A DNA stretch of 64,000 bases from Halalkalicoccus tibetensis. Lineage in GTDB: Archaea > Halobacteriota > Halobacteria > Halobacteriales > Halalkalicoccaceae. Shown here piece by piece: positions 1-64,000 of this stretch; the stretch's first letter is position 1; every line of letters begins with the position of its first letter. Location of the stretch: NCBI RefSeq assembly GCF_037996645.1, contig NZ_JBBMXV010000004.1, positions 273,684 to 337,683 on the forward strand, read 5' to 3'. The position numbers and the translations under genes were made by a program. The notes under the pieces were generated by a model. It worked only from the letters and a program-made list of their open reading frames with translations, had not been told where the DNA came from and did no database searches.

Positions 1-2
1 GA

Positions 3-1103
3 GAGCAGACGCCGCGGACGTCGTTCAGTTACGACGACAAGCGCGAGATAGCAGCGGTGCTGGACGAGATGGGGACCCACGTCATCGAGGCCGGGTTCCC
101 CGTCAACAGCGACGCGGAGTTCGAGGCGGTCAGCGACATCGCCGCCTCGACGAGTTCGACGGTCTGCGGGCTGGCCCGCGTCGTCGAGAAGGACGTCGAG
201 AGCGCGATCGATTCGGGCGTGGGGATGATCCACGTCTTCGTCTCGACCAGCGACGTCCAGATCGAGGACTCGATGCACGCCACCCGTGAGGACGTCAAGG
301 AGCGGGCGGTCGAATCGGTACAGCGCGTCAACGACGCGGGCGTCGAGGTGATGTTCTCGCCGATGGACGCCACGCGCACCGACAGCGAGTTCCTCGCCGA
401 GATCCTCGAGGCCGTCGACGAGGTCGGCGTCGACTGGATCAACATCCCCGACACCTGCGGGGTCGCGACCCCCAGTCGAATGAGCGCGCTGGTGAAGCTC
501 GTCCGCGAGCACACCGACGCGCGCGTCGACGTCCACGCCCACGACGACTTCGGGATGGCGAGCGCGAACGCCATCGCCGGCTTCGAGGCCGGCGCCGAGC
601 AGGCCCAGGTCAGCGTCAACGGCATCGGCGAGCGCGCGGGCAACGCGGCCTACGAGGAGGTCGTGATGGCCGCCGAATCGATCTACGGGATCGACACCGG
701 GATCGACACGACGAGGATCACGGAGCTGTCGCGCCTGATCGAGGAGAAGAGCGACGTCCCGGTGCCGGCGAACAAGCCGATCGTCGGGGCAAACGCCTTC
801 TCCCACGAGAGCGGGATCCACGCTGCGGGCGTGATCGAGAACAGCGACACGTTCGAGCCGGGGATCATGACCCCCGAGATGGTCGGCGCGAAGCGCGAGC
901 TCGTGTTGGGCAAGCACACCGGCACCCACTCGGTCCGGGAGTTCCTGACCGAGGCCGGCTTCGATCCCACCGACGGGGAGGTCCGCGAGATCACCCGTCG
1001 GGTGAAGGACTACGGCGCGGAGAAGAACCGCGTCACCCGGAGCGACGTCGAGCGCTTCGCCCGCGAGATCGGGGTCTCTCGGGAGGAGGAGGTCAGAGCG
1101 TAG
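3..1103 (+). CDS. leuA: 2-isopropylmalate synthase (5' partial)
   Basis: The gene enters the window already open in frame 3; its start lies upstream. It belongs to the DRE-TIM metallolyase family, which condenses acetyl-CoA with 2-oxoisovalerate in leucine synthesis. Visible motifs are EQTPRTSF at the N-terminal edge, the metal-ligand motif VDVHAHDDFG (near nt 530), NGIGERAGN, and SGIHAAGV. The visible part is 366 residues and stops shortly after the catalytic barrel and linker, so the C-terminal allosteric domain of long LeuA proteins is not present. The downstream ilv-leu genes support LeuA, although citramalate synthase is a close relative and cannot be excluded by sequence alone. Confidence 0.9.
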   Translation, partial: EQTPRTSFSYDDKREIAAVLDEMGTHVIEAGFPVNSDAEFEAVSDIAASTSSTVCGLARVVEKDVESAIDSGVGMIHVFVSTSDVQIEDSMHATREDVKERAVESVQRVNDAGVEVMFSPMDATRTDSEFLAEILEAVDEVGVDWINIPDTCGVATPSRMSALVKLVREHTDARVDVHAHDDFGMASANAIAGFEAGAEQAQVSVNGIGERAGNAAYEEVVMAAESIYGIDTGIDTTRITELSRLIEEKSDVPVPANKPIVGANAFSHESGIHAAGVIENSDTFEPGIMTPEMVGAKRELVLGKHTGTHSVREFLTEAGFDPTDGEVREITRRVKDYGAEKNRVTRSDVERFAREIGVSREEEVRA

Positions 1104-1156
1104 ATGGCCCCTCGAGCGCGCGCCGGCCAGCGACGCCACAGCGGAGACGGGACCCG

Positions 1157-1171
1157 GAAGGGTTATTACCC
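1157..1171 (+). promoter_or_regulatory. Promoter of the ilv leader, TATA-like element inside an inverted repeat
   Basis: TTATTA at 1163-1168 lies about 30 bp before the ATG at 1195, the spacing of haloarchaeal promoters for leaderless transcripts. The element is embedded in GGGT-TATT-ACCC (1160-1171), a 4-bp inverted repeat that could be an operator covering the TATA box. The operator role is inference. Confidence 0.5.
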
Positions 1172-1194
1172 ACGGCTTCCCACACCGCAGATAG

Positions 1195-1278
1195 ATGCAG
1201 ACGACCACCGCTCTCGGGCCGGCGCTTCCCGACAGCGACGCGGTCGTAGCGCGCGCGCTCATTATTGTAGGGGTTTAG
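1195..1278 (+). CDS. Probable Ile/Val-rich leader peptide upstream of ilvB (27 aa)
   Basis: A 27-codon frame begins with ATG at 1195, immediately after an in-frame TAG, and ends with TAG at 1276-1278. Its last residues are ARALIIVGV, so branched-chain residues cluster at the end, as in bacterial ilv and ivb leader peptides. The two Ile codons are ATT-ATT and three Val codons are GTA, GTA and GTT, while the neighbouring structural genes use almost only ATC and GTC/GTG. The last codons run into a 7-bp hairpin, and a TATA-like element sits about 30 bp before the ATG. The frame is seen directly; a role as translation-sensing leader is inference, because ribosome-mediated attenuation is not an established mechanism in archaea. 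Confidence 0.6.
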   Translation: MQTTTALGPALPDSDAVVARALIIVGV

Positions 1279-1285
1279 CCCCTAC
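1267..1285 (+). promoter_or_regulatory. Attenuator-like hairpin overlapping the leader stop codon
   Basis: GTAGGGG (1267-1273) and CCCCTAC (1279-1285) form a perfect 7-bp stem with a TTTAG loop that contains the leader stop codon. The 5' arm directly follows the ATT-ATT codons, so a ribosome stalled there would mask it. A competing pairing is possible between 1247-1255 and 1334-1342 (9 bp). The rest of the gap, 1286-1419, is C-rich with no T-run typical of a terminator and no second promoter that I recognise before ilvB. Confidence 0.5.
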
Positions 1286-1419
1286 ACCACCCACTCTCCT
1301 CGACCCGGCCGCACCGTCTCCCGACCACCAGCACGCGCGCTATCCCAACCGATGAACCCACGAACCGACCGCTGTCGACCGCCGCATCGCCCGCAAACCA
1401 GTGCCGAACGGACCGAACG

Positions 1420-3165
1420 ATGAGCAAGCAAGCATCCACCACGATCGACGACGAGGAGAGCGATCCGGACGTCGAACTACCCGTCGAGAACGGCGCGAGT
1501 TCGGTGATCCGCGCGCTCGAGGGCGCGGGCGTCGAGACCTGCTTCGGCGTCCAGGGCGGGGCGATCATGCCCGTCTACGACGCGCTGTACGACTCCTCGA
1601 TCCGCCACGTCACGATGGCCCACGAGCAGGGCGCGGCCCACGCCGCGGACGCCTTCGGGATCGTCGCCGGCGAACCCGGCGTCTGTCTCGCGACCTCGGG
1701 GCCGGGCGCGACCAATCTCGTGACCGGGCTCGCGGACGCCGACATGGATTCGGACCCGGTCCTCGCGCTCACCGGCCAGGTCGCGACGGCGTCGGTCGGC
1801 AACGACGCCTTCCAGGAGACCGACACGACGGGCGTCACGCGCCCGATCACGAAGACGAACTACTTCGCGACCGACGCCGACACGGTCGGCGACACCGTCG
1901 CCGAGGCGTTCGCGCTCTCGGGGACGGGTCGACCCGGCCCCACGGTCGTCGACCTCCCGAAGGACGTCACCAACGCCGGAACCGACCGGGAGCCGGGCCC
2001 GCCCCGGACGCCCGACACCTACGACCCGCAGTACGAGGCCGACGACGAGGCCGTCGAGCAAGCGGTCCGGAGCCTCGAGCGCGCCGAGAAGCCCGTCATC
2101 CTGGCGGGCGGCGGCGTGATCAAGGGCGAGGCCAGCGACGCCCTCAGGGCCTTCGCCACCGAGTACGGGATCCCCGTCGTGACGACGATGCCCGCGCTGG
2201 GCTCGTTCCCCGAGGACCACGAGCTGGCGATGGAGATGGCCGGGATGCACGGCACCGGCTACGCGAACATGGCGATCACCCACTGCGATACGATGCTGGC
2301 GGTGGGCTGTCGGTTCGACGACCGCCTCACCGGCGGCATCGAGACGTTCGCGCCCGACGCCGAGGTCCTGCACGCGGACATCGACCCCGCGGAGATCTCG
2401 AAGAACATCGAGGCCGACGTCGCGCTGATCGGCGACGCCGGCACCGTCCTCGAGCAGCTCGACGCCGAGATGACCCGGGCGCCCGACGCTCCCGAGTGGC
2501 GCGAGCAGTGTACGACGTGGAAGGCCGAGTACCCGATGGACTACGCCGCGCCCGAGGAGCGGCCGCTGCGCCCCGAGTTCGCCGTCGAGGCGATGGACGA
2601 GGCGACGCCCGACGACGCGATCGTCACCACGGGCGTCGGTCAGCACCAGATGTGGGCGTGTCAGTACTGGACCTATCGCCACCCGCGGACGTGGGTCTCC
2701 TCCCATGGGTTAGGAACGATGGGCTACGGCCTGCCCGCCGCGATCGGCGCGAAGGTCGCGAAGCCCGACACCGAGGTCGTCTGCTTCGAGGGCGACGGCT
2801 CCTTTTTGATGACCTGTCAGGAGCTCGCGGTCGCGGTGCGGGAGAACCTCGACATCACCGTCGCGGTGTTGAACAACTCCTCGGTGGGGATGGTCCGCCA
2901 GTGGCAGGACGCCTTCTTCGAGGGGCGCCACTCGGCCTCGCAGTACCCGTGGGTGCCCGCGTTCGACAAGCTCGCCGAGGCGTTCGGCGCACAGGGCTTC
3001 TCGGTCCACGAGTACGACGAGGTCGTCGAAACCGTCGAGGCCGCGATCGCCCACGACGGCCCCTCGGTGATCGACTTCCACATCGACCCCGAGTCGAACG
3101 TCTACCCGATGGTGCCCAGCGGCGGGGACAACGGGCAGTTCGCCCTCTCGGAGGACCAGCTATGA
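1420..3165 (+). CDS. ilvB: Acetolactate synthase, large catalytic subunit
   Basis: This 581-residue thiamine-diphosphate enzyme makes 2-acetolactate or 2-aceto-2-hydroxybutyrate, the first common step of Val/Leu/Ile synthesis. The PYR-domain glutamate lies in HEQGAAHAADAFG (about residue 68), a central FAD/DHP-type domain follows, and the ThDP/Mg motif starts at GDGSFLM (about residue 457) and ends in LNNSSVGMV. Length is normal for the family. The stop codon overlaps the ilvN start (ATGA), indicating translational coupling with the regulatory subunit. It lies 141 bp after the leader peptide. Confidence 0.97.
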   Translation: MSKQASTTIDDEESDPDVELPVENGASSVIRALEGAGVETCFGVQGGAIMPVYDALYDSSIRHVTMAHEQGAAHAADAFGIVAGEPGVCLATSGPGATNLVTGLADADMDSDPVLALTGQVATASVGNDAFQETDTTGVTRPITKTNYFATDADTVGDTVAEAFALSGTGRPGPTVVDLPKDVTNAGTDREPGPPRTPDTYDPQYEADDEAVEQAVRSLERAEKPVILAGGGVIKGEASDALRAFATEYGIPVVTTMPALGSFPEDHELAMEMAGMHGTGYANMAITHCDTMLAVGCRFDDRLTGGIETFAPDAEVLHADIDPAEISKNIEADVALIGDAGTVLEQLDAEMTRAPDAPEWREQCTTWKAEYPMDYAAPEERPLRPEFAVEAMDEATPDDAIVTTGVGQHQMWACQYWTYRHPRTWVSSHGLGTMGYGLPAAIGAKVAKPDTEVVCFEGDGSFLMTCQELAVAVRENLDITVAVLNNSSVGMVRQWQDAFFEGRHSASQYPWVPAFDKLAEAFGAQGFSVHEYDEVVETVEAAIAHDGPSVIDFHIDPESNVYPMVPSGGDNGQFALSEDQL

Positions 3166-3848
3166 GCGAACAGGAACCGGAACAGCGGGTCAACGAGCTG
3201 CGGGGGCCCGCACCCGAGGAGCGCCCCCGGCCGACGGGCCGGCGAAACAGCCAGGGGATGCGGATCGACCCCGAGGTCGAGGCCGAGCCCCGATCCCGGC
3301 GGACCGCGATCTCGGCGCTGGTCGAGAACGAGCCCGGCGTGCTCGCGAAGGCCTCGGGACTGGTCTCCCGGCGGCAGTTCAACATCGAGAGCCTCACCGT
3401 GGGGACGACGACCAATCCCGAGACCTCGCGGATCACGCTCGTCATCGAGGAGCCCGAGCCGGGGATCCGGCAGGTCGAGAAGCAGCTGGAGAAGCTGCTG
3501 CCCGTGATCTCGGTCCAGGAGCTGGGCGACAGCGCGATCCAGCGCGAGCTGGTGATCCTGAAGGTCCACGGCGACGAGCCCGACAAGGTCCAGGCGGTCA
3601 CCGAGATGTACGACGGGACCGTCCTGGACGCCGGCCCGCGGACGATCTCGATCGAGATCACCGGCGGCGAGGGGAAGATCGACGACGCGATCGACGCGTT
3701 CCAGCAGTTCGGCATCCGCGAGCTGGCCCGGACGGGCCAGACCGCGATCGCGCGCGGCGACGTCTGGACGACGGACGTCGAGGAGGAACGGTACGAACGA
3801 ATGCACGAGAGCTGGCGGACCACGACGACGACCACGAACGATGACTGA
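3162..3848 (+). CDS. ilvN: Acetolactate synthase, small regulatory subunit
   Basis: This 228-residue protein carries an ACT domain beginning at about residue 47 ([20 protein letters not shown], then FNIESLTVG), the fold through which valine normally inhibits acetolactate synthase, and a C-terminal ALS_ss_C-type domain. The N-terminal 45 residues are a charged, proline-rich extension. The start is the ATG overlapping the ilvB stop. The 3' end overlaps ilvC by 8 bp. The threonine run just before the C terminus ([11 protein letters not shown]) is probably disordered. Confidence 0.95.
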
Positions 3849-4878
3849 GGAAGCAACGATCTACTACGACGACGACGCACAGCGCAGCCAGATCGAGGAC
3901 AAGACCGTAGCCGTTCTGGGCTACGGCAGCCAGGGCCACGCCCACGCACAGAACCTCGCCGACAGCGGGATCGACGTGGTCGTCGGTCTCAAGGAGGGGT
4001 CGTCCTCCCGGGACGCCGCCCGCGAGGACGGCCTCTCGGTGGGGACCCCGAAGGAGGCCGCCGCACAGGCCGAGATCGTGAGCGTGCTGGTGCCCGACAC
4101 GGTCCAGCCCGCGGTCTACGCCGACATCGAGGAGGAGCTCGAACCCGGGAACACGCTGCAGTTCGCCCACGGGTTCAACATCCACTACAACCAGATCAAT
4201 CCCCCCGAGGACGTCGACGTGACGATGATCGCGCCGAAGACGCCCGGGCACCTCCTCAGGAGGAACTACGAGAACGACGAGGGCACGCCCGCGCTGCTCG
4301 CGATCTACCAGGACGCAACGGGCGAGGCCAAGGACGAGGCGCTCGCGTACGGCCAGGCGATCGGCTGTACGCGCGCGGGCGTCGTCGAGACCACCTTCCG
4401 CGAGGAGACCGAGACCGACCTGTTCGGCGAGCAGGCGGTGCTCTGTGGCGGGATCGCGAGCCTGATCAAGCAGGGCTACGAGACGCTGGTCGACGCGGGC
4501 TACAGCCCGCAGATGGCCTACTTCGAGTGTCTCAACGAGATGAAGCTCATCGTCGACCTGATGTACGAGGACGGGCTCGGCGGGATGTGGGACTCGGTCT
4601 CCGATACGGCGGAGTACGGCGGGCTCACCCAGGGCGACGTCGTCATCGACGACCACGCCCGCGAGAACATGGAGGAGGTCCTGCAGGGCGTCCAGGACGG
4701 CACGTTCGCCCGCGAGTGGATCGCGGAGAACCAGGCCGGGCGGCCGAGCTACACCCAGCTGCGCCAGGCCGAGAAGGACCACGAGATCGAGGAGGTCGGC
4801 GCGGAGCTGCGCGCGCTGTTCGCGTGGGCCGAGGAGGAGGACGAGGACGAACAGGAGAGGGTGACCGCGGATGACTGA
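3841..4878 (+). CDS. ilvC: Ketol-acid reductoisomerase
   Basis: This 345-residue class I (short) KARI converts acetohydroxy acids to dihydroxy acids with Mg2+ and NAD(P)H. The Rossmann motif GYGSQG is at residues 27-32. The C-terminal knotted domain shows the metal-ligand region [16 protein letters not shown] and the [13 protein letters not shown] helix. The start overlaps ilvN by 8 bp. The C terminus is an acidic tail typical of haloarchaeal proteins, and it overlaps the next small ORF. Confidence 0.97.
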
Positions 4879-5110
4879 TGAGAAACAGCGGATGAAGGAC
4901 GTCGATCACACCCACCCCTACGACGACCGGAGCGCGGGCGCGCTGTTCGCGCGCGGGCCGGTCGTGGCCGCGGACGGCGGGCGTGATCCGAACCGGGAGC
5001 CGAACGAGAGCATGAAGGACGTCGATCACACCCCGCCGCACGACGAGGAGGGCGCGACGCGCGTCTTCGAGCGCGGCGAGGAGTACGACGGGGACGTAGT
5101 AGAAGAATGA
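4871..5110 (+). CDS. Small conserved-context protein with a duplicated MKDVDHT motif
   Basis: This 79-residue acidic protein is locked between ilvC and leuC, overlapping each by 8 and 4 bp, which argues that it is translated. Residues 8-29 and 48-69 are two copies of the pattern MKDVDHTxPxD...F.RG. The copies are exactly 40 codons apart, and the first 22 nt of each (from 4892 and from 5012) are identical at DNA level. There is no signal peptide or membrane segment. I do not recognise a family; the repeated DHT/HP residues could bind metal, but that is speculation. Confidence 0.8.
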
Positions 5111-6528
5111 GCGAACGCACCCTCTACGACAAGGTCTGGGACGAGCACGCTGTCACCGAACTCCCCACGGGCCAGACCCAGCTGTTCGTGGGCCTGCACC
5201 TCATCCACGAGGTGACCAGCCCGCAGGCGTTCGGGATGCTCAAGGAGCGCGACATGGAGGTCGCATACCCCGAGCGCACCCACGCGACGGTCGACCACAT
5301 CGTCCCGACGGCGGATCAGTCCCGACCGTACGGCGACGACGCCGCCGAGGAGATGATGCGCGAGCTCGAGGAGAACGTCCGCGAGGCGGGCATCGAGTTC
5401 GACCATCCCGACACCGGCGACCAGGGGATCGTCCACGTCATCGGCCCCGAGCAGGGGATCACCCAGCCGGGGATGACGATCGTCTGTGGCGACTCCCATA
5501 CGAGCACGCACGGCGCGTTCGGCGCGCTCGCCTTTGGCATCGGAACCAGCCAGATCCGCGACGTGCTCGCGACGGGGACGGTCGCGATGGAGAAACAGAA
5601 AGTGAGGAAGATCGAGGTCACGGGCGAGCTCGGCGACGGCGTCGAGGCCAAGGACGTGATCCTCGAGATAATCAGGAGACTGGGCACCGAGGGTGGCGTC
5701 GGCTACATCTACGAGTACGCCGGCGAGGCCATCGAGAACCTCGGCATGGAGGGTCGGATGTCGATCTGCAACATGTCGATCGAGGGCGGGGCCCGCGCGG
5801 GCTACGTCAACCCCGACGAGACCACCTACGAGTGGCTCGCCGAGACCGACGCCTTCGAGGACGACCCCGAGCGATTCGAGCGGCTCAAGCCCTACTGGGA
5901 GTCGGTTCGTTCGGACGAGGACGCCGAGTACGACGACGTCGTCACGATCGACGGCTCGTCGCTGGAGCCGGTCGTCACCTGGGGCACGACCCCGGGCCAG
6001 GGCGTCGGCATCACCCAGCCGATCCCCCATCCCGACGAACTGCCCGCGGACAAGCAGGACACCGCCCGGCGCGCCCAGGACCACATGCGCGTCGAGCCCG
6101 GCGACACGATGGAGGGCTACCCCATCGACGTCGCCTTCCTCGGCTCGTGTACGAACGCCCGATTGGCCGACCTGCGCCGCGCGGCCGAACTCGTCGAGGG
6201 CCGCGAAGTCCCCGAGGACGTCCGGGCGCTCGTCGTCCCCGGCAGCCAGCGCGTCCAGCGCGCCGCCGAGGAGGAGGGCCTGAAGGACGTCTTCGAGACC
6301 GCGGGCTTCGAGTGGCGAAATGCCGGCTGTTCGATGTGTCTGGGCATGAACGAGGATCAGTTGGAGGGCGATCAGGCGTGTGCCTCCTCGTCGAACCGCA
6401 ACTTCGTCGGCCGCCAGGGGAGCAAGGACGGGCGCACCGTCCTGATGAACCCCCGGATGGTCGCCGCGGCGGCGATCACCGGCGAGGTGACCGACGTGCG
6501 TACGCTGGAGGAGGTGAGCCTGGCATGA
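5107..6528 (+). CDS. leuC: 3-isopropylmalate dehydratase, large subunit
   Basis: This 473-residue aconitase-family protein isomerises 2- to 3-isopropylmalate together with LeuD. Its three [4Fe-4S] ligands are visible in GSCTNARL and in [10 protein letters not shown], and [13 protein letters not shown] is the typical substrate-side motif. The start ATG overlaps the preceding stop, and its own stop overlaps the leuD start (ATGA). Homoaconitase-type paralogues share these motifs, but the leu operon context decides the call. Confidence 0.96.
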
Positions 6529-7181
6529 GCACCGAGAACGAACGGGACGCGAACCGCGAGGACGGGCCCGCCGAGATCGTCGACCGCGTCTCGGGCACCG
6601 GCATCCCGATCCGGGGCAACGACATCGACACCGACCAGATCATCCCCGCGCGGTTCATGAAGGTCGTCACCTTCGACGGGCTGGGCGAGTTCGCCTTCTT
6701 CGACCAGCGCTTCGACGGCGAGGACAACGAGAAGGACCACCCGTTCAACGAGGAGCAGTATCAGGGGGCGAACGTCATGGTGGTCAACGCGAACTTCGGC
6801 TGTGGCTCCTCGCGCGAGCACGCACCCCAGGCGCTTCAGCGCTGGGGGATCGACGCCATCGTCGGCGAGTCGTTCGCGTCCATCTTCGCGGGCAACTGCC
6901 TCGCGCTCGGCATTCCCACGGTGACCGCGAGCCCCGAGGAGATCGGCGCGCTCCAGGCGTTCGTCGAGGAGAACCCCGACGCCGAGATCACCGTCGACGT
7001 CGAGCGCGAGCTCGTCGTCTACGGGAGCGGCGACGAGGAGACGGCGGTCAACGTCGACGTCGCGGACGCCCAGCACAAGGCGCTCGTCGAGGGCGTCTGG
7101 GACACCACGGCACTGATGAAAGCCAACGAGGACGCGGTGCGCGAGACCGCCGACTCCCTGCCATACATGAGCGATGACTGA
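6525..7181 (+). CDS. leuD: 3-isopropylmalate dehydratase, small subunit
   Basis: This 218-residue swivelling-domain partner of LeuC contains [14 protein letters not shown] near the N terminus and the diagnostic [15 protein letters not shown]. The N-terminal 15 residues are an acidic extension. The start was chosen as the ATG overlapping the leuC stop. The 3' end overlaps leuB by 8 bp, continuing the tight operon. Confidence 0.95.
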
Positions 7182-8151
7182 GGAGATCGCCGTCGTCCCT
7201 GGCGACGGGATCGGCCAGGAGGTGACGCCCGCCGCCGTGGAGGTGCTCGAAGCCGTCGGCGAGTTCGAGTTCACGGAGGCCGACGCCGGCGACGCGGTAA
7301 AGGACGAAACCGGCGAGGCACTGCCCGAGGAGACCTACGAACTGGCCGCGAGCGCGGACGCGACGCTGTTCGGTGCCGCGGGCGAGAGCGCGGCCGACGT
7401 GATCCTCCCGCTGCGGGAGGCCGTCGGCTCCTTTGTCAACGTCCGGCCCGCCCGCGCGTATCCCGGCGTCGACGCGCTGCGCCCCGAGACGGACCTCGTC
7501 TTCCTGCGGGAGAACACCGAGGGCGTCTACTCGGGCCACGAGAACAGGCTGAGCGAGGACCTCTCGACGCTCACTCGCGTGGTGACGAGTTCGGCCTCGG
7601 AGCGCCTCGCGGAGTTCGCCTGCGAGTACGTCGCCGAGGGCGACCACGACGGCTTCACTGTCGCCCACAAGGCCAACGTGATGCGCGAGACGGACGGACG
7701 GTTCCGCGAGGACGTGTTGGCGGTCGCCGAGGAGCGCGGCGTCGACGCCGACGAGGTGCTGATGGACGCTTTCGCGACCCACGTCTGTCTTGACCCTGAA
7801 GAGTTCGGCGTCGTCGTCTGTCCGAACCTCGCGGGCGACGTACTTTCGGACTTGGCGGCCGGCCTCGTCGGCGGGCTCGGCTTGCTTCCGAGCGCGAACA
7901 TCGGCGAGGAGAACGCGCTGTTCGAGCCGGTCCACGGCACCGCCCCCGACATCGCCGGCGAGGGGGTCGCCAACCCGACCGCCGCCATCCTGAGCGCGGC
8001 GATGTTGCTCGATCATCTGGGCTACGACGAGGAGAGCGAGCGGGTCGACAGTGCGGTGACGGGCGTGCTCGAGGAGGGCCCCCGGACGGCGGACCTCGGC
8101 GGCGAGGCGAGCACCGAGGACGTGACGAGCGCGATCGTCGACCGCCTGTAG
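7174..8151 (+). CDS. leuB: 3-isopropylmalate dehydrogenase
   Basis: This 325-residue beta-decarboxylating dehydrogenase oxidises 3-isopropylmalate to 2-oxoisocaproate. Motifs are the N-terminal [21 protein letters not shown], the metal/NAD region [20 protein letters not shown] and the NAD loop [15 protein letters not shown]. It is the last gene of the operon; the next gene starts 301 bp downstream. Confidence 0.95.
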
Positions 8152-8452
8152 CGTCCGACCCATCCCTTGCGGATCTCGACGGATGATCAGTTGGGTCGCT
8201 GACAACACGTTATTCTTCCTCTGTTCCTTTGAGCGGAATCTACTACCGGAACGCACCCGTCCCTCCCCGGGGTAGCCTCGGGTGCCGGCTGCCGAAGGGG
8301 GTTACCGTCGATCGGACCTCCTTCGGGGCTCGGTCTTCCCTTTCGAGGCGACCTCCGATCCCGGAGCACCGTCTCTCTTCACATGGGCCACTGTTCGTCA
8401 CGTTCGCCCCTCGGGAACGCTTTTGACGCCGCCGGGTGTTGTCTACCGTATC
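8152..8452 (+). other. 301-bp intergenic stretch between leuB and adh
   Basis: A pyrimidine-rich tract at about 8205-8230 (TTATTCTTCCTCTGTTCCTTT) follows leuB and may end the operon transcript. A TATA-like element, CTTTTGA at about 8420-8426, lies about 30 bp before the adh ATG and is its probable promoter. The 30-codon frame at 8183-8275 has no promoter or supporting features. I see nothing else convincing. Confidence 0.4.
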
Positions 8453-9490
8453 ATGCAAGCGGCGCGACTCCACGAGTACACCGAGGAGATGGACGAGGGT
8501 CTCACGATCGAGGAGGTCGACCGGCCCGAGGCGACCCGGTCGGACCACGTCGTCGTCGAGGTCGAGGGGGCGGGCTGGTGCCAGACGGACAACCACATCA
8601 TCGAGGGGATGTGGACCGACTACGTCGACCAGGAGCTTCCGATGACGCTGGGCCACGAGAACGCCGGGGAAGTGGTAGAGATCGGCGAGGAGGTTTCAAC
8701 CGTGGAGGTCGGCGACAAGGTGCTCTGTCATCCCCACGTGACCTGCGGGCAGTGCCGGGCCTGCCGCCTCGGCGAGGACATGCACTGCGAGAACGCGGTC
8801 TTCCCGGGGCTGAACGTCGACGGCGGGTTCGCGGACTACCTGCTGACCTCCGAGCGCGCGACCATCAGGCTGGACGACGTCGACCCCGTCGAGATCGCGC
8901 CCCACGCCGACGCCGGCATCACGGCGTACCACGCCGCACGCAAGGCCGTCCCGCACCTCTACCCGGGTAGCTACACGGTCGTCATCGGGATCGGCGGCCT
9001 GGGCCACATCGGGCTGCAGGCGATCGACGCGATGAGCGCGACGACCACGATCGCCGTCGACCTCAAGGACGAGGCGCTCTCGCTGGCCGACCGGCTCGGG
9101 GCGGACCACACGATCAACTCCGGCGACGAGGACGTCGCGGAGGCGATCGAGGCGATCACCGACGGCGCGGGCGCGGAGCAGGTGCTCGACTTCGTCGGCG
9201 CCGATGGGACGACGGCGCTCGCCCCGGATATCGTCGCGCCCGGCGGCGAGCACCACGTCATCGGCTACGGGGGACACATCCACGAACCCTCCCAGGCGCT
9301 GGTCAACGGGGAGTTCTCCTTCGTCGGGAACATCGTCGGGAAGTACACCGAGCTCCAGGAGCTCGTCGCGCTGGTCGAGGGCGGAGAGATGCACTTGGAG
9401 ACCGCCCAGTACGGCCTCGACGAGATCAACGAGGTCGCCGAGGCGCTCGAACACGGCGAGATCGAGGGCCGGGCCGTCATCGTTCCATAG
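8453..9490 (+). CDS. adh: Zinc-dependent alcohol dehydrogenase (MDR family)
   Basis: This 345-residue protein oxidises primary alcohols or reduces aldehydes with NAD(P). The catalytic zinc site is in GWCQTDNH and GHENAGEV, the structural zinc has four Cys in CGQCRACRLGEDMHC, and the Rossmann motif is GIGGLGHIGLQA. The ATG at 8453 fits the TATA-like element about 30 bp upstream; the frame is open further up but without support. Exact substrate is not readable from sequence. Confidence 0.9.
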   Translation: MQAARLHEYTEEMDEGLTIEEVDRPEATRSDHVVVEVEGAGWCQTDNHIIEGMWTDYVDQELPMTLGHENAGEVVEIGEEVSTVEVGDKVLCHPHVTCGQCRACRLGEDMHCENAVFPGLNVDGGFADYLLTSERATIRLDDVDPVEIAPHADAGITAYHAARKAVPHLYPGSYTVVIGIGGLGHIGLQAIDAMSATTTIAVDLKDEALSLADRLGADHTINSGDEDVAEAIEAITDGAGAEQVLDFVGADGTTALAPDIVAPGGEHHVIGYGGHIHEPSQALVNGEFSFVGNIVGKYTELQELVALVEGGEMHLETAQYGLDEINEVAEALEHGEIEGRAVIVP

Positions 9491-9531
9491 CCCGCCACAA
9501 CCGTGATACGGTCGGCCTCCAACAGTCGTGC

Positions 9532-10755
9532 GTGAACCAGCGCGCCCGACACACGACGAACCGGCGCCGATTCCTTCGTACTGCCGTCGCGGTCGGAACG
9601 CTCTCGGTCGCGGGCTGTGTCGACTCCTCGGACGACGAACCGAGTTCCGGAGGCAGTGACGACGATGGCGACGACAGAGAGGAAACCACCGAATTCGACG
9701 TCGAAACCGTCGCCGAAGGGTTCGCGAACCCGTGGGCCATCGAGCTCCTCCCCGAGGGGGGGATGCTCGTCACCGAGCGCGAGGGCAGGCTGTCGGTCGT
9801 CGATCCCGAGTCGGGTTCCGTCGAGTCGATCGAGGGAGGTCCCGACGTCTATGCCGCCGGCCAGGGTGGCCTGCTCGACGCCGTGCTTCACCCCGACTAC
9901 CCCGACGAGCCGTGGGTTTACCTGAGCTACTCCGACGACAACGACGCCGGCGAATCGACGACCCGTCTCGGCCGGGGTCGCCTAGAGCCCGAGGAGGGTC
10001 TGTTGGACGAGTTCGAGCAGCTCCACGTCGCCGAGCCGTTCGTCGATTCGGACGGCCACTACGGCTCGCGGATGGTCGTCGAAAACGACGCGCTCTACAT
10101 GACCGTCGGGGACCGCCAGTCGGGGGAGTTCGGCCCCGACCACGTCTCACAGGACACGACGAACGAACTCGGAACCACGCTCAGATTGGCGCTCGACGGG
10201 TCGGTTCCCGAGGACAACCCCTTTATCGGGGAAGGGGGGTTCGTCGAGACGATCTACAGCTACGGGCACCGGAACGCACAGGGGATGACGGTCCGTCCCG
10301 AGACGGGCGATATCTGGCAGTCGGAACACGGCGAGGAGGACGGCGACGAGATCAACGTGATCGAGGCGGGCGGCAACTACGGCTGGCCGGTCGCGACCTA
10401 CGGCTGTGCGTACGGCACGGACGACCCCGTGGGAGAGGACCCCGACGAGCGCGAAGACACCATTGCGCCCGTTTATCACTGGGAGTGCGGTTCGGGTGGG
10501 TTTCCGCCCGCCGGCATGACCTTCTATGACGGCGAGGCGTTCCCCGACTGGGAGGGGGATCTGTTCGTCGGGAACCTCGCGGGCGAGTATCTCGGGCGGT
10601 TTTCGGTCGACGGTCGGGAGGTCGAGGAACTCGATCCCCTGTTGGCTGACGAGGGCTGGCGAGTCCGTGACGTGGCGGTCGCACCCGGGACGGGCCACCT
10701 TTACGTGGCCGTCGACGGCGGGGACGCCCCGATCGTTCGCCTGCAACCCGCCTGA
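9532..10755 (+). CDS. Tat-exported lipoprotein, soluble aldose/sorbosone dehydrogenase family (PQQ-type beta-propeller)
   Basis: This 407-residue protein begins with a Tat motif (RRRFLRT, residues 11-17) and lipobox SVAGC (Cys29), followed by an acidic Ser/Asp linker, so it is predicted to be anchored outside the membrane. The body matches the YliI/GdhB six-bladed propeller family: FANPWAIELLPEG, GGLLDAVLHPDY, GHRNAQGM, EHGEEDGDEIN and NYGWP. Start is GTG at 9532. PQQ dependence is known for the family but not shown here; no PQQ synthesis genes are in the window. Confidence 0.88.
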   Translation: MNQRARHTTNRRRFLRTAVAVGTLSVAGCVDSSDDEPSSGGSDDDGDDREETTEFDVETVAEGFANPWAIELLPEGGMLVTEREGRLSVVDPESGSVESIEGGPDVYAAGQGGLLDAVLHPDYPDEPWVYLSYSDDNDAGESTTRLGRGRLEPEEGLLDEFEQLHVAEPFVDSDGHYGSRMVVENDALYMTVGDRQSGEFGPDHVSQDTTNELGTTLRLALDGSVPEDNPFIGEGGFVETIYSYGHRNAQGMTVRPETGDIWQSEHGEEDGDEINVIEAGGNYGWPVATYGCAYGTDDPVGEDPDEREDTIAPVYHWECGSGGFPPAGMTFYDGEAFPDWEGDLFVGNLAGEYLGRFSVDGREVEELDPLLADEGWRVRDVAVAPGTGHLYVAVDGGDAPIVRLQPA

Positions 10756-10817
10756 TCGAGCCGTCGGATCGGCCCGAAAGACACAACGGTAATTGTGCCG
10801 CGCTCTGCAGACGGGGT

Positions 10818-12089
10818 ATGAACGTCGATCAGAACCGGCTTCGCGAGGACATCGAACGAACCGCCGAGTTCGGGCGGATCGAGAGCGAGGAGGGACGGGG
10901 GCGGACGGTGCCCGCGGCGAGCGAGGCCAACGGGCGGGCCCGTGAGTACCTCGTCGAACGCTTAGAGGACGCCGGCCTCGAGGTCCGGGTCGACGCCGTC
11001 GGCAACGTCGTCGGCCGGTGGACGCCCGAAAGCGCCGACCCCGACGCGAAGCCCGTCGCGGCGGGCAGCCACCTCGACTCGGTGCCCGCGGGCGGGATCT
11101 TCGACGGTCCCTTAGGTACCTACGGCGCCCTCGAGGCCGTCCGCACGATGCGGGAAGCCGGCGCCGAGCCCGATCGCCCGATCGCCGTCGTCTGTTTCAC
11201 CGAGGAGGAGGGCGGCCGGTTCGGCTCGGGGATGCTCGGCTCGTCGGTCGCCGCCGGGGAGCGAAGCGTCGAGGAGGCGCTCGCGCTGGAGGACGACGAC
11301 GGGGTGAGCCTCGAAAGGGCTCTGGAGGAGATCGGCTTTCGCGGCGAGGGCCGGGTCAACGCCGCGGGCTGGGACGCGTGGCTCGAGCTACATATCGAGC
11401 AGAGCGAGCGGCTGGAGACCGTCGGCGTCCCCGTCGGGATCGTCACCGACATCACCGGGATCACACACTGTGACGTGACCGTCCGGGGCGAGGCGAACCA
11501 CGCCGGGGCCACTCCCATGCGGGATCGGACCGACGCGCTGGCGGCCGCAAGCGAGTTCGTCCTCGACGTCGAGCGCGCGGCAAAGGAGGTCGTCGTGGGG
11601 AAAAGCGAGACGGCCGTGGGGACCGTCGGCAGCCACTCGGTCGAGCCGAACGCGACCAACGTCGTCCCCGGTCGTGTGGAATGCGGGGTCGACGTCCGTG
11701 ACGTCGAGTACGGTTCGATGAACGAGATCGTCTCGCGGGCACGATCCAGCCTCGCGCGCCTCGAGGCCGAGCGGGGCGTCGAGACCGAGCTGACGAGGGA
11801 GTTCGACGTCGAGCCCGTCTCGATGGCCGGGCGCTGTCGGGACGCGGCCCGCGGGGCCGCGGAGGCCGCGGGGATCACGACGATGGCGATGCACTCGGGA
11901 GCGGCCCACGACACGATGCAGGTCGCGCGCGTCACCGACGCCGGCTTGCTCTTCGCGCCCTCGCGGGACGGCTACTCGCATACGCCCAAGGAGTGGACCG
12001 ATTGGGAGGACTGTGCGACCGCGACGCAGGTGCTCGCGGGCGGGATGGCGCGGCTCGCGGGGACGACGTTTTCGGATACGACTCGCTAA
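10818..12089 (+). CDS. M20-family amidohydrolase, N-carbamoyl-L-amino-acid hydrolase/allantoate amidohydrolase type
   Basis: This 423-residue binuclear metalloenzyme should hydrolyse N-carbamoyl amino acids or a ureide. The family motifs are GSHLDSVPAGGIFDGPLG (metal ligands H and D), TEEEGGRFGSGMLGS (catalytic and metal glutamates), LHIEQSERLE and the late HSGAAHDTMQ histidine ligand. A lid/dimerisation domain lies between. No hydantoinase partner is adjacent, so substrate remains open. It ends by overlapping the convergent transporter gene by 4 bp. Confidence 0.88.
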   Translation: MNVDQNRLREDIERTAEFGRIESEEGRGRTVPAASEANGRAREYLVERLEDAGLEVRVDAVGNVVGRWTPESADPDAKPVAAGSHLDSVPAGGIFDGPLGTYGALEAVRTMREAGAEPDRPIAVVCFTEEEGGRFGSGMLGSSVAAGERSVEEALALEDDDGVSLERALEEIGFRGEGRVNAAGWDAWLELHIEQSERLETVGVPVGIVTDITGITHCDVTVRGEANHAGATPMRDRTDALAAASEFVLDVERAAKEVVVGKSETAVGTVGSHSVEPNATNVVPGRVECGVDVRDVEYGSMNEIVSRARSSLARLEAERGVETELTREFDVEPVSMAGRCRDAARGAAEAAGITTMAMHSGAAHDTMQVARVTDAGLLFAPSRDGYSHTPKEWTDWEDCATATQVLAGGMARLAGTTFSDTTR

Positions 12090-13081
12090 TTCCGGCCGAG
12101 CAGCCCCGCGGGATCGAGCGGCCACCGGTCGTGGTTCCGGATCGCGAGGTGGAGCTGGGCGATGAGCCCCAGAAGCGGGAGTTCGAGCAGCGGGCCGATC
12201 ACGAGCGCCAACGGAATGAGCGGCCGGTCGGGGAAGGCGACGACCGCGATCGCGAGCGCCGTCGGGGAGTTGCGCGAGAGGATCGTGTTGTTGAAACAAA
12301 CCATCTCGCGGTAGGAAAAGGACAGCACGCTGCCGACGCCGAAGCCGACGGCGAGGTTGATCGCGTAGAAGGCGACGACCGGGATCGCGAGCAGGGCCAG
12401 CAGCTCCGGGTTCTCGACGATCACCTCGCCCTGTGAGGCGAACATCGCGCCGATCGCGAGGCTCAGAAAGACGATCTGGATCGGGCTCAGTTTCGGGAGA
12501 AACCTCCGAGTAAGCCACTCGGAGCCCTTCGTACGGATCAGACCCCATCGGGCGACTCCGCCGAGGACGAGCGGGACGACGAGCACGAGCACGACGCTCT
12601 CGAGCAGCACGCCAAGCGGCAGCTCGACCAGCGCGCCCGCGAACACGTACAGGTACGCCGGTAGCAGGATCAGTTGGAGGACGAGGTTGTACGGGAGGAT
12701 CGAGGTCGCGAGCGGGACGTCGCCGCCGGCGATGTCGGTGAAGATCAGGTACCAGTCGGTACACGGCGTGACCATCAGCATGATCAGCCCGACCCAGAGC
12801 GCGGGGTGGTCACGAAGGAAGACCGCGCCGAGGACCACGGCCAGAAGCGGGCTCCAGACGAAGTTCAGAAGCAGGCTCGATCCGACGACCCGGCGGTTCC
12901 CGAACGCATCGCGCAGTCGGGCAAAGGAGATCCCCGCGAAGGCGGCGAACAGCATGACCATTAGGAAGGGGAGGATGAGTCGGTCCGCAACGGCGGGAAC
13001 ACCGGGGAACTGTCCCAGCGCCAGTCCGCCGACGATGGCGAGGAGGACGAAGACCGTCTGATACTTCTCGACGAAGTCCAC
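12086..13081 (-). CDS. Bile acid:sodium symporter/ACR3 superfamily transporter (arsenic-resistance type)
   Basis: This integral membrane protein of about 331 residues has roughly ten hydrophobic segments. The segment MVTPCTDWYLIFT with its conserved cysteine is of the arsenite efflux (ACR3-like) branch of the BASS superfamily. I chose GTG at 13081 (VVDFVEKYQ) because the longer frame to 13237 begins with an arginine-rich, unlikely N terminus and overlaps the divergent methyltransferase. No arsR or arsC is nearby, so arsenite export is family-level inference. Confidence 0.75.
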   Translation of the reverse strand: MDFVEKYQTVFVLLAIVGGLALGQFPGVPAVADRLILPFLMVMLFAAFAGISFARLRDAFGNRRVVGSSLLLNFVWSPLLAVVLGAVFLRDHPALWVGLIMLMVTPCTDWYLIFTDIAGGDVPLATSILPYNLVLQLILLPAYLYVFAGALVELPLGVLLESVVLVLVVPLVLGGVARWGLIRTKGSEWLTRRFLPKLSPIQIVFLSLAIGAMFASQGEVIVENPELLALLAIPVVAFYAINLAVGFGVGSVLSFSYREMVCFNNTILSRNSPTALAIAVVAFPDRPLIPLALVIGPLLELPLLGLIAQLHLAIRNHDRWPLDPAGLLGRN

Positions 13082-13235
13082 TACCGAACCGTAGTTCTCG
13101 AGCCTGGGTAAGGCTGTGGCTTCCGTAAACCACCCGTTCCGACGAGCGAGTCGACGGAACGGGTGAACAGCGTGCCGGCATCGAAACCGGCGTCGAACGG
13201 GCCGGTTTCTTGATCCGCGGCGCTGTAGATCCGAC

Positions 13236-13901
13236 ATGGCACACCTCGCAGACGACGTGCTCCGGTTCGTTCGCGCGGCCGGCCCACAGCCCGACGACGT
13301 GCTGGAGGAGATGGACGAGTACGCGGAGGCGAACGGCTTCCCCCACGTCGGCCCGGCGGTCGGCGGCTTTCTCCGTCTGACCGCCCGCCTCGCTGGCGCT
13401 GAGTCGGTCTTCGAGTTCGGCTCGGGCTACGGCTACTCGGCGTACTGGTTCGCCGACGCGCTGCCCGAGAACGGCGAGATCGTTCTGACCGAGGTCGACG
13501 AGGACGAACTGGAGATGGCCCGCGAGCACCTTTCCCGGGGCGGCTACGACGACCTGGCGAGCTACGAACTGGGCGACGCCCTCGACACGATAGAGCGCTA
13601 CGACGGCCCGTTCGACGCGGTGCTGATCGACCACCAGAAACACCGGTACCCCGAGGCCCTCGAGGCGGTTCGGGACAAGCTGGCCCCCGGCGCGGTCGTG
13701 ATCGCCGACAACACGATGAGCGCCGGGAGCGCGGTGGTCTTCGAGGACCTGCTGGCCCACTTCGAGGGCCAGTCGGTGGAGATGAACGAGGGGACCCGGG
13801 GCGTCGCCGACTACCTCGATACCGTTCGCGCCGACCCGGCCTTCGAGACGATGGTGCTCCCGCTGGGCGAGGGGATCGCGGTCAGCCGGTTCGAGGGGTA
13901 A
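13236..13901 (+). CDS. Class I SAM-dependent O-methyltransferase
   Basis: This 221-residue protein matches the catechol/caffeoyl-CoA O-methyltransferase fold: the SAM glycine loop is FEFGSGYGYSAYWFA, followed by the acidic residue of EVDEDELEMA, and DAVLIDHQK and VIADNTM correspond to the metal-binding aspartates. It is divergent from the ACR3-like gene. The methyl acceptor is not known. Confidence 0.85.
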   Translation: MAHLADDVLRFVRAAGPQPDDVLEEMDEYAEANGFPHVGPAVGGFLRLTARLAGAESVFEFGSGYGYSAYWFADALPENGEIVLTEVDEDELEMAREHLSRGGYDDLASYELGDALDTIERYDGPFDAVLIDHQKHRYPEALEAVRDKLAPGAVVIADNTMSAGSAVVFEDLLAHFEGQSVEMNEGTRGVADYLDTVRADPAFETMVLPLGEGIAVSRFEG

Positions 13902-13955
13902 GCGTTCGGTAGCCCGTCCGGGCCATGTCCCACGAAAACGATAAACGTACGATCC

Positions 13956-14004
13956 GTTCCTCCTCGTTTCAGGAGCTATTTGTTCCTCCGAATCAATGAG
14001 GAAC
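13956..14004 (+). promoter_or_regulatory. Repeats around the acyl-CoA dehydrogenase promoter
   Basis: GTTCCTCC occurs at 13956-13963 and again at 13982-13989, and GTTCCTC (13982-13988) forms an inverted repeat with GAGGAAC (13998-14004) directly before the ATG at 14006. A TATA-like CTATTT sits at about 13975-13980. Repeats flanking the TATA box suggest a regulator site; the regulator is unknown. Confidence 0.4.
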
Positions 14005-14005
14005 T

Positions 14006-15151
14006 ATGGAGCTACTTGACGAGGGCGTCGTCCCCGAACACGCCCGCGAGGTCAAAGCCGAAGCCCGCGAGTTCGCCGACGAGCACATCGCCCCCAACGC
14101 CGAGGAGTGTTTCAGGGAGGGGGAGTACCCCTGGGAGATCCTCGAGGCCGGCCAGGACGCCGGGCTCGTCGCTCAGGACATCGGCGAGGAGTACGGCGGG
14201 AGCGGGTTCGACATCTACCAGATGTTCGCGATCGCCGAGGAGTTCTACCGGACCGATGCGGGGATCGGGCTGACGATGATGCTCGCGAGCTTCGGCTGCG
14301 AGATCGTCGAGAAGTACGGCTCTGAGGAGCAGAAGGAGGAGTTCCTCCGGCCGGTCGCCGAGTGCGAGCAGATCTCCGGGCTCGCGGTCTCCGAGCCCCA
14401 GACCGGCTCGGACCTGGCGGGCATGACCACCAGCGCCGAGAAGGACGGCGACGAGTGGGTGCTCAACGGCGAGAAGTACTGGGTCGGCAACGCCGTCGAG
14501 GCCGACTGGCTCACCGTCTACGCGAAGACGGGCGACGGCGAGGACCGCTACTCGAACTACTCGATGTTCATCGTCCCGACCGACGCGCCGGGCTACGAGG
14601 CCGAACACATTCCCGAGAAGATGGGCATGCGCGCCTCGAAACAGGGCCACATCGTCTTCGACGACTGCCGGATCCCCGAGGAGAACCTGCTCGGGAGCCA
14701 GGGTGGCGGCTTCTACATGCTCGCGGAGTTCTTCAACCACGGCCGGATCGTCGTCGGCGGCCACGGGCTGGGGATGGCCGCCGCGGCGATCGAGGAGACC
14801 TGGGAGTTCGTCCACGACCGGGAGGCGTTCGGCCGCACGGTCAACGACTTCCAGGCGGTCCAGCACATCCTCGCGGACATGCGCATGGAGTTCGAGGCCG
14901 CCCGGGCGCTCAACTGGCGGGCCGCGGAGCGGGTCGCCGAGAACGACGACGCCGGCCTCTGGGCGGCGATGGCCAAGACGAAGTCGACCGAGGTGGCGAA
15001 CTTCTGTGCCGAGCGCGGGATGCAGCTCCACGGCGGCCGGTCGATCTTCACCGACTGGCGGATCGCCCGCGTCTACCGCGACGTGCGCATCCCGGTGATC
15101 TACGAGGGCGCAAACGAGATCCAGCGCAACCTCATCTACCGCCAGAGCTAA
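14006..15151 (+). CDS. Acyl-CoA dehydrogenase
   Basis: This 381-residue FAD flavoprotein catalyses alpha,beta-dehydrogenation of acyl-CoA. FAD/substrate motifs are ISGLAVSEPQTGSDLAG, EKYWVGNAVEADWLTVYAKT, and near the C terminus LHGGRSIFTDWRIARVYRD with YEGANEIQRN, the acid-loop region of the family. Length is typical. It overlaps the convergent response regulator by 4 bp. Chain-length or branched-chain specificity cannot be decided. Confidence 0.93.
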   Translation: MELLDEGVVPEHAREVKAEAREFADEHIAPNAEECFREGEYPWEILEAGQDAGLVAQDIGEEYGGSGFDIYQMFAIAEEFYRTDAGIGLTMMLASFGCEIVEKYGSEEQKEEFLRPVAECEQISGLAVSEPQTGSDLAGMTTSAEKDGDEWVLNGEKYWVGNAVEADWLTVYAKTGDGEDRYSNYSMFIVPTDAPGYEAEHIPEKMGMRASKQGHIVFDDCRIPEENLLGSQGGGFYMLAEFFNHGRIVVGGHGLGMAAAAIEETWEFVHDREAFGRTVNDFQAVQHILADMRMEFEAARALNWRAAERVAENDDAGLWAAMAKTKSTEVANFCAERGMQLHGGRSIFTDWRIARVYRDVRIPVIYEGANEIQRNLIYRQS

Positions 15152-15732
15152 TCCGAGTCGTCCTCGAGCTCGCGAAAGGCCGCCGCGAACTCCTCGTGGG
15201 TCCGTAGGTCCGCGACCGTCCCGTCGATCGACTCCCTGAGCTCGGTCAGCCGGCGCTCGAGCTCGCGGAACTCCTCGTTTCGCTCGAGCGATTCGTGTGG
15301 CTTCTCGGTCGCGAGGACCGCACGCTTCGAGGCGAGGCTGTAGTACTCGCGCATGTCCTCGTCGTACTCGCTCCGGGCGTGGACCCGCTCGACGGTCCCC
15401 ATGACCTCCTCGTTCCCGACGGGTTTGACCAGATAGTCGTCGAACTCCATCTCGACGATGTCGATATCGGGGTTGACCGCCGTGACCATGACCACTCGAC
15501 AGTCGTAGCCCTCCTCTCGGATCGCCGCGAGCACCTCGTCGCCGGAGATGTCGGGCATTCGCCGATCGAGCAGCACGACCGCGACCTCCTCGTCCATCGA
15601 TTCGAGCGCCTCCTCGCCGGTGTGGGCGATCCGTACCTCCCATTCACGTTCGAGCCACGTCGCGAACAGCTTCGCGAGCTGGGGCTCGTCGTCGGCGACG
15701 AGTACGACGGGTCGATCGGCGTCGGAGGTCAT
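15148..15732 (-). CDS. Response regulator receiver protein with HalX domain
   Basis: This protein of about 194 residues has an N-terminal receiver domain (VVLVADDEP acidic pocket, phospho-acceptor Asp in VVLLDRRMPD, conserved Lys in YLVKPV) and a C-terminal helical HalX domain ending in RELERRLTELRES...EEFAAAFRELE. The ATG at 15732 is preferred over that at 15750, because the strong TATA element at 15758-15765 lies about 30 bp before it. No histidine kinase is adjacent, so it is an orphan regulator here. HalX domains are common in haloarchaea; their output is not understood. Confidence 0.88.
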   Translation of the reverse strand: MTSDADRPVVLVADDEPQLAKLFATWLEREWEVRIAHTGEEALESMDEEVAVVLLDRRMPDISGDEVLAAIREEGYDCRVVMVTAVNPDIDIVEMEFDDYLVKPVGNEEVMGTVERVHARSEYDEDMREYYSLASKRAVLATEKPHESLERNEEFRELERRLTELRESIDGTVADLRTHEEFAAAFRELEDDSD

Positions 15733-15755
15733 CTTCTCGTCGTGCTTCATTCCGG

Positions 15756-15766
15756 TGATATATAAG
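15756..15766 (-). promoter_or_regulatory. TATA-box promoter of the HalX response regulator
   Basis: On the minus strand CTTATATATCA is a near-ideal archaeal TATA box about 30 bp before the ATG at 15732. It also lies in the short gap after the upstream 144-residue gene, so the regulator has its own promoter. Confidence 0.6.
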
Positions 15767-15779
15767 CTCGCGGATGGCG

Positions 15780-16214
15780 TCAGCGTCGGTCCCGTTGCGG
15801 GCGGGGGAGGACGCGCTCGATGATCCGGGCTTCGACCCGGGCGCGGCGCTCGTGGGTACCCACCTCCTCGAGCACGGCCTCGCTTTCGGCACGCATCCGT
15901 CTCTCGATCGGGGCGTGATCGGGCACCTCCCGGGTCCGCGAGAGCATCGCCTCGAAGTCCTCGCGCAGATCGAAGGAGGCCCGGGCGACGTTACACCGCC
16001 CCAGCGGGCTCATCCCCGTCTCGAGGACGAGCTCGCTGACGAGTTCCCAGTCGTCAGCACAGAAATGGATCGACACCTCGCCGACGACGTCCTGCCACGC
16101 GATGGCGTCGGCGTGTTTCATCCGCCTGATGGCCCGCGGAGGGAGGTCGAGGCGCGCCACGGTCTCGGGGTCGTCACAGAGACAGCAGGGCTGTTCGGTC
16201 TTGCCGGTGTACAC
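15780..16214 (-). CDS. Uncharacterised protein with CCxC N-terminal zinc-like motif
   Basis: This 144-residue protein starts at GTG 16214. The N terminus has a CCLCDDPETV knuckle and a later FCADDWELV cysteine, suggesting a small metal-binding domain, followed by a charged helical part (MRAESEAVLEEVGTHERRA). I do not recognise the family. It is encoded just upstream of the HalX regulator on the same strand. Confidence 0.65.
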   Translation of the reverse strand: MYTGKTEQPCCLCDDPETVARLDLPPRAIRRMKHADAIAWQDVVGEVSIHFCADDWELVSELVLETGMSPLGRCNVARASFDLREDFEAMLSRTREVPDHAPIERRMRAESEAVLEEVGTHERRARVEARIIERVLPRPQRDRR

Positions 16215-16275
16215 GCCTTCGGCACGTGACGGGCCGACAAAACCCTGTTTCCCGCCCGGGTCGGGCGATCGGCGA

Positions 16276-17553
16276 TCAGTCGTCGTCCGCGCCGGCCTCC
16301 TCGACGGGGCGCGACGACTCGAACCGGTCGAGGAAGGCGATCAGCCCGGCCGAGAGGAGGGCGCCGGTCAGCGCGAACGCCGCGAGAACGGCGAAGAACG
16401 TCGCGAGCGGGAAGGCGTCGAGCAGGAACCCCCCGATCGCGATCGACGCGGAGCCGAGGCCGAACTCACCGAGGTAGGTGTAGCCATACGAGAGCCCGCG
16501 GGTGTCGGCGGGCGTGTGGACCGCGACGGCGTTCTGATAGAACGGCTGGATGGCGAAGAGGAAGAAGCCGAGCAGACCACAGAGAACGAGCAGGGGAGCG
16601 ATGCCCATCGTGCTCACGGGGATGAACGCGAGCGCCAGCGCCGCGAGGACGACGAAGATCGCGAGCAACCCACGAGTGGGGGCCATCCGGTCGGTGAGCT
16701 TCCCGCCGACGTACTGGCCGACGATGCCCACCACGAGGAAGCCGACGTAGATGTAGCGCGAGGGCTCGATCCCCTCGAGGTCGGGGCCGACGGCGAAGCC
16801 CTCGAGGGCGGGCAGCCCCTCGAGGATCTCGGGCAGGTAGGTGAGCATCCCCCGATAGAACAGCCCCTCGAAGGTGACGATGACGAAGACGACGGCGAAC
16901 GCGCTCGCGAACAGCGTGCGGGTGTTCCCGAGCAGGTCCGACAGCGACAGCGCCTTGTCGCTCGCGTCGGCGGCGTCCATCCCCTCGACCGCGCCGGTCG
17001 GGTCGAAATCGGCCGAGAGGCCGTAGAGCACGGCGAGGAAGCCGGGGATCGCGAGCAGGGCGGCGACGAGCTGCCACTGGAGGAAGATCAGCAGGGTCGC
17101 GGCGACGAAGGGGCCGAGCGCGATGCCGACGTTGCCCGCGATGCCGTGGTAGGCGAAGACGGTGCCCCGTTCCCGGACGCCCGTCGAGATCAACGAGAGC
17201 CCGGCGGGGTGATAGACGCTCGCGGCGAGTCCCCAGACGAGGAGGCCGGCGGCGACGGCGTAGATGCCCGTCGCGAGCGCGAGGACGAGAAAACCGAGGC
17301 TCATGCCGGCCAGACAGAGCAGGATCAGTCGCTTGGTGCCGTACTTGTCGGCGAGGATCCCCGCCGGAAGCGCGCCGAAGCCGAAGAGGCCGTAGCTGGG
17401 CGCGAGGACGAGCCCCAACAGGAGAATCGATACGTCGAACTCCGCGAGCCACACCACCAGGAAGATCGGGATCGAGGTCTCGAACCAGTGGACCAGCGAG
17501 TGGCCCGCCATCGTGAAGCCGGCGATCGACCGATCGTTCGCGTCAAGCGCCAT
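16276..17553 (-). CDS. MFS permease
   Basis: This 425-residue protein has about 12 hydrophobic segments in two halves. The loop between segments 2 and 3 shows ADKYGTKR, a form of the MFS DRxGRR signature, with a central acidic cytoplasmic loop around DFDPTGAVEGMDAADASD. The substrate is unknown; the pattern resembles fosmidomycin-resistance-like MFS proteins. It is divergent from tyrS, with a TATA-like CTAAGTAG about 30 bp upstream. Confidence 0.85.
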   Translation of the reverse strand: MALDANDRSIAGFTMAGHSLVHWFETSIPIFLVVWLAEFDVSILLLGLVLAPSYGLFGFGALPAGILADKYGTKRLILLCLAGMSLGFLVLALATGIYAVAAGLLVWGLAASVYHPAGLSLISTGVRERGTVFAYHGIAGNVGIALGPFVAATLLIFLQWQLVAALLAIPGFLAVLYGLSADFDPTGAVEGMDAADASDKALSLSDLLGNTRTLFASAFAVVFVIVTFEGLFYRGMLTYLPEILEGLPALEGFAVGPDLEGIEPSRYIYVGFLVVGIVGQYVGGKLTDRMAPTRGLLAIFVVLAALALAFIPVSTMGIAPLLVLCGLLGFFLFAIQPFYQNAVAVHTPADTRGLSYGYTYLGEFGLGSASIAIGGFLLDAFPLATFFAVLAAFALTGALLSAGLIAFLDRFESSRPVEEAGADDD

Positions 17554-17618
17554 TCGGTACCCCTAGTCGGCCCGCGGACCTACTTAGCCCCACGGATCCG
17601 GGCAGCCGGGAGACCGAA

Positions 17619-17630
17619 CCATTTACCCCG
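17619..17630 (+). promoter_or_regulatory. Promoter of tyrS
   Basis: ATTTACC at 17621-17627 is centred about 27 bp before the tyrS ATG at 17651, which predicts a leaderless or nearly leaderless transcript and supports that start over the upstream in-frame codon at 17636. Confidence 0.55.
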
Positions 17631-17650
17631 GTCGGTTGGCTCTCCCCGGT

Positions 17651-18685
17651 ATGGACACCGCGGAGCGAAAGCGCCTCGTCACCCGCCACACCGACGAGGT
17701 CGTTACCGAGGAGGAGCTCGAGGAACTCCTCGAGGAGCCCGACCCGAGCGTCTACATCGGCTACGCACCCACCGGCGAGATGCATATCGGTCACTTCACC
17801 ACCATCCGAAAGCTCGCCGACTTCCTCAGGGCCGATATCGACGTGACGGTGCTGATCGCCGACCTCCACGCCCACCTCGACGACGAGAAGAGCCCCTTCG
17901 ACCTGCTCGAGGCGCGTTCCGTCTACTACCGGACCGCGATCGAGGCGATGGTCGAGGCCGCGGGCGCCGACCCCGAGGCCATCGAGTTCGTCGAGGGCAC
18001 GGAGTTCCAGCTCGAACAGCCCTACACCCTCGAGCTCTATCGCCTGCTCGCCGACACGACGATCAGCCGGGCTCAGCGCGCCGGCAGCGAGGTCGTCCGC
18101 CAGTCCGAGAACCCCAAACTGGGTGGCTTGGTCTACACGCTGATGCAGAGCCTCGACGTCGCCGCGCTCGACGCCGACATCGCCTACGGCGGGATCGACC
18201 AGCGGGGGATCTACATGCTCGCCCGCGAGGTCCTTCCGGAACACGGCCACGAGAAGCCGCTCTGTCTGTTCGCGCCGCTGCTCTCGGGACTCTCGGGCGG
18301 GAAGATGAGCGCGAGCGAGGCCGGCTCGAAGGTCAACCTCACCGACGACCCCGACACCGTAGCGGAGAAGATCGAGGGCGCGTACTGCCCGCAGGGCGAG
18401 GTCGAGGACAACGGCGTCCTCGAGTACCTCGAACACCTCGTCTTCCCGATCCTCGCGGAGGCGGGCGAGCCGTTCGTCGTCGAGCGCCCCGAGGAGTACG
18501 GCGGCGACATCGTCTACGAGGAGTACGGCGACCTGGAGTCGGAGTTCGTCTCCGGCGAGCTCCACCCCCAGGACCTGAAGATCGCGACCGGCGAAGCGAT
18601 CGCCGAGGTCATCGCGCCGATCCGCGAACGGTTCGAGGCCGAGCCCGAGCTGCTCGCGGAGGCCTACCCCGAGAGCCACGACTGA
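17651..18685 (+). CDS. tyrS: Tyrosyl-tRNA synthetase
   Basis: This 344-residue class I synthetase is of the short archaeal type without a long C-terminal anticodon S4-like domain. YAPTGEMHIGHF carries the HIGH signature (about residues 44-47), and GGKMSAS is the KMSKS loop (about residues 218-222). Further family motifs are YGGIDQRGIYMLAR, AYCPQGEVEDN and EFVSGELHPQDLK. TrpRS is a relative, but the overall motif order fits TyrRS. Confidence 0.95.
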   Translation: MDTAERKRLVTRHTDEVVTEEELEELLEEPDPSVYIGYAPTGEMHIGHFTTIRKLADFLRADIDVTVLIADLHAHLDDEKSPFDLLEARSVYYRTAIEAMVEAAGADPEAIEFVEGTEFQLEQPYTLELYRLLADTTISRAQRAGSEVVRQSENPKLGGLVYTLMQSLDVAALDADIAYGGIDQRGIYMLAREVLPEHGHEKPLCLFAPLLSGLSGGKMSASEAGSKVNLTDDPDTVAEKIEGAYCPQGEVEDNGVLEYLEHLVFPILAEAGEPFVVERPEEYGGDIVYEEYGDLESEFVSGELHPQDLKIATGEAIAEVIAPIRERFEAEPELLAEAYPESHD

Positions 18686-18741
18686 GCCGCCCGGACAGGA
18701 GAAAGGAGTCATAACGGGCGACCACATAGGCCGGGATCACG

Positions 18742-19197
18742 ATGGCCTCTGACTCCCTGGTGCCGGAAGCTGCTGCGATCGTCCTCCAGAGCACCGCGTT
18801 CGACGCCCCGCTTGCCGCCGAACTGTTCCTGATCGGCCGGGTCCTGTTCGGCGGCGTGCTCGCGTTCAACGGGCTGAACCACTTCCTCGACGCCGACGGA
18901 ATGACCCAGTACGCCGACTCGAAGGGCGTCCCGCGGCCGCGTGGCGCGGTGCTTTTCACCGGCGGCATGCTGCTGTTCGGCGGGCTCGGGACCGTCCTGG
19001 GCGTGGCTCCGATCCTTTCGGTGGGCGCGCTCGCGACCTTCCTGCTCGTGGCGACGCCGATCATGCACGACTTCTGGAAGGTTCCCCAAGGACAGCAGGA
19101 ACGCGAGCTGGTCCACTTCATGAAGAACACGACCCTGCTGGGTGCGACCCTCCTGTTGCTGGCGCTCGGCTCGGTCGCCTGGCCCTACGCGCTGTAG
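18742..19197 (+). CDS. DoxX-family membrane protein
   Basis: This 151-residue protein has four hydrophobic segments and the DoxX pattern RVLFGGVLAFNGLNHFLD followed by a second half with MHDFWK. DoxX proteins accompany quinone- or thiosulfate-related redox enzymes and are often induced by thiol-reactive compounds. A TATA-like CATAAC lies about 29 bp upstream. Its neighbours are an HxlR regulator, a VOC protein and a flavin reductase, which suggests a shared stress response. Confidence 0.85.
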   Translation: MASDSLVPEAAAIVLQSTAFDAPLAAELFLIGRVLFGGVLAFNGLNHFLDADGMTQYADSKGVPRPRGAVLFTGGMLLFGGLGTVLGVAPILSVGALATFLLVATPIMHDFWKVPQGQQERELVHFMKNTTLLGATLLLLALGSVAWPYAL

Positions 19198-19213
19198 AGC
19201 GTCGGTCGGCTCC

Positions 19214-19558
19214 CTATAGCCACTCCTCGGCCCAGCACTCGATCTCGTCGAAGACGGGACAGAGCGAGCTCCCCTTCTCGGTGAGGCTGTAGTAGGTCGC
19301 GACCGGGGCATCCTCCTCGAGACGACGGTCGACGAATCCCAGATCTCGGAGGTCGTCGAGCACCCGCGAGAGCGTCCGGGAGTTCGCGTCCGTCGAGCGC
19401 TTGAGCTCGTTGAAGCGCTTCTCGCCGCCCTGTAGGTCGTGCAGCACGACCAGTCGCCACTGCGAGCCGATCTGTCCCAGCGAGTCGACGACCGCACAGG
19501 GTCCCTCCTCGCCTCCCTCGCGTTCGGCCCCTGTCTCGGAATCGGTGGCGGATGACAT
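19214..19558 (-). CDS. HxlR-family winged-helix transcriptional regulator
   Basis: This 114-residue protein has the HxlR core: GPCAVVDSLGQIGSQWRLVV with one conserved N-terminal Cys, then KRFNELKRSTDANSRTLSRV as recognition region and the YYSLTEKG wing. HxlR proteins with a single N-terminal Cys often sense electrophiles or quinones. It is divergent from the VOC gene, and an inverted repeat covers its own TATA box, which fits autorepression. Confidence 0.88.
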   Translation of the reverse strand: MSSATDSETGAEREGGEEGPCAVVDSLGQIGSQWRLVVLHDLQGGEKRFNELKRSTDANSRTLSRVLDDLRDLGFVDRRLEEDAPVATYYSLTEKGSSLCPVFDEIECWAEEWL

Positions 19559-19586
19559 CGGTGTTACCTGATATCCGGTAGGTCCG

Positions 19587-19606
19587 CGAACCGATATATA
19601 GGTTCG
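19587..19606 (-). promoter_or_regulatory. Operator-like inverted repeat over the HxlR TATA box
   Basis: CGAACC (19587-19592) and GGTTCG (19601-19606) flank GATATATA, the TATA box for the minus-strand HxlR gene. A regulator bound here would block TBP access; HxlR itself is the obvious candidate, by inference. Confidence 0.5.
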
Positions 19607-19636
19607 TATCGTATAGCAGGTTACAGAACGTTACTT

Positions 19637-19680
19637 GGTTCCCGGAGAGCGCGACGTGCCCGTCGCGCACCGCGGGAACC
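19637..19680. repeat. Long imperfect inverted repeat in the HxlR/VOC divergent region
   Basis: The outer arms GGTTCCCG and CGGGAACC (8 bp) and the inner arms GCGCGAC and GTCGCGC pair with a short mismatched segment between them and a small loop. It sits upstream of the VOC promoter. It may be a hairpin, terminator or second operator; no T-run follows on either side. Confidence 0.5.
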
Positions 19681-19726
19681 GGTACGCAGAAAACATATGA
19701 AAACGGATACACCCAACAGTGAGACC

Positions 19727-20347
19727 ATGGCCGACGATACCACACCCGTGACCGCCGAGCTACCCGACAGCCCGATCAGGCTCTCGGGGACCGATCACAT
19801 CACGCTCATCGGCAGCAACGAGGCCGACACCGTCGCGTTCTACCGCGACCTGCTCGGAATGGCGCTGGTGTTGCGCCAGCCCAACCTCGACCAGCCGGAG
19901 GTCACCCATCTCTTCTTCGACACCGGCGACGGACGGATCCTCACCTTCTTCGTGAGCGACGACCGCGAGTCGGACCCCCGCCCCCAACGCACTGGGATCG
20001 GGGCGGTTCACCATCTCGCCTTCAGCGTCGAACCCGAGCGCTTCGCCGAGACCAAGGAGGCCTTCGACGAGGCCGACCACCGCTACAACGAGTTCGACCG
20101 CGGGGCGTTCCACTCGGTTTACACCCGCGATCACAACGGGCTGGTGCTCGAGTTCGCGACCGACAAGTTCCGCGTTCCCGACGATCGCCGCGCCGAGGTG
20201 CTCGCGACCGCCCAGCGCGTCCGGATGGAGGCGGGCGCCGACTACGTCGACGACGAGCACATGGAGGCCGCCCTGGAGGAGCTGGGGATCGAGGTCGACC
20301 CCTACGACCTGCCCGACGCCCCGACCGGCGCGGGCTACGACCGATGA
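19727..20347 (+). CDS. VOC-superfamily (glyoxalase/ring-cleavage dioxygenase-like) protein
   Basis: This 206-residue protein contains GTDHITLIGSNEADTVAFY and LLGMALVLRQPN with HLFFDTGDGR and a second half HHLAFSVEPERF, LEFATDK, giving paired betaalphabetabetabeta modules with His/Glu metal ligands. The pattern resembles MhqO-type hydroquinone dioxygenases but is shorter. I start it at 19727 because AACATATGA at 19688-19696 looks like its TATA box; an upstream ATG at 19697 overlaps that element. Confidence 0.8.
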   Translation: MADDTTPVTAELPDSPIRLSGTDHITLIGSNEADTVAFYRDLLGMALVLRQPNLDQPEVTHLFFDTGDGRILTFFVSDDRESDPRPQRTGIGAVHHLAFSVEPERFAETKEAFDEADHRYNEFDRGAFHSVYTRDHNGLVLEFATDKFRVPDDRRAEVLATAQRVRMEAGADYVDDEHMEAALEELGIEVDPYDLPDAPTGAGYDR

Positions 20348-20411
20348 TCCCTCCCTCGACGGTCGGGCGCGAGCAGGGGAGCGGCATGGCTGGGACTTCG
20401 GAGGGCCTGAG

Positions 20412-20987
20412 ATGGAAATAGACGTCGACGAGCTCGACTCGGCCTACCGGCTGCTCGCGGGTTCGGTGATCCCCCGGCCCATCGCCTGGGTGAGCACGCG
20501 CGGCGAGGCCGGCGAGAACCTCGCGCCCTACAGCTTCTTCAACGTCGTCTCGGTCGACCCTCCCGTGGTGATGTTCGCGCCCGTCGGGATCGGCGAGGAC
20601 TTGAAGGATACGCCCAGGAACGTCCTCGACAGCGAGGAGTTCGTCGTCAACGTCGTGACGATGGAGCTGGCGGAGGCGATGAACGCGACCAGCGCCACTG
20701 TCGAGGGAAGCGAATTCGAGCACGCCGGACTGGAACGCGCCGAGGGCGTCCGGGTCGACGTTCCGCGGGTCGCCGACGCGAAGGTCGCTTTCGAGTGCGA
20801 ACTCCACGACTTCGTCGAGATCGGGCGCTCGACGATGGTGCTCGGCGAGGTCGTCTACGCGCACGTCGCCGAGGACGCGACCACAGAGGACAAGGTCGAC
20901 GTGACGAAGCTCGACGCCGTGGGGCGGCTTTCAGGTAGCTATTATGCGAGCACGCGCGACCGGTTCTCGATGGAACGCCCGCCCTGA
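20412..20987 (+). CDS. Flavin reductase-like (FMN-binding split barrel) protein
   Basis: This 191-residue protein shows the family hallmarks SVIPRPIAWVST and APYSFFNVVSVDPPVVMFAP with KDTPRNV, which form the FMN site. Such proteins supply reduced flavin or act on flavin-linked redox chemistry. It lies 64 bp after the VOC gene in the same direction and may share its transcript and stress role. Confidence 0.87.
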   Translation: MEIDVDELDSAYRLLAGSVIPRPIAWVSTRGEAGENLAPYSFFNVVSVDPPVVMFAPVGIGEDLKDTPRNVLDSEEFVVNVVTMELAEAMNATSATVEGSEFEHAGLERAEGVRVDVPRVADAKVAFECELHDFVEIGRSTMVLGEVVYAHVAEDATTEDKVDVTKLDAVGRLSGSYYASTRDRFSMERPP

Positions 20988-21022
20988 TCGGGAATTAAGC
21001 CGCTGGCGGTTCTACGGGAGGT

Positions 21023-22066
21023 ATGGCACTCTACGACGCGGTCTCGCAGCTCATCCTCGGGATCGAGGACGTCTCGCTCGAGCGCCGGGAGCGCGACACT
21101 TCGAGCGGTTTCACCCGCGTCACCACCGTGATCTCGCTGTCGGGCGGCGGCGAGACGGGCAAGGGCGAGGACGTCACCTACGAGACCGAGGACCACGACG
21201 CGCTGCACGAGGCGGGTCCGCCCGACCTCGCCGGTAGTTACACTATTGCGGAGTTCTCCGAGCACGTCGGCGACCTCGATCTCTTCCCCGAGGGGCCGGG
21301 CCGCGAGGACTTCCGGAACTACCGGCGGTGGGGCTTCGAGAGCGCCGCGCTGGACCTCGCGCTCCGGCAGGCCGGCACCGATCTGGCGAGCGCGCTCGGG
21401 CGGAGCTACGACCCCGTCCGCTTCGTCGCCAGCACCCGACTGGGGGATCCGCCGACGTTCGACCGCGTCGAGCGCTTCCTCGAGAACGACCCCGATCTGG
21501 AGTTCAAGCTCGACCCCACGAGTGACTGGACCGATGAGCTGATCGAACGCCTCGCCGAGACCGGGGCCGTGCGGATCCTCGACCTCAAAGGCCAGTACGA
21601 GGGGACGGAGGTCGACCAGGCGCCCGATCCCGACCTCTACGGACGCGTCGTCGAGGGGTTTCCCGAGGCCGTGATCGAGGACCCCGCGCTGACCGACGAG
21701 ACGCGCCCGGTGTTCGAGGGCCACGAGGACCGGGTCTCGTGGGACGCGCCGATCCACGGGCTCGGCAACGTCGAGGGACTCCCGTGGGAGCCGTCGTGGC
21801 TGAACGTCAAACCCTCGCGCTTCGGATCGATCGAGTCGCTGTTCGAGACGGTCGAGTTCTGTGCGGAGCGCGGGATCACGATGTACGGCGGCGGCCAGAT
21901 GGAGCTCGACGTCGGCCGCGGGCAGATCCAGGCGCTGGCCGCGCTGTTCCATCCCGACACCCCGAACGACGTCGCCCCGAGCGCGTACAACGATCCCGAG
22001 GTCGCCGATGACCTCCCGACGAGCCCGCTCTCGCCGCCCGAAGCCCCCGAGGGCTTTCGCCGGTAG
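21023..22066 (+). CDS. Divergent enolase-superfamily protein
   Basis: This 347-residue protein has a C-terminal barrel whose strand ends follow the enolase/muconate-lactonizing pattern: FKLDP, ILDLKG, VIEDPAL (EDP), RVSWDAP, WLNVKPSRFGS (Lys) and MYGGGQMELDVGRGQ. The N-terminal cap is short and rich in Gly and Glu. The metal-ligand acids and a catalytic lysine therefore appear to be present, implying proton abstraction next to a carboxylate, but the substrate is unknown and the neighbours give no pathway. Confidence 0.7.
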   Translation: MALYDAVSQLILGIEDVSLERRERDTSSGFTRVTTVISLSGGGETGKGEDVTYETEDHDALHEAGPPDLAGSYTIAEFSEHVGDLDLFPEGPGREDFRNYRRWGFESAALDLALRQAGTDLASALGRSYDPVRFVASTRLGDPPTFDRVERFLENDPDLEFKLDPTSDWTDELIERLAETGAVRILDLKGQYEGTEVDQAPDPDLYGRVVEGFPEAVIEDPALTDETRPVFEGHEDRVSWDAPIHGLGNVEGLPWEPSWLNVKPSRFGSIESLFETVEFCAERGITMYGGGQMELDVGRGQIQALAALFHPDTPNDVAPSAYNDPEVADDLPTSPLSPPEAPEGFRR

Positions 22067-22468
22067 CTACTCGGCGAGGTCGGCGATCCGCGAGAGCGCG
22101 AGCCGGCAGACGGGGACGTAGCCCGCCGCGAGCAGCGGCACCTCGAAGACCGCCCGACAGCTCCCGTTGAGCGGCTCGACCCGATGGCCCGTCGCCGGGA
22201 TCCCCGCGACCGCCCACGTCCAGCGGTAGGCGTCGCGGTAGGTGACCTCGAAGGGGACCCGGATCCCGCCGACGAGTCGAACCCGACCCGTCAAGCCGGT
22301 TCGGATCTCGCGGTCCCGGCACTCGACGTCGGTGATCGAGGGGCCCCACTCGGGCCAGTAGCGCGTGTCGACCAGCAGCTTCCAGACGTCCTCTGCGGGC
22401 GCGTCGATGGGTCGGGTGACGTCGATCGAGCCCCCGGCGGTTCCGAGTACGTCCGGCCATCGATCCAT
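22067..22468 (-). CDS. SRPBCC (START-like) family protein
   Basis: This 133-residue protein has VTRPIDAPAEDVWKLLVDTRYWPEWGPSI, the classical polyketide-cyclase/START-like N-terminal half, and the terminal helix. The ATG at 22468 was preferred, with a TATATTTG-like element about 25 bp upstream. Such proteins bind hydrophobic ligands; no ligand can be named. The stop abuts the end of the enolase-like gene. Confidence 0.8.
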   Translation of the reverse strand: MDRWPDVLGTAGGSIDVTRPIDAPAEDVWKLLVDTRYWPEWGPSITDVECRDREIRTGLTGRVRLVGGIRVPFEVTYRDAYRWTWAVAGIPATGHRVEPLNGSCRAVFEVPLLAAGYVPVCRLALSRIADLAE

Positions 22469-22553
22469 GCCCGTCCGTGGCGCCGAAGGTTCAAATACGG
22501 TCGCCGCCCCATCGTTCGACAGGTCTATGCAGCGCCCACGGGGAGTATCTCCC

Positions 22554-24929
22554 ATGCCCGCTTGGCAGGACGTTTTCGGACACGAGGAGCCCTACGAGAG
22601 CCAAGCGGAGGGTATCGAGACCGCGATCGAGACCGCGGAGGATCGCGGCTTTACCGTCCTCGAGGGGGCCTGTGGGACCGGGAAGACGATGCTCGCGCTC
22701 ACCGCCGGGATCGACCGGGTGCGCGACCCCGACAGCGAGTACGAGCGGGTGGTCGTTCTCACCAGCGTCAAACAGCAGCTCCGGCAGTTCGAGACGGACC
22801 TCGAGACGATCAACGCGAACCTGCCCGACGACTGGGACCCGGTTTCGGGGCTGACGCTGGTCGGGAAGGGAGACGTCTGTCCGTATAACCGCGAGGGTGC
22901 CGGCGGGATCGACGACGACAACGTCTACGACCGCTGTGAGACGCTCCGCGACAGGACGCGCGCGCTCGTCGGCGACGGCGGCGAGACGAGCGGCCAGGCG
23001 CTGGCCGCGGAGGCCAGGAGCCAGCAGATCGGGCTGGCCGACAGCGGGGGCTCGGGGACCGACTTTCTCGAGACCGCGGGCGAGCCCACGCCGTATCCCC
23101 GCGAGATGCCCGAACACGACGACGTCGAGTACTGTCCCTTCTACGCGCAGTACCTCGAGGACCTGCCCGAGGACGGCGACGCGATCGAGGCGGTGCCGTT
23201 CGACCTCACCGAACAGGGCCACCTCACGCCCGAGGAGCTGGTGGAGCTGTCGGCCTCCTACGGCACCTGCCCCCATTCGATGATGGGCGCGCTCATCCCG
23301 GAGGTCGAGGTCTGCGTGGGCAACTACTACCACGCGTTCGACCCCCTCACCGCGGGATCGTTCACCGGCGCGCTGCTCGACGAGTCGACCTTCCTGGTCT
23401 GCGACGAGGCCCATATGCTCGAACCGCGCGTGCGGGATCTGGTCAGCGACGGGGTGGCCGATACCACGCTGCGGGACGCAGAAACGGAGCTCACGCGGGT
23501 GGTCCAGGCCGCGGAGATGGGCGAGCGGGACGCCGTCGGAGGCGACACCGCCGACGCACGGCTCGTCCGCGAGGAGCTCGAGGACAGCGACGTCACCCTC
23601 GCGGAGTGCAAGGAGCTGCGCGCGTTTCTCGCCGACCTGCGCGAGGAGCTCGACCGGCGGGTCGAGGCCCACCTCGACCGCGAACACGGGGGCTGGAAGG
23701 CCGACCTCACGGCGCTCCCGGACGACGAGATCCCGCTTCGCGACCCCGAAAAACCCGAACGGGACGCGATCTCCGAGTGGGCCGAGGAGGCAGGCTACGA
23801 CGGCGGGACCTGGGTGCGTGCCCAGTCCGTCGGGGCGATCGTCGAGCGGATCCTCAACACGGCGGAGGACGAGGAACGCACGCGGGCGACCCCCGCGGTC
23901 GGTCGGCTGTTGGGGGGCTGGTACCAGGCCGGTCACGAGACCTACTTCCGGGAGATCGAGCTCGAGCGGACCTGGAACGGGATGGAGCCTGAAGGCTCGT
24001 GGCGCCGGGCCTACAGCGCCCGGCTGGCGCTGTTCAACTGCGTGCCGGGCGACGTCATCGGCGACCGGCTCGCGGAGTTCGGCGGCGGCGTGCTGATGAG
24101 CGCGACCCTCGAACCCATCGACGTCTTCCGGGAGGTGACGGGCCTCGACGCGCTCGCGGAGGACCGCCCGGTCGTCGAGCGGACTTTCCCCCTCGAGTTC
24201 CCCGCGGAGAACCGCGCGAGCTTCGCGGTGGACGCCCCGAAGTTCACCTACGGCAACCGCGGCGACCCCGCCGAGGACTCGTCGGTCCGCCGGCTCTACG
24301 GCGATCTGCTCGCCGAGGTCGCGGAAAGCCCCGGCAACGTGCTCGTCGGGATGCCCAACTACGCGGAGGCGACCTGGGCCGCCTCGGAGCTCGAAGCCCG
24401 GGTCGAGAAACCCGTGTTGCTCGACGAGAGCTCCGTCGACGGCCGGACGGAGGCCCTGAAACACGAGTTCTTCGACGGCGAGGACAAGGTGCTGGTAACG
24501 AGCCTCCGGGGTACCCTGACGGAGGGTGTCGACTACAGCGGGGACCGCCTCTCGGCGGCCGTGATCTGTGGCGTCCCGATCATCAACACCGCGAGCCCGC
24601 GGACGAAGGCCGTCAGGACCGCCTACGACCGCGCGTTCGGCGACGTCCCCGAGGGAACCTCGGGAGGTCAGGCGGGCGCGTCAGCGTCCGCCAAAGGCTT
24701 CGAATACGCGCTGACGGTCCCCGCGGTGCGCAAGGCCCGCCAGGCGATCGGACGGGTCATTCGCGGGTCCGACGAGGTCGGCGCCCGCGTGCTGCTCGAC
24801 GCCCGCTACGCCCGCGAGTCCTGGGACGGGGTACGCGAGCACTTCCCCGACGAGGAGCGCGAGGAGTTCCAGCCGGTGAGCTCTGACATGCTCGGGTTCG
24901 GTCTCGAACGGTTCTGGGAGCGCCACTGA
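22554..24929 (+). CDS. XPD/DinG-type superfamily 2 DNA helicase
   Basis: This 791-residue protein is a Rad3-related 5'-3' DNA helicase. Walker A is GACGTGKT (about residues 38-45), the DEAH box is CDEAHML (about residue 283), and motif VI is QAIGRVIRG (about residue 730). Between motifs I and II are well-spaced cysteines (VCPYN, DRCETL, EYCPFY, GTCPHS) as expected for the [4Fe-4S] domain. Motif IV-V region: LLDESSVDGRTEALK, VTSLRGTLTEGVDYSG. Likely in DNA repair. The ATG at 22554 begins MPAWQDVF just before motif Q-like FGHEEPYESQ. Confidence 0.92.
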   Translation: MPAWQDVFGHEEPYESQAEGIETAIETAEDRGFTVLEGACGTGKTMLALTAGIDRVRDPDSEYERVVVLTSVKQQLRQFETDLETINANLPDDWDPVSGLTLVGKGDVCPYNREGAGGIDDDNVYDRCETLRDRTRALVGDGGETSGQALAAEARSQQIGLADSGGSGTDFLETAGEPTPYPREMPEHDDVEYCPFYAQYLEDLPEDGDAIEAVPFDLTEQGHLTPEELVELSASYGTCPHSMMGALIPEVEVCVGNYYHAFDPLTAGSFTGALLDESTFLVCDEAHMLEPRVRDLVSDGVADTTLRDAETELTRVVQAAEMGERDAVGGDTADARLVREELEDSDVTLAECKELRAFLADLREELDRRVEAHLDREHGGWKADLTALPDDEIPLRDPEKPERDAISEWAEEAGYDGGTWVRAQSVGAIVERILNTAEDEERTRATPAVGRLLGGWYQAGHETYFREIELERTWNGMEPEGSWRRAYSARLALFNCVPGDVIGDRLAEFGGGVLMSATLEPIDVFREVTGLDALAEDRPVVERTFPLEFPAENRASFAVDAPKFTYGNRGDPAEDSSVRRLYGDLLAEVAESPGNVLVGMPNYAEATWAASELEARVEKPVLLDESSVDGRTEALKHEFFDGEDKVLVTSLRGTLTEGVDYSGDRLSAAVICGVPIINTASPRTKAVRTAYDRAFGDVPEGTSGGQAGASASAKGFEYALTVPAVRKARQAIGRVIRGSDEVGARVLLDARYARESWDGVREHFPDEEREEFQPVSSDMLGFGLERFWERH

Positions 24930-24956
24930 CTATAGGCGGGCGCCCCAACTCGGGGT

Positions 24957-25322
24957 ATGCCGCTCGAAACCGACGACGAGATCCTCGAACAGGTCAGCAG
25001 CCGGCTCATGAGCCAGGGCGTCTACGTCGAGGAGGCCGATCGGGAGGAAGACCGGCTCGCGCTCGAGTACGAGACCCTCGCTCCCGGCGCGGGCGTCCCC
25101 CACCAGCAGATCGGGAAGGTCATCAACGTCTTCCGGGACGTCATCGACCAGGGCTGGGAGCCGACCACCATCGAGGCGACCGTGAGCGACGTCGACGAGG
25201 GGCATCGACGGGGTAGCTGGCGGATGGACGAGGAGTGGCTCCAGGCGCTTGAGGACGGCGAACTCTCGGAGGTCGAGTTCTCGGGGCGAGTGCTCGACAC
25301 GCTCGAGGAGTCGACGACCTGA
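24957..25322 (+). CDS. Uncharacterised haloarchaeal protein
   Basis: This 121-residue acidic soluble protein begins MPLETDDEILEQVSSRL and contains QIGKVINVFRDVIDQGW. There is no signal or membrane segment. I recognise no catalytic motif. It follows the helicase by 27 bp and may be cotranscribed. The strand-helix alternation suggests a small alpha/beta domain. Confidence 0.7.
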   Translation: MPLETDDEILEQVSSRLMSQGVYVEEADREEDRLALEYETLAPGAGVPHQQIGKVINVFRDVIDQGWEPTTIEATVSDVDEGHRRGSWRMDEEWLQALEDGELSEVEFSGRVLDTLEESTT

Positions 25323-25433
25323 GCGCCCACATTCGCGCTAGGGTTCCGATCCCGACGTCCATACACCGAACTATAGAATTATAGCATTCTATTAGTTAGA
25401 TTCATCCGGTCCGCCGCGAATGGTTCGCTCGCT

Positions 25434-26357
25434 ATGCGAGAGATACCCAGTATGCTGAACCGACGGACGTTCGTCGCTGGCGCGGGGGCCGCCCTGGGCG
25501 CCGCCGCGGTCGGGACGGTGAGCGCGAGCGCCGACGAGGACGACCTCGAGGTGGGCGGCCGGCCGACGCTGGTCGCCCACCGCGGGTTCGCGGACATCCA
25601 CCCCGAGAACACCGTCAGCGCCTTCGAGTTCGCCTCCGAAGGGAGCACCGACGACGCGGCCGACCGCAGGCGGGCCGACTGGATCGAACTCGACGTCTAC
25701 CCGACCTGCGACGGCGAGATCGCCGTCTTCCACGACGAGGAGCTCGGCGACCTGACCGACACCGAGGGCGTGATCTACGAGGAGTTCGCCGACACGGTCC
25801 TCTCGGCGGAGGTCCTCGAGAGCGGCCAGACGGTGCCGACCCTGGAGGAGTCGATGGCGGCGATCCCCGCGGGGATCGGGGTCAACGTCGACGTCAAGGC
25901 CGGCTCCCCGGACGTCGAGTGGGGGCGGGTCGACGATCCCGAAGCCGAGCGCGGGGAGTGGGACTGGCTCGAGACCGTGGTCGACGTGGCGACCGACCAC
26001 GATAACGAGCTGCTGTTCTCGACGTTCTGGGAGGGCGCGCTCGCGGCGGTCCGCGACATCGATCCGTCGATCCCGGCGGCCTACCTCCTCGACGAGTCGA
26101 TCGAGGAGGGACTGGCCGTCACCGAGGAGTACGACTGCGAGGCGATCAACCCGCCGCTCGACATGATCCAGGGGACGCCCTTCTTCGACGACGGATACGA
26201 GGACGTCGACCTCGTCGCCGAGGCCCACGATCTGGGCGTGCCGGTCAACGTCTGGACGATAAACACCTGGTACGAGTGCGAGCGCCTGCTCGATGCCGGC
26301 GTCGACGGCCTCATCACGGACTACTCCGAGCTGCTTCGCTGGGGCGCGCGAAACTAA
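25434..26357 (+). CDS. Tat-exported glycerophosphodiester phosphodiesterase
   Basis: This 307-residue protein carries a twin-arginine signal (NRRTFVAGAG, residues 9-18) with a predicted cleavage near VSASA-DE. The GDPD motifs are LVAHRGFADIHPENTVSAF (catalytic His and metal Glu), WIELDVYPTCDGEIAVFHDE (second catalytic His) and a late VNVWTINTWYE. It probably hydrolyses glycerophosphodiesters outside the cell. ATG at 25452 (MLNRRTF) is an equally plausible start. An AT-rich palindromic promoter region lies at about 25369-25395. Confidence 0.9.
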   Translation: MREIPSMLNRRTFVAGAGAALGAAAVGTVSASADEDDLEVGGRPTLVAHRGFADIHPENTVSAFEFASEGSTDDAADRRRADWIELDVYPTCDGEIAVFHDEELGDLTDTEGVIYEEFADTVLSAEVLESGQTVPTLEESMAAIPAGIGVNVDVKAGSPDVEWGRVDDPEAERGEWDWLETVVDVATDHDNELLFSTFWEGALAAVRDIDPSIPAAYLLDESIEEGLAVTEEYDCEAINPPLDMIQGTPFFDDGYEDVDLVAEAHDLGVPVNVWTINTWYECERLLDAGVDGLITDYSELLRWGARN

Positions 26358-26776
26358 TCGAGCTCCGCGAGGATCTCCTCGGCGTGGCCATCGGGCGAGA
26401 TGCCCTCGTAGGCCGCCGTGACCTCGCCGTCCTCGACGACATAGGTGTTGCGCGCCGCGCTGCTCGCGCCGTAGGAGTCGTAGGCCGACGCGACCTCGCC
26501 GTCGGGGTCACTCAACAGTTCGAACGGCAGGTCGTACTCCTCGGCGAACGCCTCGAGATCCGAGACGGGGTCATCGCTGATTCCTAATACATCGACCTCG
26601 CGCTCCTCGAACTCGTCCCAGGAGTCCCGGAAGCCACAGGCCTCCGTGGTGCAGCCGGGCGTATCGGCCCGCGGGTAGAAGTAGACGACCGCGCGGTCGA
26701 GGTCGGCGAGGCTCACGGGCTCGCCGTGCTGGTTCTCGAGGGTGAACTCGGGGGCATCGGCGCCGGGTTCGAGCAT
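26354..26776 (-). CDS. Thioredoxin-dependent peroxiredoxin (BCP/PrxQ type)
   Basis: This 140-residue protein reduces peroxides. FTLENQHGEPVSL leads to FYPRADTPGCTTEACGFRD, with peroxidatic Cys and a second Cys five residues later, the PrxQ arrangement for an intramolecular disulfide. Length is normal. It overlaps the convergent GDPD gene by 4 bp. Confidence 0.93.
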   Translation of the reverse strand: MLEPGADAPEFTLENQHGEPVSLADLDRAVVYFYPRADTPGCTTEACGFRDSWDEFEEREVDVLGISDDPVSDLEAFAEEYDLPFELLSDPDGEVASAYDSYGASSAARNTYVVEDGEVTAAYEGISPDGHAEEILAELD

Positions 26777-26832
26777 GCCCGCCCTTCTCGCGCTCGGGGA
26801 AAACCGCTTGTGGTTTTCGGGTCCCTGTTCCC

Positions 26833-27381
26833 TCAGAGATACGTGTCCCTGACCGTCTCCGCGAGCATCGAATCGGGATCAGGCACGAGGTAGACGACGA
26901 CGAACGGCTCGTCGACCGGGTCGAGGACGAACAGTTCGTACGGTTCGGGCGAGAAGTCGCCCAGCCGGTCGATGAGAGGTTCGAGCGGGATCGCTCCCGT
27001 ACGCAGTTCGTCCCAGACGTCGCGCGCGCCCGGCTGCTCGGCGAAGGCGTAGACCGCGCCGTTGGGCTCGTTGTCGGTGCTGTAGGTCGTCTCGCCGAGC
27101 ACGCCCTCGCCCTGGTCCCGGGCGTCGCGACAGAGCTCGCGGGCGACCTCGAAGAGGTCCGTCACCTCCCGGACGAAGTACAGACGCGTCGCCGCACTGA
27201 CCGTGGCCTCGGCGATCCGCGCGTCGCCGTCGTCCCACTCGACCGTGGCCTCGATCAGGTTGCCCGCCTCGAGGTCGCCGCCGGTCGCGGCGATGACGTC
27301 GGTCGTCTCACGGTCGACGAGCAGCCACTCCCCGTGGGGGTCGTCGAGCACCCGGTAGGTCCCGCTCGTCGTCGGTTGCAT
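26833..27381 (-). CDS. Uncharacterised haloarchaeal protein
   Basis: This 182-residue acidic protein starts MQPTTSGTYRVLDDP and contains a beta-rich N-terminal part followed by helical DLFEVARELCRDARDQ. It ends near LVPDPDSMLAETVRD. No enzyme motif or export signal is visible. It is likely a conserved haloarchaeal family of unknown function. Confidence 0.7.
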   Translation of the reverse strand: MQPTTSGTYRVLDDPHGEWLLVDRETTDVIAATGGDLEAGNLIEATVEWDDGDARIAEATVSAATRLYFVREVTDLFEVARELCRDARDQGEGVLGETTYSTDNEPNGAVYAFAEQPGARDVWDELRTGAIPLEPLIDRLGDFSPEPYELFVLDPVDEPFVVVYLVPDPDSMLAETVRDTYL

Positions 27382-27452
27382 ACGCCGCCATAGCTCGGGG
27401 GGCCCGATAAACCGACCGAAAGAGTGAGACGCCGGGCACGCTCAGTCCCGCC

Positions 27453-27680
27453 ATGAAGCAGTCGACGTTCGTGCGGTGGGGGCTGGGCGCGTTCGGCCTC
27501 GTCTTCCTCACCTTCGTGATCCGCGGCTCGACCCGGCTGTTCCTCGGGGACCGGACCGCGGCGCTGCTCTCGGCGCCCGTCGGGCTGGGCGCCCTCCTCG
27601 TCCTCGTCGTCCTCCTCGTCGCCGCCCTCCTCTCGGTCACGGGGATCCGGCCGATGGAACGGGACATCGACGAGCGTTAG
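27453..27680 (+). CDS. Small two-segment membrane protein
   Basis: This 75-residue protein has two hydrophobic helices (about residues 7-24 and 37-61) with a short polar loop RGSTRLFLGDRTAA, and a polar C-terminal tail. It precedes another small membrane gene by 23 bp on the same strand. No function is recognised. Confidence 0.65.
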   Translation: MKQSTFVRWGLGAFGLVFLTFVIRGSTRLFLGDRTAALLSAPVGLGALLVLVVLLVAALLSVTGIRPMERDIDER

Positions 27681-27703
27681 TGGCTCGGCGTCGCCCTCGT
27701 GAC

Positions 27704-27913
27704 ATGGAACGACTCGGCGCCGCGCTGGGCGGGCTCGCGTTCACCGTCCTGGTCCTCGGCGGGTTCGTCGCGATCCGTGTCCTCACGCGGCTGTTCTACT
27801 CGGTAGTGCTGTTCATTGAAACCCTCTCGCTCGCCGCCTTCGCGCTGCTGGTCGGCTACGTCGTCTATCGGGTCCTGCTGGGGGGTTCGGACGACCCGCG
27901 CCGGTCGGACTAA
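27704..27913 (+). CDS. Small two-segment membrane protein
   Basis: This 69-residue protein from ATG 27704 has two hydrophobic stretches (about residues 7-28 and 33-58) and a short acidic/basic tail. The motif IRVLTRLFYSV resembles IRGSTRLFLGD in the preceding small protein, suggesting a duplicated pair. The stop overlaps the convergent neighbour by 4 bp. Confidence 0.65.
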   Translation: MERLGAALGGLAFTVLVLGGFVAIRVLTRLFYSVVLFIETLSLAAFALLVGYVVYRVLLGGSDDPRRSD

Positions 27914-28278
27914 GCCTCCGTCGCCTCGCGGTCGACGGTCCAGGGAACGTCGCTCTCGGACTCGAGGGCGTCGTAAAAGGCGCATAGCCCCCGCGACTCG
28001 GTGGTCGTCGTGACGTGGAGCTCCACCCGGTCGTCATAGCCGACGACCCGGAAGACGGTCCCGAGCTCGCGGTCGTGGACCAGATAGACCGGCGAGGGGA
28101 GGTCGAACCAGTCGCCGGCGGTGTAGCGCTCGCGGTCGAGCACCCGCCCGAGGCGCTCGCCGACGCACCCGTCGGCGGGGACCAGCGAGAACACCGTCCC
28201 GCCCGAGCGCGTGATCCCGCCGTCGTGGTACTCGCACTCGGGACGGACGGGGATCTCGAACGCCGGTTCGCTGCTCAT
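27910..28278 (-). CDS. Uncharacterised haloarchaeal protein
   Basis: This 122-residue soluble protein, beta-rich by eye, contains FSLVPADGCVGERL and WFDLPSPVYLVHDRELG. No catalytic motif, signal or membrane segment is visible. The family is not recognised; the intact frame, ordinary haloarchaeal composition and tight convergent packing support a real gene. Confidence 0.65.
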   Translation of the reverse strand: MSSEPAFEIPVRPECEYHDGGITRSGGTVFSLVPADGCVGERLGRVLDRERYTAGDWFDLPSPVYLVHDRELGTVFRVVGYDDRVELHVTTTTESRGLCAFYDALESESDVPWTVDREATEA

Positions 28279-28394
28279 GTGCCGAGAACGGCCGCGAGCG
28301 CCTTCAATCTGCTGGCCTTCGCTATTTCATCTGCTGATTGTTGTATGAATCAAAGAGTTAGAGATACGTCGTCAGGGACGACATTCAACGATGC

Positions 28395-30170
28395 ATGAGA
28401 GATAACAACAACCGAATGAGAGTACGGAATCTGAGCCGGCGGCGGTTTCTGGGGGGTGCGGCCGCGACCGCGGCGTTCCCGCTCGCGACGCGGGCCGTCG
28501 GGGCACGGGAAGGGGCGACCTGTGAGGCGGCCGGCGTCGACTGCGGGGCCGTCGCGACGGGATCGGACGGCATGGTCGTCTCGGTCAGCCCGGCCGCGAG
28601 CGAGGTCGGCGCACAGGTGCTTCGATCGGGCGGCAACGCCGTCGACGCCGCCGTCGCGGTCCAGTTCGCGCTGACGGTCACACAGCCCCACTCCTCGGGG
28701 ATCGGCGGCGGCGGGTTCATGCTGTACTACGACGCCGAGGCCGACGACGTCGAGATCGTCAACAGCCGCGAGCGCGCGCCGGCCGGCGCGGATCCGGAGA
28801 TGTTTCTGGACGACGGCGAGCCGATCCCGTTCGACGAGCGCCACACCCACGGGGACGCGATCGGGGTCCCGGGGACGCCGAGCGGCCTCGAACTCGCCGC
28901 CGAGCGCTACGGCTCGCTGCCGATCGAGGAGCTGATCGACCCCGCGATCTCCCTCGCGGAGGCGACCGAGGTCGACCGCTATCTCGCCGAGCGGATCGTC
29001 GAGGACGAGTGGAAGTTCAACGACGCCGCCCGCGAGGTGTTCCTCCCGGACGGCGAGCCCCTCGCGGAGGGCGATCCGCTGGAGCAGCCCGATCTCGCCG
29101 ACACCCTCCGGCTCATGCGCGACCGGGGGATTCGCGAGTTCTACGAGGGCGAGATCGCCCGCGCGATCGCCGACGCGGTAGGGGAGGCGGGCGGCAGCAT
29201 GACGTTCGAGGACCTCTGTCGGTACGGGGCGACCGTCGACGAGCCCGTCGAGGGGGACTATCGCGGCGCGGAGGTCTACTCGATGCCCCCGCCGAGCTCG
29301 GGCGGGCTGACGGTCATCCAGATCCTCAACTTACTGGAGGGGTTCGATCTGGGCGAGACCTACGACGTCCGCTCGGGGACGAAGTACCACCTGCTCGCGG
29401 AGGCGATGCGGCTGGCCTACGCCGATCGCGCGGAGTACATGGGCGATCCCGAGTTCGTCGACGTCCCCACCGAGGGGCTGCTCGATCCCGACTACGTCGC
29501 CGGGCGCCGCGAGCTGATCGGTCCCGACTCGCTCAACGAGGAGCCCGAGGCGGGCGACCCGTGGGCCTACCAGTCGGGCGGTGCGGCCTCCGCGAGCCGC
29601 CCGACCGAGCGCGCGGTCGGCGAGACGACACACTTCACCGTCGCCGATTCGGAGGGCAACCTCGTCTCCTACACGACGACGATCGAGCAGCTGTTCGGCT
29701 CGGGGATCATGGTCCCCGAGTACGGCTTCATGCTCAACAACGAGCTCACCGACTTCGACGCCGAGCCCGGCGGCGCCAACGAGGTCCAGCCGAACAAGCG
29801 CCCGCTCTCGAGCATGAGCCCGACGATCATGGCCCGCGACGGCGAGCCGTTCCTCACCGTCGGCTCGCCCGGCGGCCCGACGATCATCACCTCCGTCGTG
29901 CAGGCGATCCTGCACCACGTCGAGTACGACCTCCCGCTCGCCGGGGCGATCGACGAGCCGAGCATCTACGCGCCCGAGTCGCCGGCGATCCAGCTGTGGG
30001 AGGAGGGGATCCCCGAGGAGGCTCGCGAGGAAGCCGCCGACCTCGGCAACGAGTGGGGCGACGAGCCCGGCCCGATCGGGAACGTGAACATGCTGCGGGC
30101 GAACGACGACTACGAAGGGGCGGCGGATCCGACCCGCGACGGGCTCGCGGTCGGGCTGGGCGAGCGCTGA
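28395..30170 (+). CDS. ggt: Tat-exported gamma-glutamyltransferase
   Basis: This 591-residue Ntn-hydrolase precursor carries a Tat signal (SRRRFLGG). The nucleophile threonine that follows self-cleavage is in ETTHFTVADSEGNLVSYTTT, and GFMLNNELTDF, KRPLSSMSPTI and GSPGGPTI are conserved small-subunit motifs. It transfers or hydrolyses gamma-glutamyl groups, here outside the membrane. ATG at 28416 (MRVRNLSRRRF) is an alternative start. A TAXI-TRAP transporter follows downstream, which may import the released glutamate. Upstream, GTCGTC-AGG-GACGAC (28368-28382) is a small inverted repeat. Confidence 0.92.
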   Translation: MRDNNNRMRVRNLSRRRFLGGAAATAAFPLATRAVGAREGATCEAAGVDCGAVATGSDGMVVSVSPAASEVGAQVLRSGGNAVDAAVAVQFALTVTQPHSSGIGGGGFMLYYDAEADDVEIVNSRERAPAGADPEMFLDDGEPIPFDERHTHGDAIGVPGTPSGLELAAERYGSLPIEELIDPAISLAEATEVDRYLAERIVEDEWKFNDAAREVFLPDGEPLAEGDPLEQPDLADTLRLMRDRGIREFYEGEIARAIADAVGEAGGSMTFEDLCRYGATVDEPVEGDYRGAEVYSMPPPSSGGLTVIQILNLLEGFDLGETYDVRSGTKYHLLAEAMRLAYADRAEYMGDPEFVDVPTEGLLDPDYVAGRRELIGPDSLNEEPEAGDPWAYQSGGAASASRPTERAVGETTHFTVADSEGNLVSYTTTIEQLFGSGIMVPEYGFMLNNELTDFDAEPGGANEVQPNKRPLSSMSPTIMARDGEPFLTVGSPGGPTIITSVVQAILHHVEYDLPLAGAIDEPSIYAPESPAIQLWEEGIPEEAREEAADLGNEWGDEPGPIGNVNMLRANDDYEGAADPTRDGLAVGLGER

Positions 30171-30273
30171 CCGCGGACCGCCCCCTCCCCGGACCCGAAA
30201 TCGGTGTGAACGGCGTGCCGGCTTGTTTTATCCAAAAATACACGGAATGAACAGCCAGCTGCAGTCATCTCCC

Positions 30274-30288
30274 GATACATATATATTG
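30274..30288 (+). promoter_or_regulatory. Promoter of the TAXI-TRAP operon
   Basis: ACATATATATTG around 30278-30289 is a strong TATA box, about 27-28 bp before the ATG at 30310, predicting a leaderless transcript for the binding protein and the two genes behind it. A T-rich stretch (TTGTTTTATCC) at about 30223-30233 may end the ggt transcript. Confidence 0.6.
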
Positions 30289-30309
30289 TGGCCGGAGTCA
30301 TTAACGTGT

Positions 30310-31353
30310 ATGTCGCGTGATATTGCGTCAGTAGATCGGCGGACGATTCTGAAAGCCGCGGGTGCCGCGGGAGTCATCGGGCTTGCCGGCTGTGTCGGCG
30401 AAGAGCCCGAGGACGACGAGGAAGAGGAGATGGAGAACGGGGAGGCCGAGGAGGGAGAGGAGACCCTCGGCGAGGACGACGAGCCAGAGGAGGGCGGCGA
30501 GCGCATCACCTGGCACGCGGGGGGGACCGACGGGACCTACTACCCGCTGTCGGGCGAGATCAAGAACGTCGTCGACGACAACACGCCCCACGTCCTGCAG
30601 GTCCAGTCGACGGGGGCCTCGGTCGAGAACGTCGGCAGCCTCAACGAGGGGACGGCGGACTTCGCGCTGATCCAGAACGACATCGCCTACTTCGCGGTCA
30701 ACGGCACCGGGATCGACGAGTTCGAGGGCAACCCCGTCGAGAGCCTCCGCGGGGTCGCGACGCTGTATCCCGAGACGATCCACATCGTCGTCAACCCCGA
30801 CGCGGGCGTCGAGAGCCTCGAGGACCTCGAGGGCAGCACGGTCAACACCGGCGACCTGGGCAGCGGGACGCAGGTCAACGCGCTGCAGATCCTCGAGACC
30901 GCCGGGCTGTCGGCCGACGACTTCAACGAGCAGAACGCCGGGTTCGGCACCGCGAGCGACCAGATCCGCGACGGCGACGTCGACGCGGCGTTCGTCGTCG
31001 GCGGCTGGCCCGTCGGCGCGGTCGAGGACCTCGCGACCACCACCGACATCGAGATCCTCGACCTCGACCAGGAGACTCGCGACGCGCTGCTCGACGACGC
31101 CGAGTGGTTCGCCGAGGACACCATCCCCGGCGGCACCTACGACGGCGTCGACGAGGACGTCGAGACGGTCTCGGTCCAGGCGATGATCGCGACTCGCGAG
31201 GACCTCGACGAGGGGATCGTCGAGGACGTCACGACCGCCATCTTCGACAACGAGGAGGGGATCGACACCAAGGGCGAGTTCATCGACCTCGATTCGGCCC
31301 AGGACGCCATGTCGATCGACCTGCACCCCGGCGCCGAGGCGTACTTCGGCTGA
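30310..31353 (+). CDS. TAXI-family TRAP transporter solute-binding lipoprotein
   Basis: This 347-residue protein has a Tat motif (RRTILKAAG) and lipobox GLAGC (Cys28), followed by a long Glu-rich linker. The binding domain starts TWHAGGTDGTYYPLSGEI and contains ASVENVGSLNEGTADFALIQND, the TAXI signature region, with DVDAAFVVGGWP later. It captures a carboxylate-like solute outside the membrane and delivers it to the fused permease. Glutamate or 2-oxoglutarate is a family-level guess supported by the ggt neighbour. Confidence 0.92.
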   Translation: MSRDIASVDRRTILKAAGAAGVIGLAGCVGEEPEDDEEEEMENGEAEEGEETLGEDDEPEEGGERITWHAGGTDGTYYPLSGEIKNVVDDNTPHVLQVQSTGASVENVGSLNEGTADFALIQNDIAYFAVNGTGIDEFEGNPVESLRGVATLYPETIHIVVNPDAGVESLEDLEGSTVNTGDLGSGTQVNALQILETAGLSADDFNEQNAGFGTASDQIRDGDVDAAFVVGGWPVGAVEDLATTTDIEILDLDQETRDALLDDAEWFAEDTIPGGTYDGVDEDVETVSVQAMIATREDLDEGIVEDVTTAIFDNEEGIDTKGEFIDLDSAQDAMSIDLHPGAEAYFG

Positions 31354-31373
31354 CCGACCCTACCGGGCACTGA

Positions 31374-31871
31374 ATGGATAGACAGCGCGGACTCGTCATC
31401 GGGGTCGCGGGTACGGCGGTCGTAGCGCTCGTAGCGCTGCTGGTGCTGTCGGTCGGCTCCGCCGCCGTCGCGCCCTTCTCCGAGGACACCCAGCGGCTGG
31501 TCGTGACCGACGAGGACGGCTCCGTACTGATCGACGAGCCCGTCGAGAACGACGACGAGGTCCGTCTGGAGTACACCCACAGCGTCGAGCGGACGCCCGT
31601 CTCCGACGTCTATACGGTAGACGGATACGAACTCGAATCCACGCGAATGGTCTTCGAGTCCTACGGGGCGGGTCTGCCCTCGAACGCGGACGTCGAACGG
31701 ACCGACGACGGACGGTTCGTGACCGAGACCGAGGGCACCCACGAACGGATCGTCGTCTCGCCGGGCGAGATCGCGGGCCACACGCTGACCGTAAACGATA
31801 CCACCTACGACCTCGTCGCCCTCGCCGACGGTTCCGTCTCGATCACCGTGACCGACCGCGACCCCACCTGA
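31374..31871 (+). CDS. DUF1850 protein of the TAXI-TRAP operon
   Basis: This 165-residue protein has an N-terminal hydrophobic anchor (about residues 7-31), then a beta-rich extracytoplasmic domain with LEYTHSVERTPVSDVYTVDG, the DUF1850 signature. Members are encoded between TAXI binding proteins and permeases in many genomes. It lies 20 bp after the binding protein and 1 bp before the permease gene. Its role in transport is unknown. Confidence 0.85.
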   Translation: MDRQRGLVIGVAGTAVVALVALLVLSVGSAAVAPFSEDTQRLVVTDEDGSVLIDEPVENDDEVRLEYTHSVERTPVSDVYTVDGYELESTRMVFESYGAGLPSNADVERTDDGRFVTETEGTHERIVVSPGEIAGHTLTVNDTTYDLVALADGSVSITVTDRDPT

Positions 31872-31872
31872 T

Positions 31873-34560
31873 ATGGCATCCCAATCACTCAGCGACGAGG
31901 CGCTATCCGCGGAGGAACAGGAAGAGCTGCTCGAGGAGATCGAACGAAAGCGTTCGCTGACCGGTCGGGCGGCGATCCTCGTCGCGGTGGTCGGGATCCT
32001 CTTTTCGACCTATCAGGTCTGGCTCGTCGCCCGCGGGCCGACGTTCTACCTCGCGGTCCCCTTCACCGACCTCCAGTACACGCTCACCTCGCTCCAGCAG
32101 CTCCAGCGCGACGCGATCCACGTCGCCTTCGCGCTCGTACTCGCCTTCCTGCTCTTTCCGACCTCGACCGGCGACGGGCGGGTCGCGCGCGCCGGGCGCG
32201 GGCTCGTCGACGGGATCCGGGCGCGCCTCGGTGCCGAGAGCGCGGCCACGCGGGCCGTCACCCGCGTCTCTGACGTCGTCGGCTGGGCGGCGATGGACCG
32301 CGGGCGCGATCGCGTCACGCCCGTCGACGTCGTCCTCATCCTGCTCGCGCTCATGTCGCCGCTTTACATGCTCGGACAGTTCGACGAGGTCCAGAGCATC
32401 CGCTTCGCCGGCCTCGGCTCCGGGGACCCGCTGAACGAGGTCTACCCGGTCCTCGAACCGGTCGTCTCGCTGTTCACGGCCGTCGGGCTCCCGCTCGACG
32501 AGATCTCCTACGCCTTCATCGTCGGCGTCATCGGCATCCTGCTCGTGCTGGAGGCCACTCGACGAACGCTCGGGTTCTTCCTGATGACGCTGGTTGCGAT
32601 GTTCATCGTCTACGCGCGCTGGGGGTACCTACTGCCGACGGATCTCACCTACTTGGGCGCGCTCGCGATCCCCGAACTCGCCTGGACGAGCATCGTTCGG
32701 GACCTCTGGTTCACCGATCAGGGGGTCTTCGGGACGCCCGTGCAGGTCAGCGTCCGGTTCATCTACGTCTTCGTCCTGTTCGGCGCCTTCCTCGAGATGA
32801 GCGGCGCGGGCAAGTGGTTCATCGACCTCGCCTACTCGCTGACGGGCACCCGGACGGGCGGCCCCGCGAAGGCCAGCGTCGTCGCGAGCGGGTTCATGGG
32901 GATGCTTTCCGGATCGTCGGTCGCAAACACCGTCACCACCGGGGCGTTCACGATCCCGTTGATGAAGCGCTCGGGCTACTCGCCGGAGTTCTCCGGGGCC
33001 GTCGAGTCCTCGGTCTCCTCGGGCGGCCAGCTGCTCCCGCCGGTGATGGGCGCCGCGGCCTTCCTCATCGTCGAGTTCACCGGCACGCCCTTTAGCGAGG
33101 TCATCATCGCCGCCACCCTGCCCGCGATCGCCTTCTTCTTCGGGATGTGGGTGATGGTCCACCTCGAGGCCTCGCGACACGGGATCGGCGGGCTGGACCG
33201 CTCGGAGCTCGCGAACCTCAAGGAGCACTTCGTTCAGGGCTGGTTCTACCTGCTCCCGCTGGTCCTCCTGCTGTACTTCCTGATCGGCCTTCGCCTCTCG
33301 ATCGGGCGCTCGGGCTGGCTCACCATCGTCGCGGTCGTCGCGCTGATCGCGCTGATCGCCGCCTACAACGAGCGCACGCGGCTGGCGCTGCTCGCGACCG
33401 TCGCCGTCCTGACGATCGGGGAGTTCGCCGCGAACCTGTTCACGGGGACGGGCCTCGCCGGCCTCGTAACGGGCGCCGGCGACGGCGCCGGCTCCTTCGG
33501 CGGGGCGTTCGAGGCGACGATCGGCTCCTTCGGCGTCATCGCGCTCGTCGTCAGCCTCCTGTTCCTGCTCGCCGATCCCGACCGCGAGTCGCCGCTGCTC
33601 GACCTCGATCCGGCGGTCGACTCGGCCGCACAGGACGTCGGCGAGCGGGTCGGCCGGCCCGGCCTGACGACCTCGACGCTCGGGCGCTTCACGACCTTCG
33701 TCGTCAAGTCGATGGACTCGGGGGCGCGTACCGCGACGACGGTCGTGATCGCCGTCGCCGCCGCGGGCGTCATCCCCGGTGTGATCGCCGTCGCCGGCCT
33801 CGGTCCGAACCTCGCGGCGCTCATCCGCGCGGTCAGCGGCGACTCCTACCTCCTGCTCCTCCTGCTAGTCGGGGTCTCCTCGGTCATCCTCGGGATGGGG
33901 ATGCCGACGACGGTGATGTACATCATCATCATCTCGATGCTCGGAACGACCCTGCAGGACTTCGGGCTCGCCCTGCTCGCGGCTCACCTGTTCGTGCTGT
34001 ATTTCGGTCTGATGGCCGACGTCACCCCGCCGGTCGCGATCGCCGCCTTCGCCGCCGCCGGGGTCGCGAAAGCCGAGGAGTTCAAGACCGGCGTGATCGC
34101 CTTCCTGCTCTCGCTGAACAAGATCCTCGTCCCCTTCGCGTTCGTCTTCTCGCCGGGCATCCTGCTGCTGCGTGACGGCGAGATCCTCGGGACGGGCGAC
34201 CTGCTCGACCTCTCGTACTCGATCCCCGAGGTCGTGATCCCGATCCTCGGCATGTTCGTCGGCGTCTATGCCATGGGCGTCGCGATCATCGGCTACTACG
34301 GGGGCGAGGTCCCCAACGCCCACCGCCTGCTGTTCGGCCTGAGCTCGGTCATGCTCATGGCCCCGATGCTGCTGTTGCTCCTCGTCCAGGACGTCGGGCG
34401 TGCGGTGACGGGGATCTGGCTGGTCCTCGATACGCTCGCGCTCGACCTCGGGCTGCGCGGGGCGGGCGTCGTCCTGTTCGCCGCGCTGCTGTGGCTCAAC
34501 CGGGGCAGCCAGGAGGAGGGCGAGGCCCAATCGACCGGCACGGGTACGGCGACCGACTGA
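31873..34560 (+). CDS. TRAP transporter fused 4TM/12TM permease
   Basis: This 895-residue integral membrane protein joins the small (DctQ-like) and large (DctM-like) TRAP permease parts. About 18-20 hydrophobic segments are visible. DctM hallmarks are GGPAKASVVASGFMGMLSGS, SSGGQLLPPVMGAAAFLI and LGMGMPTTVMYIII. It uses an ion gradient with the upstream lipoprotein. The long segment around residues 480-610 contains an extra hydrophobic insert. Confidence 0.93.
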   Translation: MASQSLSDEALSAEEQEELLEEIERKRSLTGRAAILVAVVGILFSTYQVWLVARGPTFYLAVPFTDLQYTLTSLQQLQRDAIHVAFALVLAFLLFPTSTGDGRVARAGRGLVDGIRARLGAESAATRAVTRVSDVVGWAAMDRGRDRVTPVDVVLILLALMSPLYMLGQFDEVQSIRFAGLGSGDPLNEVYPVLEPVVSLFTAVGLPLDEISYAFIVGVIGILLVLEATRRTLGFFLMTLVAMFIVYARWGYLLPTDLTYLGALAIPELAWTSIVRDLWFTDQGVFGTPVQVSVRFIYVFVLFGAFLEMSGAGKWFIDLAYSLTGTRTGGPAKASVVASGFMGMLSGSSVANTVTTGAFTIPLMKRSGYSPEFSGAVESSVSSGGQLLPPVMGAAAFLIVEFTGTPFSEVIIAATLPAIAFFFGMWVMVHLEASRHGIGGLDRSELANLKEHFVQGWFYLLPLVLLLYFLIGLRLSIGRSGWLTIVAVVALIALIAAYNERTRLALLATVAVLTIGEFAANLFTGTGLAGLVTGAGDGAGSFGGAFEATIGSFGVIALVVSLLFLLADPDRESPLLDLDPAVDSAAQDVGERVGRPGLTTSTLGRFTTFVVKSMDSGARTATTVVIAVAAAGVIPGVIAVAGLGPNLAALIRAVSGDSYLLLLLLVGVSSVILGMGMPTTVMYIIIISMLGTTLQDFGLALLAAHLFVLYFGLMADVTPPVAIAAFAAAGVAKAEEFKTGVIAFLLSLNKILVPFAFVFSPGILLLRDGEILGTGDLLDLSYSIPEVVIPILGMFVGVYAMGVAIIGYYGGEVPNAHRLLFGLSSVMLMAPMLLLLLVQDVGRAVTGIWLVLDTLALDLGLRGAGVVLFAALLWLNRGSQEEGEAQSTGTGTATD

Positions 34561-34603
34561 GCGAAACCGCAAGGACTGTTTCCCGACTGCCCGAACGCCG
34601 CGT

Positions 34604-35068
34604 ATGTCGCTTATCGACGCCGTGATGAACGCGATCCACCTCGGTTTCGCGGGGCTCTGGGTCGGCAGCGTGATCTTCCTGACCGTCGCGATCCTGCCGT
34701 TGGCCCGCCAGGGCGCGCTCGACGCGGCGCCCCTCGAGACCGTCACCGCCCGCCTCCAGTGGATCTCGCGGATCAGCGCGCTCCTGCTGTTCGTCAGCGG
34801 CGGCCACCTCGCGGGCACGCGCTACACCGTCGACTCGCTCTTCGGCAGCGCACAGGGCTATCTCGTGCTCGCGATGCTCGCGCTCTGGTTCGCCCTCGCG
34901 ATGCTGGTCGAGATCGGCTCGAAGCGACTGATGACCGGCTTCGCCGACAGGAAAGTCCGCCAGCCCGCCAACGAGGCCCGCCCGTACTTCCTCGGGGCCT
35001 CGATCGTGGGCGTTCTGTTGTTCGTCGACGCCGGACTGCTCTCGGTGCCGACGGCGATTCCGTTCTAA
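34604..35068 (+). CDS. Four-helix membrane protein, CopD-like
   Basis: This 154-residue protein has four hydrophobic segments. The first contains NAIHLGFAGLWVGSVIF and the second half GGHLAGTRYT, resembling CopD/DUF2269-like families in which histidines may bind heme or copper. It follows the TRAP permease by 43 bp but is probably unrelated functionally. It overlaps the convergent small gene by 4 bp. Confidence 0.7.
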   Translation: MSLIDAVMNAIHLGFAGLWVGSVIFLTVAILPLARQGALDAAPLETVTARLQWISRISALLLFVSGGHLAGTRYTVDSLFGSAQGYLVLAMLALWFALAMLVEIGSKRLMTGFADRKVRQPANEARPYFLGASIVGVLLFVDAGLLSVPTAIPF

Positions 35069-35226
35069 GGCGCCTCGTCGAACTCGGGATCGCTCACCGC
35101 CCATCCGAACTCAAACTCGCCGTGTTCGCTGAACGTGCTGTACAGCTTGTAGCCCACGATCCCGGCGACCGCGAGGACCGCGAGCATCAGGACGCCGATC
35201 GCCTTGAACAGTTTCGAGAGTACCAT
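35065..35226 (-). CDS. Small single-pass membrane protein
   Basis: This 53-residue protein from ATG 35226 has one N-terminal hydrophobic helix (about residues 8-27) and a polar acidic C-terminal tail FEFGWAVSDPEFDEAP. It is the last of three consecutive small membrane genes on this strand. Function is not recognised. Confidence 0.6.
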   Translation of the reverse strand: MVLSKLFKAIGVLMLAVLAVAGIVGYKLYSTFSEHGEFEFGWAVSDPEFDEAP

Positions 35227-35267
35227 ACCGACCCTTGGACCGCCAGCCACCTAACCCTGACTCCGCC

Positions 35268-35516
35268 TCAGCGCTCGAACTCGCGCTGGAGGTCCTCGAC
35301 CTTCGAGCCGACGTCCAGGTCGTCCATCTCGCCGCCCTCGCCGCCCGTCATCGTGTAGAGCTTGTACGCCAGGTAGGCGATCCCGCCGACGATGGCGACG
35401 CCGACGACGATGCCAAGCAGCGACAGCAGGATGCTCGCGAGCGCGCTGATCACCATCAGTGCGACGATCGCCGCGAGGGCGTACCCCGCGATCTTCAACA
35501 GCCGTAGCGTGTCCAT
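35268..35516 (-). CDS. Small membrane protein
   Basis: This 82-residue protein from ATG 35516 has a long hydrophobic stretch (about residues 10-52, probably two helices) and an acidic then basic C-terminal tail (DDLDVGSKVEDLQREFER). The layout of short N terminus, hydrophobic hairpin and C-terminal charged tail is shared with the next gene. Function unknown. Confidence 0.65.
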   Translation of the reverse strand: MDTLRLLKIAGYALAAIVALMVISALASILLSLLGIVVGVAIVGGIAYLAYKLYTMTGGEGGEMDDLDVGSKVEDLQREFER

Positions 35517-35565
35517 GGAGGGGGTTCGACGGCGACTCACTTAAGAGTCGGCCCGGCAGCCGGGA

Positions 35566-35817
35566 TCACCGCTCGAAGATCCGATCGCGGTCCCGGTCCC
35601 GATCGCGCGACCGGGGGCGCGACCGATCCGACGATCCGCCGGTCAGGTAGCCCAAGAGGAGGTAGCCCAGATAGAGCAGTACCACGATGGCGGCGAGGGT
35701 GATCGCCGTCTCGATGGCCCAGATCGCGATGCTGACGACCGTGCCGAGGACGGCGAGCGCGACGGCCGCCAACAGGAGTACACCCCCGGCCTTGAGGACA
35801 GTGTCAATATTTACCAT
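35566..35817 (-). CDS. Small membrane protein with an Arg-Asp repeat tail
   Basis: This 83-residue protein from ATG 35817 has two hydrophobic helices in residues 8-58 and a cytoplasmic-type tail SDRSRPRSRDRDRDRDRIFER, an alternating Arg/Asp run. A TATA-like TTATGA lies about 25 bp upstream. The tail is unusual against the acidic haloarchaeal background; a charged zipper for self-association is possible but unproven. Confidence 0.65.
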   Translation of the reverse strand: MVNIDTVLKAGGVLLLAAVALAVLGTVVSIAIWAIETAITLAAIVVLLYLGYLLLGYLTGGSSDRSRPRSRDRDRDRDRIFER

Positions 35818-35909
35818 GGTCGTATTTACCACTCCTCCATCATAACGGTTGCTGCCGAGAGAGGGATCCGCCCGTGGGTTTTTTGGCCCGACTCCGCACA
35901 CGGGCATTC

Positions 35910-36887
35910 ATGGAGTACACCACGCTCGGCTCGACCGGGATGGAGGTCAGCCGGCTCTGTCTGGGCTGTATGAGCTTCGGCGACCCCGACTGGCGCGAGT
36001 GGGTCCTCGAGGAGGAGGAAGGCCGGGAGATCATCGACCGTGCGATCGACCTGGGGATCAACTTCTTCGACACCGCGAACATGTACTCGCGGGGCGAGAG
36101 CGAGCGCGTGCTCGGCAACGCCCTCGAGGGCTACGATTCGGACTGGCCGGTCGTCGCCACGAAGGCGTACATGCGGATGGACGACGACAACCCCAACGCG
36201 CAGGGGCTCTCGCGGAAGGCGATCGAGCAGGAGCTCGAGAACAGCCTCGATCGGCTGGGCATGGAGACGATCGACCTCTATCAGACGCATCGCTGGGACT
36301 ACGACGCGCCCATCGAGGAGACGATGAAGGCACTCGACGACGCGGTGCGCCGCGGGAAAGTGCGGTATCTGGGCGGCTCGTCGATGTGGGCCCACCAGTT
36401 CGCCGACGCGCTCCACACGAGCGACTCGCTGGGCCTGGAGCGGTTCGTCAGCATGCAGAACCACTACAACCTGGTCTACCGCGAGGAGGAACGCGAGATG
36501 CTCCCGCTCTGCGAGAAGGAGGGGATCGGCGTGATGCCCTGGAGCCCGCTGGCCCGCGGCTACCTCGCCCGGCCCGCCACGGAGATCGACGCCACGTCCC
36601 GGGGCGAGTCCGAAGAGCAGATGTACAAACACCCCTATCGCGAGGGCGGGGGTCCCGAGGTCAACGAGCACGTCGAGGAGCTCGCCGAGGAGAAGGGCGT
36701 CACGATGGCCCAGATCTCGCTCGCGTGGCTGCTGCACAAGGACTGGGTTGACGCGCCGATCGTCGGCACCACGAGCATCGAACACCTCGAACAGGCCGTC
36801 GAGGCCCTGGAGATCGACCTCTCGGAAAGCGACATGGAGTATCTCGAGGATCCCTACGAACCCGTCCGCGTCTCGGGTCACGACTGA
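35910..36887 (+). CDS. Aldo/keto reductase
   Basis: This 325-residue TIM-barrel NADPH oxidoreductase begins MEYTTLGSTGMEVSRLCLGCMSFGD. The catalytic tetrad appears as Asp in FFDTANMYSRGESE with its Tyr, Lys in VVATKAY, and His in YQTHRWDYDAP. The coenzyme region is PIVGTTSIEHLEQAVEAL. The start was chosen at 35910 because the upstream extension is not conserved-looking. Physiological substrate unknown. Confidence 0.93.
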   Translation: MEYTTLGSTGMEVSRLCLGCMSFGDPDWREWVLEEEEGREIIDRAIDLGINFFDTANMYSRGESERVLGNALEGYDSDWPVVATKAYMRMDDDNPNAQGLSRKAIEQELENSLDRLGMETIDLYQTHRWDYDAPIEETMKALDDAVRRGKVRYLGGSSMWAHQFADALHTSDSLGLERFVSMQNHYNLVYREEEREMLPLCEKEGIGVMPWSPLARGYLARPATEIDATSRGESEEQMYKHPYREGGGPEVNEHVEELAEEKGVTMAQISLAWLLHKDWVDAPIVGTTSIEHLEQAVEALEIDLSESDMEYLEDPYEPVRVSGHD

Positions 36888-36911
36888 CCGGCGCCTCGCC
36901 CTGTCGTCCTG

Positions 36912-37421
36912 TTATCGTGACCGCACCCCGTCAGCGACCTCCCGAACGGTCTCGAACTCCTCGTCGCTGTAGGCGACGAACCGTACGTCCGCGAGCGAGT
37001 CGGGCTCATAGGCGTCGATTTCCTCGGCGATGATCCGCGCACCCTCCCGGAGGTCGAACCCGGCGACCCCACAGCCGAGCGCGGGGATCGCGAGCGACTC
37101 ACAGCCGAGCTCGTCGGCCCGCTTGAGGGTGTTTCGGGTCGCGTCCCGGATGCTCTCGGCCGTCGCCCGTCCGTCCCCGTAGTGGGGCATCGCGGCGGCG
37201 TGGATCACGTACTCGGCGTCGAGTCCGTAGGCGTCGGTGGTCGCGACCGCGCCCAGATCGACCGGGCCCTTCGACATGGCCGCCTCGTTGATCCCCTCGC
37301 CGGCCCCGCGGCGCAGCGCGTCCGCGACGCCCGAGCCCATCCGCAGGCTCGTCCCCGCGGCGTTGACCAGTACGTCCGCCCCCTGGCGAGCGATGTCGCC
37401 CTGGATCACGTCGAACTCCAT
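36912..37421 (-). CDS. Macrodomain protein (ADP-ribose-related hydrolase)
   Basis: This 169-residue protein begins MEFDVIQGDIARQGADVLVNAAG, the macrodomain signature, and continues with GVADALRRGAG and ALGCGVAGFDLREGARII. Macrodomains of this type remove ADP-ribose or deacetylate O-acetyl-ADP-ribose. Start ATG 37421 precedes the diagnostic IQGDI motif directly; the longer frame adds an unlikely Arg-rich extension. Confidence 0.9.
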   Translation of the reverse strand: MEFDVIQGDIARQGADVLVNAAGTSLRMGSGVADALRRGAGEGINEAAMSKGPVDLGAVATTDAYGLDAEYVIHAAAMPHYGDGRATAESIRDATRNTLKRADELGCESLAIPALGCGVAGFDLREGARIIAEEIDAYEPDSLADVRFVAYSDEEFETVREVADGVRSR

Positions 37422-37497
37422 GCGTGCTCCTGGGCGGCGAGGGCCCAAAACGCTGGCCCGGCCCACCGGACGAACTATATCTGTGCCACTCTATGTC

Positions 37498-37791
37498 ATG
37501 ACGATGCCGAGCCCGATCAACGCGCGCTGTACGGCCTGCGGGGCGACGTTTCCCCGAAGCGACGCCACCACGGACACGGAGAACGAGCTGGCGTGTCCGG
37601 CCTGTGGCTGCGGCGTCGTTCGGGGGATCCCGGAGCAGCACAGTTCGTTGGAAAAGCGGGAGAACGCCCGCTGTGGGTCCTGTGGCGCGACGTTCGCGCG
37701 CTCGGAGGCGACCACCGAGACGAAGGGGGAACTCGCCTGTCCGGCCTGCGGGGCCAACGACGTACGGAGCCGTGATCCCGAGCGGTCGTAG
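37498..37791 (+). CDS. Protein with two tandem zinc ribbons
   Basis: This 97-residue protein has two copies of one unit: CTACGATFPRSDATTDT followed by CPACGCG (residues 11-41), and CGSCGATFARSEATTET followed by CPACGAN (residues 60-88). Each has two CxxC pairs about 23 residues apart, a zinc ribbon. ACTATAT at 37473-37479 is a TATA box about 23 bp before the ATG at 37498. A nucleic-acid or protein-binding adaptor role is possible. Confidence 0.75.
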   Translation: MTMPSPINARCTACGATFPRSDATTDTENELACPACGCGVVRGIPEQHSSLEKRENARCGSCGATFARSEATTETKGELACPACGANDVRSRDPERS

Positions 37792-37852
37792 CCGTCGCGC
37801 CGTCGACGGAGGGGAGGGAAGCTAAGTCCCTGGCGTCCGAACCGCGACCCGC

Positions 37853-38080
37853 ATGACCCACGACCGCTCGACGACGGGCCGTCGCGGCTTTCTCGTGCTC
37901 GCCGGAACGGCAGCGGCGGGCACGGCCGCGCTCGCCGGATGTACCGACGAGGAGGACGAAGCGGGCGAACCGGCCGACGAGTCCGAGGCCACGGATGAGG
38001 ACGACCAGGACCCCGCTCCCGCCTCCGACGACGAGAGCGAACCGGCCGACGAGGACGAGGACGAGGACGAGGGCGCCTGA
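37853..38080 (+). CDS. Short Tat lipoprotein with only an acidic tail
   Basis: This 75-residue frame has a complete Tat motif (GRRGFLVL, residues 9-16), a lipobox (LAGC, Cys30) and then 45 residues that are almost only Asp, Glu, Ala, Ser and Pro. No folded domain follows. It may be a small acidic surface lipoprotein or the remnant of a larger lipoprotein that lost its domain. The next gene has its own ATG 62 bp on. Confidence 0.6.
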   Translation: MTHDRSTTGRRGFLVLAGTAAAGTAALAGCTDEEDEAGEPADESEATDEDDQDPAPASDDESEPADEDEDEDEGA

Positions 38081-38142
38081 CCCTCGGGTTTCGGAGTCGG
38101 GACGGCGGAAGGCTTTCCATCGGCCCCGTCCGATCGGCACGT

Positions 38143-38844
38143 ATGACTGTGACCCACGGCGATCTGACGATCGACTGGCTCGGCTACGCGACCTCGCGGA
38201 TCACCGACGACGAGCACGTGGTATACGTCGACCCCGGCCGCTACGGCGTCCTCGAGGGCTACGACGCCCGGGACGGCGACCTGGTGCTGGTGACCCACGA
38301 CGACCACTACGACCCCGACGGGATCGAGCGAGTCGCCGCGGACGATGCCGTCGTCTGCGTCTTCGAGGGCATCGATAGCGACGAGATCGACCGCGAGTCG
38401 CGTCCCGTCTCGGAGCTCGACTACCGGATCCGCCGGGTCGGGATCGCCGACAGCTTCGAGGCGAGCGGGATCGGGATCGAGGCGATCAGCGCCTACAACA
38501 CCCCCGAGGGCCACACCGACGACGACGGCACGCCCTATCACCCCGAGGGCGAGGGCGTCGGCTACCGCCTCGACTTCGACGGGACGGCGGTCTTCTACCC
38601 CGGCGACAGCGACGTCGTCCCCGAGTACGAGGGGCTCTCCGCCGACGTCTTCCTCGCGCCTATCGACGACGCGTTCACGATGTCGCCCGACGCGATCCTG
38701 GATCTCGCCGAGCGGATGGGCGCGGAGCTCGTGGTACCGGTCCACTACGACACGTTCGAGGCGCTCGAGGCCGACGACGAGGCCTTCGCATCCGACGCCC
38801 GCAAGCGGGGGCTGCGCGTCGAGGTGCTCTCGCCCGAGGCCTGA
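38143..38844 (+). CDS. MBL-fold metal-dependent hydrolase (UlaG-like)
   Basis: This 233-residue protein shows LVLVTHDDHYDPDG, the metallo-beta-lactamase metal motif in the form found in UlaG-type lactonases, FYPGDSDVVPEYEG with a metal-ligand Asp, and VVPVHYDTFEA with a late His. Substrate is unknown. Such proteins often hydrolyse lactones or phosphoesters. Confidence 0.85.
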   Translation: MTVTHGDLTIDWLGYATSRITDDEHVVYVDPGRYGVLEGYDARDGDLVLVTHDDHYDPDGIERVAADDAVVCVFEGIDSDEIDRESRPVSELDYRIRRVGIADSFEASGIGIEAISAYNTPEGHTDDDGTPYHPEGEGVGYRLDFDGTAVFYPGDSDVVPEYEGLSADVFLAPIDDAFTMSPDAILDLAERMGAELVVPVHYDTFEALEADDEAFASDARKRGLRVEVLSPEA

Positions 38845-38883
38845 TCCACGCCCTTCATTTCCCCCGGGTCCGAACGGCAGGCA

Positions 38884-39345
38884 ATGCGCTCGCTTCATCC
38901 GCGGATCCGGATCGTCTGGGTGCTTCAGGCCGCCCTCTCCGCAGCGATGCTCGCGGCGATCGTCGGCGCCGTCGGGGTCTTCTTCCTCGATCTGGGGACC
39001 TGGCTTCCCGTCGCCGTCTTCGCCGGACTGTTCGTCCTGCTCGGGGTTCACAGCCTGCTTCGCTACCGGGTCTGGCGCTACGAGGTCCGCGAGGACGCCC
39101 TGTACCTCGAACGCGGCGTCTTCACGCGCGTCAAGACGGTCGTTCCCTTCGTGCGGATCCAGCACGTCGACTCGCGGCGCAGCCCCCTCGAACGCGCCAC
39201 GGGGCTCGCGAGCACCGTCGTCTACACCGCGGGCTCGCGGGGTGCGGACGTCACCGTTCCGGGTCTCACCCCGGAGGGCGCCGACGACCTCCAGCGCCGG
39301 CTGAAGGCGCTGGCGATCGACGCCGAGGGTGACGACGCGGTATGA
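38884..39345 (+). CDS. Bacterial PH-domain (bPH2/YdbS-like) membrane protein
   Basis: This 153-residue protein has two hydrophobic helices (about residues 12-60) followed by one bPH2 domain: WRYEVREDALYLERGVFTR, VPFVRIQHVDSRRSPLERA. It is translationally coupled to the three-PH-domain gene (4-bp overlap), as in bacterial ydbS-ydbT pairs. Function of these proteins is unknown; membrane-protein quality control or surface sensing is proposed for relatives. Confidence 0.85.
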   Translation: MRSLHPRIRIVWVLQAALSAAMLAAIVGAVGVFFLDLGTWLPVAVFAGLFVLLGVHSLLRYRVWRYEVREDALYLERGVFTRVKTVVPFVRIQHVDSRRSPLERATGLASTVVYTAGSRGADVTVPGLTPEGADDLQRRLKALAIDAEGDDAV

Positions 39346-40871
39346 GCCGACTGCACCCGCTCTCGATCCCGTATCGGATCGCTCAATCGATCCTCGGCTA
39401 CGTCCCCCTGGTCTTCTTCGTCGCGATCGCCTCGGGGCCGGCGCTGGGCGCCGGCGGGATCGCCCTCACGCTGCTTGGCATCGTCGTCGGCCTCGCCGGG
39501 ATCGTCGCCTGGCAGGTCGCCTACTACAAGCGCTTCGAGTACGAGACCACCCCCGACACGTTCGACATCCGCTCGGGAGTGGTTTCGCGGCGCAACCGCG
39601 AGATCCCCTACCGACGGGTCCAGAACGTCGACATCTCGCGCAACGTCGTCCAGCGCGCCCTGGAGATCGCCGAGCTGCGCATCGAGACCGCGGGCGGCGG
39701 GGAGACCGAGGCGATCCTCAGGTACGTCGGCTACGAGGAGGCCAAACGCCTCCAGAACGAGCTCCGGCGGCGAAAGCGCGCCGAAACGGCGGCCGGGGCC
39801 GGCGATCGGGAGGAGCCGGTCGACGAGGAGGCCGAGCAGCTCTACGAGATCACACCCGAGGACCTTGCGGTGCTGGCGGTCGCCTCCTTCGACCTCCGGC
39901 TCGCCTCCTTCCTCTCGGTGCTGCTCTCGCTTGCCGGCCCGCCGGTGCTGATCGAGCTGCTGACCGATCTGCCGATCAGCCCCTTTCTCGTCGTCGGGGC
40001 GGTGATCGTCCTCGTTGTGATCGCCTCGGCGCTGCTCAGCGGGATCAGCGCCGTCCTCAGTACCTACGGCTTCCGACTCACCCGCTCGGGCGACGAGCTT
40101 CGCTACGAGCGCGGGCTGGTCCAGCGCTTCGACGGCTCGATCCCGCTCGATAAGGTCCAGCTGCTCGTCCTCCGGGAGAACCTGCTCAAGCGCCTGCTCG
40201 GCTACGCCAGCCTCGCCGTCGAGACCGCCGGCTACGCGCCCGGCCAGGGCGGCAGCGTCGGCTCCGAGTCCGCCGTCCCGATCGCCCGCCGAAGGACGAC
40301 CTGGGGGATCGCCCGCGAGATCGAGCCCTTCGAGGAGTTCGAGGTCGTCCGCCCGCCCAAACGCGCACGCAGACGCTACGCCTTCCGCTATCTGCTCGCG
40401 CTCGGTGTTCTGACGGGGCTCGTCTACGCCGGCACGCTCGCGCTGGGCTTCGAGATGTACTGGTACGTCGTTCTGGCCGGCGTGCCCCTCGCCCCGGTCG
40501 CGGCCCACTACAAGTGGAAGTCGCGGGGCTACCACGTCGGCGAGGAGTACGTCGTCACCCGGACGGGCTTCTGGCACCGGACCACCCGGGTCGTGCCGTA
40601 CTACCGCGTCCAGAACGCCATCCACACCCAGACCGTCCTCCAACGGCGCTGGCGGCTGGCCTCGGTGCTGATCGACACCGCCGGCACCGGCAGCCTCGTC
40701 GGCGGCGACCCCCGGGCGATCGACCTCGACGAGGATGAGGCCGCGAAGCTGCGCGAAACCGTCGCCGACCGGCTCCAGACCACCCTCCACGAACGAAGGC
40801 GTGAGGCCGCCCGCGAGGAACGCGAGCGCCGGATCGACCGCGCGCTACCGCGCTTCGAGGACGGACGATGA
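39342..40871 (+). CDS. Membrane protein with three bacterial PH domains (YdbT-like)
   Basis: This 509-residue protein repeats a module three times: paired hydrophobic helices, then a bPH2 domain with the marker PYRRVQNVDISRNVVQRAL, PLDKVQLLVLRENLLKRLL or PYYRVQNAIHTQTVLQRRW. An Arg/Glu-rich tail ends it. It overlaps its neighbours by 4 bp on both sides, so the three genes form one translated unit. Confidence 0.87.
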   Translation: MSRLHPLSIPYRIAQSILGYVPLVFFVAIASGPALGAGGIALTLLGIVVGLAGIVAWQVAYYKRFEYETTPDTFDIRSGVVSRRNREIPYRRVQNVDISRNVVQRALEIAELRIETAGGGETEAILRYVGYEEAKRLQNELRRRKRAETAAGAGDREEPVDEEAEQLYEITPEDLAVLAVASFDLRLASFLSVLLSLAGPPVLIELLTDLPISPFLVVGAVIVLVVIASALLSGISAVLSTYGFRLTRSGDELRYERGLVQRFDGSIPLDKVQLLVLRENLLKRLLGYASLAVETAGYAPGQGGSVGSESAVPIARRRTTWGIAREIEPFEEFEVVRPPKRARRRYAFRYLLALGVLTGLVYAGTLALGFEMYWYVVLAGVPLAPVAAHYKWKSRGYHVGEEYVVTRTGFWHRTTRVVPYYRVQNAIHTQTVLQRRWRLASVLIDTAGTGSLVGGDPRAIDLDEDEAAKLRETVADRLQTTLHERRREAAREERERRIDRALPRFEDGR

Positions 40872-41428
40872 ACCGGCTCGTCGCGGTCGGCCGGCTCTCG
40901 GCGCTGCTCGCGCCCGCGGTCGCCCTCGGGACGATCGTCGGCGCGGTGCTGCTGGCCCCGGAGTTCTCCTGGGCCGGCGACGCCCTCTCGGATCTGGGCG
41001 CGCCGGGCGCGGAGACCGCGTGGCTCTTTAACGGCGGGCTGGTGCTCGCCGGCGCGCTCGGCCTCCCGTTCGCGGCGTCGCTCGCCGCGCGGGCCCGCAC
41101 CCGCCTCGACTGGCTCGCGTCCCTCGTCCTCCTCGCCACCCTCCTGTCGTTGGCGGGCGTGGGGCTCTTCCCCGCCGGCCATCCCTACCACCTGCCGGCC
41201 GCCACCGGCTTCTACCTCGGGGCGACGCTCGTCGTCTGGATCGACGGCACGGCCGGGGTGCTGACCGGCGAGCCCCGGTTCGGGCTCGCGGCGATCTGGC
41301 TGGGGAACCTGCAGGTCCTCCAGTGGCTCGCGTGGGCCGCCGGCCTCCGGATCGGTCCGGGCCTCGCGATCCCCGAAACGGTCGGCGCGACCCTGTTCGC
41401 GCTCTGGGTCCTCTCGCGCGTCGAGTGA
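40868..41428 (+). CDS. DUF998-family membrane protein
   Basis: This 186-residue protein has six hydrophobic segments; the first loop contains PEFSWAGDALSDLGAPG, typical of DUF998. It is the third gene of the PH-domain operon, overlapping the previous stop. Function unknown. It ends 16 bp before the convergent CitMHS gene. Confidence 0.8.
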   Translation: MNRLVAVGRLSALLAPAVALGTIVGAVLLAPEFSWAGDALSDLGAPGAETAWLFNGGLVLAGALGLPFAASLAARARTRLDWLASLVLLATLLSLAGVGLFPAGHPYHLPAATGFYLGATLVVWIDGTAGVLTGEPRFGLAAIWLGNLQVLQWLAWAAGLRIGPGLAIPETVGATLFALWVLSRVE

Positions 41429-41444
41429 CGCGCGTCCTGTGCGA

Positions 41445-42770
41445 TCACAGCGGGATCGCGCCGATGAGCAGCGCGACGACGAGGATCACCGTCGACGGGA
41501 TCACCATCAGCGGCAGCGTGAACTTGATGTGCTCGCCGAGCTCGATACCCGCGAGCCCGATCAGCAGGTAGGTCGCGCCGGTGAAGGGTGAGACCGGGAA
41601 GCCGACCGTCTGGCCGACCAGCGAGGCGCGCACCACCGCGACCGGGTCGTGGCCGTAGGCCGCGCTCGTCTCCGCGAGCACGGGCAGGACGCCGAAGTAG
41701 AAGGCGTCGGGGCTGAAGAGCAGCCGGGCGGGCAGCGAGAGGATCCCGACGACCACGGGGAGGTGTGCGCCGAGCGCGTCGGGGATGAGGAAGACCATGA
41801 TGTTGGCCATCTCGGTGACCATCCCGCTCTCCTCGAGCACGCCGATCAGGACGCCGGCGGCGAAGAGGATGCCGACGTAGGTCATCACGTCGGGCGCGTA
41901 CTGCTCGAGGACCTCCTTCTGGCGCTCGTAGTCGGGCACGTTGACGACCAGCGCGGCGACGACGCCGACCATGAACGAGACCTCCGGCGAGGTGATCCCC
42001 GCGATGAGGATCCCGAGGACGGCGACCGTCAACAGGAGGTTGAACCACCACGTCCTGTCCATATCGATCTCGCGGCCGTCGGTCGCCTCCTCGATCAGCG
42101 TCTCGTTGTCGACCCCCTCGAAGGCGGTGACGGTGTCGAAGTCCCGTCGGATCCGCCGGCCGTAGTAGGCGCTGATGGCGAACACCGAGGCCATCCCCGC
42201 GGCCTGGGCGGGGATCATCGGGTTGAACACGTTCGCGATCGTCGCGGGCTCGATCGCGGCGACCCCCCGAACGACCTGCCCGCCCCAGGGCACCATGTTC
42301 ATCGTCCCCGCCGTCAGCGCCACGAGCGCCGCGAGGATCCGCCGATCGACGTCGAGCGCGTCGTACAGCGGGAGGAGCGCAGGAATCGTGATCAGCATCG
42401 TCGTCGCGCCCGCGCCGTCGAGGTGGGTCACCATCGAGAGCCCGACGGTACCGACGGTGAGCATCGCGGGCTTGCTGATGATGTTGTCGACGATCCGGGC
42501 GACGAAGGGGTCGAACAGCCCGCTGTCACGCATGATGCTGAAGTACCAGACCGCGAACGCGAACATCGCCGTGATGCCGACGATCCCCTGGAGCCCCTCC
42601 TCGGCGAAGGTCGCGATGTCGTCGAAGGAAAAGCCCGCGAGCAGCGCGGCGATCACGGGTACGATGATCAGCGTCGGAACCACGTACAGCCGCTTTCGGA
42701 TGACGAGAAACAGGATCAGGAAGATTGCGGCGTATCCGATGATCCCGAGCGGCAAGCCTGAGACAGCCAT
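41445..42770 (-). CDS. CitMHS-family (citrate/metal-citrate type) transporter
   Basis: This 441-residue protein has about 12 hydrophobic segments. VTHLDGAGATTMLITIPALLP and TMNMVPWGGQ, plus GFPVSPFTGATYLLIGLAGIELG, match the CitMHS family of the ion transporter superfamily. It should import an organic acid or metal-organic acid complex with H+ or Na+. A minus-strand TATA element lies about 24 bp before the start. Confidence 0.85.
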   Translation of the reverse strand: MAVSGLPLGIIGYAAIFLILFLVIRKRLYVVPTLIIVPVIAALLAGFSFDDIATFAEEGLQGIVGITAMFAFAVWYFSIMRDSGLFDPFVARIVDNIISKPAMLTVGTVGLSMVTHLDGAGATTMLITIPALLPLYDALDVDRRILAALVALTAGTMNMVPWGGQVVRGVAAIEPATIANVFNPMIPAQAAGMASVFAISAYYGRRIRRDFDTVTAFEGVDNETLIEEATDGREIDMDRTWWFNLLLTVAVLGILIAGITSPEVSFMVGVVAALVVNVPDYERQKEVLEQYAPDVMTYVGILFAAGVLIGVLEESGMVTEMANIMVFLIPDALGAHLPVVVGILSLPARLLFSPDAFYFGVLPVLAETSAAYGHDPVAVVRASLVGQTVGFPVSPFTGATYLLIGLAGIELGEHIKFTLPLMVIPSTVILVVALLIGAIPL

Positions 42771-42787
42771 ACCGAACGGCGTTCAGG

Positions 42788-42799
42788 CATCTATAAAAA
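42788..42799 (-). promoter_or_regulatory. Promoter of the CitMHS transporter
   Basis: On the minus strand GATTTTTATAGA is a TATA box centred about 24 bp before the ATG at 42770. The flanking 42771-42943 region is AT-rich at this end. The aldo/keto reductase has its own CTTTAG element about 28 bp before 42944. Confidence 0.55.
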
Positions 42800-42943
42800 T
42801 CCACGATATTCGATTCTTATATAGTACGATAGTCCTCGGTAGAAATTGCGAGCCCAAGGGTACAGCTTGCGGTCCTTGCGACGACCGGGGCGGCCGCCGC
42901 CGCAACCCCAGTCGCTTTAGGAGTGGCGGACACACTCGCCACC

Positions 42944-43762
42944 ATGGCAGATCCGCTTCCCACCCTCGGGTTCGGGACCTATAAGCTCGAGGACCCCGAG
43001 GACTGTGTCGAGAACGTACAGCGCGCGCTCGACGTCGGCTACCGGCATATCGACACCGCGCAGGTCTACGAGAACGAGGAGTACGTCGGCGACGCAATCG
43101 CCGAGAGCGACGTTCCCCGCGAGGAGATCTTCCTCGCGACGAAGATCGGCACCGAGAACCTCGCCTACGAGGACGTCCTCGCCTCGGTCGAGGAGAGCCG
43201 CGAGAAGCTCGGCGTCGAGACGATCGACCTCCTCTACGTGCACTGGCCGACCGGCGAGTACGACGCCGAGGACACCCTCGAGGCGTTCGACGACCTCGTG
43301 CAGAACGGCACGATCGACCGGATCGGTCTGAGCAACTTCCGGCCCGACCAGCTCGAGGAGGCCGAGCGGATCCTCCAGGCGCCGGTCTTCGCCCATCAGG
43401 TCGAGTGCCACCCGATGCTCCCTCAAGACGAGCTGCTGGCGTACGCCGAGGACAACGACCACCACCTGGTCGCCTACTCGCCGATCGCCCGCGGCGAGGT
43501 GGCGGAGGTCCCCGAGATCAACGACATCGCGGGCAACTACAACGCCACCGCGGCCCAGGTCGCGCTCGCGTGGCTGCTCAAGCGCGGGATCAGCCCGATC
43601 CCGAAGGCCAGCGGCGATCACGTCGAGGAGAACTACCGCGCGCTCGAGCTGGTCGACGAGCTCACCGAGGCCGACGTGGAGAAGATCGAGGGGATCGACG
43701 ACCGCGAGCGCCTGATCGATCCCGATGATGCCCCCTGGAACGACCCGCCGGCAGCCGAATGA
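42944..43762 (+). CDS. Aldo/keto reductase
   Basis: This 272-residue NADPH-dependent TIM-barrel enzyme shows GFGTYKLED, IDTAQVYENEEYVG (catalytic Asp and Tyr), FLATKIG (Lys) and YVHWPTGEYD (His), and the AKR signature GLSNFRPDQLEEA. Coenzyme loop: IPKASGDHVEENY. The TATA-like element fits ATG 42944 rather than the upstream ATG. Smaller and distinct from the AKR at 35910. Confidence 0.93.
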   Translation: MADPLPTLGFGTYKLEDPEDCVENVQRALDVGYRHIDTAQVYENEEYVGDAIAESDVPREEIFLATKIGTENLAYEDVLASVEESREKLGVETIDLLYVHWPTGEYDAEDTLEAFDDLVQNGTIDRIGLSNFRPDQLEEAERILQAPVFAHQVECHPMLPQDELLAYAEDNDHHLVAYSPIARGEVAEVPEINDIAGNYNATAAQVALAWLLKRGISPIPKASGDHVEENYRALELVDELTEADVEKIEGIDDRERLIDPDDAPWNDPPAAE

Positions 43763-43774
43763 GCGAATGAACCA

Positions 43775-44554
43775 ATGAGCCACGACGGGATCGTCCTCGA
43801 CGTCGACGGGACGCTGATCCGGGGCAGCGAGCCGATCCCGGGGGCGATCGACGCGGTCGATCGCCTCCGCGAGGCCGGCCTCCGGCCGGCGTTCGTCTCG
43901 AACAACCCGATCCAGACCCGACAGGCCTACGCCGACCGCCTCTCGAGTTACGGCTTCTCGCTGGATCGCTCGGAGCTGATCACCGCGGGCTCGGTCACCG
44001 CCGAGGTGCTCGCGCGCGAACACGGCTCCAAGCGGCTCTACGTCGTCGGCGAGGACGGGCTGCGCGAGCAGCTCCGGGCGGCCGATCTCGAGCTGGTCGA
44101 GGACCACGCGAACGCCGACGTGCTGGTCGCCTCGATCGACCGCGGGTTCTCCTACGACGAGCTGACCAACGCGCTGTGGACGCTGTCTGACCCCGATGTC
44201 CGGTTCGTCGGCACCGACCCCGACCGGACGATCCCCACCGAAACGCGGGAGGTGCCGGGCTCGGGCGCGATCATCAACGCCATCGTGGGGGTCGCGGGCC
44301 GCGAGCCCGACGCGATGATGGGAAAGCCCGCCCCGAGCGCGGTCGAGACGATCGAGCGGACCCTCGGGGCCGACGCCGAGGACTGCCTGATCGTCGGCGA
44401 CCGCCTCGACACCGACATCGCGATGGGCGAGCGCGCGGGCATGACCACCGTTCTGGTGCGGACGGGCGTCACCGACGAGCACGCACTCGCGGCATCGGAG
44501 CTCGATCCCGATCACGTGCTCGACTCGGTCGCCGATCTCGATTCGGTCCTCTAA
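43775..44554 (+). CDS. HAD-superfamily phosphatase (NagD/HAD-IIA type)
   Basis: This 259-residue protein has the nucleophile motif LDVDGTL, motif II FVSNN, an IIA cap domain, and the C-terminal MGKPAPSA Lys and VGDRLDTDIAMGERAG aspartates. It should dephosphorylate a small phosphometabolite. It follows the reductase by 12 bp and overlaps the convergent gene by 4 bp. Confidence 0.9.
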   Translation: MSHDGIVLDVDGTLIRGSEPIPGAIDAVDRLREAGLRPAFVSNNPIQTRQAYADRLSSYGFSLDRSELITAGSVTAEVLAREHGSKRLYVVGEDGLREQLRAADLELVEDHANADVLVASIDRGFSYDELTNALWTLSDPDVRFVGTDPDRTIPTETREVPGSGAIINAIVGVAGREPDAMMGKPAPSAVETIERTLGADAEDCLIVGDRLDTDIAMGERAGMTTVLVRTGVTDEHALAASELDPDHVLDSVADLDSVL

Positions 44555-45039
44555 ACCCCGCCCGCGACGACCAGCGAGGCGGTCGCGGCGGCGACGCCGG
44601 CCGCAAGCAGCAGGTAGTTCGCGATCGGATTCTTCGCGCGCACGACGTTCGCCGAGTAGCGCCACCGCGAGAACGGCCAGAGGGGGCGGATCCCCATCGG
44701 CGTGATCGAGTCCGCCGCCAGATGCGAGAGCACCGCGAGCGTCCCGATCCCGAAGGCGAACGCGCCCATCATCACCGGCGAGACGCCGTCGACCGCCCTG
44801 CCGAAGGCGATACCTGCGGCCCCCAGCATCGCGCCGAGCACGAGCGCGAAGACGATCGAGTGGGTCGGGCCGCGATGGGCGATAAAGGGGAGCTGATGGT
44901 CGCAGTCGGGCAGCGTCGCGAGCGCGATCATCCCGACGCCCCCGAAGACGGCCAGCTCGTCGAGGCCCGCGAGCAGGAGGGCGAGGCCGATCGGCGAGTA
45001 CACCAGCAACGCGGCGCCGATGTGACCCGTCTTGTACAT
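44551..45039 (-). CDS. YdjM-family membrane-bound metal-dependent hydrolase
   Basis: This 162-residue protein has four to five hydrophobic segments and the histidine/aspartate motifs ATLPDCDHQLPFIAHRGPTHSI and LSHLAADSITPMG of the DUF457/YdjM family. Relatives are phospholipase-like or LexA-linked membrane proteins. Substrate unknown. Confidence 0.85.
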   Translation of the reverse strand: MYKTGHIGAALLVYSPIGLALLLAGLDELAVFGGVGMIALATLPDCDHQLPFIAHRGPTHSIVFALVLGAMLGAAGIAFGRAVDGVSPVMMGAFAFGIGTLAVLSHLAADSITPMGIRPLWPFSRWRYSANVVRAKNPIANYLLLAAGVAAATASLVVAGGV

Positions 45040-45133
45040 GAACTGGCTTTGTAACAGGGGCTATATTACTCTATCACTCCGCGCGAGGCGGGAGACCAGT
45101 AGCGTTAGGGCGGCTCCGGCCGAAGCGACGACA

Positions 45134-45253
45134 ATGGCTCTCGAATCGGTCGTCGACCTGCTCGGGCCGTTTCTCATCCCCGTCGTCCTGTTCGTCCTCG
45201 GCGCGATCGGCTACGGCGTTCTGGTCGCCCTCGGCCGGCGCGGCTGGCTGTAG
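45134..45253 (+). CDS. Very small single-pass membrane protein (39 aa)
   Basis: From ATG 45134 a 39-residue frame is mostly one hydrophobic helix (FLIPVVLFVLGAIGYGVLV) with a basic end RRGWL, so the N terminus is predicted outside. A GCGTTAGGG element lies about 30 bp upstream. The composition and promoter spacing support a real gene, but it is short. Confidence 0.5.
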   Translation: MALESVVDLLGPFLIPVVLFVLGAIGYGVLVALGRRGWL

Positions 45254-45343
45254 CCCGCAGTTACCCGGCGGTAATGCCCCCGGTAAAGTATCGGTTATCT
45301 TAGACTTATGTGTGGTTGCGGTCTCCGATACAGTGTGGAAGAC

Positions 45344-46003
45344 ATGCCACGACAACCATCCGCGGACGAGACGGAACTGAGCAGCAACTGGACACGACGG
45401 ACGTTCGTCGCCGCCCTCGGCGCGACGGGCATTGCGGCCGCAGCGGGCAGCGCACAGGCCAACGACGACGACATCGTCGCCGAGATCGACGCCGCCAGCG
45501 ACGGGAGCGTCGACCTGCGGGCGTTCGACGAGGTGCTCGGCCGCCTCGAGGACGCCGCCGACGCCCTCGAGTTCCCGGCCCGCCGGGTCGGTTCGACCCC
45601 CCGGGGCTCGCACCACACCCACACCCACTGGGGGATCCACTTCGAGACCGACCGCGCGATCCACCTAGGCGAGGCGACCGTCGACGCCGGCGAGTCGGGG
45701 ACGTTCACGGCGGTCGTCGGCGAGTACGACGGCAGCTCGTTCGACCCGGTCCACGAACGCGACGTCAGCGTCGACTCGGGAGTCAACACGATCGACCTCG
45801 ACATGGCGCTGGAACCCGGCGAGTACCTCCTGACCCGCGACGGCAGCTTCCCGCTGCGGCGCACCGAGTGGTCGGGCTGGGAGAGCCAGAGCCGCGACGG
45901 CCTCGAACTCCACGGCGGCGGCCACCCCGAGTTCAGCGACAACCGCTTCTGGTACTACTACTTCGACCTGAACGTCGCGGCACACGAAGACGCCCACCTC
46001 TGA
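45344..46003 (+). CDS. Tat-exported protein with His-rich beta domain
   Basis: From ATG 45344, 219 residues with Tat motif TRRTFVAALG (residues 17-26) and predicted cleavage after AQA (about residue 39). The mature part has a helical start, then a His-rich stretch GSHHTHTHWGIHFETDR and beta strands ending FWYYYFDLNVAAHEDAHL. A metal-binding role for the His cluster is speculation. The gene ends 3 bp before the beta-helix gene, so the two are probably cotranscribed and cotranslated. Confidence 0.75.
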   Translation: MPRQPSADETELSSNWTRRTFVAALGATGIAAAAGSAQANDDDIVAEIDAASDGSVDLRAFDEVLGRLEDAADALEFPARRVGSTPRGSHHTHTHWGIHFETDRAIHLGEATVDAGESGTFTAVVGEYDGSSFDPVHERDVSVDSGVNTIDLDMALEPGEYLLTRDGSFPLRRTEWSGWESQSRDGLELHGGGHPEFSDNRFWYYYFDLNVAAHEDAHL

Positions 46004-46006
46004 ACG

Positions 46007-47227
46007 ATGACGGAGTACTTCACCAACGAACGAATCCTCGAATGCCTCGAGGGCCGCGAGATCGCCGGCGGCGAGGGCCACCGATCGGACATCGGCCTCG
46101 CTGACGCCGACGCCATCGTCGAGAGCCGCTCGGAGTTCTTCTCCGCGGTCGGCTCCTCGGCCGACGTCATCGGGATCCCCGGCAACGTCCGGATCGACCT
46201 CTCGGGCCGTGACTTCACCCTCTCGGGCCAGACGATCGTCTCGGATCGCGGCGTCGACGGCTCGGCCGGCGCCCTGCTGTACACGACCGACCACGGCAGC
46301 GACTCGCCCGCGTGGGACGGCGGCTCCTCGGGACGGGGCGTCATCACGATGCGCGGCGGCTCACGCATTTCAGGAATTCGGTACCGCGGCCCGTACCACG
46401 ACCACTACGACGACCCGGAGTACCCGGGCTACATCCCGCTCGATTCGGGCAACGCGAGCGAGCGCCGCCGTAAGCGTGCGGCGCGCTACGCCCGCGGCAT
46501 GCGGATCCTCTCGAGCGACGCCGAGGTCGACAACTGCGAGCTCTACGGCTGGCCCAACCAGGCCATCGCCATCGGCTCCTCCTCGACGGTCGTCTCGCCG
46601 CACGTCCACCACGTCTACGGCCACGACTGCATGATGGTCGGCGCCGGCTACGTGATCGACGTGTTCAACGGCCACCCGACCATCGAGATGAGCTACTTCA
46701 ACGCGACGCGCCATTCGGTCAACGGCTTCGGCCACACCGAGTGTGGCTACACCCTCGAGGACTGCGTGTTCGGCCCCTCGACGGTCTCGCACGCGGTCGA
46801 CATGCACTGTCTCGCCGAGAACGGCCACGGGAACGACCTCACCGCGGGCGACCGCGTCGAGGTCCGACGATGCACGTTCGCGTTCAGCCACAACATCGAC
46901 GGGCAGAACGCTCAAGCGATCGCGTTCCGGGGCTACCCCGAGGACGAGTACGTCACCGAGGACAACCGGTTCGTCCACCCGACCGACGGCGACGGCAGCG
47001 TCGAGAACGTCGCGAACTCGGGCTATGAGCCCGTCCCCTACCGACAGGTCAACGTCGGCAGCGGCTGGCACGACTGGTCGTTCTCGGGCAACCAGTACGG
47101 CCTCGGCGCACCCCAGCGGTCGGGCATCGGCGCGCCGGCCAACCTCGACGACCCGATGGACGGCAAACCACTCGTCGACGCCGACCGCCGCCGCGGCCTC
47201 CGGACCGCGCTCGAACCGCTCGAATAG
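46007..47227 (+). CDS. Right-handed parallel beta-helix protein, no signal peptide
   Basis: This 406-residue protein lacks an export signal, yet has the repeating short-strand pattern of pectate-lyase-like beta-helices: MRILSSDAEVDNCELYGW, AIAIGSSSTVVSPHVHHVYG, YTLEDCVFGPSTVSHAVDM, VEVRRCTFAFSHNID. Histidines and acidic residues cluster along one face. Similar folds act on polysaccharides. The adjacent Tat protein suggests it may leave the cell with that partner. Catalytic residues are not assigned. Confidence 0.75.
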   Translation: MTEYFTNERILECLEGREIAGGEGHRSDIGLADADAIVESRSEFFSAVGSSADVIGIPGNVRIDLSGRDFTLSGQTIVSDRGVDGSAGALLYTTDHGSDSPAWDGGSSGRGVITMRGGSRISGIRYRGPYHDHYDDPEYPGYIPLDSGNASERRRKRAARYARGMRILSSDAEVDNCELYGWPNQAIAIGSSSTVVSPHVHHVYGHDCMMVGAGYVIDVFNGHPTIEMSYFNATRHSVNGFGHTECGYTLEDCVFGPSTVSHAVDMHCLAENGHGNDLTAGDRVEVRRCTFAFSHNIDGQNAQAIAFRGYPEDEYVTEDNRFVHPTDGDGSVENVANSGYEPVPYRQVNVGSGWHDWSFSGNQYGLGAPQRSGIGAPANLDDPMDGKPLVDADRRRGLRTALEPLE

Positions 47228-47370
47228 CCCGCTTTCGACGATACGTAGGCATGTGACGTGCGCTCTCCCCGCTGACCCGATCGGCCCTCCACCGACGGAT
47301 ATCGATTTCTCCTTCGATTCTCGATTCGCTGAGCGACGGGGTTTATTCGATCTCCCGCCGAGCACGCCGT

Positions 47371-47949
47371 ATGGCATCCGACGACTCCACCCCCGCGATG
47401 ACCCGGTTTCCGGTCCCCGAACACGACGAGCTGCCCGAGGACCTCAGAGAACGCATCGACGAGGAGACCGAGCGTGCCGGCTTCACCCCGAACGTCTTCT
47501 CGGCGTACGCCTACCGCCCCGCGCAGTTCCGGGCGTTCTTCGCCTACTACGACGCGCTGGTCGAGGACGCCGAATTGGAGAGAGAGGAGATCGAGATGAT
47601 CGTCGTCGCCGTCTCGGGAGTAAACCACTGCTACTACTGTAATGTCGCTCACGGCGCGCTCGTACGCATCTACGGCGAGAACCCCGAGCTCGCCGACCAG
47701 TTGGTGGCGAACTATCGTACGGCGGAGATCGGCGAGAAACACCGCCGAATGCTGGACCTTGCGGTCAAACTCACTGAGTCGATGGAAGAAGTCGAGGAGG
47801 CGGACTTCGAGCGCCTGCGGGAGGTCGGCTACAGCGAGAAAGCGATCTGGGACATCGGCTCCGTCACCGCGTTTTTCAACCTCTCCAACCGAATGGCCCA
47901 CCTCGCGGACATGCGCCCGAACGAGGAGTTCCACACGATGGGGCGCTAA
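47371..47949 (+). CDS. AhpD-like peroxidase-related protein
   Basis: This 192-residue protein contains GVNHCYYCNVAHGAL, the CxxC active site of the carboxymuconolactone decarboxylase/AhpD superfamily with its Glu/His proton relay region. The TNVFSAYAYRP-like N-terminal region fits the uncharacterised peroxidase-related branch. It should reduce peroxides with a small thiol carrier. It overlaps copZ by 4 bp convergently. Confidence 0.87.
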   Translation: MASDDSTPAMTRFPVPEHDELPEDLRERIDEETERAGFTPNVFSAYAYRPAQFRAFFAYYDALVEDAELEREEIEMIVVAVSGVNHCYYCNVAHGALVRIYGENPELADQLVANYRTAEIGEKHRRMLDLAVKLTESMEEVEEADFERLREVGYSEKAIWDIGSVTAFFNLSNRMAHLADMRPNEEFHTMGR

Positions 47950-48143
47950 GTCGCGACCTCGTAACCGGCCCCCTCGACCGCCGCTCGAAGCTCCTCGTCG
48001 TCGGCCTCGCCCTCGACGCTGACGGTGCCGGCCTCGTGGTCGGCGCTCGCGCCCTCGACGTTCGAGAGTTCGTTCAGCGAATCGACGACGGTGCTCTCAC
48101 AGCCCTCGCAGCTCATCCCGTCCACCCGGATAGTCCGTGCCAT
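47946..48143 (-). CDS. copZ: Heavy-metal-associated domain protein, CopZ-like copper chaperone
   Basis: This 65-residue protein is one HMA domain with GMSCEGCESTV as copper-binding CxxC and the ferredoxin-like fold length. It likely hands Cu(I) to the P-type ATPase encoded nearby. It is divergent from the Lrp/TRASH regulator; the shared gap contains two TTCGAA sites. Confidence 0.9.
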   Translation of the reverse strand: MARTIRVDGMSCEGCESTVVDSLNELSNVEGASADHEAGTVSVEGEADDEELRAAVEGAGYEVAT

Positions 48144-48181
48144 ATCGGACGTAGCCGTTCCGGTCGTTTCAGGGTTCTGCC

Positions 48182-48228
48182 TTCGAACCCGTCGTTCGTA
48201 TGTCGAATTGCTACGGATTCGAAACCGG
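48182..48228. promoter_or_regulatory. Candidate copper-regulon motifs
   Basis: TTCGAACCCG (48182-48191) and TTCGAAACCGG (48218-48228) lie in the gap between copZ and the regulator; a third TTCGAA occurs at 48871 just before copA. A shared site is expected if the TRASH regulator controls all three genes. The regulator also has CTTTTG about 30 bp before its ATG. Confidence 0.4.
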
Positions 48229-48271
48229 ACTCGCCGGAGCGCTTTTGCGAACGCCGACCCAACCGGATGCC

Positions 48272-48868
48272 ATGAGTACGCTCGATGGGATCGACCTGCG
48301 GATCCTCCGGCTTCTCAGTGAGAACGCCCGCCGACCCTACAGCGAGATCGGCGAGCGGGTCGACCTCTCGGCGCCCGCGGTCTCCGATCGCGTCTCGAAG
48401 CTCCAGGACCACGGGATCATCAGGCGCTTCACGCTCGACATCGATCGCTCGCAGCTGCGCGAGGGGACGCCCGTGCTCGCGACGCTCTCGATGGCGCCGG
48501 GCGCTGTTGAGGGGGTTCGAGACGCGCTCTCGGGGGTCGAGGGGGTCGAGAACGTGTTCACCACCGCCGGCAGTCGGGTCGTCCTCACCGCCCACGCGCC
48601 GACGACCGACGTCGGCGGATGGCTGTTCGAGCACGTCGATCCCGAGGCGGTACGCGACCTCGACGTCGAGCTCCTGACCGGCTCCGATCGAACGGCCCGG
48701 ATCGGGGGCGAGGCGGCCTTTTCGGTGTCCTGCGTCCTGTGTGAGAACGAGGTGGGCGCCGACGGCGTCTCGCGGCGGATCGACGGCGAACTCAAGCAGT
48801 TCTGCTGTTCCTCCTGCGAACAGCTCTACGTCGAGAAGTACGAGACGCTCGCCGAAGGCGCCGATTGA
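48272..48868 (+). CDS. Lrp/AsnC regulator with C-terminal TRASH metal-sensing domain
   Basis: From ATG 48272, 198 residues: an N-terminal winged helix (LDGIDLRILRLLSENARRPY, APAVSDRVSKLQDHGII), a ligand-domain-like middle, and a C-terminal TRASH domain with CVLCENEV and FCCSSCEQLY cysteines. TRASH-Lrp regulators control copper efflux in haloarchaea. It sits directly before copA, which it probably regulates. Upstream in-frame codons lie outside the promoter-supported start. Confidence 0.9.
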   Translation: MSTLDGIDLRILRLLSENARRPYSEIGERVDLSAPAVSDRVSKLQDHGIIRRFTLDIDRSQLREGTPVLATLSMAPGAVEGVRDALSGVEGVENVFTTAGSRVVLTAHAPTTDVGGWLFEHVDPEAVRDLDVELLTGSDRTARIGGEAAFSVSCVLCENEVGADGVSRRIDGELKQFCCSSCEQLYVEKYETLAEGAD

Positions 48869-48953
48869 CTTTCGAATCGACAGTCGAGAACGGAGTTCGC
48901 TTTCGCTTTCGAGGAACAAAGGGGATGAACGACGCACCCCTCTCTAGAGACAG

Positions 48954-51563
<2,610 letters not shown>

Positions 51564-51788
51564 CGGTTCCTGTTCGATACGTATCAGTAAACACAAGACT
51601 TACTTCGGCGGCTCGACGAAGCCCGAACGCTGGGAGATCGCAGATTGAGGCCATAGACAACCTGCATTGGCGTGACACACCACGACCATCCCAGCATTGC
51701 CGCGGACGGACGGGACGGTGCGAACCGTCCTTCTCTACTCCCGACGATACGTTCATGCTACTGCCTAGCGTATTCCAACCGATAGCCC
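51564..51788. other. 225-bp intergenic stretch with hairpins after copA
   Basis: No gene is convincing here. GGACGGT (51713-51719) and ACCGTCC (51724-51730) form a 7-bp stem with a GCGA tetraloop followed by TTCTCT, a plausible transcript end. GCTGGGA near 51630 and TCCCAGC near 51690 can pair over about 50 nt. CAGTAAAC near 51590 resembles a TATA box. A small RNA is possible but unproven. Confidence 0.35.
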
Positions 51789-52016
51789 ATGATGCCACAA
51801 TCGACCCGGTCGGACGGATGGAAGCTTCGCGAGTTGGAGCGGCAACTCGCCGCCCAACGGTGCCGTCTCGACCGGTTCGAGCGGGTCGGGCGCCAGCTCA
51901 TGGCCGCCCCCGCCCTCGAATACGAGTGGCGGTGCGACCACTGTCGGTCGGGCTGGATCGTCCACGACGGCGACGAGCTGCGCTGTACGGGCTGTGGCTA
52001 CCTCCAGTATCTCTGA
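51789..52016 (+). CDS. Small zinc-finger protein with coiled-coil N-terminus
   Basis: This 75-residue protein has a helical N-terminal half (LRELERQLAAQRCRLDRFERV) and a C-terminal zinc ribbon with CDHC and CTGC pairs. The start may be either of two adjacent ATGs at 51789 and 51792. Such small zinc-finger proteins are frequent in haloarchaea, mostly uncharacterised. Confidence 0.7.
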   Translation: MMPQSTRSDGWKLRELERQLAAQRCRLDRFERVGRQLMAAPALEYEWRCDHCRSGWIVHDGDELRCTGCGYLQYL

Positions 52017-52020
52017 ATCC

Positions 52021-52221
52021 TCACTCGCCGAGCTCGGCGACCTCGCTCTCGCCGGAGTCGGCGTCGATGTGAACGTTGAGCTGCGTTCCCTCGTGGTCGG
52101 CCTGGACGATCCAGGTCGAGGTCTCCTGGTGGGCATCCCCGACCGAGGCGCCCTCGTAGCCCGCTTCGTTCAGTGCCTCTTCGGCCACCGCGGTCGCCTC
52201 GTCGGCGTTGTCTACGGACAT
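52021..52221 (-). CDS. Small acidic haloarchaeal protein
   Basis: This 66-residue protein from ATG 52221 contains a helix (ATAVAEEALNEAGYE) and a short beta part (TSTWIVQADHEGTQLNVHID), with the layout of a small PepSY-like or sensor fold. A TATA-like GTTTATGA lies about 25 bp upstream. Function unknown. Confidence 0.65.
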   Translation of the reverse strand: MSVDNADEATAVAEEALNEAGYEGASVGDAHQETSTWIVQADHEGTQLNVHIDADSGESEVAELGE

Positions 52222-52297
52222 GGATCGAGGTAGGGCGCCCGTGTTCATAAACGGTCGTGGCGGGGCTATTTGACGCTGGATCACGAACCGGGTGCCG

Positions 52298-52618
52298 ATG
52301 GCCTATACGAAGGTCGATTACACGGACGTCGAACCGGTCGCCGACGGCTTGTACTTCCTGCGCGATGCGCTCGACTGCGAGAACCTCGGGGTGTCGGTCC
52401 TCGAGTGCGAGCCGGGCTGGACCGGTAAGGAACACGACCACGCCGACGACGGCGAGGAGGAGGTCTACCTGCTCGTCGAGGGCGAGGCAACGGTCGTGAT
52501 CGAGGGCGAGGAGGTCCCGATGGAGGGTGGCGACGCCGTCAGGGTCCCTGCGGAGGCCACCCGCCGCATCGAGAACGGCGACGCCGAGAGCCGGTTCGTC
52601 CTCGCCGGCGCGCCCTGA
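52298..52618 (+). CDS. Small cupin-domain protein
   Basis: This 106-residue protein is one cupin barrel: GKEHDHADDGEEEVYLLVEG gives the two His plus Glu of motif 1 and EEVPMEGGDAVRVPAE motif 2; the terminal motif His is replaced. The CTATTTGA element about 30 bp upstream supports ATG 52298. Metal-binding is likely; role unknown. Confidence 0.82.
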   Translation: MAYTKVDYTDVEPVADGLYFLRDALDCENLGVSVLECEPGWTGKEHDHADDGEEEVYLLVEGEATVVIEGEEVPMEGGDAVRVPAEATRRIENGDAESRFVLAGAP

Positions 52619-52695
52619 GTGATTCGGTAGCATACACCGCTTTCGGGGCGGTTTCAGGCCCCTTTTGGCCGCTCGGCACGTACTTCGAAGCTGAG

Positions 52696-53187
52696 ATGCA
52701 ATCCGATCCGTCCCTCGATCGCCGCACCGTCCTCCGAGCAGCCGGCGCGCTCGTCGCGGTCGGCGGGCTCGCGGGCTGTACTGACGACGCCGGCGGTGGG
52801 GGAAGCGACGAGCCCGACTACGAGACGGTCCCTGACGACGAGGAGCCCGACTACGAGGGGTGGCTCGATTCGGCAGAGACGTACGACGGCACCGCCGACT
52901 ACCGCGGGGAGGAGGAGGTCACCGTCCTGGTCGGCACCGGGAGCCAGGGCTACTCGTTCTCGCCGGCGGCGATCATGGTCGATCCCGGGACCGAGGTGGT
53001 CTGGGAGTGGACCGGCCAGGGCGGCGGCCACAACGTCGAGGAGGAGGACGGCGAGTACGAGAGCCCGATCGAGTCCGAGGAGGGCCACACCTTCGAGCAC
53101 ACCTTCGAGGAGCCGGAGGTCTCGCTCTACACCTGCATCCCCCACGACCAGCAGGGGATGCGCGGCGCGGTCGCGGTCGAGGAATGA
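52696..53187 (+). CDS. Halocyanin-like blue copper lipoprotein
   Basis: This 163-residue protein has a Tat motif (DRRTVLRAAG) with lipobox GLAGC (Cys28), an acidic linker, and a plastocyanin domain: first copper His in GGGHNVEEED, then Cys, His and Met in YTCIPHDQQGMRG. It is a membrane-anchored electron carrier. Its place downstream of the copper cluster is suggestive. Confidence 0.92.
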   Translation: MQSDPSLDRRTVLRAAGALVAVGGLAGCTDDAGGGGSDEPDYETVPDDEEPDYEGWLDSAETYDGTADYRGEEEVTVLVGTGSQGYSFSPAAIMVDPGTEVVWEWTGQGGGHNVEEEDGEYESPIESEEGHTFEHTFEEPEVSLYTCIPHDQQGMRGAVAVEE

Positions 53188-53231
53188 GCGGAAACCGCGA
53201 GCGTTTTACTGGATAGCCGAGTAGGCCGGGC

Positions 53232-53891
53232 GTGGAGAACGTAACCGACCGGACCAGCAACCCCTTCGGGATGCGCCCCTCCTGTGAATCCCGGTGTTCC
53301 GAGGGGACCGAGGCGGTCTTCGGCTACGGCGACGCCAACGCCGATTTCCACGTCATCGGCGACCATCCCGGGGTCCACGGGGGAGGCGAGACTGGCGTTC
53401 CGTTCACCGGTTCGCGGGCCGGCGAGGCGGTCCAGCGGGCGCTGTTCGAGACGGGCTTTCTCGACGAGCGGTACGCCGACGAGCCCGCGATCGAGGACTG
53501 CTTTCTGAGCTACCTCCACATGTGCTGTCCGCCCGCGGGCCGCGAGCCGACCCCCGGAGAGTACGCCGACATGGAGCGGTTTTTCGACGCCGAGCTGCGC
53601 GCGATCGCCGCCCACGTCCTGCTGCCGGTCGGCGAGCGCGCGCTGGAGCAGGTCCTCGCGAACTACACCGCGCAGGTCAGGCGTATCGAGGTCGACATGG
53701 AGGCGCTCCACGCGACGGAGATCCGCGGCAGCGGCTTTCTGGTCGTCCCGATCCGCGAGCCCGTCGACTGGGAGGAGGGCGACGGCCAGCGCCTGATCGA
53801 CTCGCTGGCGGCGATCCGGGGCAGCGACTACCGCCGGACCGCGGACCTGAGCCGGTTTCTGGGTAGCGATGAGCTGTATTTCGTGCGCTAG
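53232..53891 (+). CDS. Uracil-DNA glycosylase superfamily protein
   Basis: This 219-residue protein begins at GTG 53232. MRPSCESRCSEG may supply Fe-S cysteines, FHVIGDHPGVHGG and GVPFTGSRAG match the UDG motif A and the following loop, and LSYLHMCCPPAGREPTPGEY the family 4/5 middle region. The usual late HPS motif is not seen (VVPIREPVDW instead). It may be a divergent DNA glycosylase or an inactive relative. Confidence 0.72.
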   Translation: MENVTDRTSNPFGMRPSCESRCSEGTEAVFGYGDANADFHVIGDHPGVHGGGETGVPFTGSRAGEAVQRALFETGFLDERYADEPAIEDCFLSYLHMCCPPAGREPTPGEYADMERFFDAELRAIAAHVLLPVGERALEQVLANYTAQVRRIEVDMEALHATEIRGSGFLVVPIREPVDWEEGDGQRLIDSLAAIRGSDYRRTADLSRFLGSDELYFVR

Positions 53892-53937
53892 GGATGACCA
53901 TCGGTAGTTCCTTTTCCCTCCGCGGCGAGGCCCGCGT

Positions 53938-54654
53938 ATGGTCACTGCCACCGTCTGGAACGAGTTCCGTCACGAGCGCGAGGACGACGCCGTCCGCGAA
54001 CAGTACCCCGACGGGATCCACGAAGCGATCGCCGAATTCCTCTCCGACCACGGGTTCGACACCCGCACCGCGACGCTCGACGAGCCCGAACACGGGCTCA
54101 CCGAGGAGGTCCTCGCCGAGACGGACGTGCTCCTGTGGTGGGGCCACGCCGCCCACGACGAGGTGAGTGAGGAGATCGTCGACCGGGTTCAGGAGCGCGT
54201 CCTCGACGGGATGGGGCTGATCGTCCTGCATTCGGCGCACTACTCGAAGGTGTTCAAACGGCTCATGGGCACCTCCTGTTCGCTCAAGTGGCGCGAGGCG
54301 GGCGAACGCGAACGGCTGTGGGCCGTCGAGCCGAGCCACCCCATCACGGACGGCATCGACGAGTACATCGAGCTCCCCGAGGCCGAGATGTACGGCGAGC
54401 GCTTCGACGTCCCCGCTCCCGAGACGCTCGTGTTCTCCTCGTGGTTCGAGGGGGGCAACGTCTTCCGCTCGGGCTGTTGTTATCGTCGGGGCTCCGGGAA
54501 GGTGTTCTACTTCCGGCCGGGCCACGAGACCTACCCGATCTACCGCCAGCCCGAGATCCAGCGGGTGATCGGGAACGCCGTCGAGTGGGCCGCGCCGAGC
54601 GAGGGGCCCGATCCCGCGTACGGCGAGCGCGACCCGCTCGAACCCCTCGACTAG
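53938..54654 (+). CDS. ThuA-like (trehalose utilisation) family protein
   Basis: This 238-residue class I glutamine-amidotransferase-like protein shows [41 protein letters not shown] and [18 protein letters not shown], the ThuA fold core. Relatives act on sugar substrates. It converges with the GH15 gene, overlapping it by 4 bp. Reaction unknown. Confidence 0.85.
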
Positions 54655-56648
54655 TCGCCCGCGGCGGGATTGCCCCCTAACCGCCCGATCGTCGCCAGCC
54701 GAATCGCGTGGGGCCAACCGAGCGGCGTCGCGCTGTCGGGTGTGCCGTCGTCGAAGAACTGCTCGGGGAGGTACGCACCCCGACAGAGCGCGCCCTCGGG
54801 CGCGATCAGCGAGAACAGCTCCCGGGCGCGTTCGTCCGCCCGCGCCGCACCCTCCTCCCGGCCGTACTCCGCGAGCAGGTCCGCGAGGGACGCGTTGGCG
54901 TGGGCCCCCCACGCCGTCGAGACCGTCCAGACCTTCTCCGCGCCCTGCTCGCGGGTCCGCCAGTCGTCGCCCTCGTAGCGGATCAGCCCGGCGATCGAGT
55001 CGGGATCGCGATACAGCCCCTCACAGAGCGTCTCGGCGTGGGTCGCGAGGCGGTCCAGCCGTTCGTCGTCGACCGTAGCGACCTCCGCGTAGGCCTCGTG
55101 AGCGCCCACCAGCGCCAGCGCGCTCGAATCGAGCCGGTCGTCCAGCTCGCCCCCGCGCAGGCGGAGGGCGTAGGCGCCGCGCTCGGCCGACCAGAGCTCG
55201 TCGATCGCCCCGTAGACCCGTGCCGCCTGCTCCGCGGCGCGGTCGGTAACGGAGCCGTCGAGCGGGGCGCGCGCCAGCGCCGCGTAGGCCTCGAGGAAGG
55301 TCGCCGCCGTGTTCGAAAAGCGCCCCTCCATGTCCTCCCAGGCGTTCTGACAGGGCTCGGGCAGGCCGTCCTCGGCGAGCGAGTCGTCGAGGCCCTCAAG
55401 TGCAGCCCCGAGGGTGTCCCGGATCTCGTCCGCGAGCTCCGGCGAGACCTCGCCCTCGCGGAGATACGCCGCGAGGAAGGCGACGACGCTGCCGGTCTGG
55501 TCGGCCTGATAGGCCGTGCCGTCGCCCGCTTCGAGCCGGCCGTTCGCCCAGCCGGGTGCGAGCGAACCGTCGAACGACCAGACGCGGTGGGGCCAGGTGC
55601 CGTCCTCGCGCTGGGTCCGGCAGAAGAACCGCGCGCTCGCGGCGTGGCGCTCCGAGAGGTCGATCCCCAGACCCTCGTCGGCCTCGAGCAGGAACGAGGA
55701 GACCTCGCCGTCGTCGCGGAACCAGGTGTAGCCGTAGCCACCCGAATAGGCCGAATAGGGGTCGAACTCCGGGCCGGCGATCCGCGCGCCCGTCGGCGCC
55801 GAGAGCAAGTCGAGCACCCGCAGGTCGTCGGCGACCGAACCGGGCAGCCCCTCGATACCGGGGCGCGAGCCGGCGACCTGCTTTTCGGCCGATTCACGGA
55901 GCTCCTCGGGCGAACCGTGGCTCTCGAGGAACGCCGAGAGGGTCTCGAGCGCCGCCTTCCGATCGGTCTCCTCCCGGTCCGTCAGTAGGGTCCCGACCGT
56001 CGTGCCGTTCCCGAGGGGCGCGCGGGCGAGCGCCGTCCCGCCCAGTCGGTCGTTCTCGTAGCGGTCGTCCCCGTCGAGTTCGCGGGGCGCCTCGCCCCGC
56101 AGCACCGCGTCGAACGCGATCGGCGGGCGGGTCCCGTACTCCCCCGCCGCGGCGCCGAGGTAGTCGTGTTCGCGACGGTGGTAGACCTCGACAGCGTCCT
56201 CGTGGACGAGCTTGCCGAGCCGCGAGTCGCGGCCCTCGGGCGCGAACGTCGCGAGCGCGTGGAGCGAGAGCCCCTCGCCGTCCTCGCACTCGACGTGGGT
56301 GAGGTGGGCGCGTCCGACCGTGAGGTCGTACTTGGTCACCTCGAAGCCCGCCCCCGAGAGGCGCGTCTCGACGAGCGCCGTGTCGCCGACGTACCCCTGC
56401 GAGAGCGTCTCGAGTTCGTCGAACCACGTGATCCCGTCGTCGTGACCGATCCCGAAGGTCGCCCGATCGAGCCCCGAGAGCGGCGCGAGCGAGTCGGTGT
56501 GGTCCCGGAGCGCCCCGTCGGGGGCGACGTGGACGAGCCGGTCGTCGAGGCCCGAGAACAACCCTTCAGTGGTACGACGTTCCCCCGGGAATCGCGTCGG
56601 GTGGCCCTCGTTGGCGAGGTAGTCCGCGAGCGCGGCGCGAAGCGTCAT
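54651..56648 (-). CDS. Glycoside hydrolase family 15 (glucoamylase-like) protein
   Basis: This 665-residue protein has an N-terminal beta-sandwich and a C-terminal alpha/alpha barrel. [16 protein letters not shown] corresponds to the catalytic-cleft WxRD motif, and [16 protein letters not shown] contains a candidate catalytic Glu. No signal peptide is visible, so it should act inside the cell on alpha-glucans or related oligosaccharides. Confidence 0.87.
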
Positions 56649-56693
56649 TAGGCGGCTACAGCCGGCCGGGCAGGATAAAGGCCGCGTGTCTCT

Positions 56694-56966
56694 TCAGAGC
56701 AACAGCGGGACGCCGAAGGCGACCAGCAGGCCGACGACGAGGACGGCGAAGCCGATGCCGACCTGCCGCATCGAGTAGGGGCTCTGGGGAGCGGTCGTGC
56801 GTTCCGCGAGCGGCGTCTTCGTCTCGGTCTCCTTCTCGGGGGCGCTGACGGCGGCCTCCTGGGCGCCGGGGTCCTCGTCGGTCATGCCGGACGCGTCCTC
56901 GCCGGTGGCGTCGACTCGCCCCTCGGCCTCTGCCTCCTCGCTGGGAACGTGGTCGTCGTCGCTCAT
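56694..56966 (-). CDS. Tail-anchored small protein
   Basis: This 90-residue protein from ATG 56966 is acidic for 65 residues and ends in one hydrophobic helix (VGIGFAVLVVGLLVAFGVPLLL without the last residue as tail). The layout is a C-terminal tail anchor with a disordered cytoplasmic region. Function unknown. A GTTTAAGA TATA box lies about 25 bp upstream. Confidence 0.7.
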   Translation of the reverse strand: MSDDDHVPSEEAEAEGRVDATGEDASGMTDEDPGAQEAAVSAPEKETETKTPLAERTTAPQSPYSMRQVGIGFAVLVVGLLVAFGVPLLL

Positions 56967-56968
56967 AC

Positions 56969-56989
56969 GCCACGTTCGTTCCGCGTGGC
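56969..56989 (-). repeat. Inverted repeat between TATA and start of the tail-anchored gene
   Basis: GCCACG (56969-56974) and CGTGGC (56984-56989) flank a 9-nt spacer right after the TATA box. It may be an operator or a 5'-UTR hairpin. Confidence 0.4.
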
Positions 56990-57080
56990 TCTTAAACGCA
57001 CCCATCGCCGGTCGAAACGCTCAACCCGGTATCGCGCGAAGCCTCGGCAACGAATGCTTACGATGTGTTACTAATATGTT

Positions 57081-57752
57081 TCAGGAACCATCGTAAAAGA
57101 AAGCAAGATAGATTACTATGAACGTCCCAGAAGCATAAATTGATAGAAAAGCATTAGATAAAATTTGTCTAACAGGAAATTCTAATGACGAGTAAATAGT
57201 TGCCTGCAAGTATAATTCGATTCCTAGGGTTATCATCGCAATAGTGAATCCAGTAAGGATTACAATAGTTATATACGATAGACTACAATATCGTTCAATA
57301 GTTGACGATATGTGGAAAATGGATATAAATGAGATATAGAAAATAACGAGAAACACCGCACCAGAGATGAACTGTATCCATGCATCTAAAAACCTCGCAA
57401 TAACTATAGAAAGAATGGAAATAACTATTCCATTAAAAAATACTAATAAAACACAAGGAAAAATATTACTCTTTTGAGGAAACAATACTGGCACACCTCG
57501 AAATTCCTGATATCTCCGCCTATAAATTCTGTTTATCAGATACCCAATTGAAAGAAATATTGAAAGGCTTGAAAGAACTCCGACATCAATGGCGAGATCT
57601 AAGTAGTCAGCAGGTAGTTCTACGGGGAGAGTACCGAGATAGACCGATATAGCCCCAAAAATGCCAAAAATAGCGAATAGATGCGAATATTCTTCTAAAA
57701 AGTTATTCGCAAATTCCAAAAAATCATCTGTATTTGATGCTGCTTCAGACAT
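57081..57752 (-). CDS. AT-rich six-helix membrane protein of unknown family
   Basis: This 223-residue protein has about six hydrophobic segments (for example LFAIFGIFGAISVYLGTL, CVLLVFFNGIVISILSIVIA, ISFISIFHIS) with a soluble N-terminal stretch and a basic loop NRIYRRRYQEFRG. It is Ile/Phe/Tyr-rich, unlike host proteins. It is the downstream gene of the island pair. No family is recognised. Confidence 0.65.
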   Translation of the reverse strand: MSEAASNTDDFLEFANNFLEEYSHLFAIFGIFGAISVYLGTLPVELPADYLDLAIDVGVLSSLSIFLSIGYLINRIYRRRYQEFRGVPVLFPQKSNIFPCVLLVFFNGIVISILSIVIARFLDAWIQFISGAVFLVIFYISFISIFHISSTIERYCSLSYITIVILTGFTIAMITLGIELYLQATIYSSLEFPVRQILSNAFLSIYASGTFIVIYLAFFYDGS

Positions 57753-57809
57753 ACATTTTGTAATGTAGATTCTGACACTTGTGTCTCTCGCTTCTGAATA
57801 TCTTATTGT

Positions 57810-58265
57810 TTACTCGGGAGGCCAGTCATCTTTAAGGTCAAAATCATCATTCAAAACTAGGACCAGCGTTGAAAGGATCGTTAATGGAATTGCAGCTATT
57901 GGCCAGATATAAAACGTAAATTCATAATACGATTCTAGATCAGATATGAGATAAAACGTAATAATTCCTATATAGCAGTCAGCGATTAGAGTGTACCAGC
58001 GAGGTATTTCGATATCAGCAGCAAGATGTGGCATCCTCTGTACAAAAAGAAGAGTAGCGACACCTTCTAATCCAATTGCAATGGCTACTGCAACCTCAGA
58101 ATCGCGCGGTAGAATTAGCACTAACACGATACAAACCACCATTACATGAAGTGCGTATGAACTATAGTAGATCTCCCACATCCGTTTCAAACGACTTCTA
58201 ACCATCAACAAGTATAGCAGCAGTCTCAGTGTATTTATTTTAGGATTGTTTCTCGGTACTTTCAT
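57810..58265 (-). CDS. AT-rich four-helix membrane protein of unknown family
   Basis: This 151-residue protein has a basic N-terminal segment (VRSRLKRMWEIYYSSY) and four hydrophobic helices (VMVVCIVLVLIL, VAVAIAIGLEGVATLLF, LIADCYIGIITFYLI, AAIPLTILSTLVLVL), ending in acidic DDWPPE. It is 57 bp upstream of the six-helix gene and divergent from hisF, so the two may form one unit. Unknown function. Confidence 0.65.
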   Translation of the reverse strand: MKVPRNNPKINTLRLLLYLLMVRSRLKRMWEIYYSSYALHVMVVCIVLVLILPRDSEVAVAIAIGLEGVATLLFVQRMPHLAADIEIPRWYTLIADCYIGIITFYLISDLESYYEFTFYIWPIAAIPLTILSTLVLVLNDDFDLKDDWPPE

Positions 58266-58339
58266 CCAGTATGCTTATCCGAAACCCTCTCTACCCTGCT
58301 ACCGATAATGAGAACTAGAATGAGAAATTTTGTGAGAGT

Positions 58340-59155
58340 ATGACACTAACCAAACGCATCATCCCCTGCATCGACGTCGACGTCGACGAGGACGGCAACG
58401 CGGCGGTCTATACCGGCGTCAACTTCGAGGACCTCGAGTACACCGGCGACCCAGTCGAGATGGCGAAGGCCTACAACGAGTCGGGCGCCGACGAGTTCGT
58501 CTTCCTCGACATCACCGCGAGCGCCGACGGCCGCGAGACCATGCTCGACACCGTCTCGCGGGTCGCCGACGAGGTGTTCATCCCGCTGACCGTCGGCGGC
58601 GGGATCAGGGAGAAGGCAGACATCAAGGAGACGCTCAGGGCCGGCGCGGACAAGGTCTCGATCAACACCGGCGCGCTCGAACGCCCCGAGCTAATCACCG
58701 AAGGGGCCCGGGCCTTCGGCAGCCAGTGCATCGTCATCAGCGTCGACTCGAAGCGCCGCTTCGACGAGCAGGGCGAACACTACGCCCAGGTCGACGGCGA
58801 GTCCTGCTGGTTCGAGTGCACCGTCAAGGGCGGGCGCGAGGGCACCGGCATCGACGTCGTCGAGTGGGCCGCGGAGGCCGAATCCCGCGGCGCCGGCGAG
58901 CTGTTCGTCAACTCCATCGACACCGACGGCACGAAGTCGGGCTACGACCTGCCCGTCACCCGCGCGGTCTGTGAGGCCGTCTCGACGCCGGTGATCGCCT
59001 CCTCGGGCGCCGGCGGGCCCGAACACATGCACGAGGTCTTCGAGGAGGCGGGCGCCGACGCCGCGCTCGCGGCCTCGATCTTCCACTTTGGCGAGTACTC
59101 CATCGAGGAGGTCAAGGAGTACCTCGCGGAGCGCGACGTCCCGATCCGGTTCTGA
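58340..59155 (+). CDS. hisF: Imidazole glycerol phosphate synthase, cyclase subunit
   Basis: This 271-residue TIM barrel forms IGP and AICAR from PRFAR with ammonia from HisH. The catalytic aspartates are in [10 protein letters not shown] and VISVDSKRR, and phosphate-binding motifs are LTVGGGIR and SSGAGG. No other his gene is nearby. The AT-rich island ends immediately upstream, so its promoter region appears altered. Confidence 0.96.
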
Positions 59156-59169
59156 ACCGCCCCTCGAAT

Positions 59170-59187
59170 CCCGTTTTTCCTTCTTCC
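59170..59187 (+). terminator. Probable hisF transcript end
   Basis: A pyrimidine tract CCGTTTTTCCTTCTTCC follows hisF closely, with five consecutive T. T-rich tracts are the usual archaeal termination signal. Confidence 0.45.
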
Positions 59188-59235
59188 GCTCCCCGTAGCC
59201 ACCCCTCCCCGAGCCTGATTAGCAATCTAGAAATC

Positions 59236-59274
59236 AATAGTAACAAGAACTATTAAACCTCGAATCCATAGTAA
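59236..59274 (+). promoter_or_regulatory. Promoter with overlapping palindrome, FAD oxidoreductase operon
   Basis: TATTAAAC (59251-59258) is the TATA box, about 26 bp before the ATG at 59280. AATAGT (59236-59241) and ACTATT (59249-59254) form an inverted repeat that runs into it, and ATAGTAA recurs at 59237 and 59268. This suggests a repressor site; whether an iron regulator binds is inference from the FeoB-like partner. Confidence 0.5.
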
Positions 59275-59279
59275 TAACC

Positions 59280-60503
59280 ATGGTAACGATCACGGCGGAC
59301 GACCCGCTCGACGTGGCGGTCGTCGGCGCCGGTCCGGCGGGGATCGGCGTCGGCGTGGCTCTGGAGAAGCTCGAGCTCGACGTCCGGATCCTCGATCGGG
59401 AGTCGATCGGCGCGTCGTTTCGAGACTGGCCCGACGAGATGCGACTGCTCACGCCGTCGTTTCCGGGCGGGTTCGGTCGGACCGACCTGAACGCCGTCAC
59501 CCCCCACACGTCGCCGGCATTTGCGCTCGACCGCGAACACCCCACCGGCGAGGAGTACGCGCAGTACCTGGAGGGGGTCGCGGAGTTCCACGACCTCCCC
59601 GTCGAGACGGGGGTCGAGGTCGAGTCCGTCGAGCCGATGGCCGAGCGCCGCAAGCGCCCCGAGGCCGTCGCGGTCGACGGCGGGACCGGGGGGTTCGCCC
59701 TCGAGACGAGCGAGGGGCCGATCCACAGCCGGTTCGTCGTCTGGGCGGCCGGCGAGTTCGGCTCGCCCCGCCGGGAGCCGTTTCCCGGCGCCGAAGGCTG
59801 TGTCCACACCGCCGACGTGGGGTCGTGGGAGGAGTATGCCGACCGCGGCGAGGAGTTCCTCGTGGTCGGCGGCTACGAGAGCGGGATCGACGCCGCGGCC
59901 GGCCTCGTCGACGAGGGCGCCCGGGTGACGGTACTCGATGGCGGCGCGCCGTGGGGGCTTCGCCACCCCGACCCGAGCGAGGCGCTCTCGCCGTACACCA
60001 ACGAACGCCTCGAAGGGGCGCTCGAGACGGGGCGGCTCACCCTGGTCCATGGGGCGCGGGTCGAGCGCGCCACGGAGAAGGGCTCGGGGTACCGGGTCGA
60101 CGTCGCTCCCCAGGAACTCGATTTCGACGCCGAGCCGGCGACCGACGCGATCCGGGACCCCGATCGGGAGTACCGGGTGGAAACGCCCCCGCTGCTCGCG
60201 ACCGGGTTCGAGCCGACGCTCGGGCCCGTGAGGGATCGGTTCCCCAGCGAGGAGGGGTCGGTCGAACTCACCGACCGCGACGAATCGCCGGAGGTGCCGG
60301 GGCTGTTCCTCGCGGGCCCGGCGGTCGCCCACAACGGGGTCGAGTTCTGCTTCATCTACAAGTATCGGACGCGCTTCGCGGTGGTCGCCGAGACGATCGG
60401 CGAGCGTCTGGATATCGACACCGACCCGCTCGAGGTCTACCGGGAGGAGGGGATGTTCATGGAGGACCTCGAGTGCTGCGAGCCGGAGCTCTGTGACTGC
60501 TGA
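59280..60503 (+). CDS. FAD-dependent pyridine-nucleotide oxidoreductase with Cys-rich tail
   Basis: This 407-residue protein has FAD motif VAVVGAGPAGIGVG near residue 12, a flavin-monooxygenase/YpdA-like body (GASFRDWPDEMRLLTPSF), the second nucleotide motif FLVVGGYESGIDAA, and a terminal ATGF-type motif. It ends LECCEPELCDC, five... four of the last nine residues being Cys, unusual for the family. The FeoB-like gene starts 2 bp after its stop, so the two are cotranslated. Confidence 0.82.
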   Translation: MVTITADDPLDVAVVGAGPAGIGVGVALEKLELDVRILDRESIGASFRDWPDEMRLLTPSFPGGFGRTDLNAVTPHTSPAFALDREHPTGEEYAQYLEGVAEFHDLPVETGVEVESVEPMAERRKRPEAVAVDGGTGGFALETSEGPIHSRFVVWAAGEFGSPRREPFPGAEGCVHTADVGSWEEYADRGEEFLVVGGYESGIDAAAGLVDEGARVTVLDGGAPWGLRHPDPSEALSPYTNERLEGALETGRLTLVHGARVERATEKGSGYRVDVAPQELDFDAEPATDAIRDPDREYRVETPPLLATGFEPTLGPVRDRFPSEEGSVELTDRDESPEVPGLFLAGPAVAHNGVEFCFIYKYRTRFAVVAETIGERLDIDTDPLEVYREEGMFMEDLECCEPELCDC

Positions 60504-60505
60504 CC

Positions 60506-62152
60506 GTGGGCGGCGAGACCGTGGTCGCCGTCGGGGCCGAGAGCGTCGGCAAGTCGACGCTGGTCGGCGCGCTGACCGGCGGGGCGCCGAAGAGCGGCAA
60601 CGTCGGGGGCACGACGACCGCCGCCGAACGCTACGAGGGCAACGGCCTGACGGTCGTCGACACCCCGGGGGTCGTCCTCTCGGGGGACCTCGACAGCGCT
60701 GGCGAGACCCTCGACGCGCTCGATGAGGCCGACGCCGTCCTGCTGGTGGTCAGCGCGCCTGACCTCGACGACCAGCTCGCCCGGCTGCTCCCCCTAGTCG
60801 CGGGCCGCCGTGGCGCGGTCGCGGTGACCTTCTGGGACAAGGTGGGCGACGAGGCGGCCGGGCGGGAAGCCCTCGCGGAGCTCGAAGAGGAGACCGGCGT
60901 GCCGTTCGTCCCCGTCGACGCCAGGGAGCTCGACGACCCGGCGCTCGCGACCGACGGGGGTGCGCCCTGCGGGGAGCTCCGTACGGCCCTTTCGAACCCG
61001 ACCGAGCTCCCCGGCGGCGTCCGGACCCGGATCGGCTGGGGGATCGAGCCGCCCGAACGGGTCTTCGAACGGCCGATAGCCGGCCCGCTCGTCGCGCTCG
61101 CCCTCCTCCTCCTGCCCGCGGCCCTCGCGGTCGCGTTCGCGAACACGGCCGCCGGCTGGCTCGACCCCGTCGTCGAGGCGGCGTTCGCGCCCGCGGTCGC
61201 GGCGGCCGAGGGACTCCCGTCGCCGCTTGCTGCCGTTCTCGCCGGCCGGTTCGGGCTGCTCTCGATGGGACCCTTCCTGCTGGTCTGGGCCGGACCGACC
61301 GTCGTGCTGTTCGCGTTCGTCCTCGGGGCCTACACCGCGAGCGGGCTGGCCAACAGGGTCACGCTGGCGCTGCACCCGCTGACGCGCCGGGTCGGGCTCA
61401 CCGGCCGGGACCTCGTCCGGGTGGTGATGGGCTTCGGCTGTAACGTCCCCGCGGTGACGAACACCCGCGGCTGTAGCGCCTGCACCCGCTGTACGACGAT
61501 CTCGGCGATCTCCTTCGGCGCGGCCTGCTCGTATCAGCTGCCCGCGACCCTCGCCGTCTTCGCCGCCGCGGGGATGCCGTGGCTCGTCGGGCCCTACCTG
61601 CTGGTGCTCGCCGTCTCCACACTGGCGTACGTCCGGCTGATCGCGCCCGCGGCGGCCCGCCACGCCGAGCCCCTCTCGGACAGGGCGTTCCTCCAGTGGC
61701 CGACCCGCCGCGGGCTCTGGCGCGAGGCCCGGGGGACGCTCTCGTCGTTCGCCCGCACCGCGATGCCGGTGTTCGTCGCGATCACGCTCGTCGCGTCGGC
61801 CCTCGACCACGGCGGCGTCCTCGAACGCGTCGGGAGCGCACTCGAGCCCGCGATGGCCCTCTTCGGGCTCCCTGGGGAGGCCGCGGTGCTGGTGGTGTTC
61901 TCCTCGGTCCGCAAGGACGGGATCGCGCTGTTTGCCGCCGAGGGCGTGGCGGCGTCGCTCACCCCCGTCGAGGTGCTGACGGCGGTCTACCTCGCGGGTG
62001 TGCTGTTACCGTGTCTCGTGACGGCGCTGACGGTCGCCAGGGAGGTCTCGGCCCGGTTCGTCGCGGGGATGCTCGCCCGGCAGGCCGCAGCCGCCTGTGC
62101 CTTCGCCGCCGCAATCGCCCACGGCGGTGCGTTGCTGCTCGATCTGCTCTAA
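60506..62152 (+). CDS. FeoB-like GTPase membrane transporter
   Basis: This 548-residue protein begins at GTG 60506 with a G domain: P-loop GAESVGKST, GGTTT, DTPG, and an unusual G4 (TFWDK instead of NKxD/NxxD). About eight hydrophobic segments follow with Gate motifs, MGFGCNVPAVTNTRGCSACTRCTTIS and the second VVFSSVRKDGIALF. The inserted CSACTRC is unlike classical FeoB. Fe(II) is the family substrate; another metal is possible. Confidence 0.85.
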   Translation: MGGETVVAVGAESVGKSTLVGALTGGAPKSGNVGGTTTAAERYEGNGLTVVDTPGVVLSGDLDSAGETLDALDEADAVLLVVSAPDLDDQLARLLPLVAGRRGAVAVTFWDKVGDEAAGREALAELEEETGVPFVPVDARELDDPALATDGGAPCGELRTALSNPTELPGGVRTRIGWGIEPPERVFERPIAGPLVALALLLLPAALAVAFANTAAGWLDPVVEAAFAPAVAAAEGLPSPLAAVLAGRFGLLSMGPFLLVWAGPTVVLFAFVLGAYTASGLANRVTLALHPLTRRVGLTGRDLVRVVMGFGCNVPAVTNTRGCSACTRCTTISAISFGAACSYQLPATLAVFAAAGMPWLVGPYLLVLAVSTLAYVRLIAPAAARHAEPLSDRAFLQWPTRRGLWREARGTLSSFARTAMPVFVAITLVASALDHGGVLERVGSALEPAMALFGLPGEAAVLVVFSSVRKDGIALFAAEGVAASLTPVEVLTAVYLAGVLLPCLVTALTVAREVSARFVAGMLARQAAAACAFAAAIAHGGALLLDLL

Positions 62153-62153
62153 C

Positions 62154-62447
62154 TCAGGCTGCCGCCGAGGCGTCGCGGAACGCGTCGCGGAAGGAGTCGG
62201 TGGTCTCTTGGATCTCCGCCGCGGCCTCGCCGATCGCGTCGAGCGGGTCGACGCCCTCCTCGGTCGTGACGGTGAGCACGGGGTTCGTCTGGCCGCCCGA
62301 CTGCTCGGGGTTGACGTCGTAGGTCGCTGCCGTGACGCCGTCGGCCTCGAGCAGCGCGCCCTTGAGGACGTTCATGAACGTGTGGTCCTCGCCGGCGATC
62401 TCAAGCTCCAGCTCCCGGTCCTCGCGGGTGAGCACGCGTAGTTCCAT
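62154..62447 (-). CDS. rpoL: DNA-directed RNA polymerase subunit L (Rpo11)
   Basis: This 97-residue protein from ATG 62447 is the archaeal Rpo11 partner of Rpo3: [22 protein letters not shown] is the conserved dimerisation motif, followed by [18 protein letters not shown] and a helical C terminus. Rpo11 is part of the polymerase assembly platform. The gene ends 1 bp from the convergent FeoB-like stop. Confidence 0.93.
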
Positions 62448-62779
62448 GCGGTACGGTTGGCCTGTGGCGTGTTTCAAGGCTTCGAAAGCCCTCGGAACGG
62501 ACTGGCGTCCGTTCCTCGCCCTTTTCATTTCCACCAGGCCGCATTGCGAGCAGTTCGGGTCCGAACTGCTCGCTCAGGGTACCAGCCTTTCCCCGCCTTC
62601 CTCGCGCGGGCGGCGTGAGTGCCGCCCGCGCTCACGGAACACTTCGTGTTCCGTTCGTGAGCGAGGTTGCAGAGCAACCTCGCCACACTCGGACCGGCCA
62701 CCGCCCCATTCCGCACCGAACCGCTACCGAGTGGATGAACGATCACAACCCTCAATTCGGCTCGCTCCCTGGAAGGGGT
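62448..62779. repeat. Intergenic array of six hairpins
   Basis: Inverted repeats follow one another: 62478-62490 (5-bp stem), 62494-62515 (9 bp), 62546-62573 (12-13 bp), 62604-62631 (11 bp), 62635-62653 (8 bp) and 62661-62683 (10 bp). Arms are perfect and differ between units. The rest of the gap, 62684-62779, precedes the rhomboid gene and shows no further structure I can support. Confidence 0.75.
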
Positions 62780-64000
62780 ATGGCGGTCGCGGACCTCCTC
62801 GTGGTTCTCGGGTGGCAGCTGCTCGTCGTCGGCGCGCTGCTCGGCTCCGCCTGGGTCGCCCTCCGACTCGCGGCTCCCGAACGCGGGCCCCGCGCCGTGC
62901 TCCGCGAGCGGTTCTATCTCGGGGTGCCGTGGGGCTCCCTGATCGTTTTCGGTTGGGTCCTCGCGGTCTACCTGTTCGTCCAGGGCGGGCTCTGGCACCC
63001 CGACGAGCCCCTCGCGGTCCCGTTCTCCGCGTGGTCGTACTTCTACCCGCTTGGAATGGCGTTCGCGGGCTTCGCCCACGTCGGCCCCGGCCACTTGATC
63101 GGCAACCTCACCACCGCACTCGTCTTCGCGCCGCTCGCGGAGTACGTCTGGGGGCACTTCCCCGAGAGCGAGGACGCGCGGATCGCCGACCCCCAGGTTC
63201 GGGCGTTCGTCGCCTTCCCCCTCGCCGTCCTCGCGGTCGGCATCGGGACCAGCCTCTTCTCATGGGGACCCGTGATCGGCTTCTCGGGCGTGGTCTTCGC
63301 GATGATCGGCTTCGTCCTCGTGCGCTACCCGATCCTCGCCGTGGTCGCGCTCGCGGCCAGGAGCGCCGTCAGAACCCTCTCGGACGCGCTGGCCGAACCC
63401 GTCGCCGTCGTCGAGGTGACCGCGAGCGTCTCCCCGCCGTGGTGGTACGGGATCGCCGTCCAGGGCCACGCGATCGGCTTCCTGACCGGCGTACTCCTGG
63501 GGGCGGCGTTGCTTCGCCACCGTCGGATCCGACCGGACCCCCGACGGCTCTGGTTCGGCACCCTGCTCGTGTCCCTCTCGCTGTCGCTGTGGGCCGTCTG
63601 GTGGGTTCGCGGCGAGGCGACCTACGTGCTCTTCCAGGCGCTCGGGCTCGTGCTGGTGTTCGCGCTGGCGGCCCTGGTCACCGCCGCGGTGACCGCGGAC
63701 GACCGGCCTCTCTCCCAGTCCCAGTTCGGAAACGTGGCCCGGAGACGGGCCGCGCTCGCCGCGCTCGCGCTCCCGCTGGTGGTCATGTGTCTGATCGGCG
63801 TCCCGCTGAACCTGGTGGCCGTCGACGAGGAGCCCCGCGAGGCGGCGCTCGACGCCGGCGATTACACCGTCTTCTACGACGAGGAGGTCGAGGACAGGAT
63901 GTTCTCGGTCGTCGAGGTCGAGGCGTTCGGTGAGACGACCGACGTCACTACCAGCGGCGTGATCGTCACTAGCCCCGAACGCAACGTCTGGGGCCAGGAG
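62780..64000 (+). CDS. Rhomboid-family intramembrane serine protease (3' partial)
   Basis: The frame opens at ATG 62780 and stays open to the window end (407 codons). The hydrophobic body contains the rhomboid core: FAHVGPGHLIGNLTTALVF, the catalytic serine in GFSGVVFAMIGF and the catalytic histidine in QGHAIGFLTGVLLG. At least eight hydrophobic segments are present, with a soluble extracytoplasmic part beginning after LNLVAVDEEPRE. The C terminus lies outside the window. It cleaves membrane helices; substrate unknown. Confidence 0.9.
   Translation, partial: MAVADLLVVLGWQLLVVGALLGSAWVALRLAAPERGPRAVLRERFYLGVPWGSLIVFGWVLAVYLFVQGGLWHPDEPLAVPFSAWSYFYPLGMAFAGFAHVGPGHLIGNLTTALVFAPLAEYVWGHFPESEDARIADPQVRAFVAFPLAVLAVGIGTSLFSWGPVIGFSGVVFAMIGFVLVRYPILAVVALAARSAVRTLSDALAEPVAVVEVTASVSPPWWYGIAVQGHAIGFLTGVLLGAALLRHRRIRPDPRRLWFGTLLVSLSLSLWAVWWVRGEATYVLFQALGLVLVFALAALVTAAVTADDRPLSQSQFGNVARRRAALAALALPLVVMCLIGVPLNLVAVDEEPREAALDAGDYTVFYDEEVEDRMFSVVEVEAFGETTDVTTSGVIVTSPERNVWGQE

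Follow-up and report, generated by a model that had tools for sequence, protein, structure and literature searches.

A candidate ribosome-sensing Ile/Val leader peptide upstream of ilvBNC-leuCDB in haloarchaea

The leader locus upstream of ilvB

The window is the whole stretch of DNA analyzed here, 64,000 nt of the Halalkalicoccus tibetensis genome (contig NZ_JBBMXV010000004.1, positions 273,684 to 337,683). Near its start it carries ilvBNC and leuCDB, preceded by two short frames, uORF1 and uORF2 (Table 1). A sequence-only reading of the window had claimed a TATA-like element, a 27-codon frame with a stop codon of its own directly upstream, a frame end written in codons rare in the neighboring genes, and a perfect 7-bp hairpin directly after ATT-ATT whose loop contains the stop codon. 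Each of these was recovered, and the coordinates it gave were right. uORF1 runs from the ATG at 1195 to the TAG at 1276–1278, and an in-frame TAG (1192–1194) abuts the ATG. Near its end it reads ATT-ATT-GTA-GGG-GTT (1261–1275). Over ilvBNC, leuCDB and the stretch of leuA that lies within the window, ATT makes up 1/116 Ile codons, while GTA and GTT make up 4/231 and 2/231 Val codons, respectively. The hairpin arms are GTAGGGG (1267–1273) and CCCCTAC (1279–1285). RNAfold lengthens the stem to 9 bp, with −14.4 kcal/mol for 1264–1288. An Rfam covariance-model scan of window positions 900–1600 returned no match to T-box, riboswitch or leader families at E up to 1. Farther downstream, a 79-aa ORF between ilvC and leuC (4871–5110) holds an internal repeat.

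Table 1. Features of the ilvB leader locus and the genes behind it, in window coordinates.
Feature	Position	Strand	Basis or remark
TATA-like element GTTATTAC	1162–1169	+	putative leader promoter; transcript predicted to start at the uORF1 ATG or just 5' of it; A/T peaks in 115 loci
uORF1, leader peptide MQTTTALGPALPDSDAVVARALIIVGV, then stop	1195–1278	+	frame maintained in 115 distinct loci, length variable
Strand A of long-range helix, inside uORF1, 5' of the Ile codons	1247–1255	+	complementary to 1334–1342; strands covary in some lineages
Regulatory codons ATT-ATT-GTA (Ile-Ile-Val)	1261–1269	+	codon conservation in 115 loci
Hairpin GTAGGGG-TTTAG-CCCCTAC, uORF1 stop in loop	1267–1285	+	conserved
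G-poor C/T-rich tract immediately 3' of hairpin	1286–1302	+	base composition in 113 loci
Strand A' of long-range helix, just 5' of the uORF2 start	1334–1342	+	as strand A; helix surrounds the hairpin
uORF2, MNPRTDRCRPPHRPQTSAERTER, then stop; stop overlaps ilvB start (ATGA)	1352–1423	+	comparable frame in 102/115 loci
ilvB, acetolactate synthase large subunit; first gene controlled (proposed)	1420–3165	+	open frame; name by homology
ilvN	3162–3848	+	open frame; name by homology
ilvC	3841–4878	+	open frame; name by homology
leuC	5107–6528	+	open frame; name by homology
leuD	6525–7181	+	open frame; name by homology
leuB	7174–8151	+	open frame; name by homology

Conservation of uORF1 and its codons

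The sequence-only reading had suggested a search of other haloarchaeal ilvB upstream regions. Loci were gathered from relatives, named public genomes and extra upstream stretches, 130 in total. The leader motif was found in 124/130 loci, 115 of them distinct, and the frame, the rare codons and the hairpin are all three conserved, so the comparison does not refute the claimed leader. Every examined genome of the window's genus has the ATG frame, the ATT/GTA codons and the hairpin. Six loci lack the standard motif. One (L103) is truncated, and one (L112) has a diverged leader with the frame end IRVRAAMAH and GGGCC/GGCCC arms. The other four (L127–L130) are deep branches with 56–59% IlvB identity; they have no leader, and ilvB follows leuA almost directly. 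The recurrence of frame, codons and hairpin in 115 distinct haloarchaeal loci rules out a chance resemblance confined to one genome, to which we give practically no weight. On its own, the pattern GTAGGGG..CCCC is not specific enough for scanning genomes. Outside the order, ATTGTAGGGG..CCCC had one match in each of seven genomes of other families, which were taken as chance.

The 115 distinct upstream regions share A/T peaks at −37/−36 (BRE) and −32 to −29 (TATA) from the uORF1 ATG, and no comparable peak precedes ilvB. This spacing predicts that the leader transcript starts at or beside the uORF1 ATG and is translated leaderless. uORF1 is a frame of about 27 codons ending Ile-Val-Gly-Ala/Val, with 16 to 39 codons up to GGG. 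As a test of the frame, the TATA box was located first, blind to frame, and the next ATG was then taken. This ATG shared the reading frame of the IVG codons in 80/83 loci, compared with one third expected.

Immediately before GGG stands GTA in 113/115 loci, which includes every case of Val, and ATT in 2/115. The codon preceding this position encodes Ile in 111/115 loci, 96 of them with ATT. Over codons 1–100 of ilvB across loci, GTA is 0.9% of the Val codons and ATT 8.7% of the Ile codons. Ile makes up 36% of the last five codons before GGG and 1% elsewhere in uORF1.

Among nearest relatives, changed uORF1 codons comprise 157 non-synonymous and 67 synonymous cases, which is near neutral. The N-terminal part of the peptide drifts, while the last codons are fixed to the third base and the TATA box and hairpin are kept. 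This indicates that the codons and not a protein are under selection. A small trans-acting protein encoded by uORF1 could account for the conserved C-terminal IVGA/V. It is very unlikely, given the almost neutral drift of the rest of the peptide and the fixed synonymous sites of its last codons.

GTA is also invariant in the 32/113 loci where its A cannot pair, and codon reading alone does not explain this invariance beyond pairing. The near-invariant bases, GTA included, might instead form a site for a DNA- or RNA-binding regulator, with the frame incidental to it. We consider such a site improbable because the frame is conserved (80/83), the spacing between the arms ranges from 5 to 11, second ilvB copies have ATT in place of GTA, and matching Phe and Trp leaders precede pheS and trpS.

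Hairpin, uORF2 and the possible output

The hairpin stem is 5–11 bp long and 5–11 nt separate GGGG from CCCC. The uORF1 stop lies in the loop in 89/115 and beyond the 3' arm in 26/115. Compared with its own dinucleotide shuffles, the 30-nt segment with the hairpin folds more stably (mean z −2.8). Because the four central G-C pairs are almost invariant, they carry little information on their own. Behind CCCC the sequence is C/T-rich, most of the next 14 positions having 0–6% G (113 loci), and the longest T run averages 2.5, compared with 1.25 farther on. No U-tract follows the hairpin in these 113 loci. Its absence leaves termination unproven and does not support a classical bacterial intrinsic terminator.

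The sequence-only reading had also noted a pairing between 1247–1255 and 1334–1342 and called it competing. The pairing is there (TAGCGCGCG/CGCGCGCTA), but it encloses the hairpin, with one strand to either side, which makes the two helices nested and compatible and not alternatives; the minimum free energy fold of 1243–1350 contains both. In several lineages the two strands change together: GTCGAGCGCG/CGCGCTCGAC in Halorussus, GTGGCTGTCGG/CCGACAGCCAC in L030, TGCTGTCGGTT/AACCGACAGCA in L109 and GTGTGATC/GATCACAC in L033. RNAduplex energies between uORF1 and the region before uORF2 gave no signal against dinucleotide shuffles (mean z +0.13). They were replaced by a helix-based cross-species test, which lends lineage-limited support only. 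In this test 21/33 sequence clusters showed no sign of the helix (p above 0.2) and the combined significance over the 33 clusters was modest (Fisher p 0.03), so the helix was treated as lineage-limited. It adjoins the uORF2 start in some lineages only. A mutually exclusive antiterminator pairing was sought; the sole long-range helix found was this nested and lineage-limited one.

Beyond the features named by the sequence-only reading, most relatives have uORF2 and a Shine-Dalgarno (SD) motif before ilvB. uORF2 mostly lies 65–80 nt farther downstream of uORF1. It overlaps or abuts the ilvB start in 102/115 loci versus 13% in dinucleotide shuffles, and in 95 loci its stop lies at +1 relative to the ilvB start. 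By eye, some loci without an ATG-type uORF2 carry GTG at the same position. An SD-like motif precedes ilvB in 79% of loci versus 3.7% at other positions; the window has the overlap but no SD motif. With stop and start overlapping in most of the 115 loci and an SD motif in 79%, uORF2 and ilvB have the layout of termination-reinitiation. In Haloferax volcanii SD motifs are inactive in 5'-UTRs, and the usual layout of haloarchaeal distal genes is an SD motif inside the upstream frame plus a 4-nt overlap, for which reinitiation has been proposed (PMC3986360). The uORF2-ilvB arrangement fits that layout. Substitutions in uORF2 have no third-position bias, so the argument concerns its frame and overlap and not its peptide. 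A GTATCG/GCATCG element (Tyr/His-Arg codons, as in RYRP) recurs in or near uORF2 in many families, at 1370–1395 in the window.

We propose, with a probability of about 0.8, that 1195–1278 encodes a ribosome-sensing leader peptide controlling ilvBNC-leuCDB by charged Ile- and Val-tRNA. The sensor part, a leaderless start followed by the reading of rare codons, is strongly supported by the comparison of loci. From the TATA spacing, transcription is predicted to begin at the uORF1 ATG or immediately beside it. A ribosome would load on the leaderless 5' end and read the rare ATT-ATT-GTA directly 5' of the GGGG arm, and would stall there if Ile or Val is scarce. Judging from geometry and ribosome size, its footprint would then lie over the 5' arm of the hairpin, and over strand A where present. 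With both amino acids plentiful, the ribosome would reach the stop codon and leave, allowing the hairpin, and in some lineages the A-A' helix, to form. The folded state would probably lower downstream expression, either by halting RNA polymerase at the hairpin and the G-poor pyrimidine tract or by closing the uORF2 start region, uORF2 translation being coupled to that of ilvB via the overlapping stop and start. For this last step we give termination about an even chance, translation a somewhat smaller one and any other output little; the two are inseparable from sequence.

In its full form the termination reading has RNA polymerase stopping at the free hairpin and pyrimidine tract, with or without help from aCPSF1/FttA, and reading on only when the 5' arm is covered by a stalled ribosome. 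This is possible, though short of an even bet. The hairpin is present in 115/115 loci with the G-poor C/T-rich tract right behind it, and in H. volcanii an inserted hairpin lacking a T-stretch was enough for 59% termination, which makes termination conceivable here (PMC7237163). However, intergenic terminators of that species consist of a T-stretch plus C (PMC7237163), the leader has no T-stretch, and termination leaves uORF2 unexplained. In the translational reading, folding of the leader masks the uORF2 start region, ribosome stalling exposes it again, and ribosomes translating uORF2 pass on to ilvB by reinitiation; the uORF2-ilvB overlap makes this possible. The frequencies of that overlap and of the SD motif, both well above background, argue for it, as does the fact that in some lineages the long-range helix ends next to the uORF2 start. 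Against it stand the patchy occurrence of this helix, the lack of third-position bias in uORF2 and the missing SD motif in the window; we hold this reading only tentatively.

Related leaders and known systems

Rare second ilvB copies (ilvB2) have Ile-only leaders (IIAIIAIIGVS and GIIGIIGIIGAPQ). In the leader sequences of such copies (ASIIAIIAIIGVS, GIIGIIGIIGAPQ, MQWSTIPGRSSVGSGASIIAIIAIIGVS and MTRSTAPESTLVTSGISDSATGIIGIIGIIGAPQ, each followed by a stop), GTA is lost, the Ile codons are multiplied and GGGG/CCCC is retained. Phe-run leaders precede pheS in 6/11 loci (L173, L175, L179–L182) versus 0/50 other loci, with the ends GFGFFFAR, GFDFFFAA, RFGVRFFFAS, GFGFFFAA, GFAFFQPA and GFGFFLSG. 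W-x-W leaders precede bacterial-type trpS in 4/5 loci (L183–L186) versus 1/56 other loci, with the motifs AWRWR, CWRWH, CWRWR and RWRWR; the leader in the window's genome is MATSQAICWRWRAFREVDSIAV, then stop. These pheS and trpS frames lie behind TATA-like elements. The switch of second ilvB copies to Ile codons, and the presence in pheS and trpS leaders of the enzyme's own amino acid, favor codon reading. Searches for leaders ahead of hisG, trpE and archaeal-type trpS found none, and no pheS leader was found in the window's genus. A leuS search gave mostly internal domain matches and was left out of the comparison.

Mapping of H. volcanii 5' ends by dRNA-seq had located uORFs upstream of pheS (26 aa) and trpS (23 aa) (PMC4983044), which fit the leaders found here. 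That study covers 5'-UTRs only up to 250 nt, does not mention attenuation, tabulates uORFs without peptide sequences and does not list ilvB (PMC4983044). Some of the unexplained uORFs mapped in H. volcanii thus gain a likely function.

We think it rather probable that these frames belong to a general haloarchaeal layer of charged-tRNA-sensing leaders, responding to Ile/Val at ilvB, Ile at ilvB2, Phe at pheS, Trp at bacterial-type trpS and perhaps Leu via leuA2 frameshifting. Such a layer would be the first known in Archaea and would use leaderless translation and reinitiation from uORF2 to the gene, not a U-tract terminator. Leader-peptide attenuation is a textbook bacterial mechanism, and its existence in Archaea is an open question. 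No earlier archaeal case was found in the open-licence papers searched, which is not proof of novelty. Since the leader is conserved in haloarchaea, kin of the tractable model H. volcanii, amino-acid sensing by the archaeal ribosome, and the switching of an operon by it, becomes directly testable. The leaders may also provide natural reporters of how transcription and translation are coupled, of reinitiation, and of archaeal termination that depends on a hairpin or on aCPSF1.

Among bacterial ilv/ivb leader-peptide attenuators are IvbL and IlvL of E. coli. The haloarchaeal ilvB leader resembles them in its short frame before an ilvB-type operon, its run of branched-chain codons, and a hairpin overlapping or following that run, and it appears to work like a bacterial attenuator. 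It differs in its predicted archaeal promoter and leaderless start and in a uORF2 coupled to ilvB. The sequence-only reading had recognized the architecture of such attenuators, which holds for the Ile/Val frame and hairpin upstream of ilvBNC-leuCDB. The leader is not classed as a bacterial-type attenuator, since a U-tract and an exclusive antiterminator were looked for and not found. Translational attenuators of the bacterial ermC/cat type sense an antibiotic and not an amino acid. The haloarchaeal leader would share with them the opening of the start region of a downstream frame by a stalled ribosome, but it would sense an amino acid, and its link to ilvB would run through uORF2. PheM, the leader of E. 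coli pheST, is Phe-rich and precedes phenylalanyl-tRNA synthetase. The haloarchaeal pheS leaders are likewise Phe-rich and precede the gene for the same enzyme, whereas they are leaderless frames behind a TATA box. A further bacterial attenuator of the ilv/ivb kind is that of C. glutamicum ilvBNC (PMC11857589).

A separate observation concerns leuA, which occupies window positions 1–1103 with its start upstream of the window (about 1260–1345 in L164). Some 80 related loci mostly have no usable ATG, GTG or TTG before the conserved EFFQGTL. A leaderless ATG opens a frame that passes over the near-invariant GGNGGRTCGAGTTCTTC and ends out of the leuA frame (in the window with RGGRVLPGHVSFQ and a stop), and a likely stem-loop lies just 5' of GGNGGRTCGAGTTCTTC. 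A conserved +1 frameshift is therefore suggested. For HVO_1510 the difficulty with the start has been described before, and slippage when leucine is lacking has been a matter of speculation (PMC8305020).

Follow-up and report, generated by a model that had tools for sequence, protein, structure and literature searches.

The DNA directly before hisF in Halalkalicoccus tibetensis raises two questions: how an AT-rich segment came to interrupt a GC-rich haloarchaeal chromosome at a biosynthetic gene, and what the two membrane-protein genes that it carries do. The window analyzed is a stretch of 64,000 nucleotides of contig NZ_JBBMXV010000004.1. The following features were delimited in it:

56694..57005, minus strand: p103, a conserved 103-aa one-helix gene, left neighbour of hisF in many Halobacteria
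57013..57063, plus strand: native hisF promoter-like motif and native start, now a stub; conserved in L030, L031, L032, L034 and L035
57064..58351, no strand: AT-rich insert, delimited by comparison with the hisF leaders of six congeners; both boundaries are accurate to a few bases
57081..57752, minus strand: P1, 223 aa, about 6 TM helices, member of a protein family (from ORF, family search and alignment)
57810..58265, minus strand: P2, 151 aa, about 4 TM helices (from ORF, searches, shuffle test and hydropathy)
58280..58289, plus strand: second promoter-like motif, CGAAACCCTC, ahead of the new hisF start; 10-base match to the leaders of three congeners
58340..59155, plus strand: hisF, its start replaced (from ORF and comparison with relatives)

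An AT-rich island separates p103 from hisF

The insert is 1,288 bp long and has a GC content of 36.5%, set in haloarchaeal DNA of about 70% GC (68.8% in the 10 kb on the left, 70.6% on the right). Apart from this segment, no stretch of 1,200 bp in the 64 kb falls below 63.6% GC. GC at third codon positions (GC3) is 0.28 for P1 and 0.36 for P2, whereas 50 other ORFs picked in the window range upward from 0.62, with a median of 0.91. The sequence-only reading had described an abrupt change in composition and codon use at this place, and these values bear it out. Its description of two multi-helix membrane proteins in one orientation also held: hydropathy gave about six helices for P1 and four for P2, and both genes, 57 bp apart, lie on the minus strand between p103 and hisF, divergent from the latter. 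The mobility gene that it had reported missing was not found here either: the 64-kb window gave neither integrase-like matches nor proteins like those of Halorubrum pleomorphic virus 9 (HRPV9). An Rfam search over 56500-58700 gave no match.

Comparison with the empty site in relatives had been set beforehand as a test of the insertion. Finding these genes here in every relative would have refuted it. Instead, hisF was recovered from each of the 31 genomes in the initial search for relatives (own genome included), and none of six congeners examined carried the island. Four of them have a tight empty site with 85-93 bp between p103 and hisF, and the remaining two have gaps of 636 and 798 bp occupied by GC-rich sequence; in the window the gap is 1,373 bp. 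The presence of an AT-rich foreign island before hisF is thus confirmed, and its provenance by horizontal acquisition is well supported.

The interval between p103 and hisF was surveyed in 60 fetched loci (L138-L197), hand-picked for genus spread from 194 genomes. Among the 33 that retain p103 near hisF, ten have gaps of more than 450 bp, filled by unrelated, mostly GC-rich genes. Genome G070, from another family (L127; region also in L036), has an AT-rich (38% GC) 151-aa ORF with 4 TM helices in the interval, which matched neither P2 nor the P1 profile in the tests run; in its congener G125 (L141) the interval is tight, at 148 bp. Together, the wide gaps and the G070 ORF indicate that the interval tolerates insertions repeatedly. 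A hotspot specific to the island was considered and rejected: insertions are tolerated here, yet nothing sets the island apart.

The insert supplies the present start of hisF

The insertion point lies inside the start of hisF. In five of the six congeners the gene starts with ATGCTnAC(C/G)AA(A/G)CG (L033 differs), and a conserved TCGAAAC(C/G)CTCAACCC motif precedes congener hisF. In the window, the ancestral start ATGCTTACGA is found at 57054-57063, left of the island, with the native promoter-like motif CGAAACGCTC at 57013, and what remains there of hisF is a six-codon stub, MLTMCY*. The right junction reads ATGACACTAACC AAACGC, so that the hisF protein begins with MTLTKR in place of MLTKR. 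The reading frame of hisF is intact.

The insert had been thought to end 5 bp short of hisF; in fact, it provides the present start codon and the first codons. The suggestion that it replaced the promoter holds in part. A second promoter-like motif, CGAAACCCTC at 58280, precedes the new start, while the native one was left behind at 57013. The CGAAACCCTC sequence is a single copy in the 64-kb window and matches the native hisF leaders of L030, L032 and L035 over 10 bases. Leader-wide comparison with 1000 shuffles each gave p values of 0.005 for L030 and 0.003 for L032, and none of the 1000 shuffles reached the value for L035; four other leaders were not significant in this comparison. Judged by sequence, then, the right end of the insert gives hisF a new promoter-like motif as well as a new start.

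The first 60 bp of hisF are 0.88 identical to other lineages (L046, L053), compared to 0.75-0.83 for congeners. From the second bin on, identity to congeners is mostly 0.83-0.97, with one variable bin at 0.72-0.83 and a few lower values. Since the beginning of the gene is closest to other lineages, we infer a foreign origin for the right end of the island.

ATGCTTA repeats, earlier proposed as insertion borders, are present at 57054 and 58271 but do not bracket the insert. Native sequence goes on after the left copy and not after the right one, and the pair is therefore not a target-site duplication. No convincing terminal repeats, inverted or otherwise, were found for the island. A transposon or insertion sequence was rejected on these grounds and because no integrase-like match exists in the window.

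P1 belongs to a divergent family of membrane proteins

When P1 was searched as a single sequence, 22 of 292 class genomes gave matches at E <=0.01 (own genome included; the weakest are at chance level). A profile of alignment A1, made of window P1 and 14 of the single-sequence matches (15 sequences), extended this to 36 of the 391 Halobacteria genomes searched, from 20 of 86 genera, counting the own genome and two marginal cases, G009 and G015. Neither the five other congeners covered by that search nor the only further member of the host family was matched by the profile. A search of the phylum with the family detected 16 of 294 genomes, seven of them outside the class, and a search of genome_contigs with alignment A2 detected two loci.

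The family is divergent and mostly has 5-7 TM helices. Alignment A1 revealed a motif in the first helix, F[LI]..[N]..LF...G[VI]F.A.SVY[LI], ahead of which the N-terminus is variable. Window P1, also aligned with 36 class members, HRPV9 ORF22 and nine members from outside the class, carries this motif as FLEEYSHLFAIFGIFGAISVYL, and it shares with the family the combination of several TM helices and low GC3 (about six helices; 0.28 against the window median of 0.91). Members in L221-L224 and L228 have an N-terminal zinc-ribbon-like stretch; the first four loci are divergent, AT-rich copies in a single genome from outside the class, G617.

The statement of the sequence-only reading that the two proteins belong to no recognisable family must accordingly be divided. 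It is wrong for P1, whose family is found in 36 of 391 genomes, and right in that the family is absent from the profile libraries searched and that P2 has no convincing relative. Pfam, PADLOC, NCBIfam and PHROGs yielded nothing usable for either protein. When all 15 members of A1 were scanned, Pfam gave single weak matches and each PADLOC model matched at most two members; the best PADLOC E value was 0.11 for P1, with none for P2, and hence no known defence system was matched. Matches of P1 to PDB sequences (VP1, 84 aa, E 0.0032; KCNQ channels from 0.12) were treated as composition-driven and set aside. P1 as query gave one weak match among plasmids and none among phages, and P1 and its relatives gave none in viral_contigs. 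For the relative from Natrinema ejinorense, AlphaFold2 with one homologue reached a pLDDT of 47.5, too poor for a fold search. In the portions of the literature searched, including parts of PMC4158269, PMC7547991 and PMC10101028, nothing was recognised as describing the family; a term search of PMC10599561 returned no passage. Judged by the four profile libraries and this limited literature search, we regard the P1 family as undescribed so far.

The distribution of the family was analyzed in 36 contexts, that is, 36 places in 33 genomes, which remained of 39 place rows once the own genome and the two marginal cases (G009, G015) had been set aside. L103 and L124, which are nearly identical and come from the same genome, counted as two, and genes in the fetched loci were picked by an ORF heuristic rather than a trained gene caller. 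The GC content of the family gene is more than 0.08 below that of its flanks in 27 of the 36 loci. Of the 36 family genes, 24 have a GC3 below 0.45, as compared to 3 of the 33 other genes in these contexts with four or more TM helices (Fisher p 1e-6) and none of 29 genes of control regions from the same genomes. The family tree mixes host families and does not follow host phylogeny. By these sequence criteria the P1 family behaves like mobile accessory DNA, being AT-rich within GC-rich genomes, sporadic and at odds with the phylogeny of its hosts.

Family members occupy virus and provirus loci

With L220, a relative from outside the class, as query, a match to HRPV9 was found at E 2e-3. The matching gene, ORF22, scored E 8.7e-25 against a family profile built without it. 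ORF22 of HRPV9 (Betapleolipovirus, NC_048160) resembles P1 in belonging to the same family, in its first-helix motif, in having about 6 TM helices and in being AT-rich (44% GC, against 60% for the viral genome). It differs from P1 in its length of 346 aa with a long N-terminal extension, and in being borne by a virus, where it is annotated as a hypothetical protein, rather than by a chromosome. ORF22 is located between the structural block and the regulator gene ORF23. HRPV10, SNJ2, HHPV4, LSV-48N, Harhisp1 and HRPV13 have other small genes, or none, at this place, which is therefore a variable slot.

The corresponding place is occupied by family genes in four provirus-like loci, L097, L113, L119 and L123, where the gene lies beside or near an ORF23 homologue; L097 and L123 contain additional HRPV9-like genes. 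In L226, from outside the class, a tailed provirus identified by PHROG matches has the family member between its terminase and portal genes, on the opposite strand. Unlike HRPV9 ORF22 and these five members, window P1 is not placed within a virus or provirus. The same L226 locus carries, at 10127-10915, a second AT-rich membrane gene on the opposite strand, with no PHROG match, a candidate moron.

Markers, i.e. HRPV9 proteins and integrases, were counted within a 15-kb stretch around family genes, leaving out a synteny group of six loci from genus g15. They were present in 18 of 30 family loci and in 1 of 20 control regions (p 7e-5), the controls coming from 20 of the 33 genomes. Some integrase seeds were taken from the family contexts themselves; HRPV9 seeds alone gave 14 of 30 against 1 of 20 (p 0.0016).

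P2 and the gene pair

The P2 protein has a basic N-terminus and an acidic C-terminus. None of 2000 mononucleotide shuffles of 57753-58351 produced an ORF of 151 aa, which argues that P2 is a genuine ORF; for P1, the existence of a family does so. Among 391 class genomes P2 matched, besides itself, only a marginal stretch of 32 residues, and no convincing relative was found there; searches of phages, plasmids, viral_contigs, genome_contigs and PDB gave no match. Weak matches in L024 to L028 (E 6e-4 or worse, short or inside long proteins) were discarded as due to chance or very remote relationship. AlphaFold2 of P2 alone gave a pLDDT of 54.4, too poor for a fold search.

The two genes had been taken for a module. 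Relatives of P1 occur alone or beside varying genes and lack P2, and P2 has no convincing relative; the pairing is therefore a local one. Within the island, P2 probably represents a second accessory membrane gene, perhaps a helper.

Origin of the island and possible role of P1

Taken as a whole, the explanation that we put forward, at about even chances, is that the island contains a captured viral accessory gene for a superinfection-exclusion or antiviral membrane protein, which entered by recombination anchored in hisF. P1 would be a stray copy of a family of accessory ('moron') membrane proteins borne by viruses and proviruses in the archaeal phylum to which Halobacteria and some methanogen-like lineages belong. 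At the right end, homologous recombination within the 5' end of a foreign hisF would have brought in the leader and start; the left end would have formed by illegitimate joining. No mobility gene would be needed for such an entry. A donor with the island beside hisF was not found, and hisF is encoded in none of the 36 other family contexts. As reconstructed here, the site illustrates how a biosynthetic gene can take up another gene at its start codon while its frame stays intact and a promoter-like motif is kept.

The least certain steps concern function. P1 may reside in the cell membrane and change it in a way that bars other viruses from entry or from completing infection (superinfection exclusion), and the cell may retain P1 as an antiviral gene. 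We base this reading on the position of family members in viruses, their membrane character, their fast divergence outside the first helix and their repeated capture by chromosomes. The virus and provirus links of the family make a defence role for P1 plausible. P22 SieA, a superinfection-exclusion membrane protein of a prophage, is likewise, as far as the part of PMC10883804 consulted goes, encoded by an accessory gene of a virus and predicted to work at the membrane; the likeness is one of kind of gene, and exclusion activity is for P1 only a candidate property. The part of PMC4158269 consulted describes archaeal dark matter islands, in which fast-evolving, narrowly spread membrane-protein genes are tied to mobile elements and defence, all traits recalling P1; islands of five genes were studied there, as against two genes here, and that part does not describe the P1 family.

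In a broader form, which we consider possible but doubtful, P1 would found a phylum-wide antiviral family in which the first helix stays constant and the rest of the helix bundle changes fast, AT-rich in GC-rich hosts and found in the variable slot of betapleolipoviruses, in tailed proviruses and as solitary chromosomal genes, each member being a lone effector of superinfection exclusion or abortive infection. The family is common to the isolated virus HRPV9, to integrated proviruses belonging to two unrelated types of virus, to plasmids and to chromosomal sites without other viral genes, across about 20 genera. Most accessory genes in pleomorphic viruses of archaea bear the annotation hypothetical, and the P1 family offers a concrete candidate for archaeal superinfection exclusion.

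The function of family members is itself deduced from such contexts, and one subfamily would fit a role in the cell equally well. In genus g15 (apparently Halorussus) six loci (L099, L103-L106 and L124, two of them the near-identical copies) carry a GC-rich, host-like version of the gene in a partly conserved neighbourhood, often near a gene that we take to be GAF-domain-like. This subfamily looks like the domestication of a mobile membrane gene. Together with the single family genes that lie among ordinary host genes in L094, L109, L110 and L117, it speaks for a membrane gene that benefits the host in transport, stress or signalling, spreads horizontally and hitch-hikes on viruses with a function unrelated to them. 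We hold such a gene to be a tentative alternative, against which stand the sporadic presence, extreme divergence and AT-richness of the family and its strong marker enrichment.

Entry by an unrecognised small mobile element with ends of its own, and not by recombination with a foreign hisF, is unlikely. It would account for sharp, gene-sized boundaries such as those between L090 and L095, loci of different host families whose 82% DNA identity is essentially confined to the gene, and for the solitary gene-sized insertions; in L095 the family member also adjoins a tRNA-Leu gene (8245-8328), as at an integrase attachment site. The island in the window shows neither a convincing terminal inverted repeat nor a target duplication, however, and its right end has a leader and start of hisF type.

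A toxin-immunity or toxin-antitoxin pair is very improbable: two small adjacent membrane genes 57 bp apart in the same orientation would suit it, but P1 relatives occur without P2, co-occurrence of both genes was not found in relatives among the 391 genomes, and the four profile libraries gave no known toxin or antitoxin domain. For the earlier suggestion of a toxin-immunity or signalling module no evidence was found.

Defence genes near family loci

A search for defence genes near the pair, recommended on the basis of the sequence alone, was extended to the P1 family. Specific PADLOC matches lie near five loci: PDC-S19 (L089), type IIG (L090), LmuB-like (L101) and PDC-S31 (L112 and L114). Seventy neighbour proteins (67 of the 76 that passed a GC filter and three added by hand, the six syntenic g15 loci being left out) matched 139 PADLOC models, as compared to 47 matched by 70 control proteins, taken from 105 listed without a GC filter. 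Since the two sets were selected by different rules and the controls also had strong matches, enrichment is not established, and the defence-gene link of the family loci is suggestive only. In L228 (1639-9729), the family member adjoins ORFs of 1,359 and 413 aa, presumably P-loop ATPase-like and DUF4062-like, respectively; this may be a defence island.
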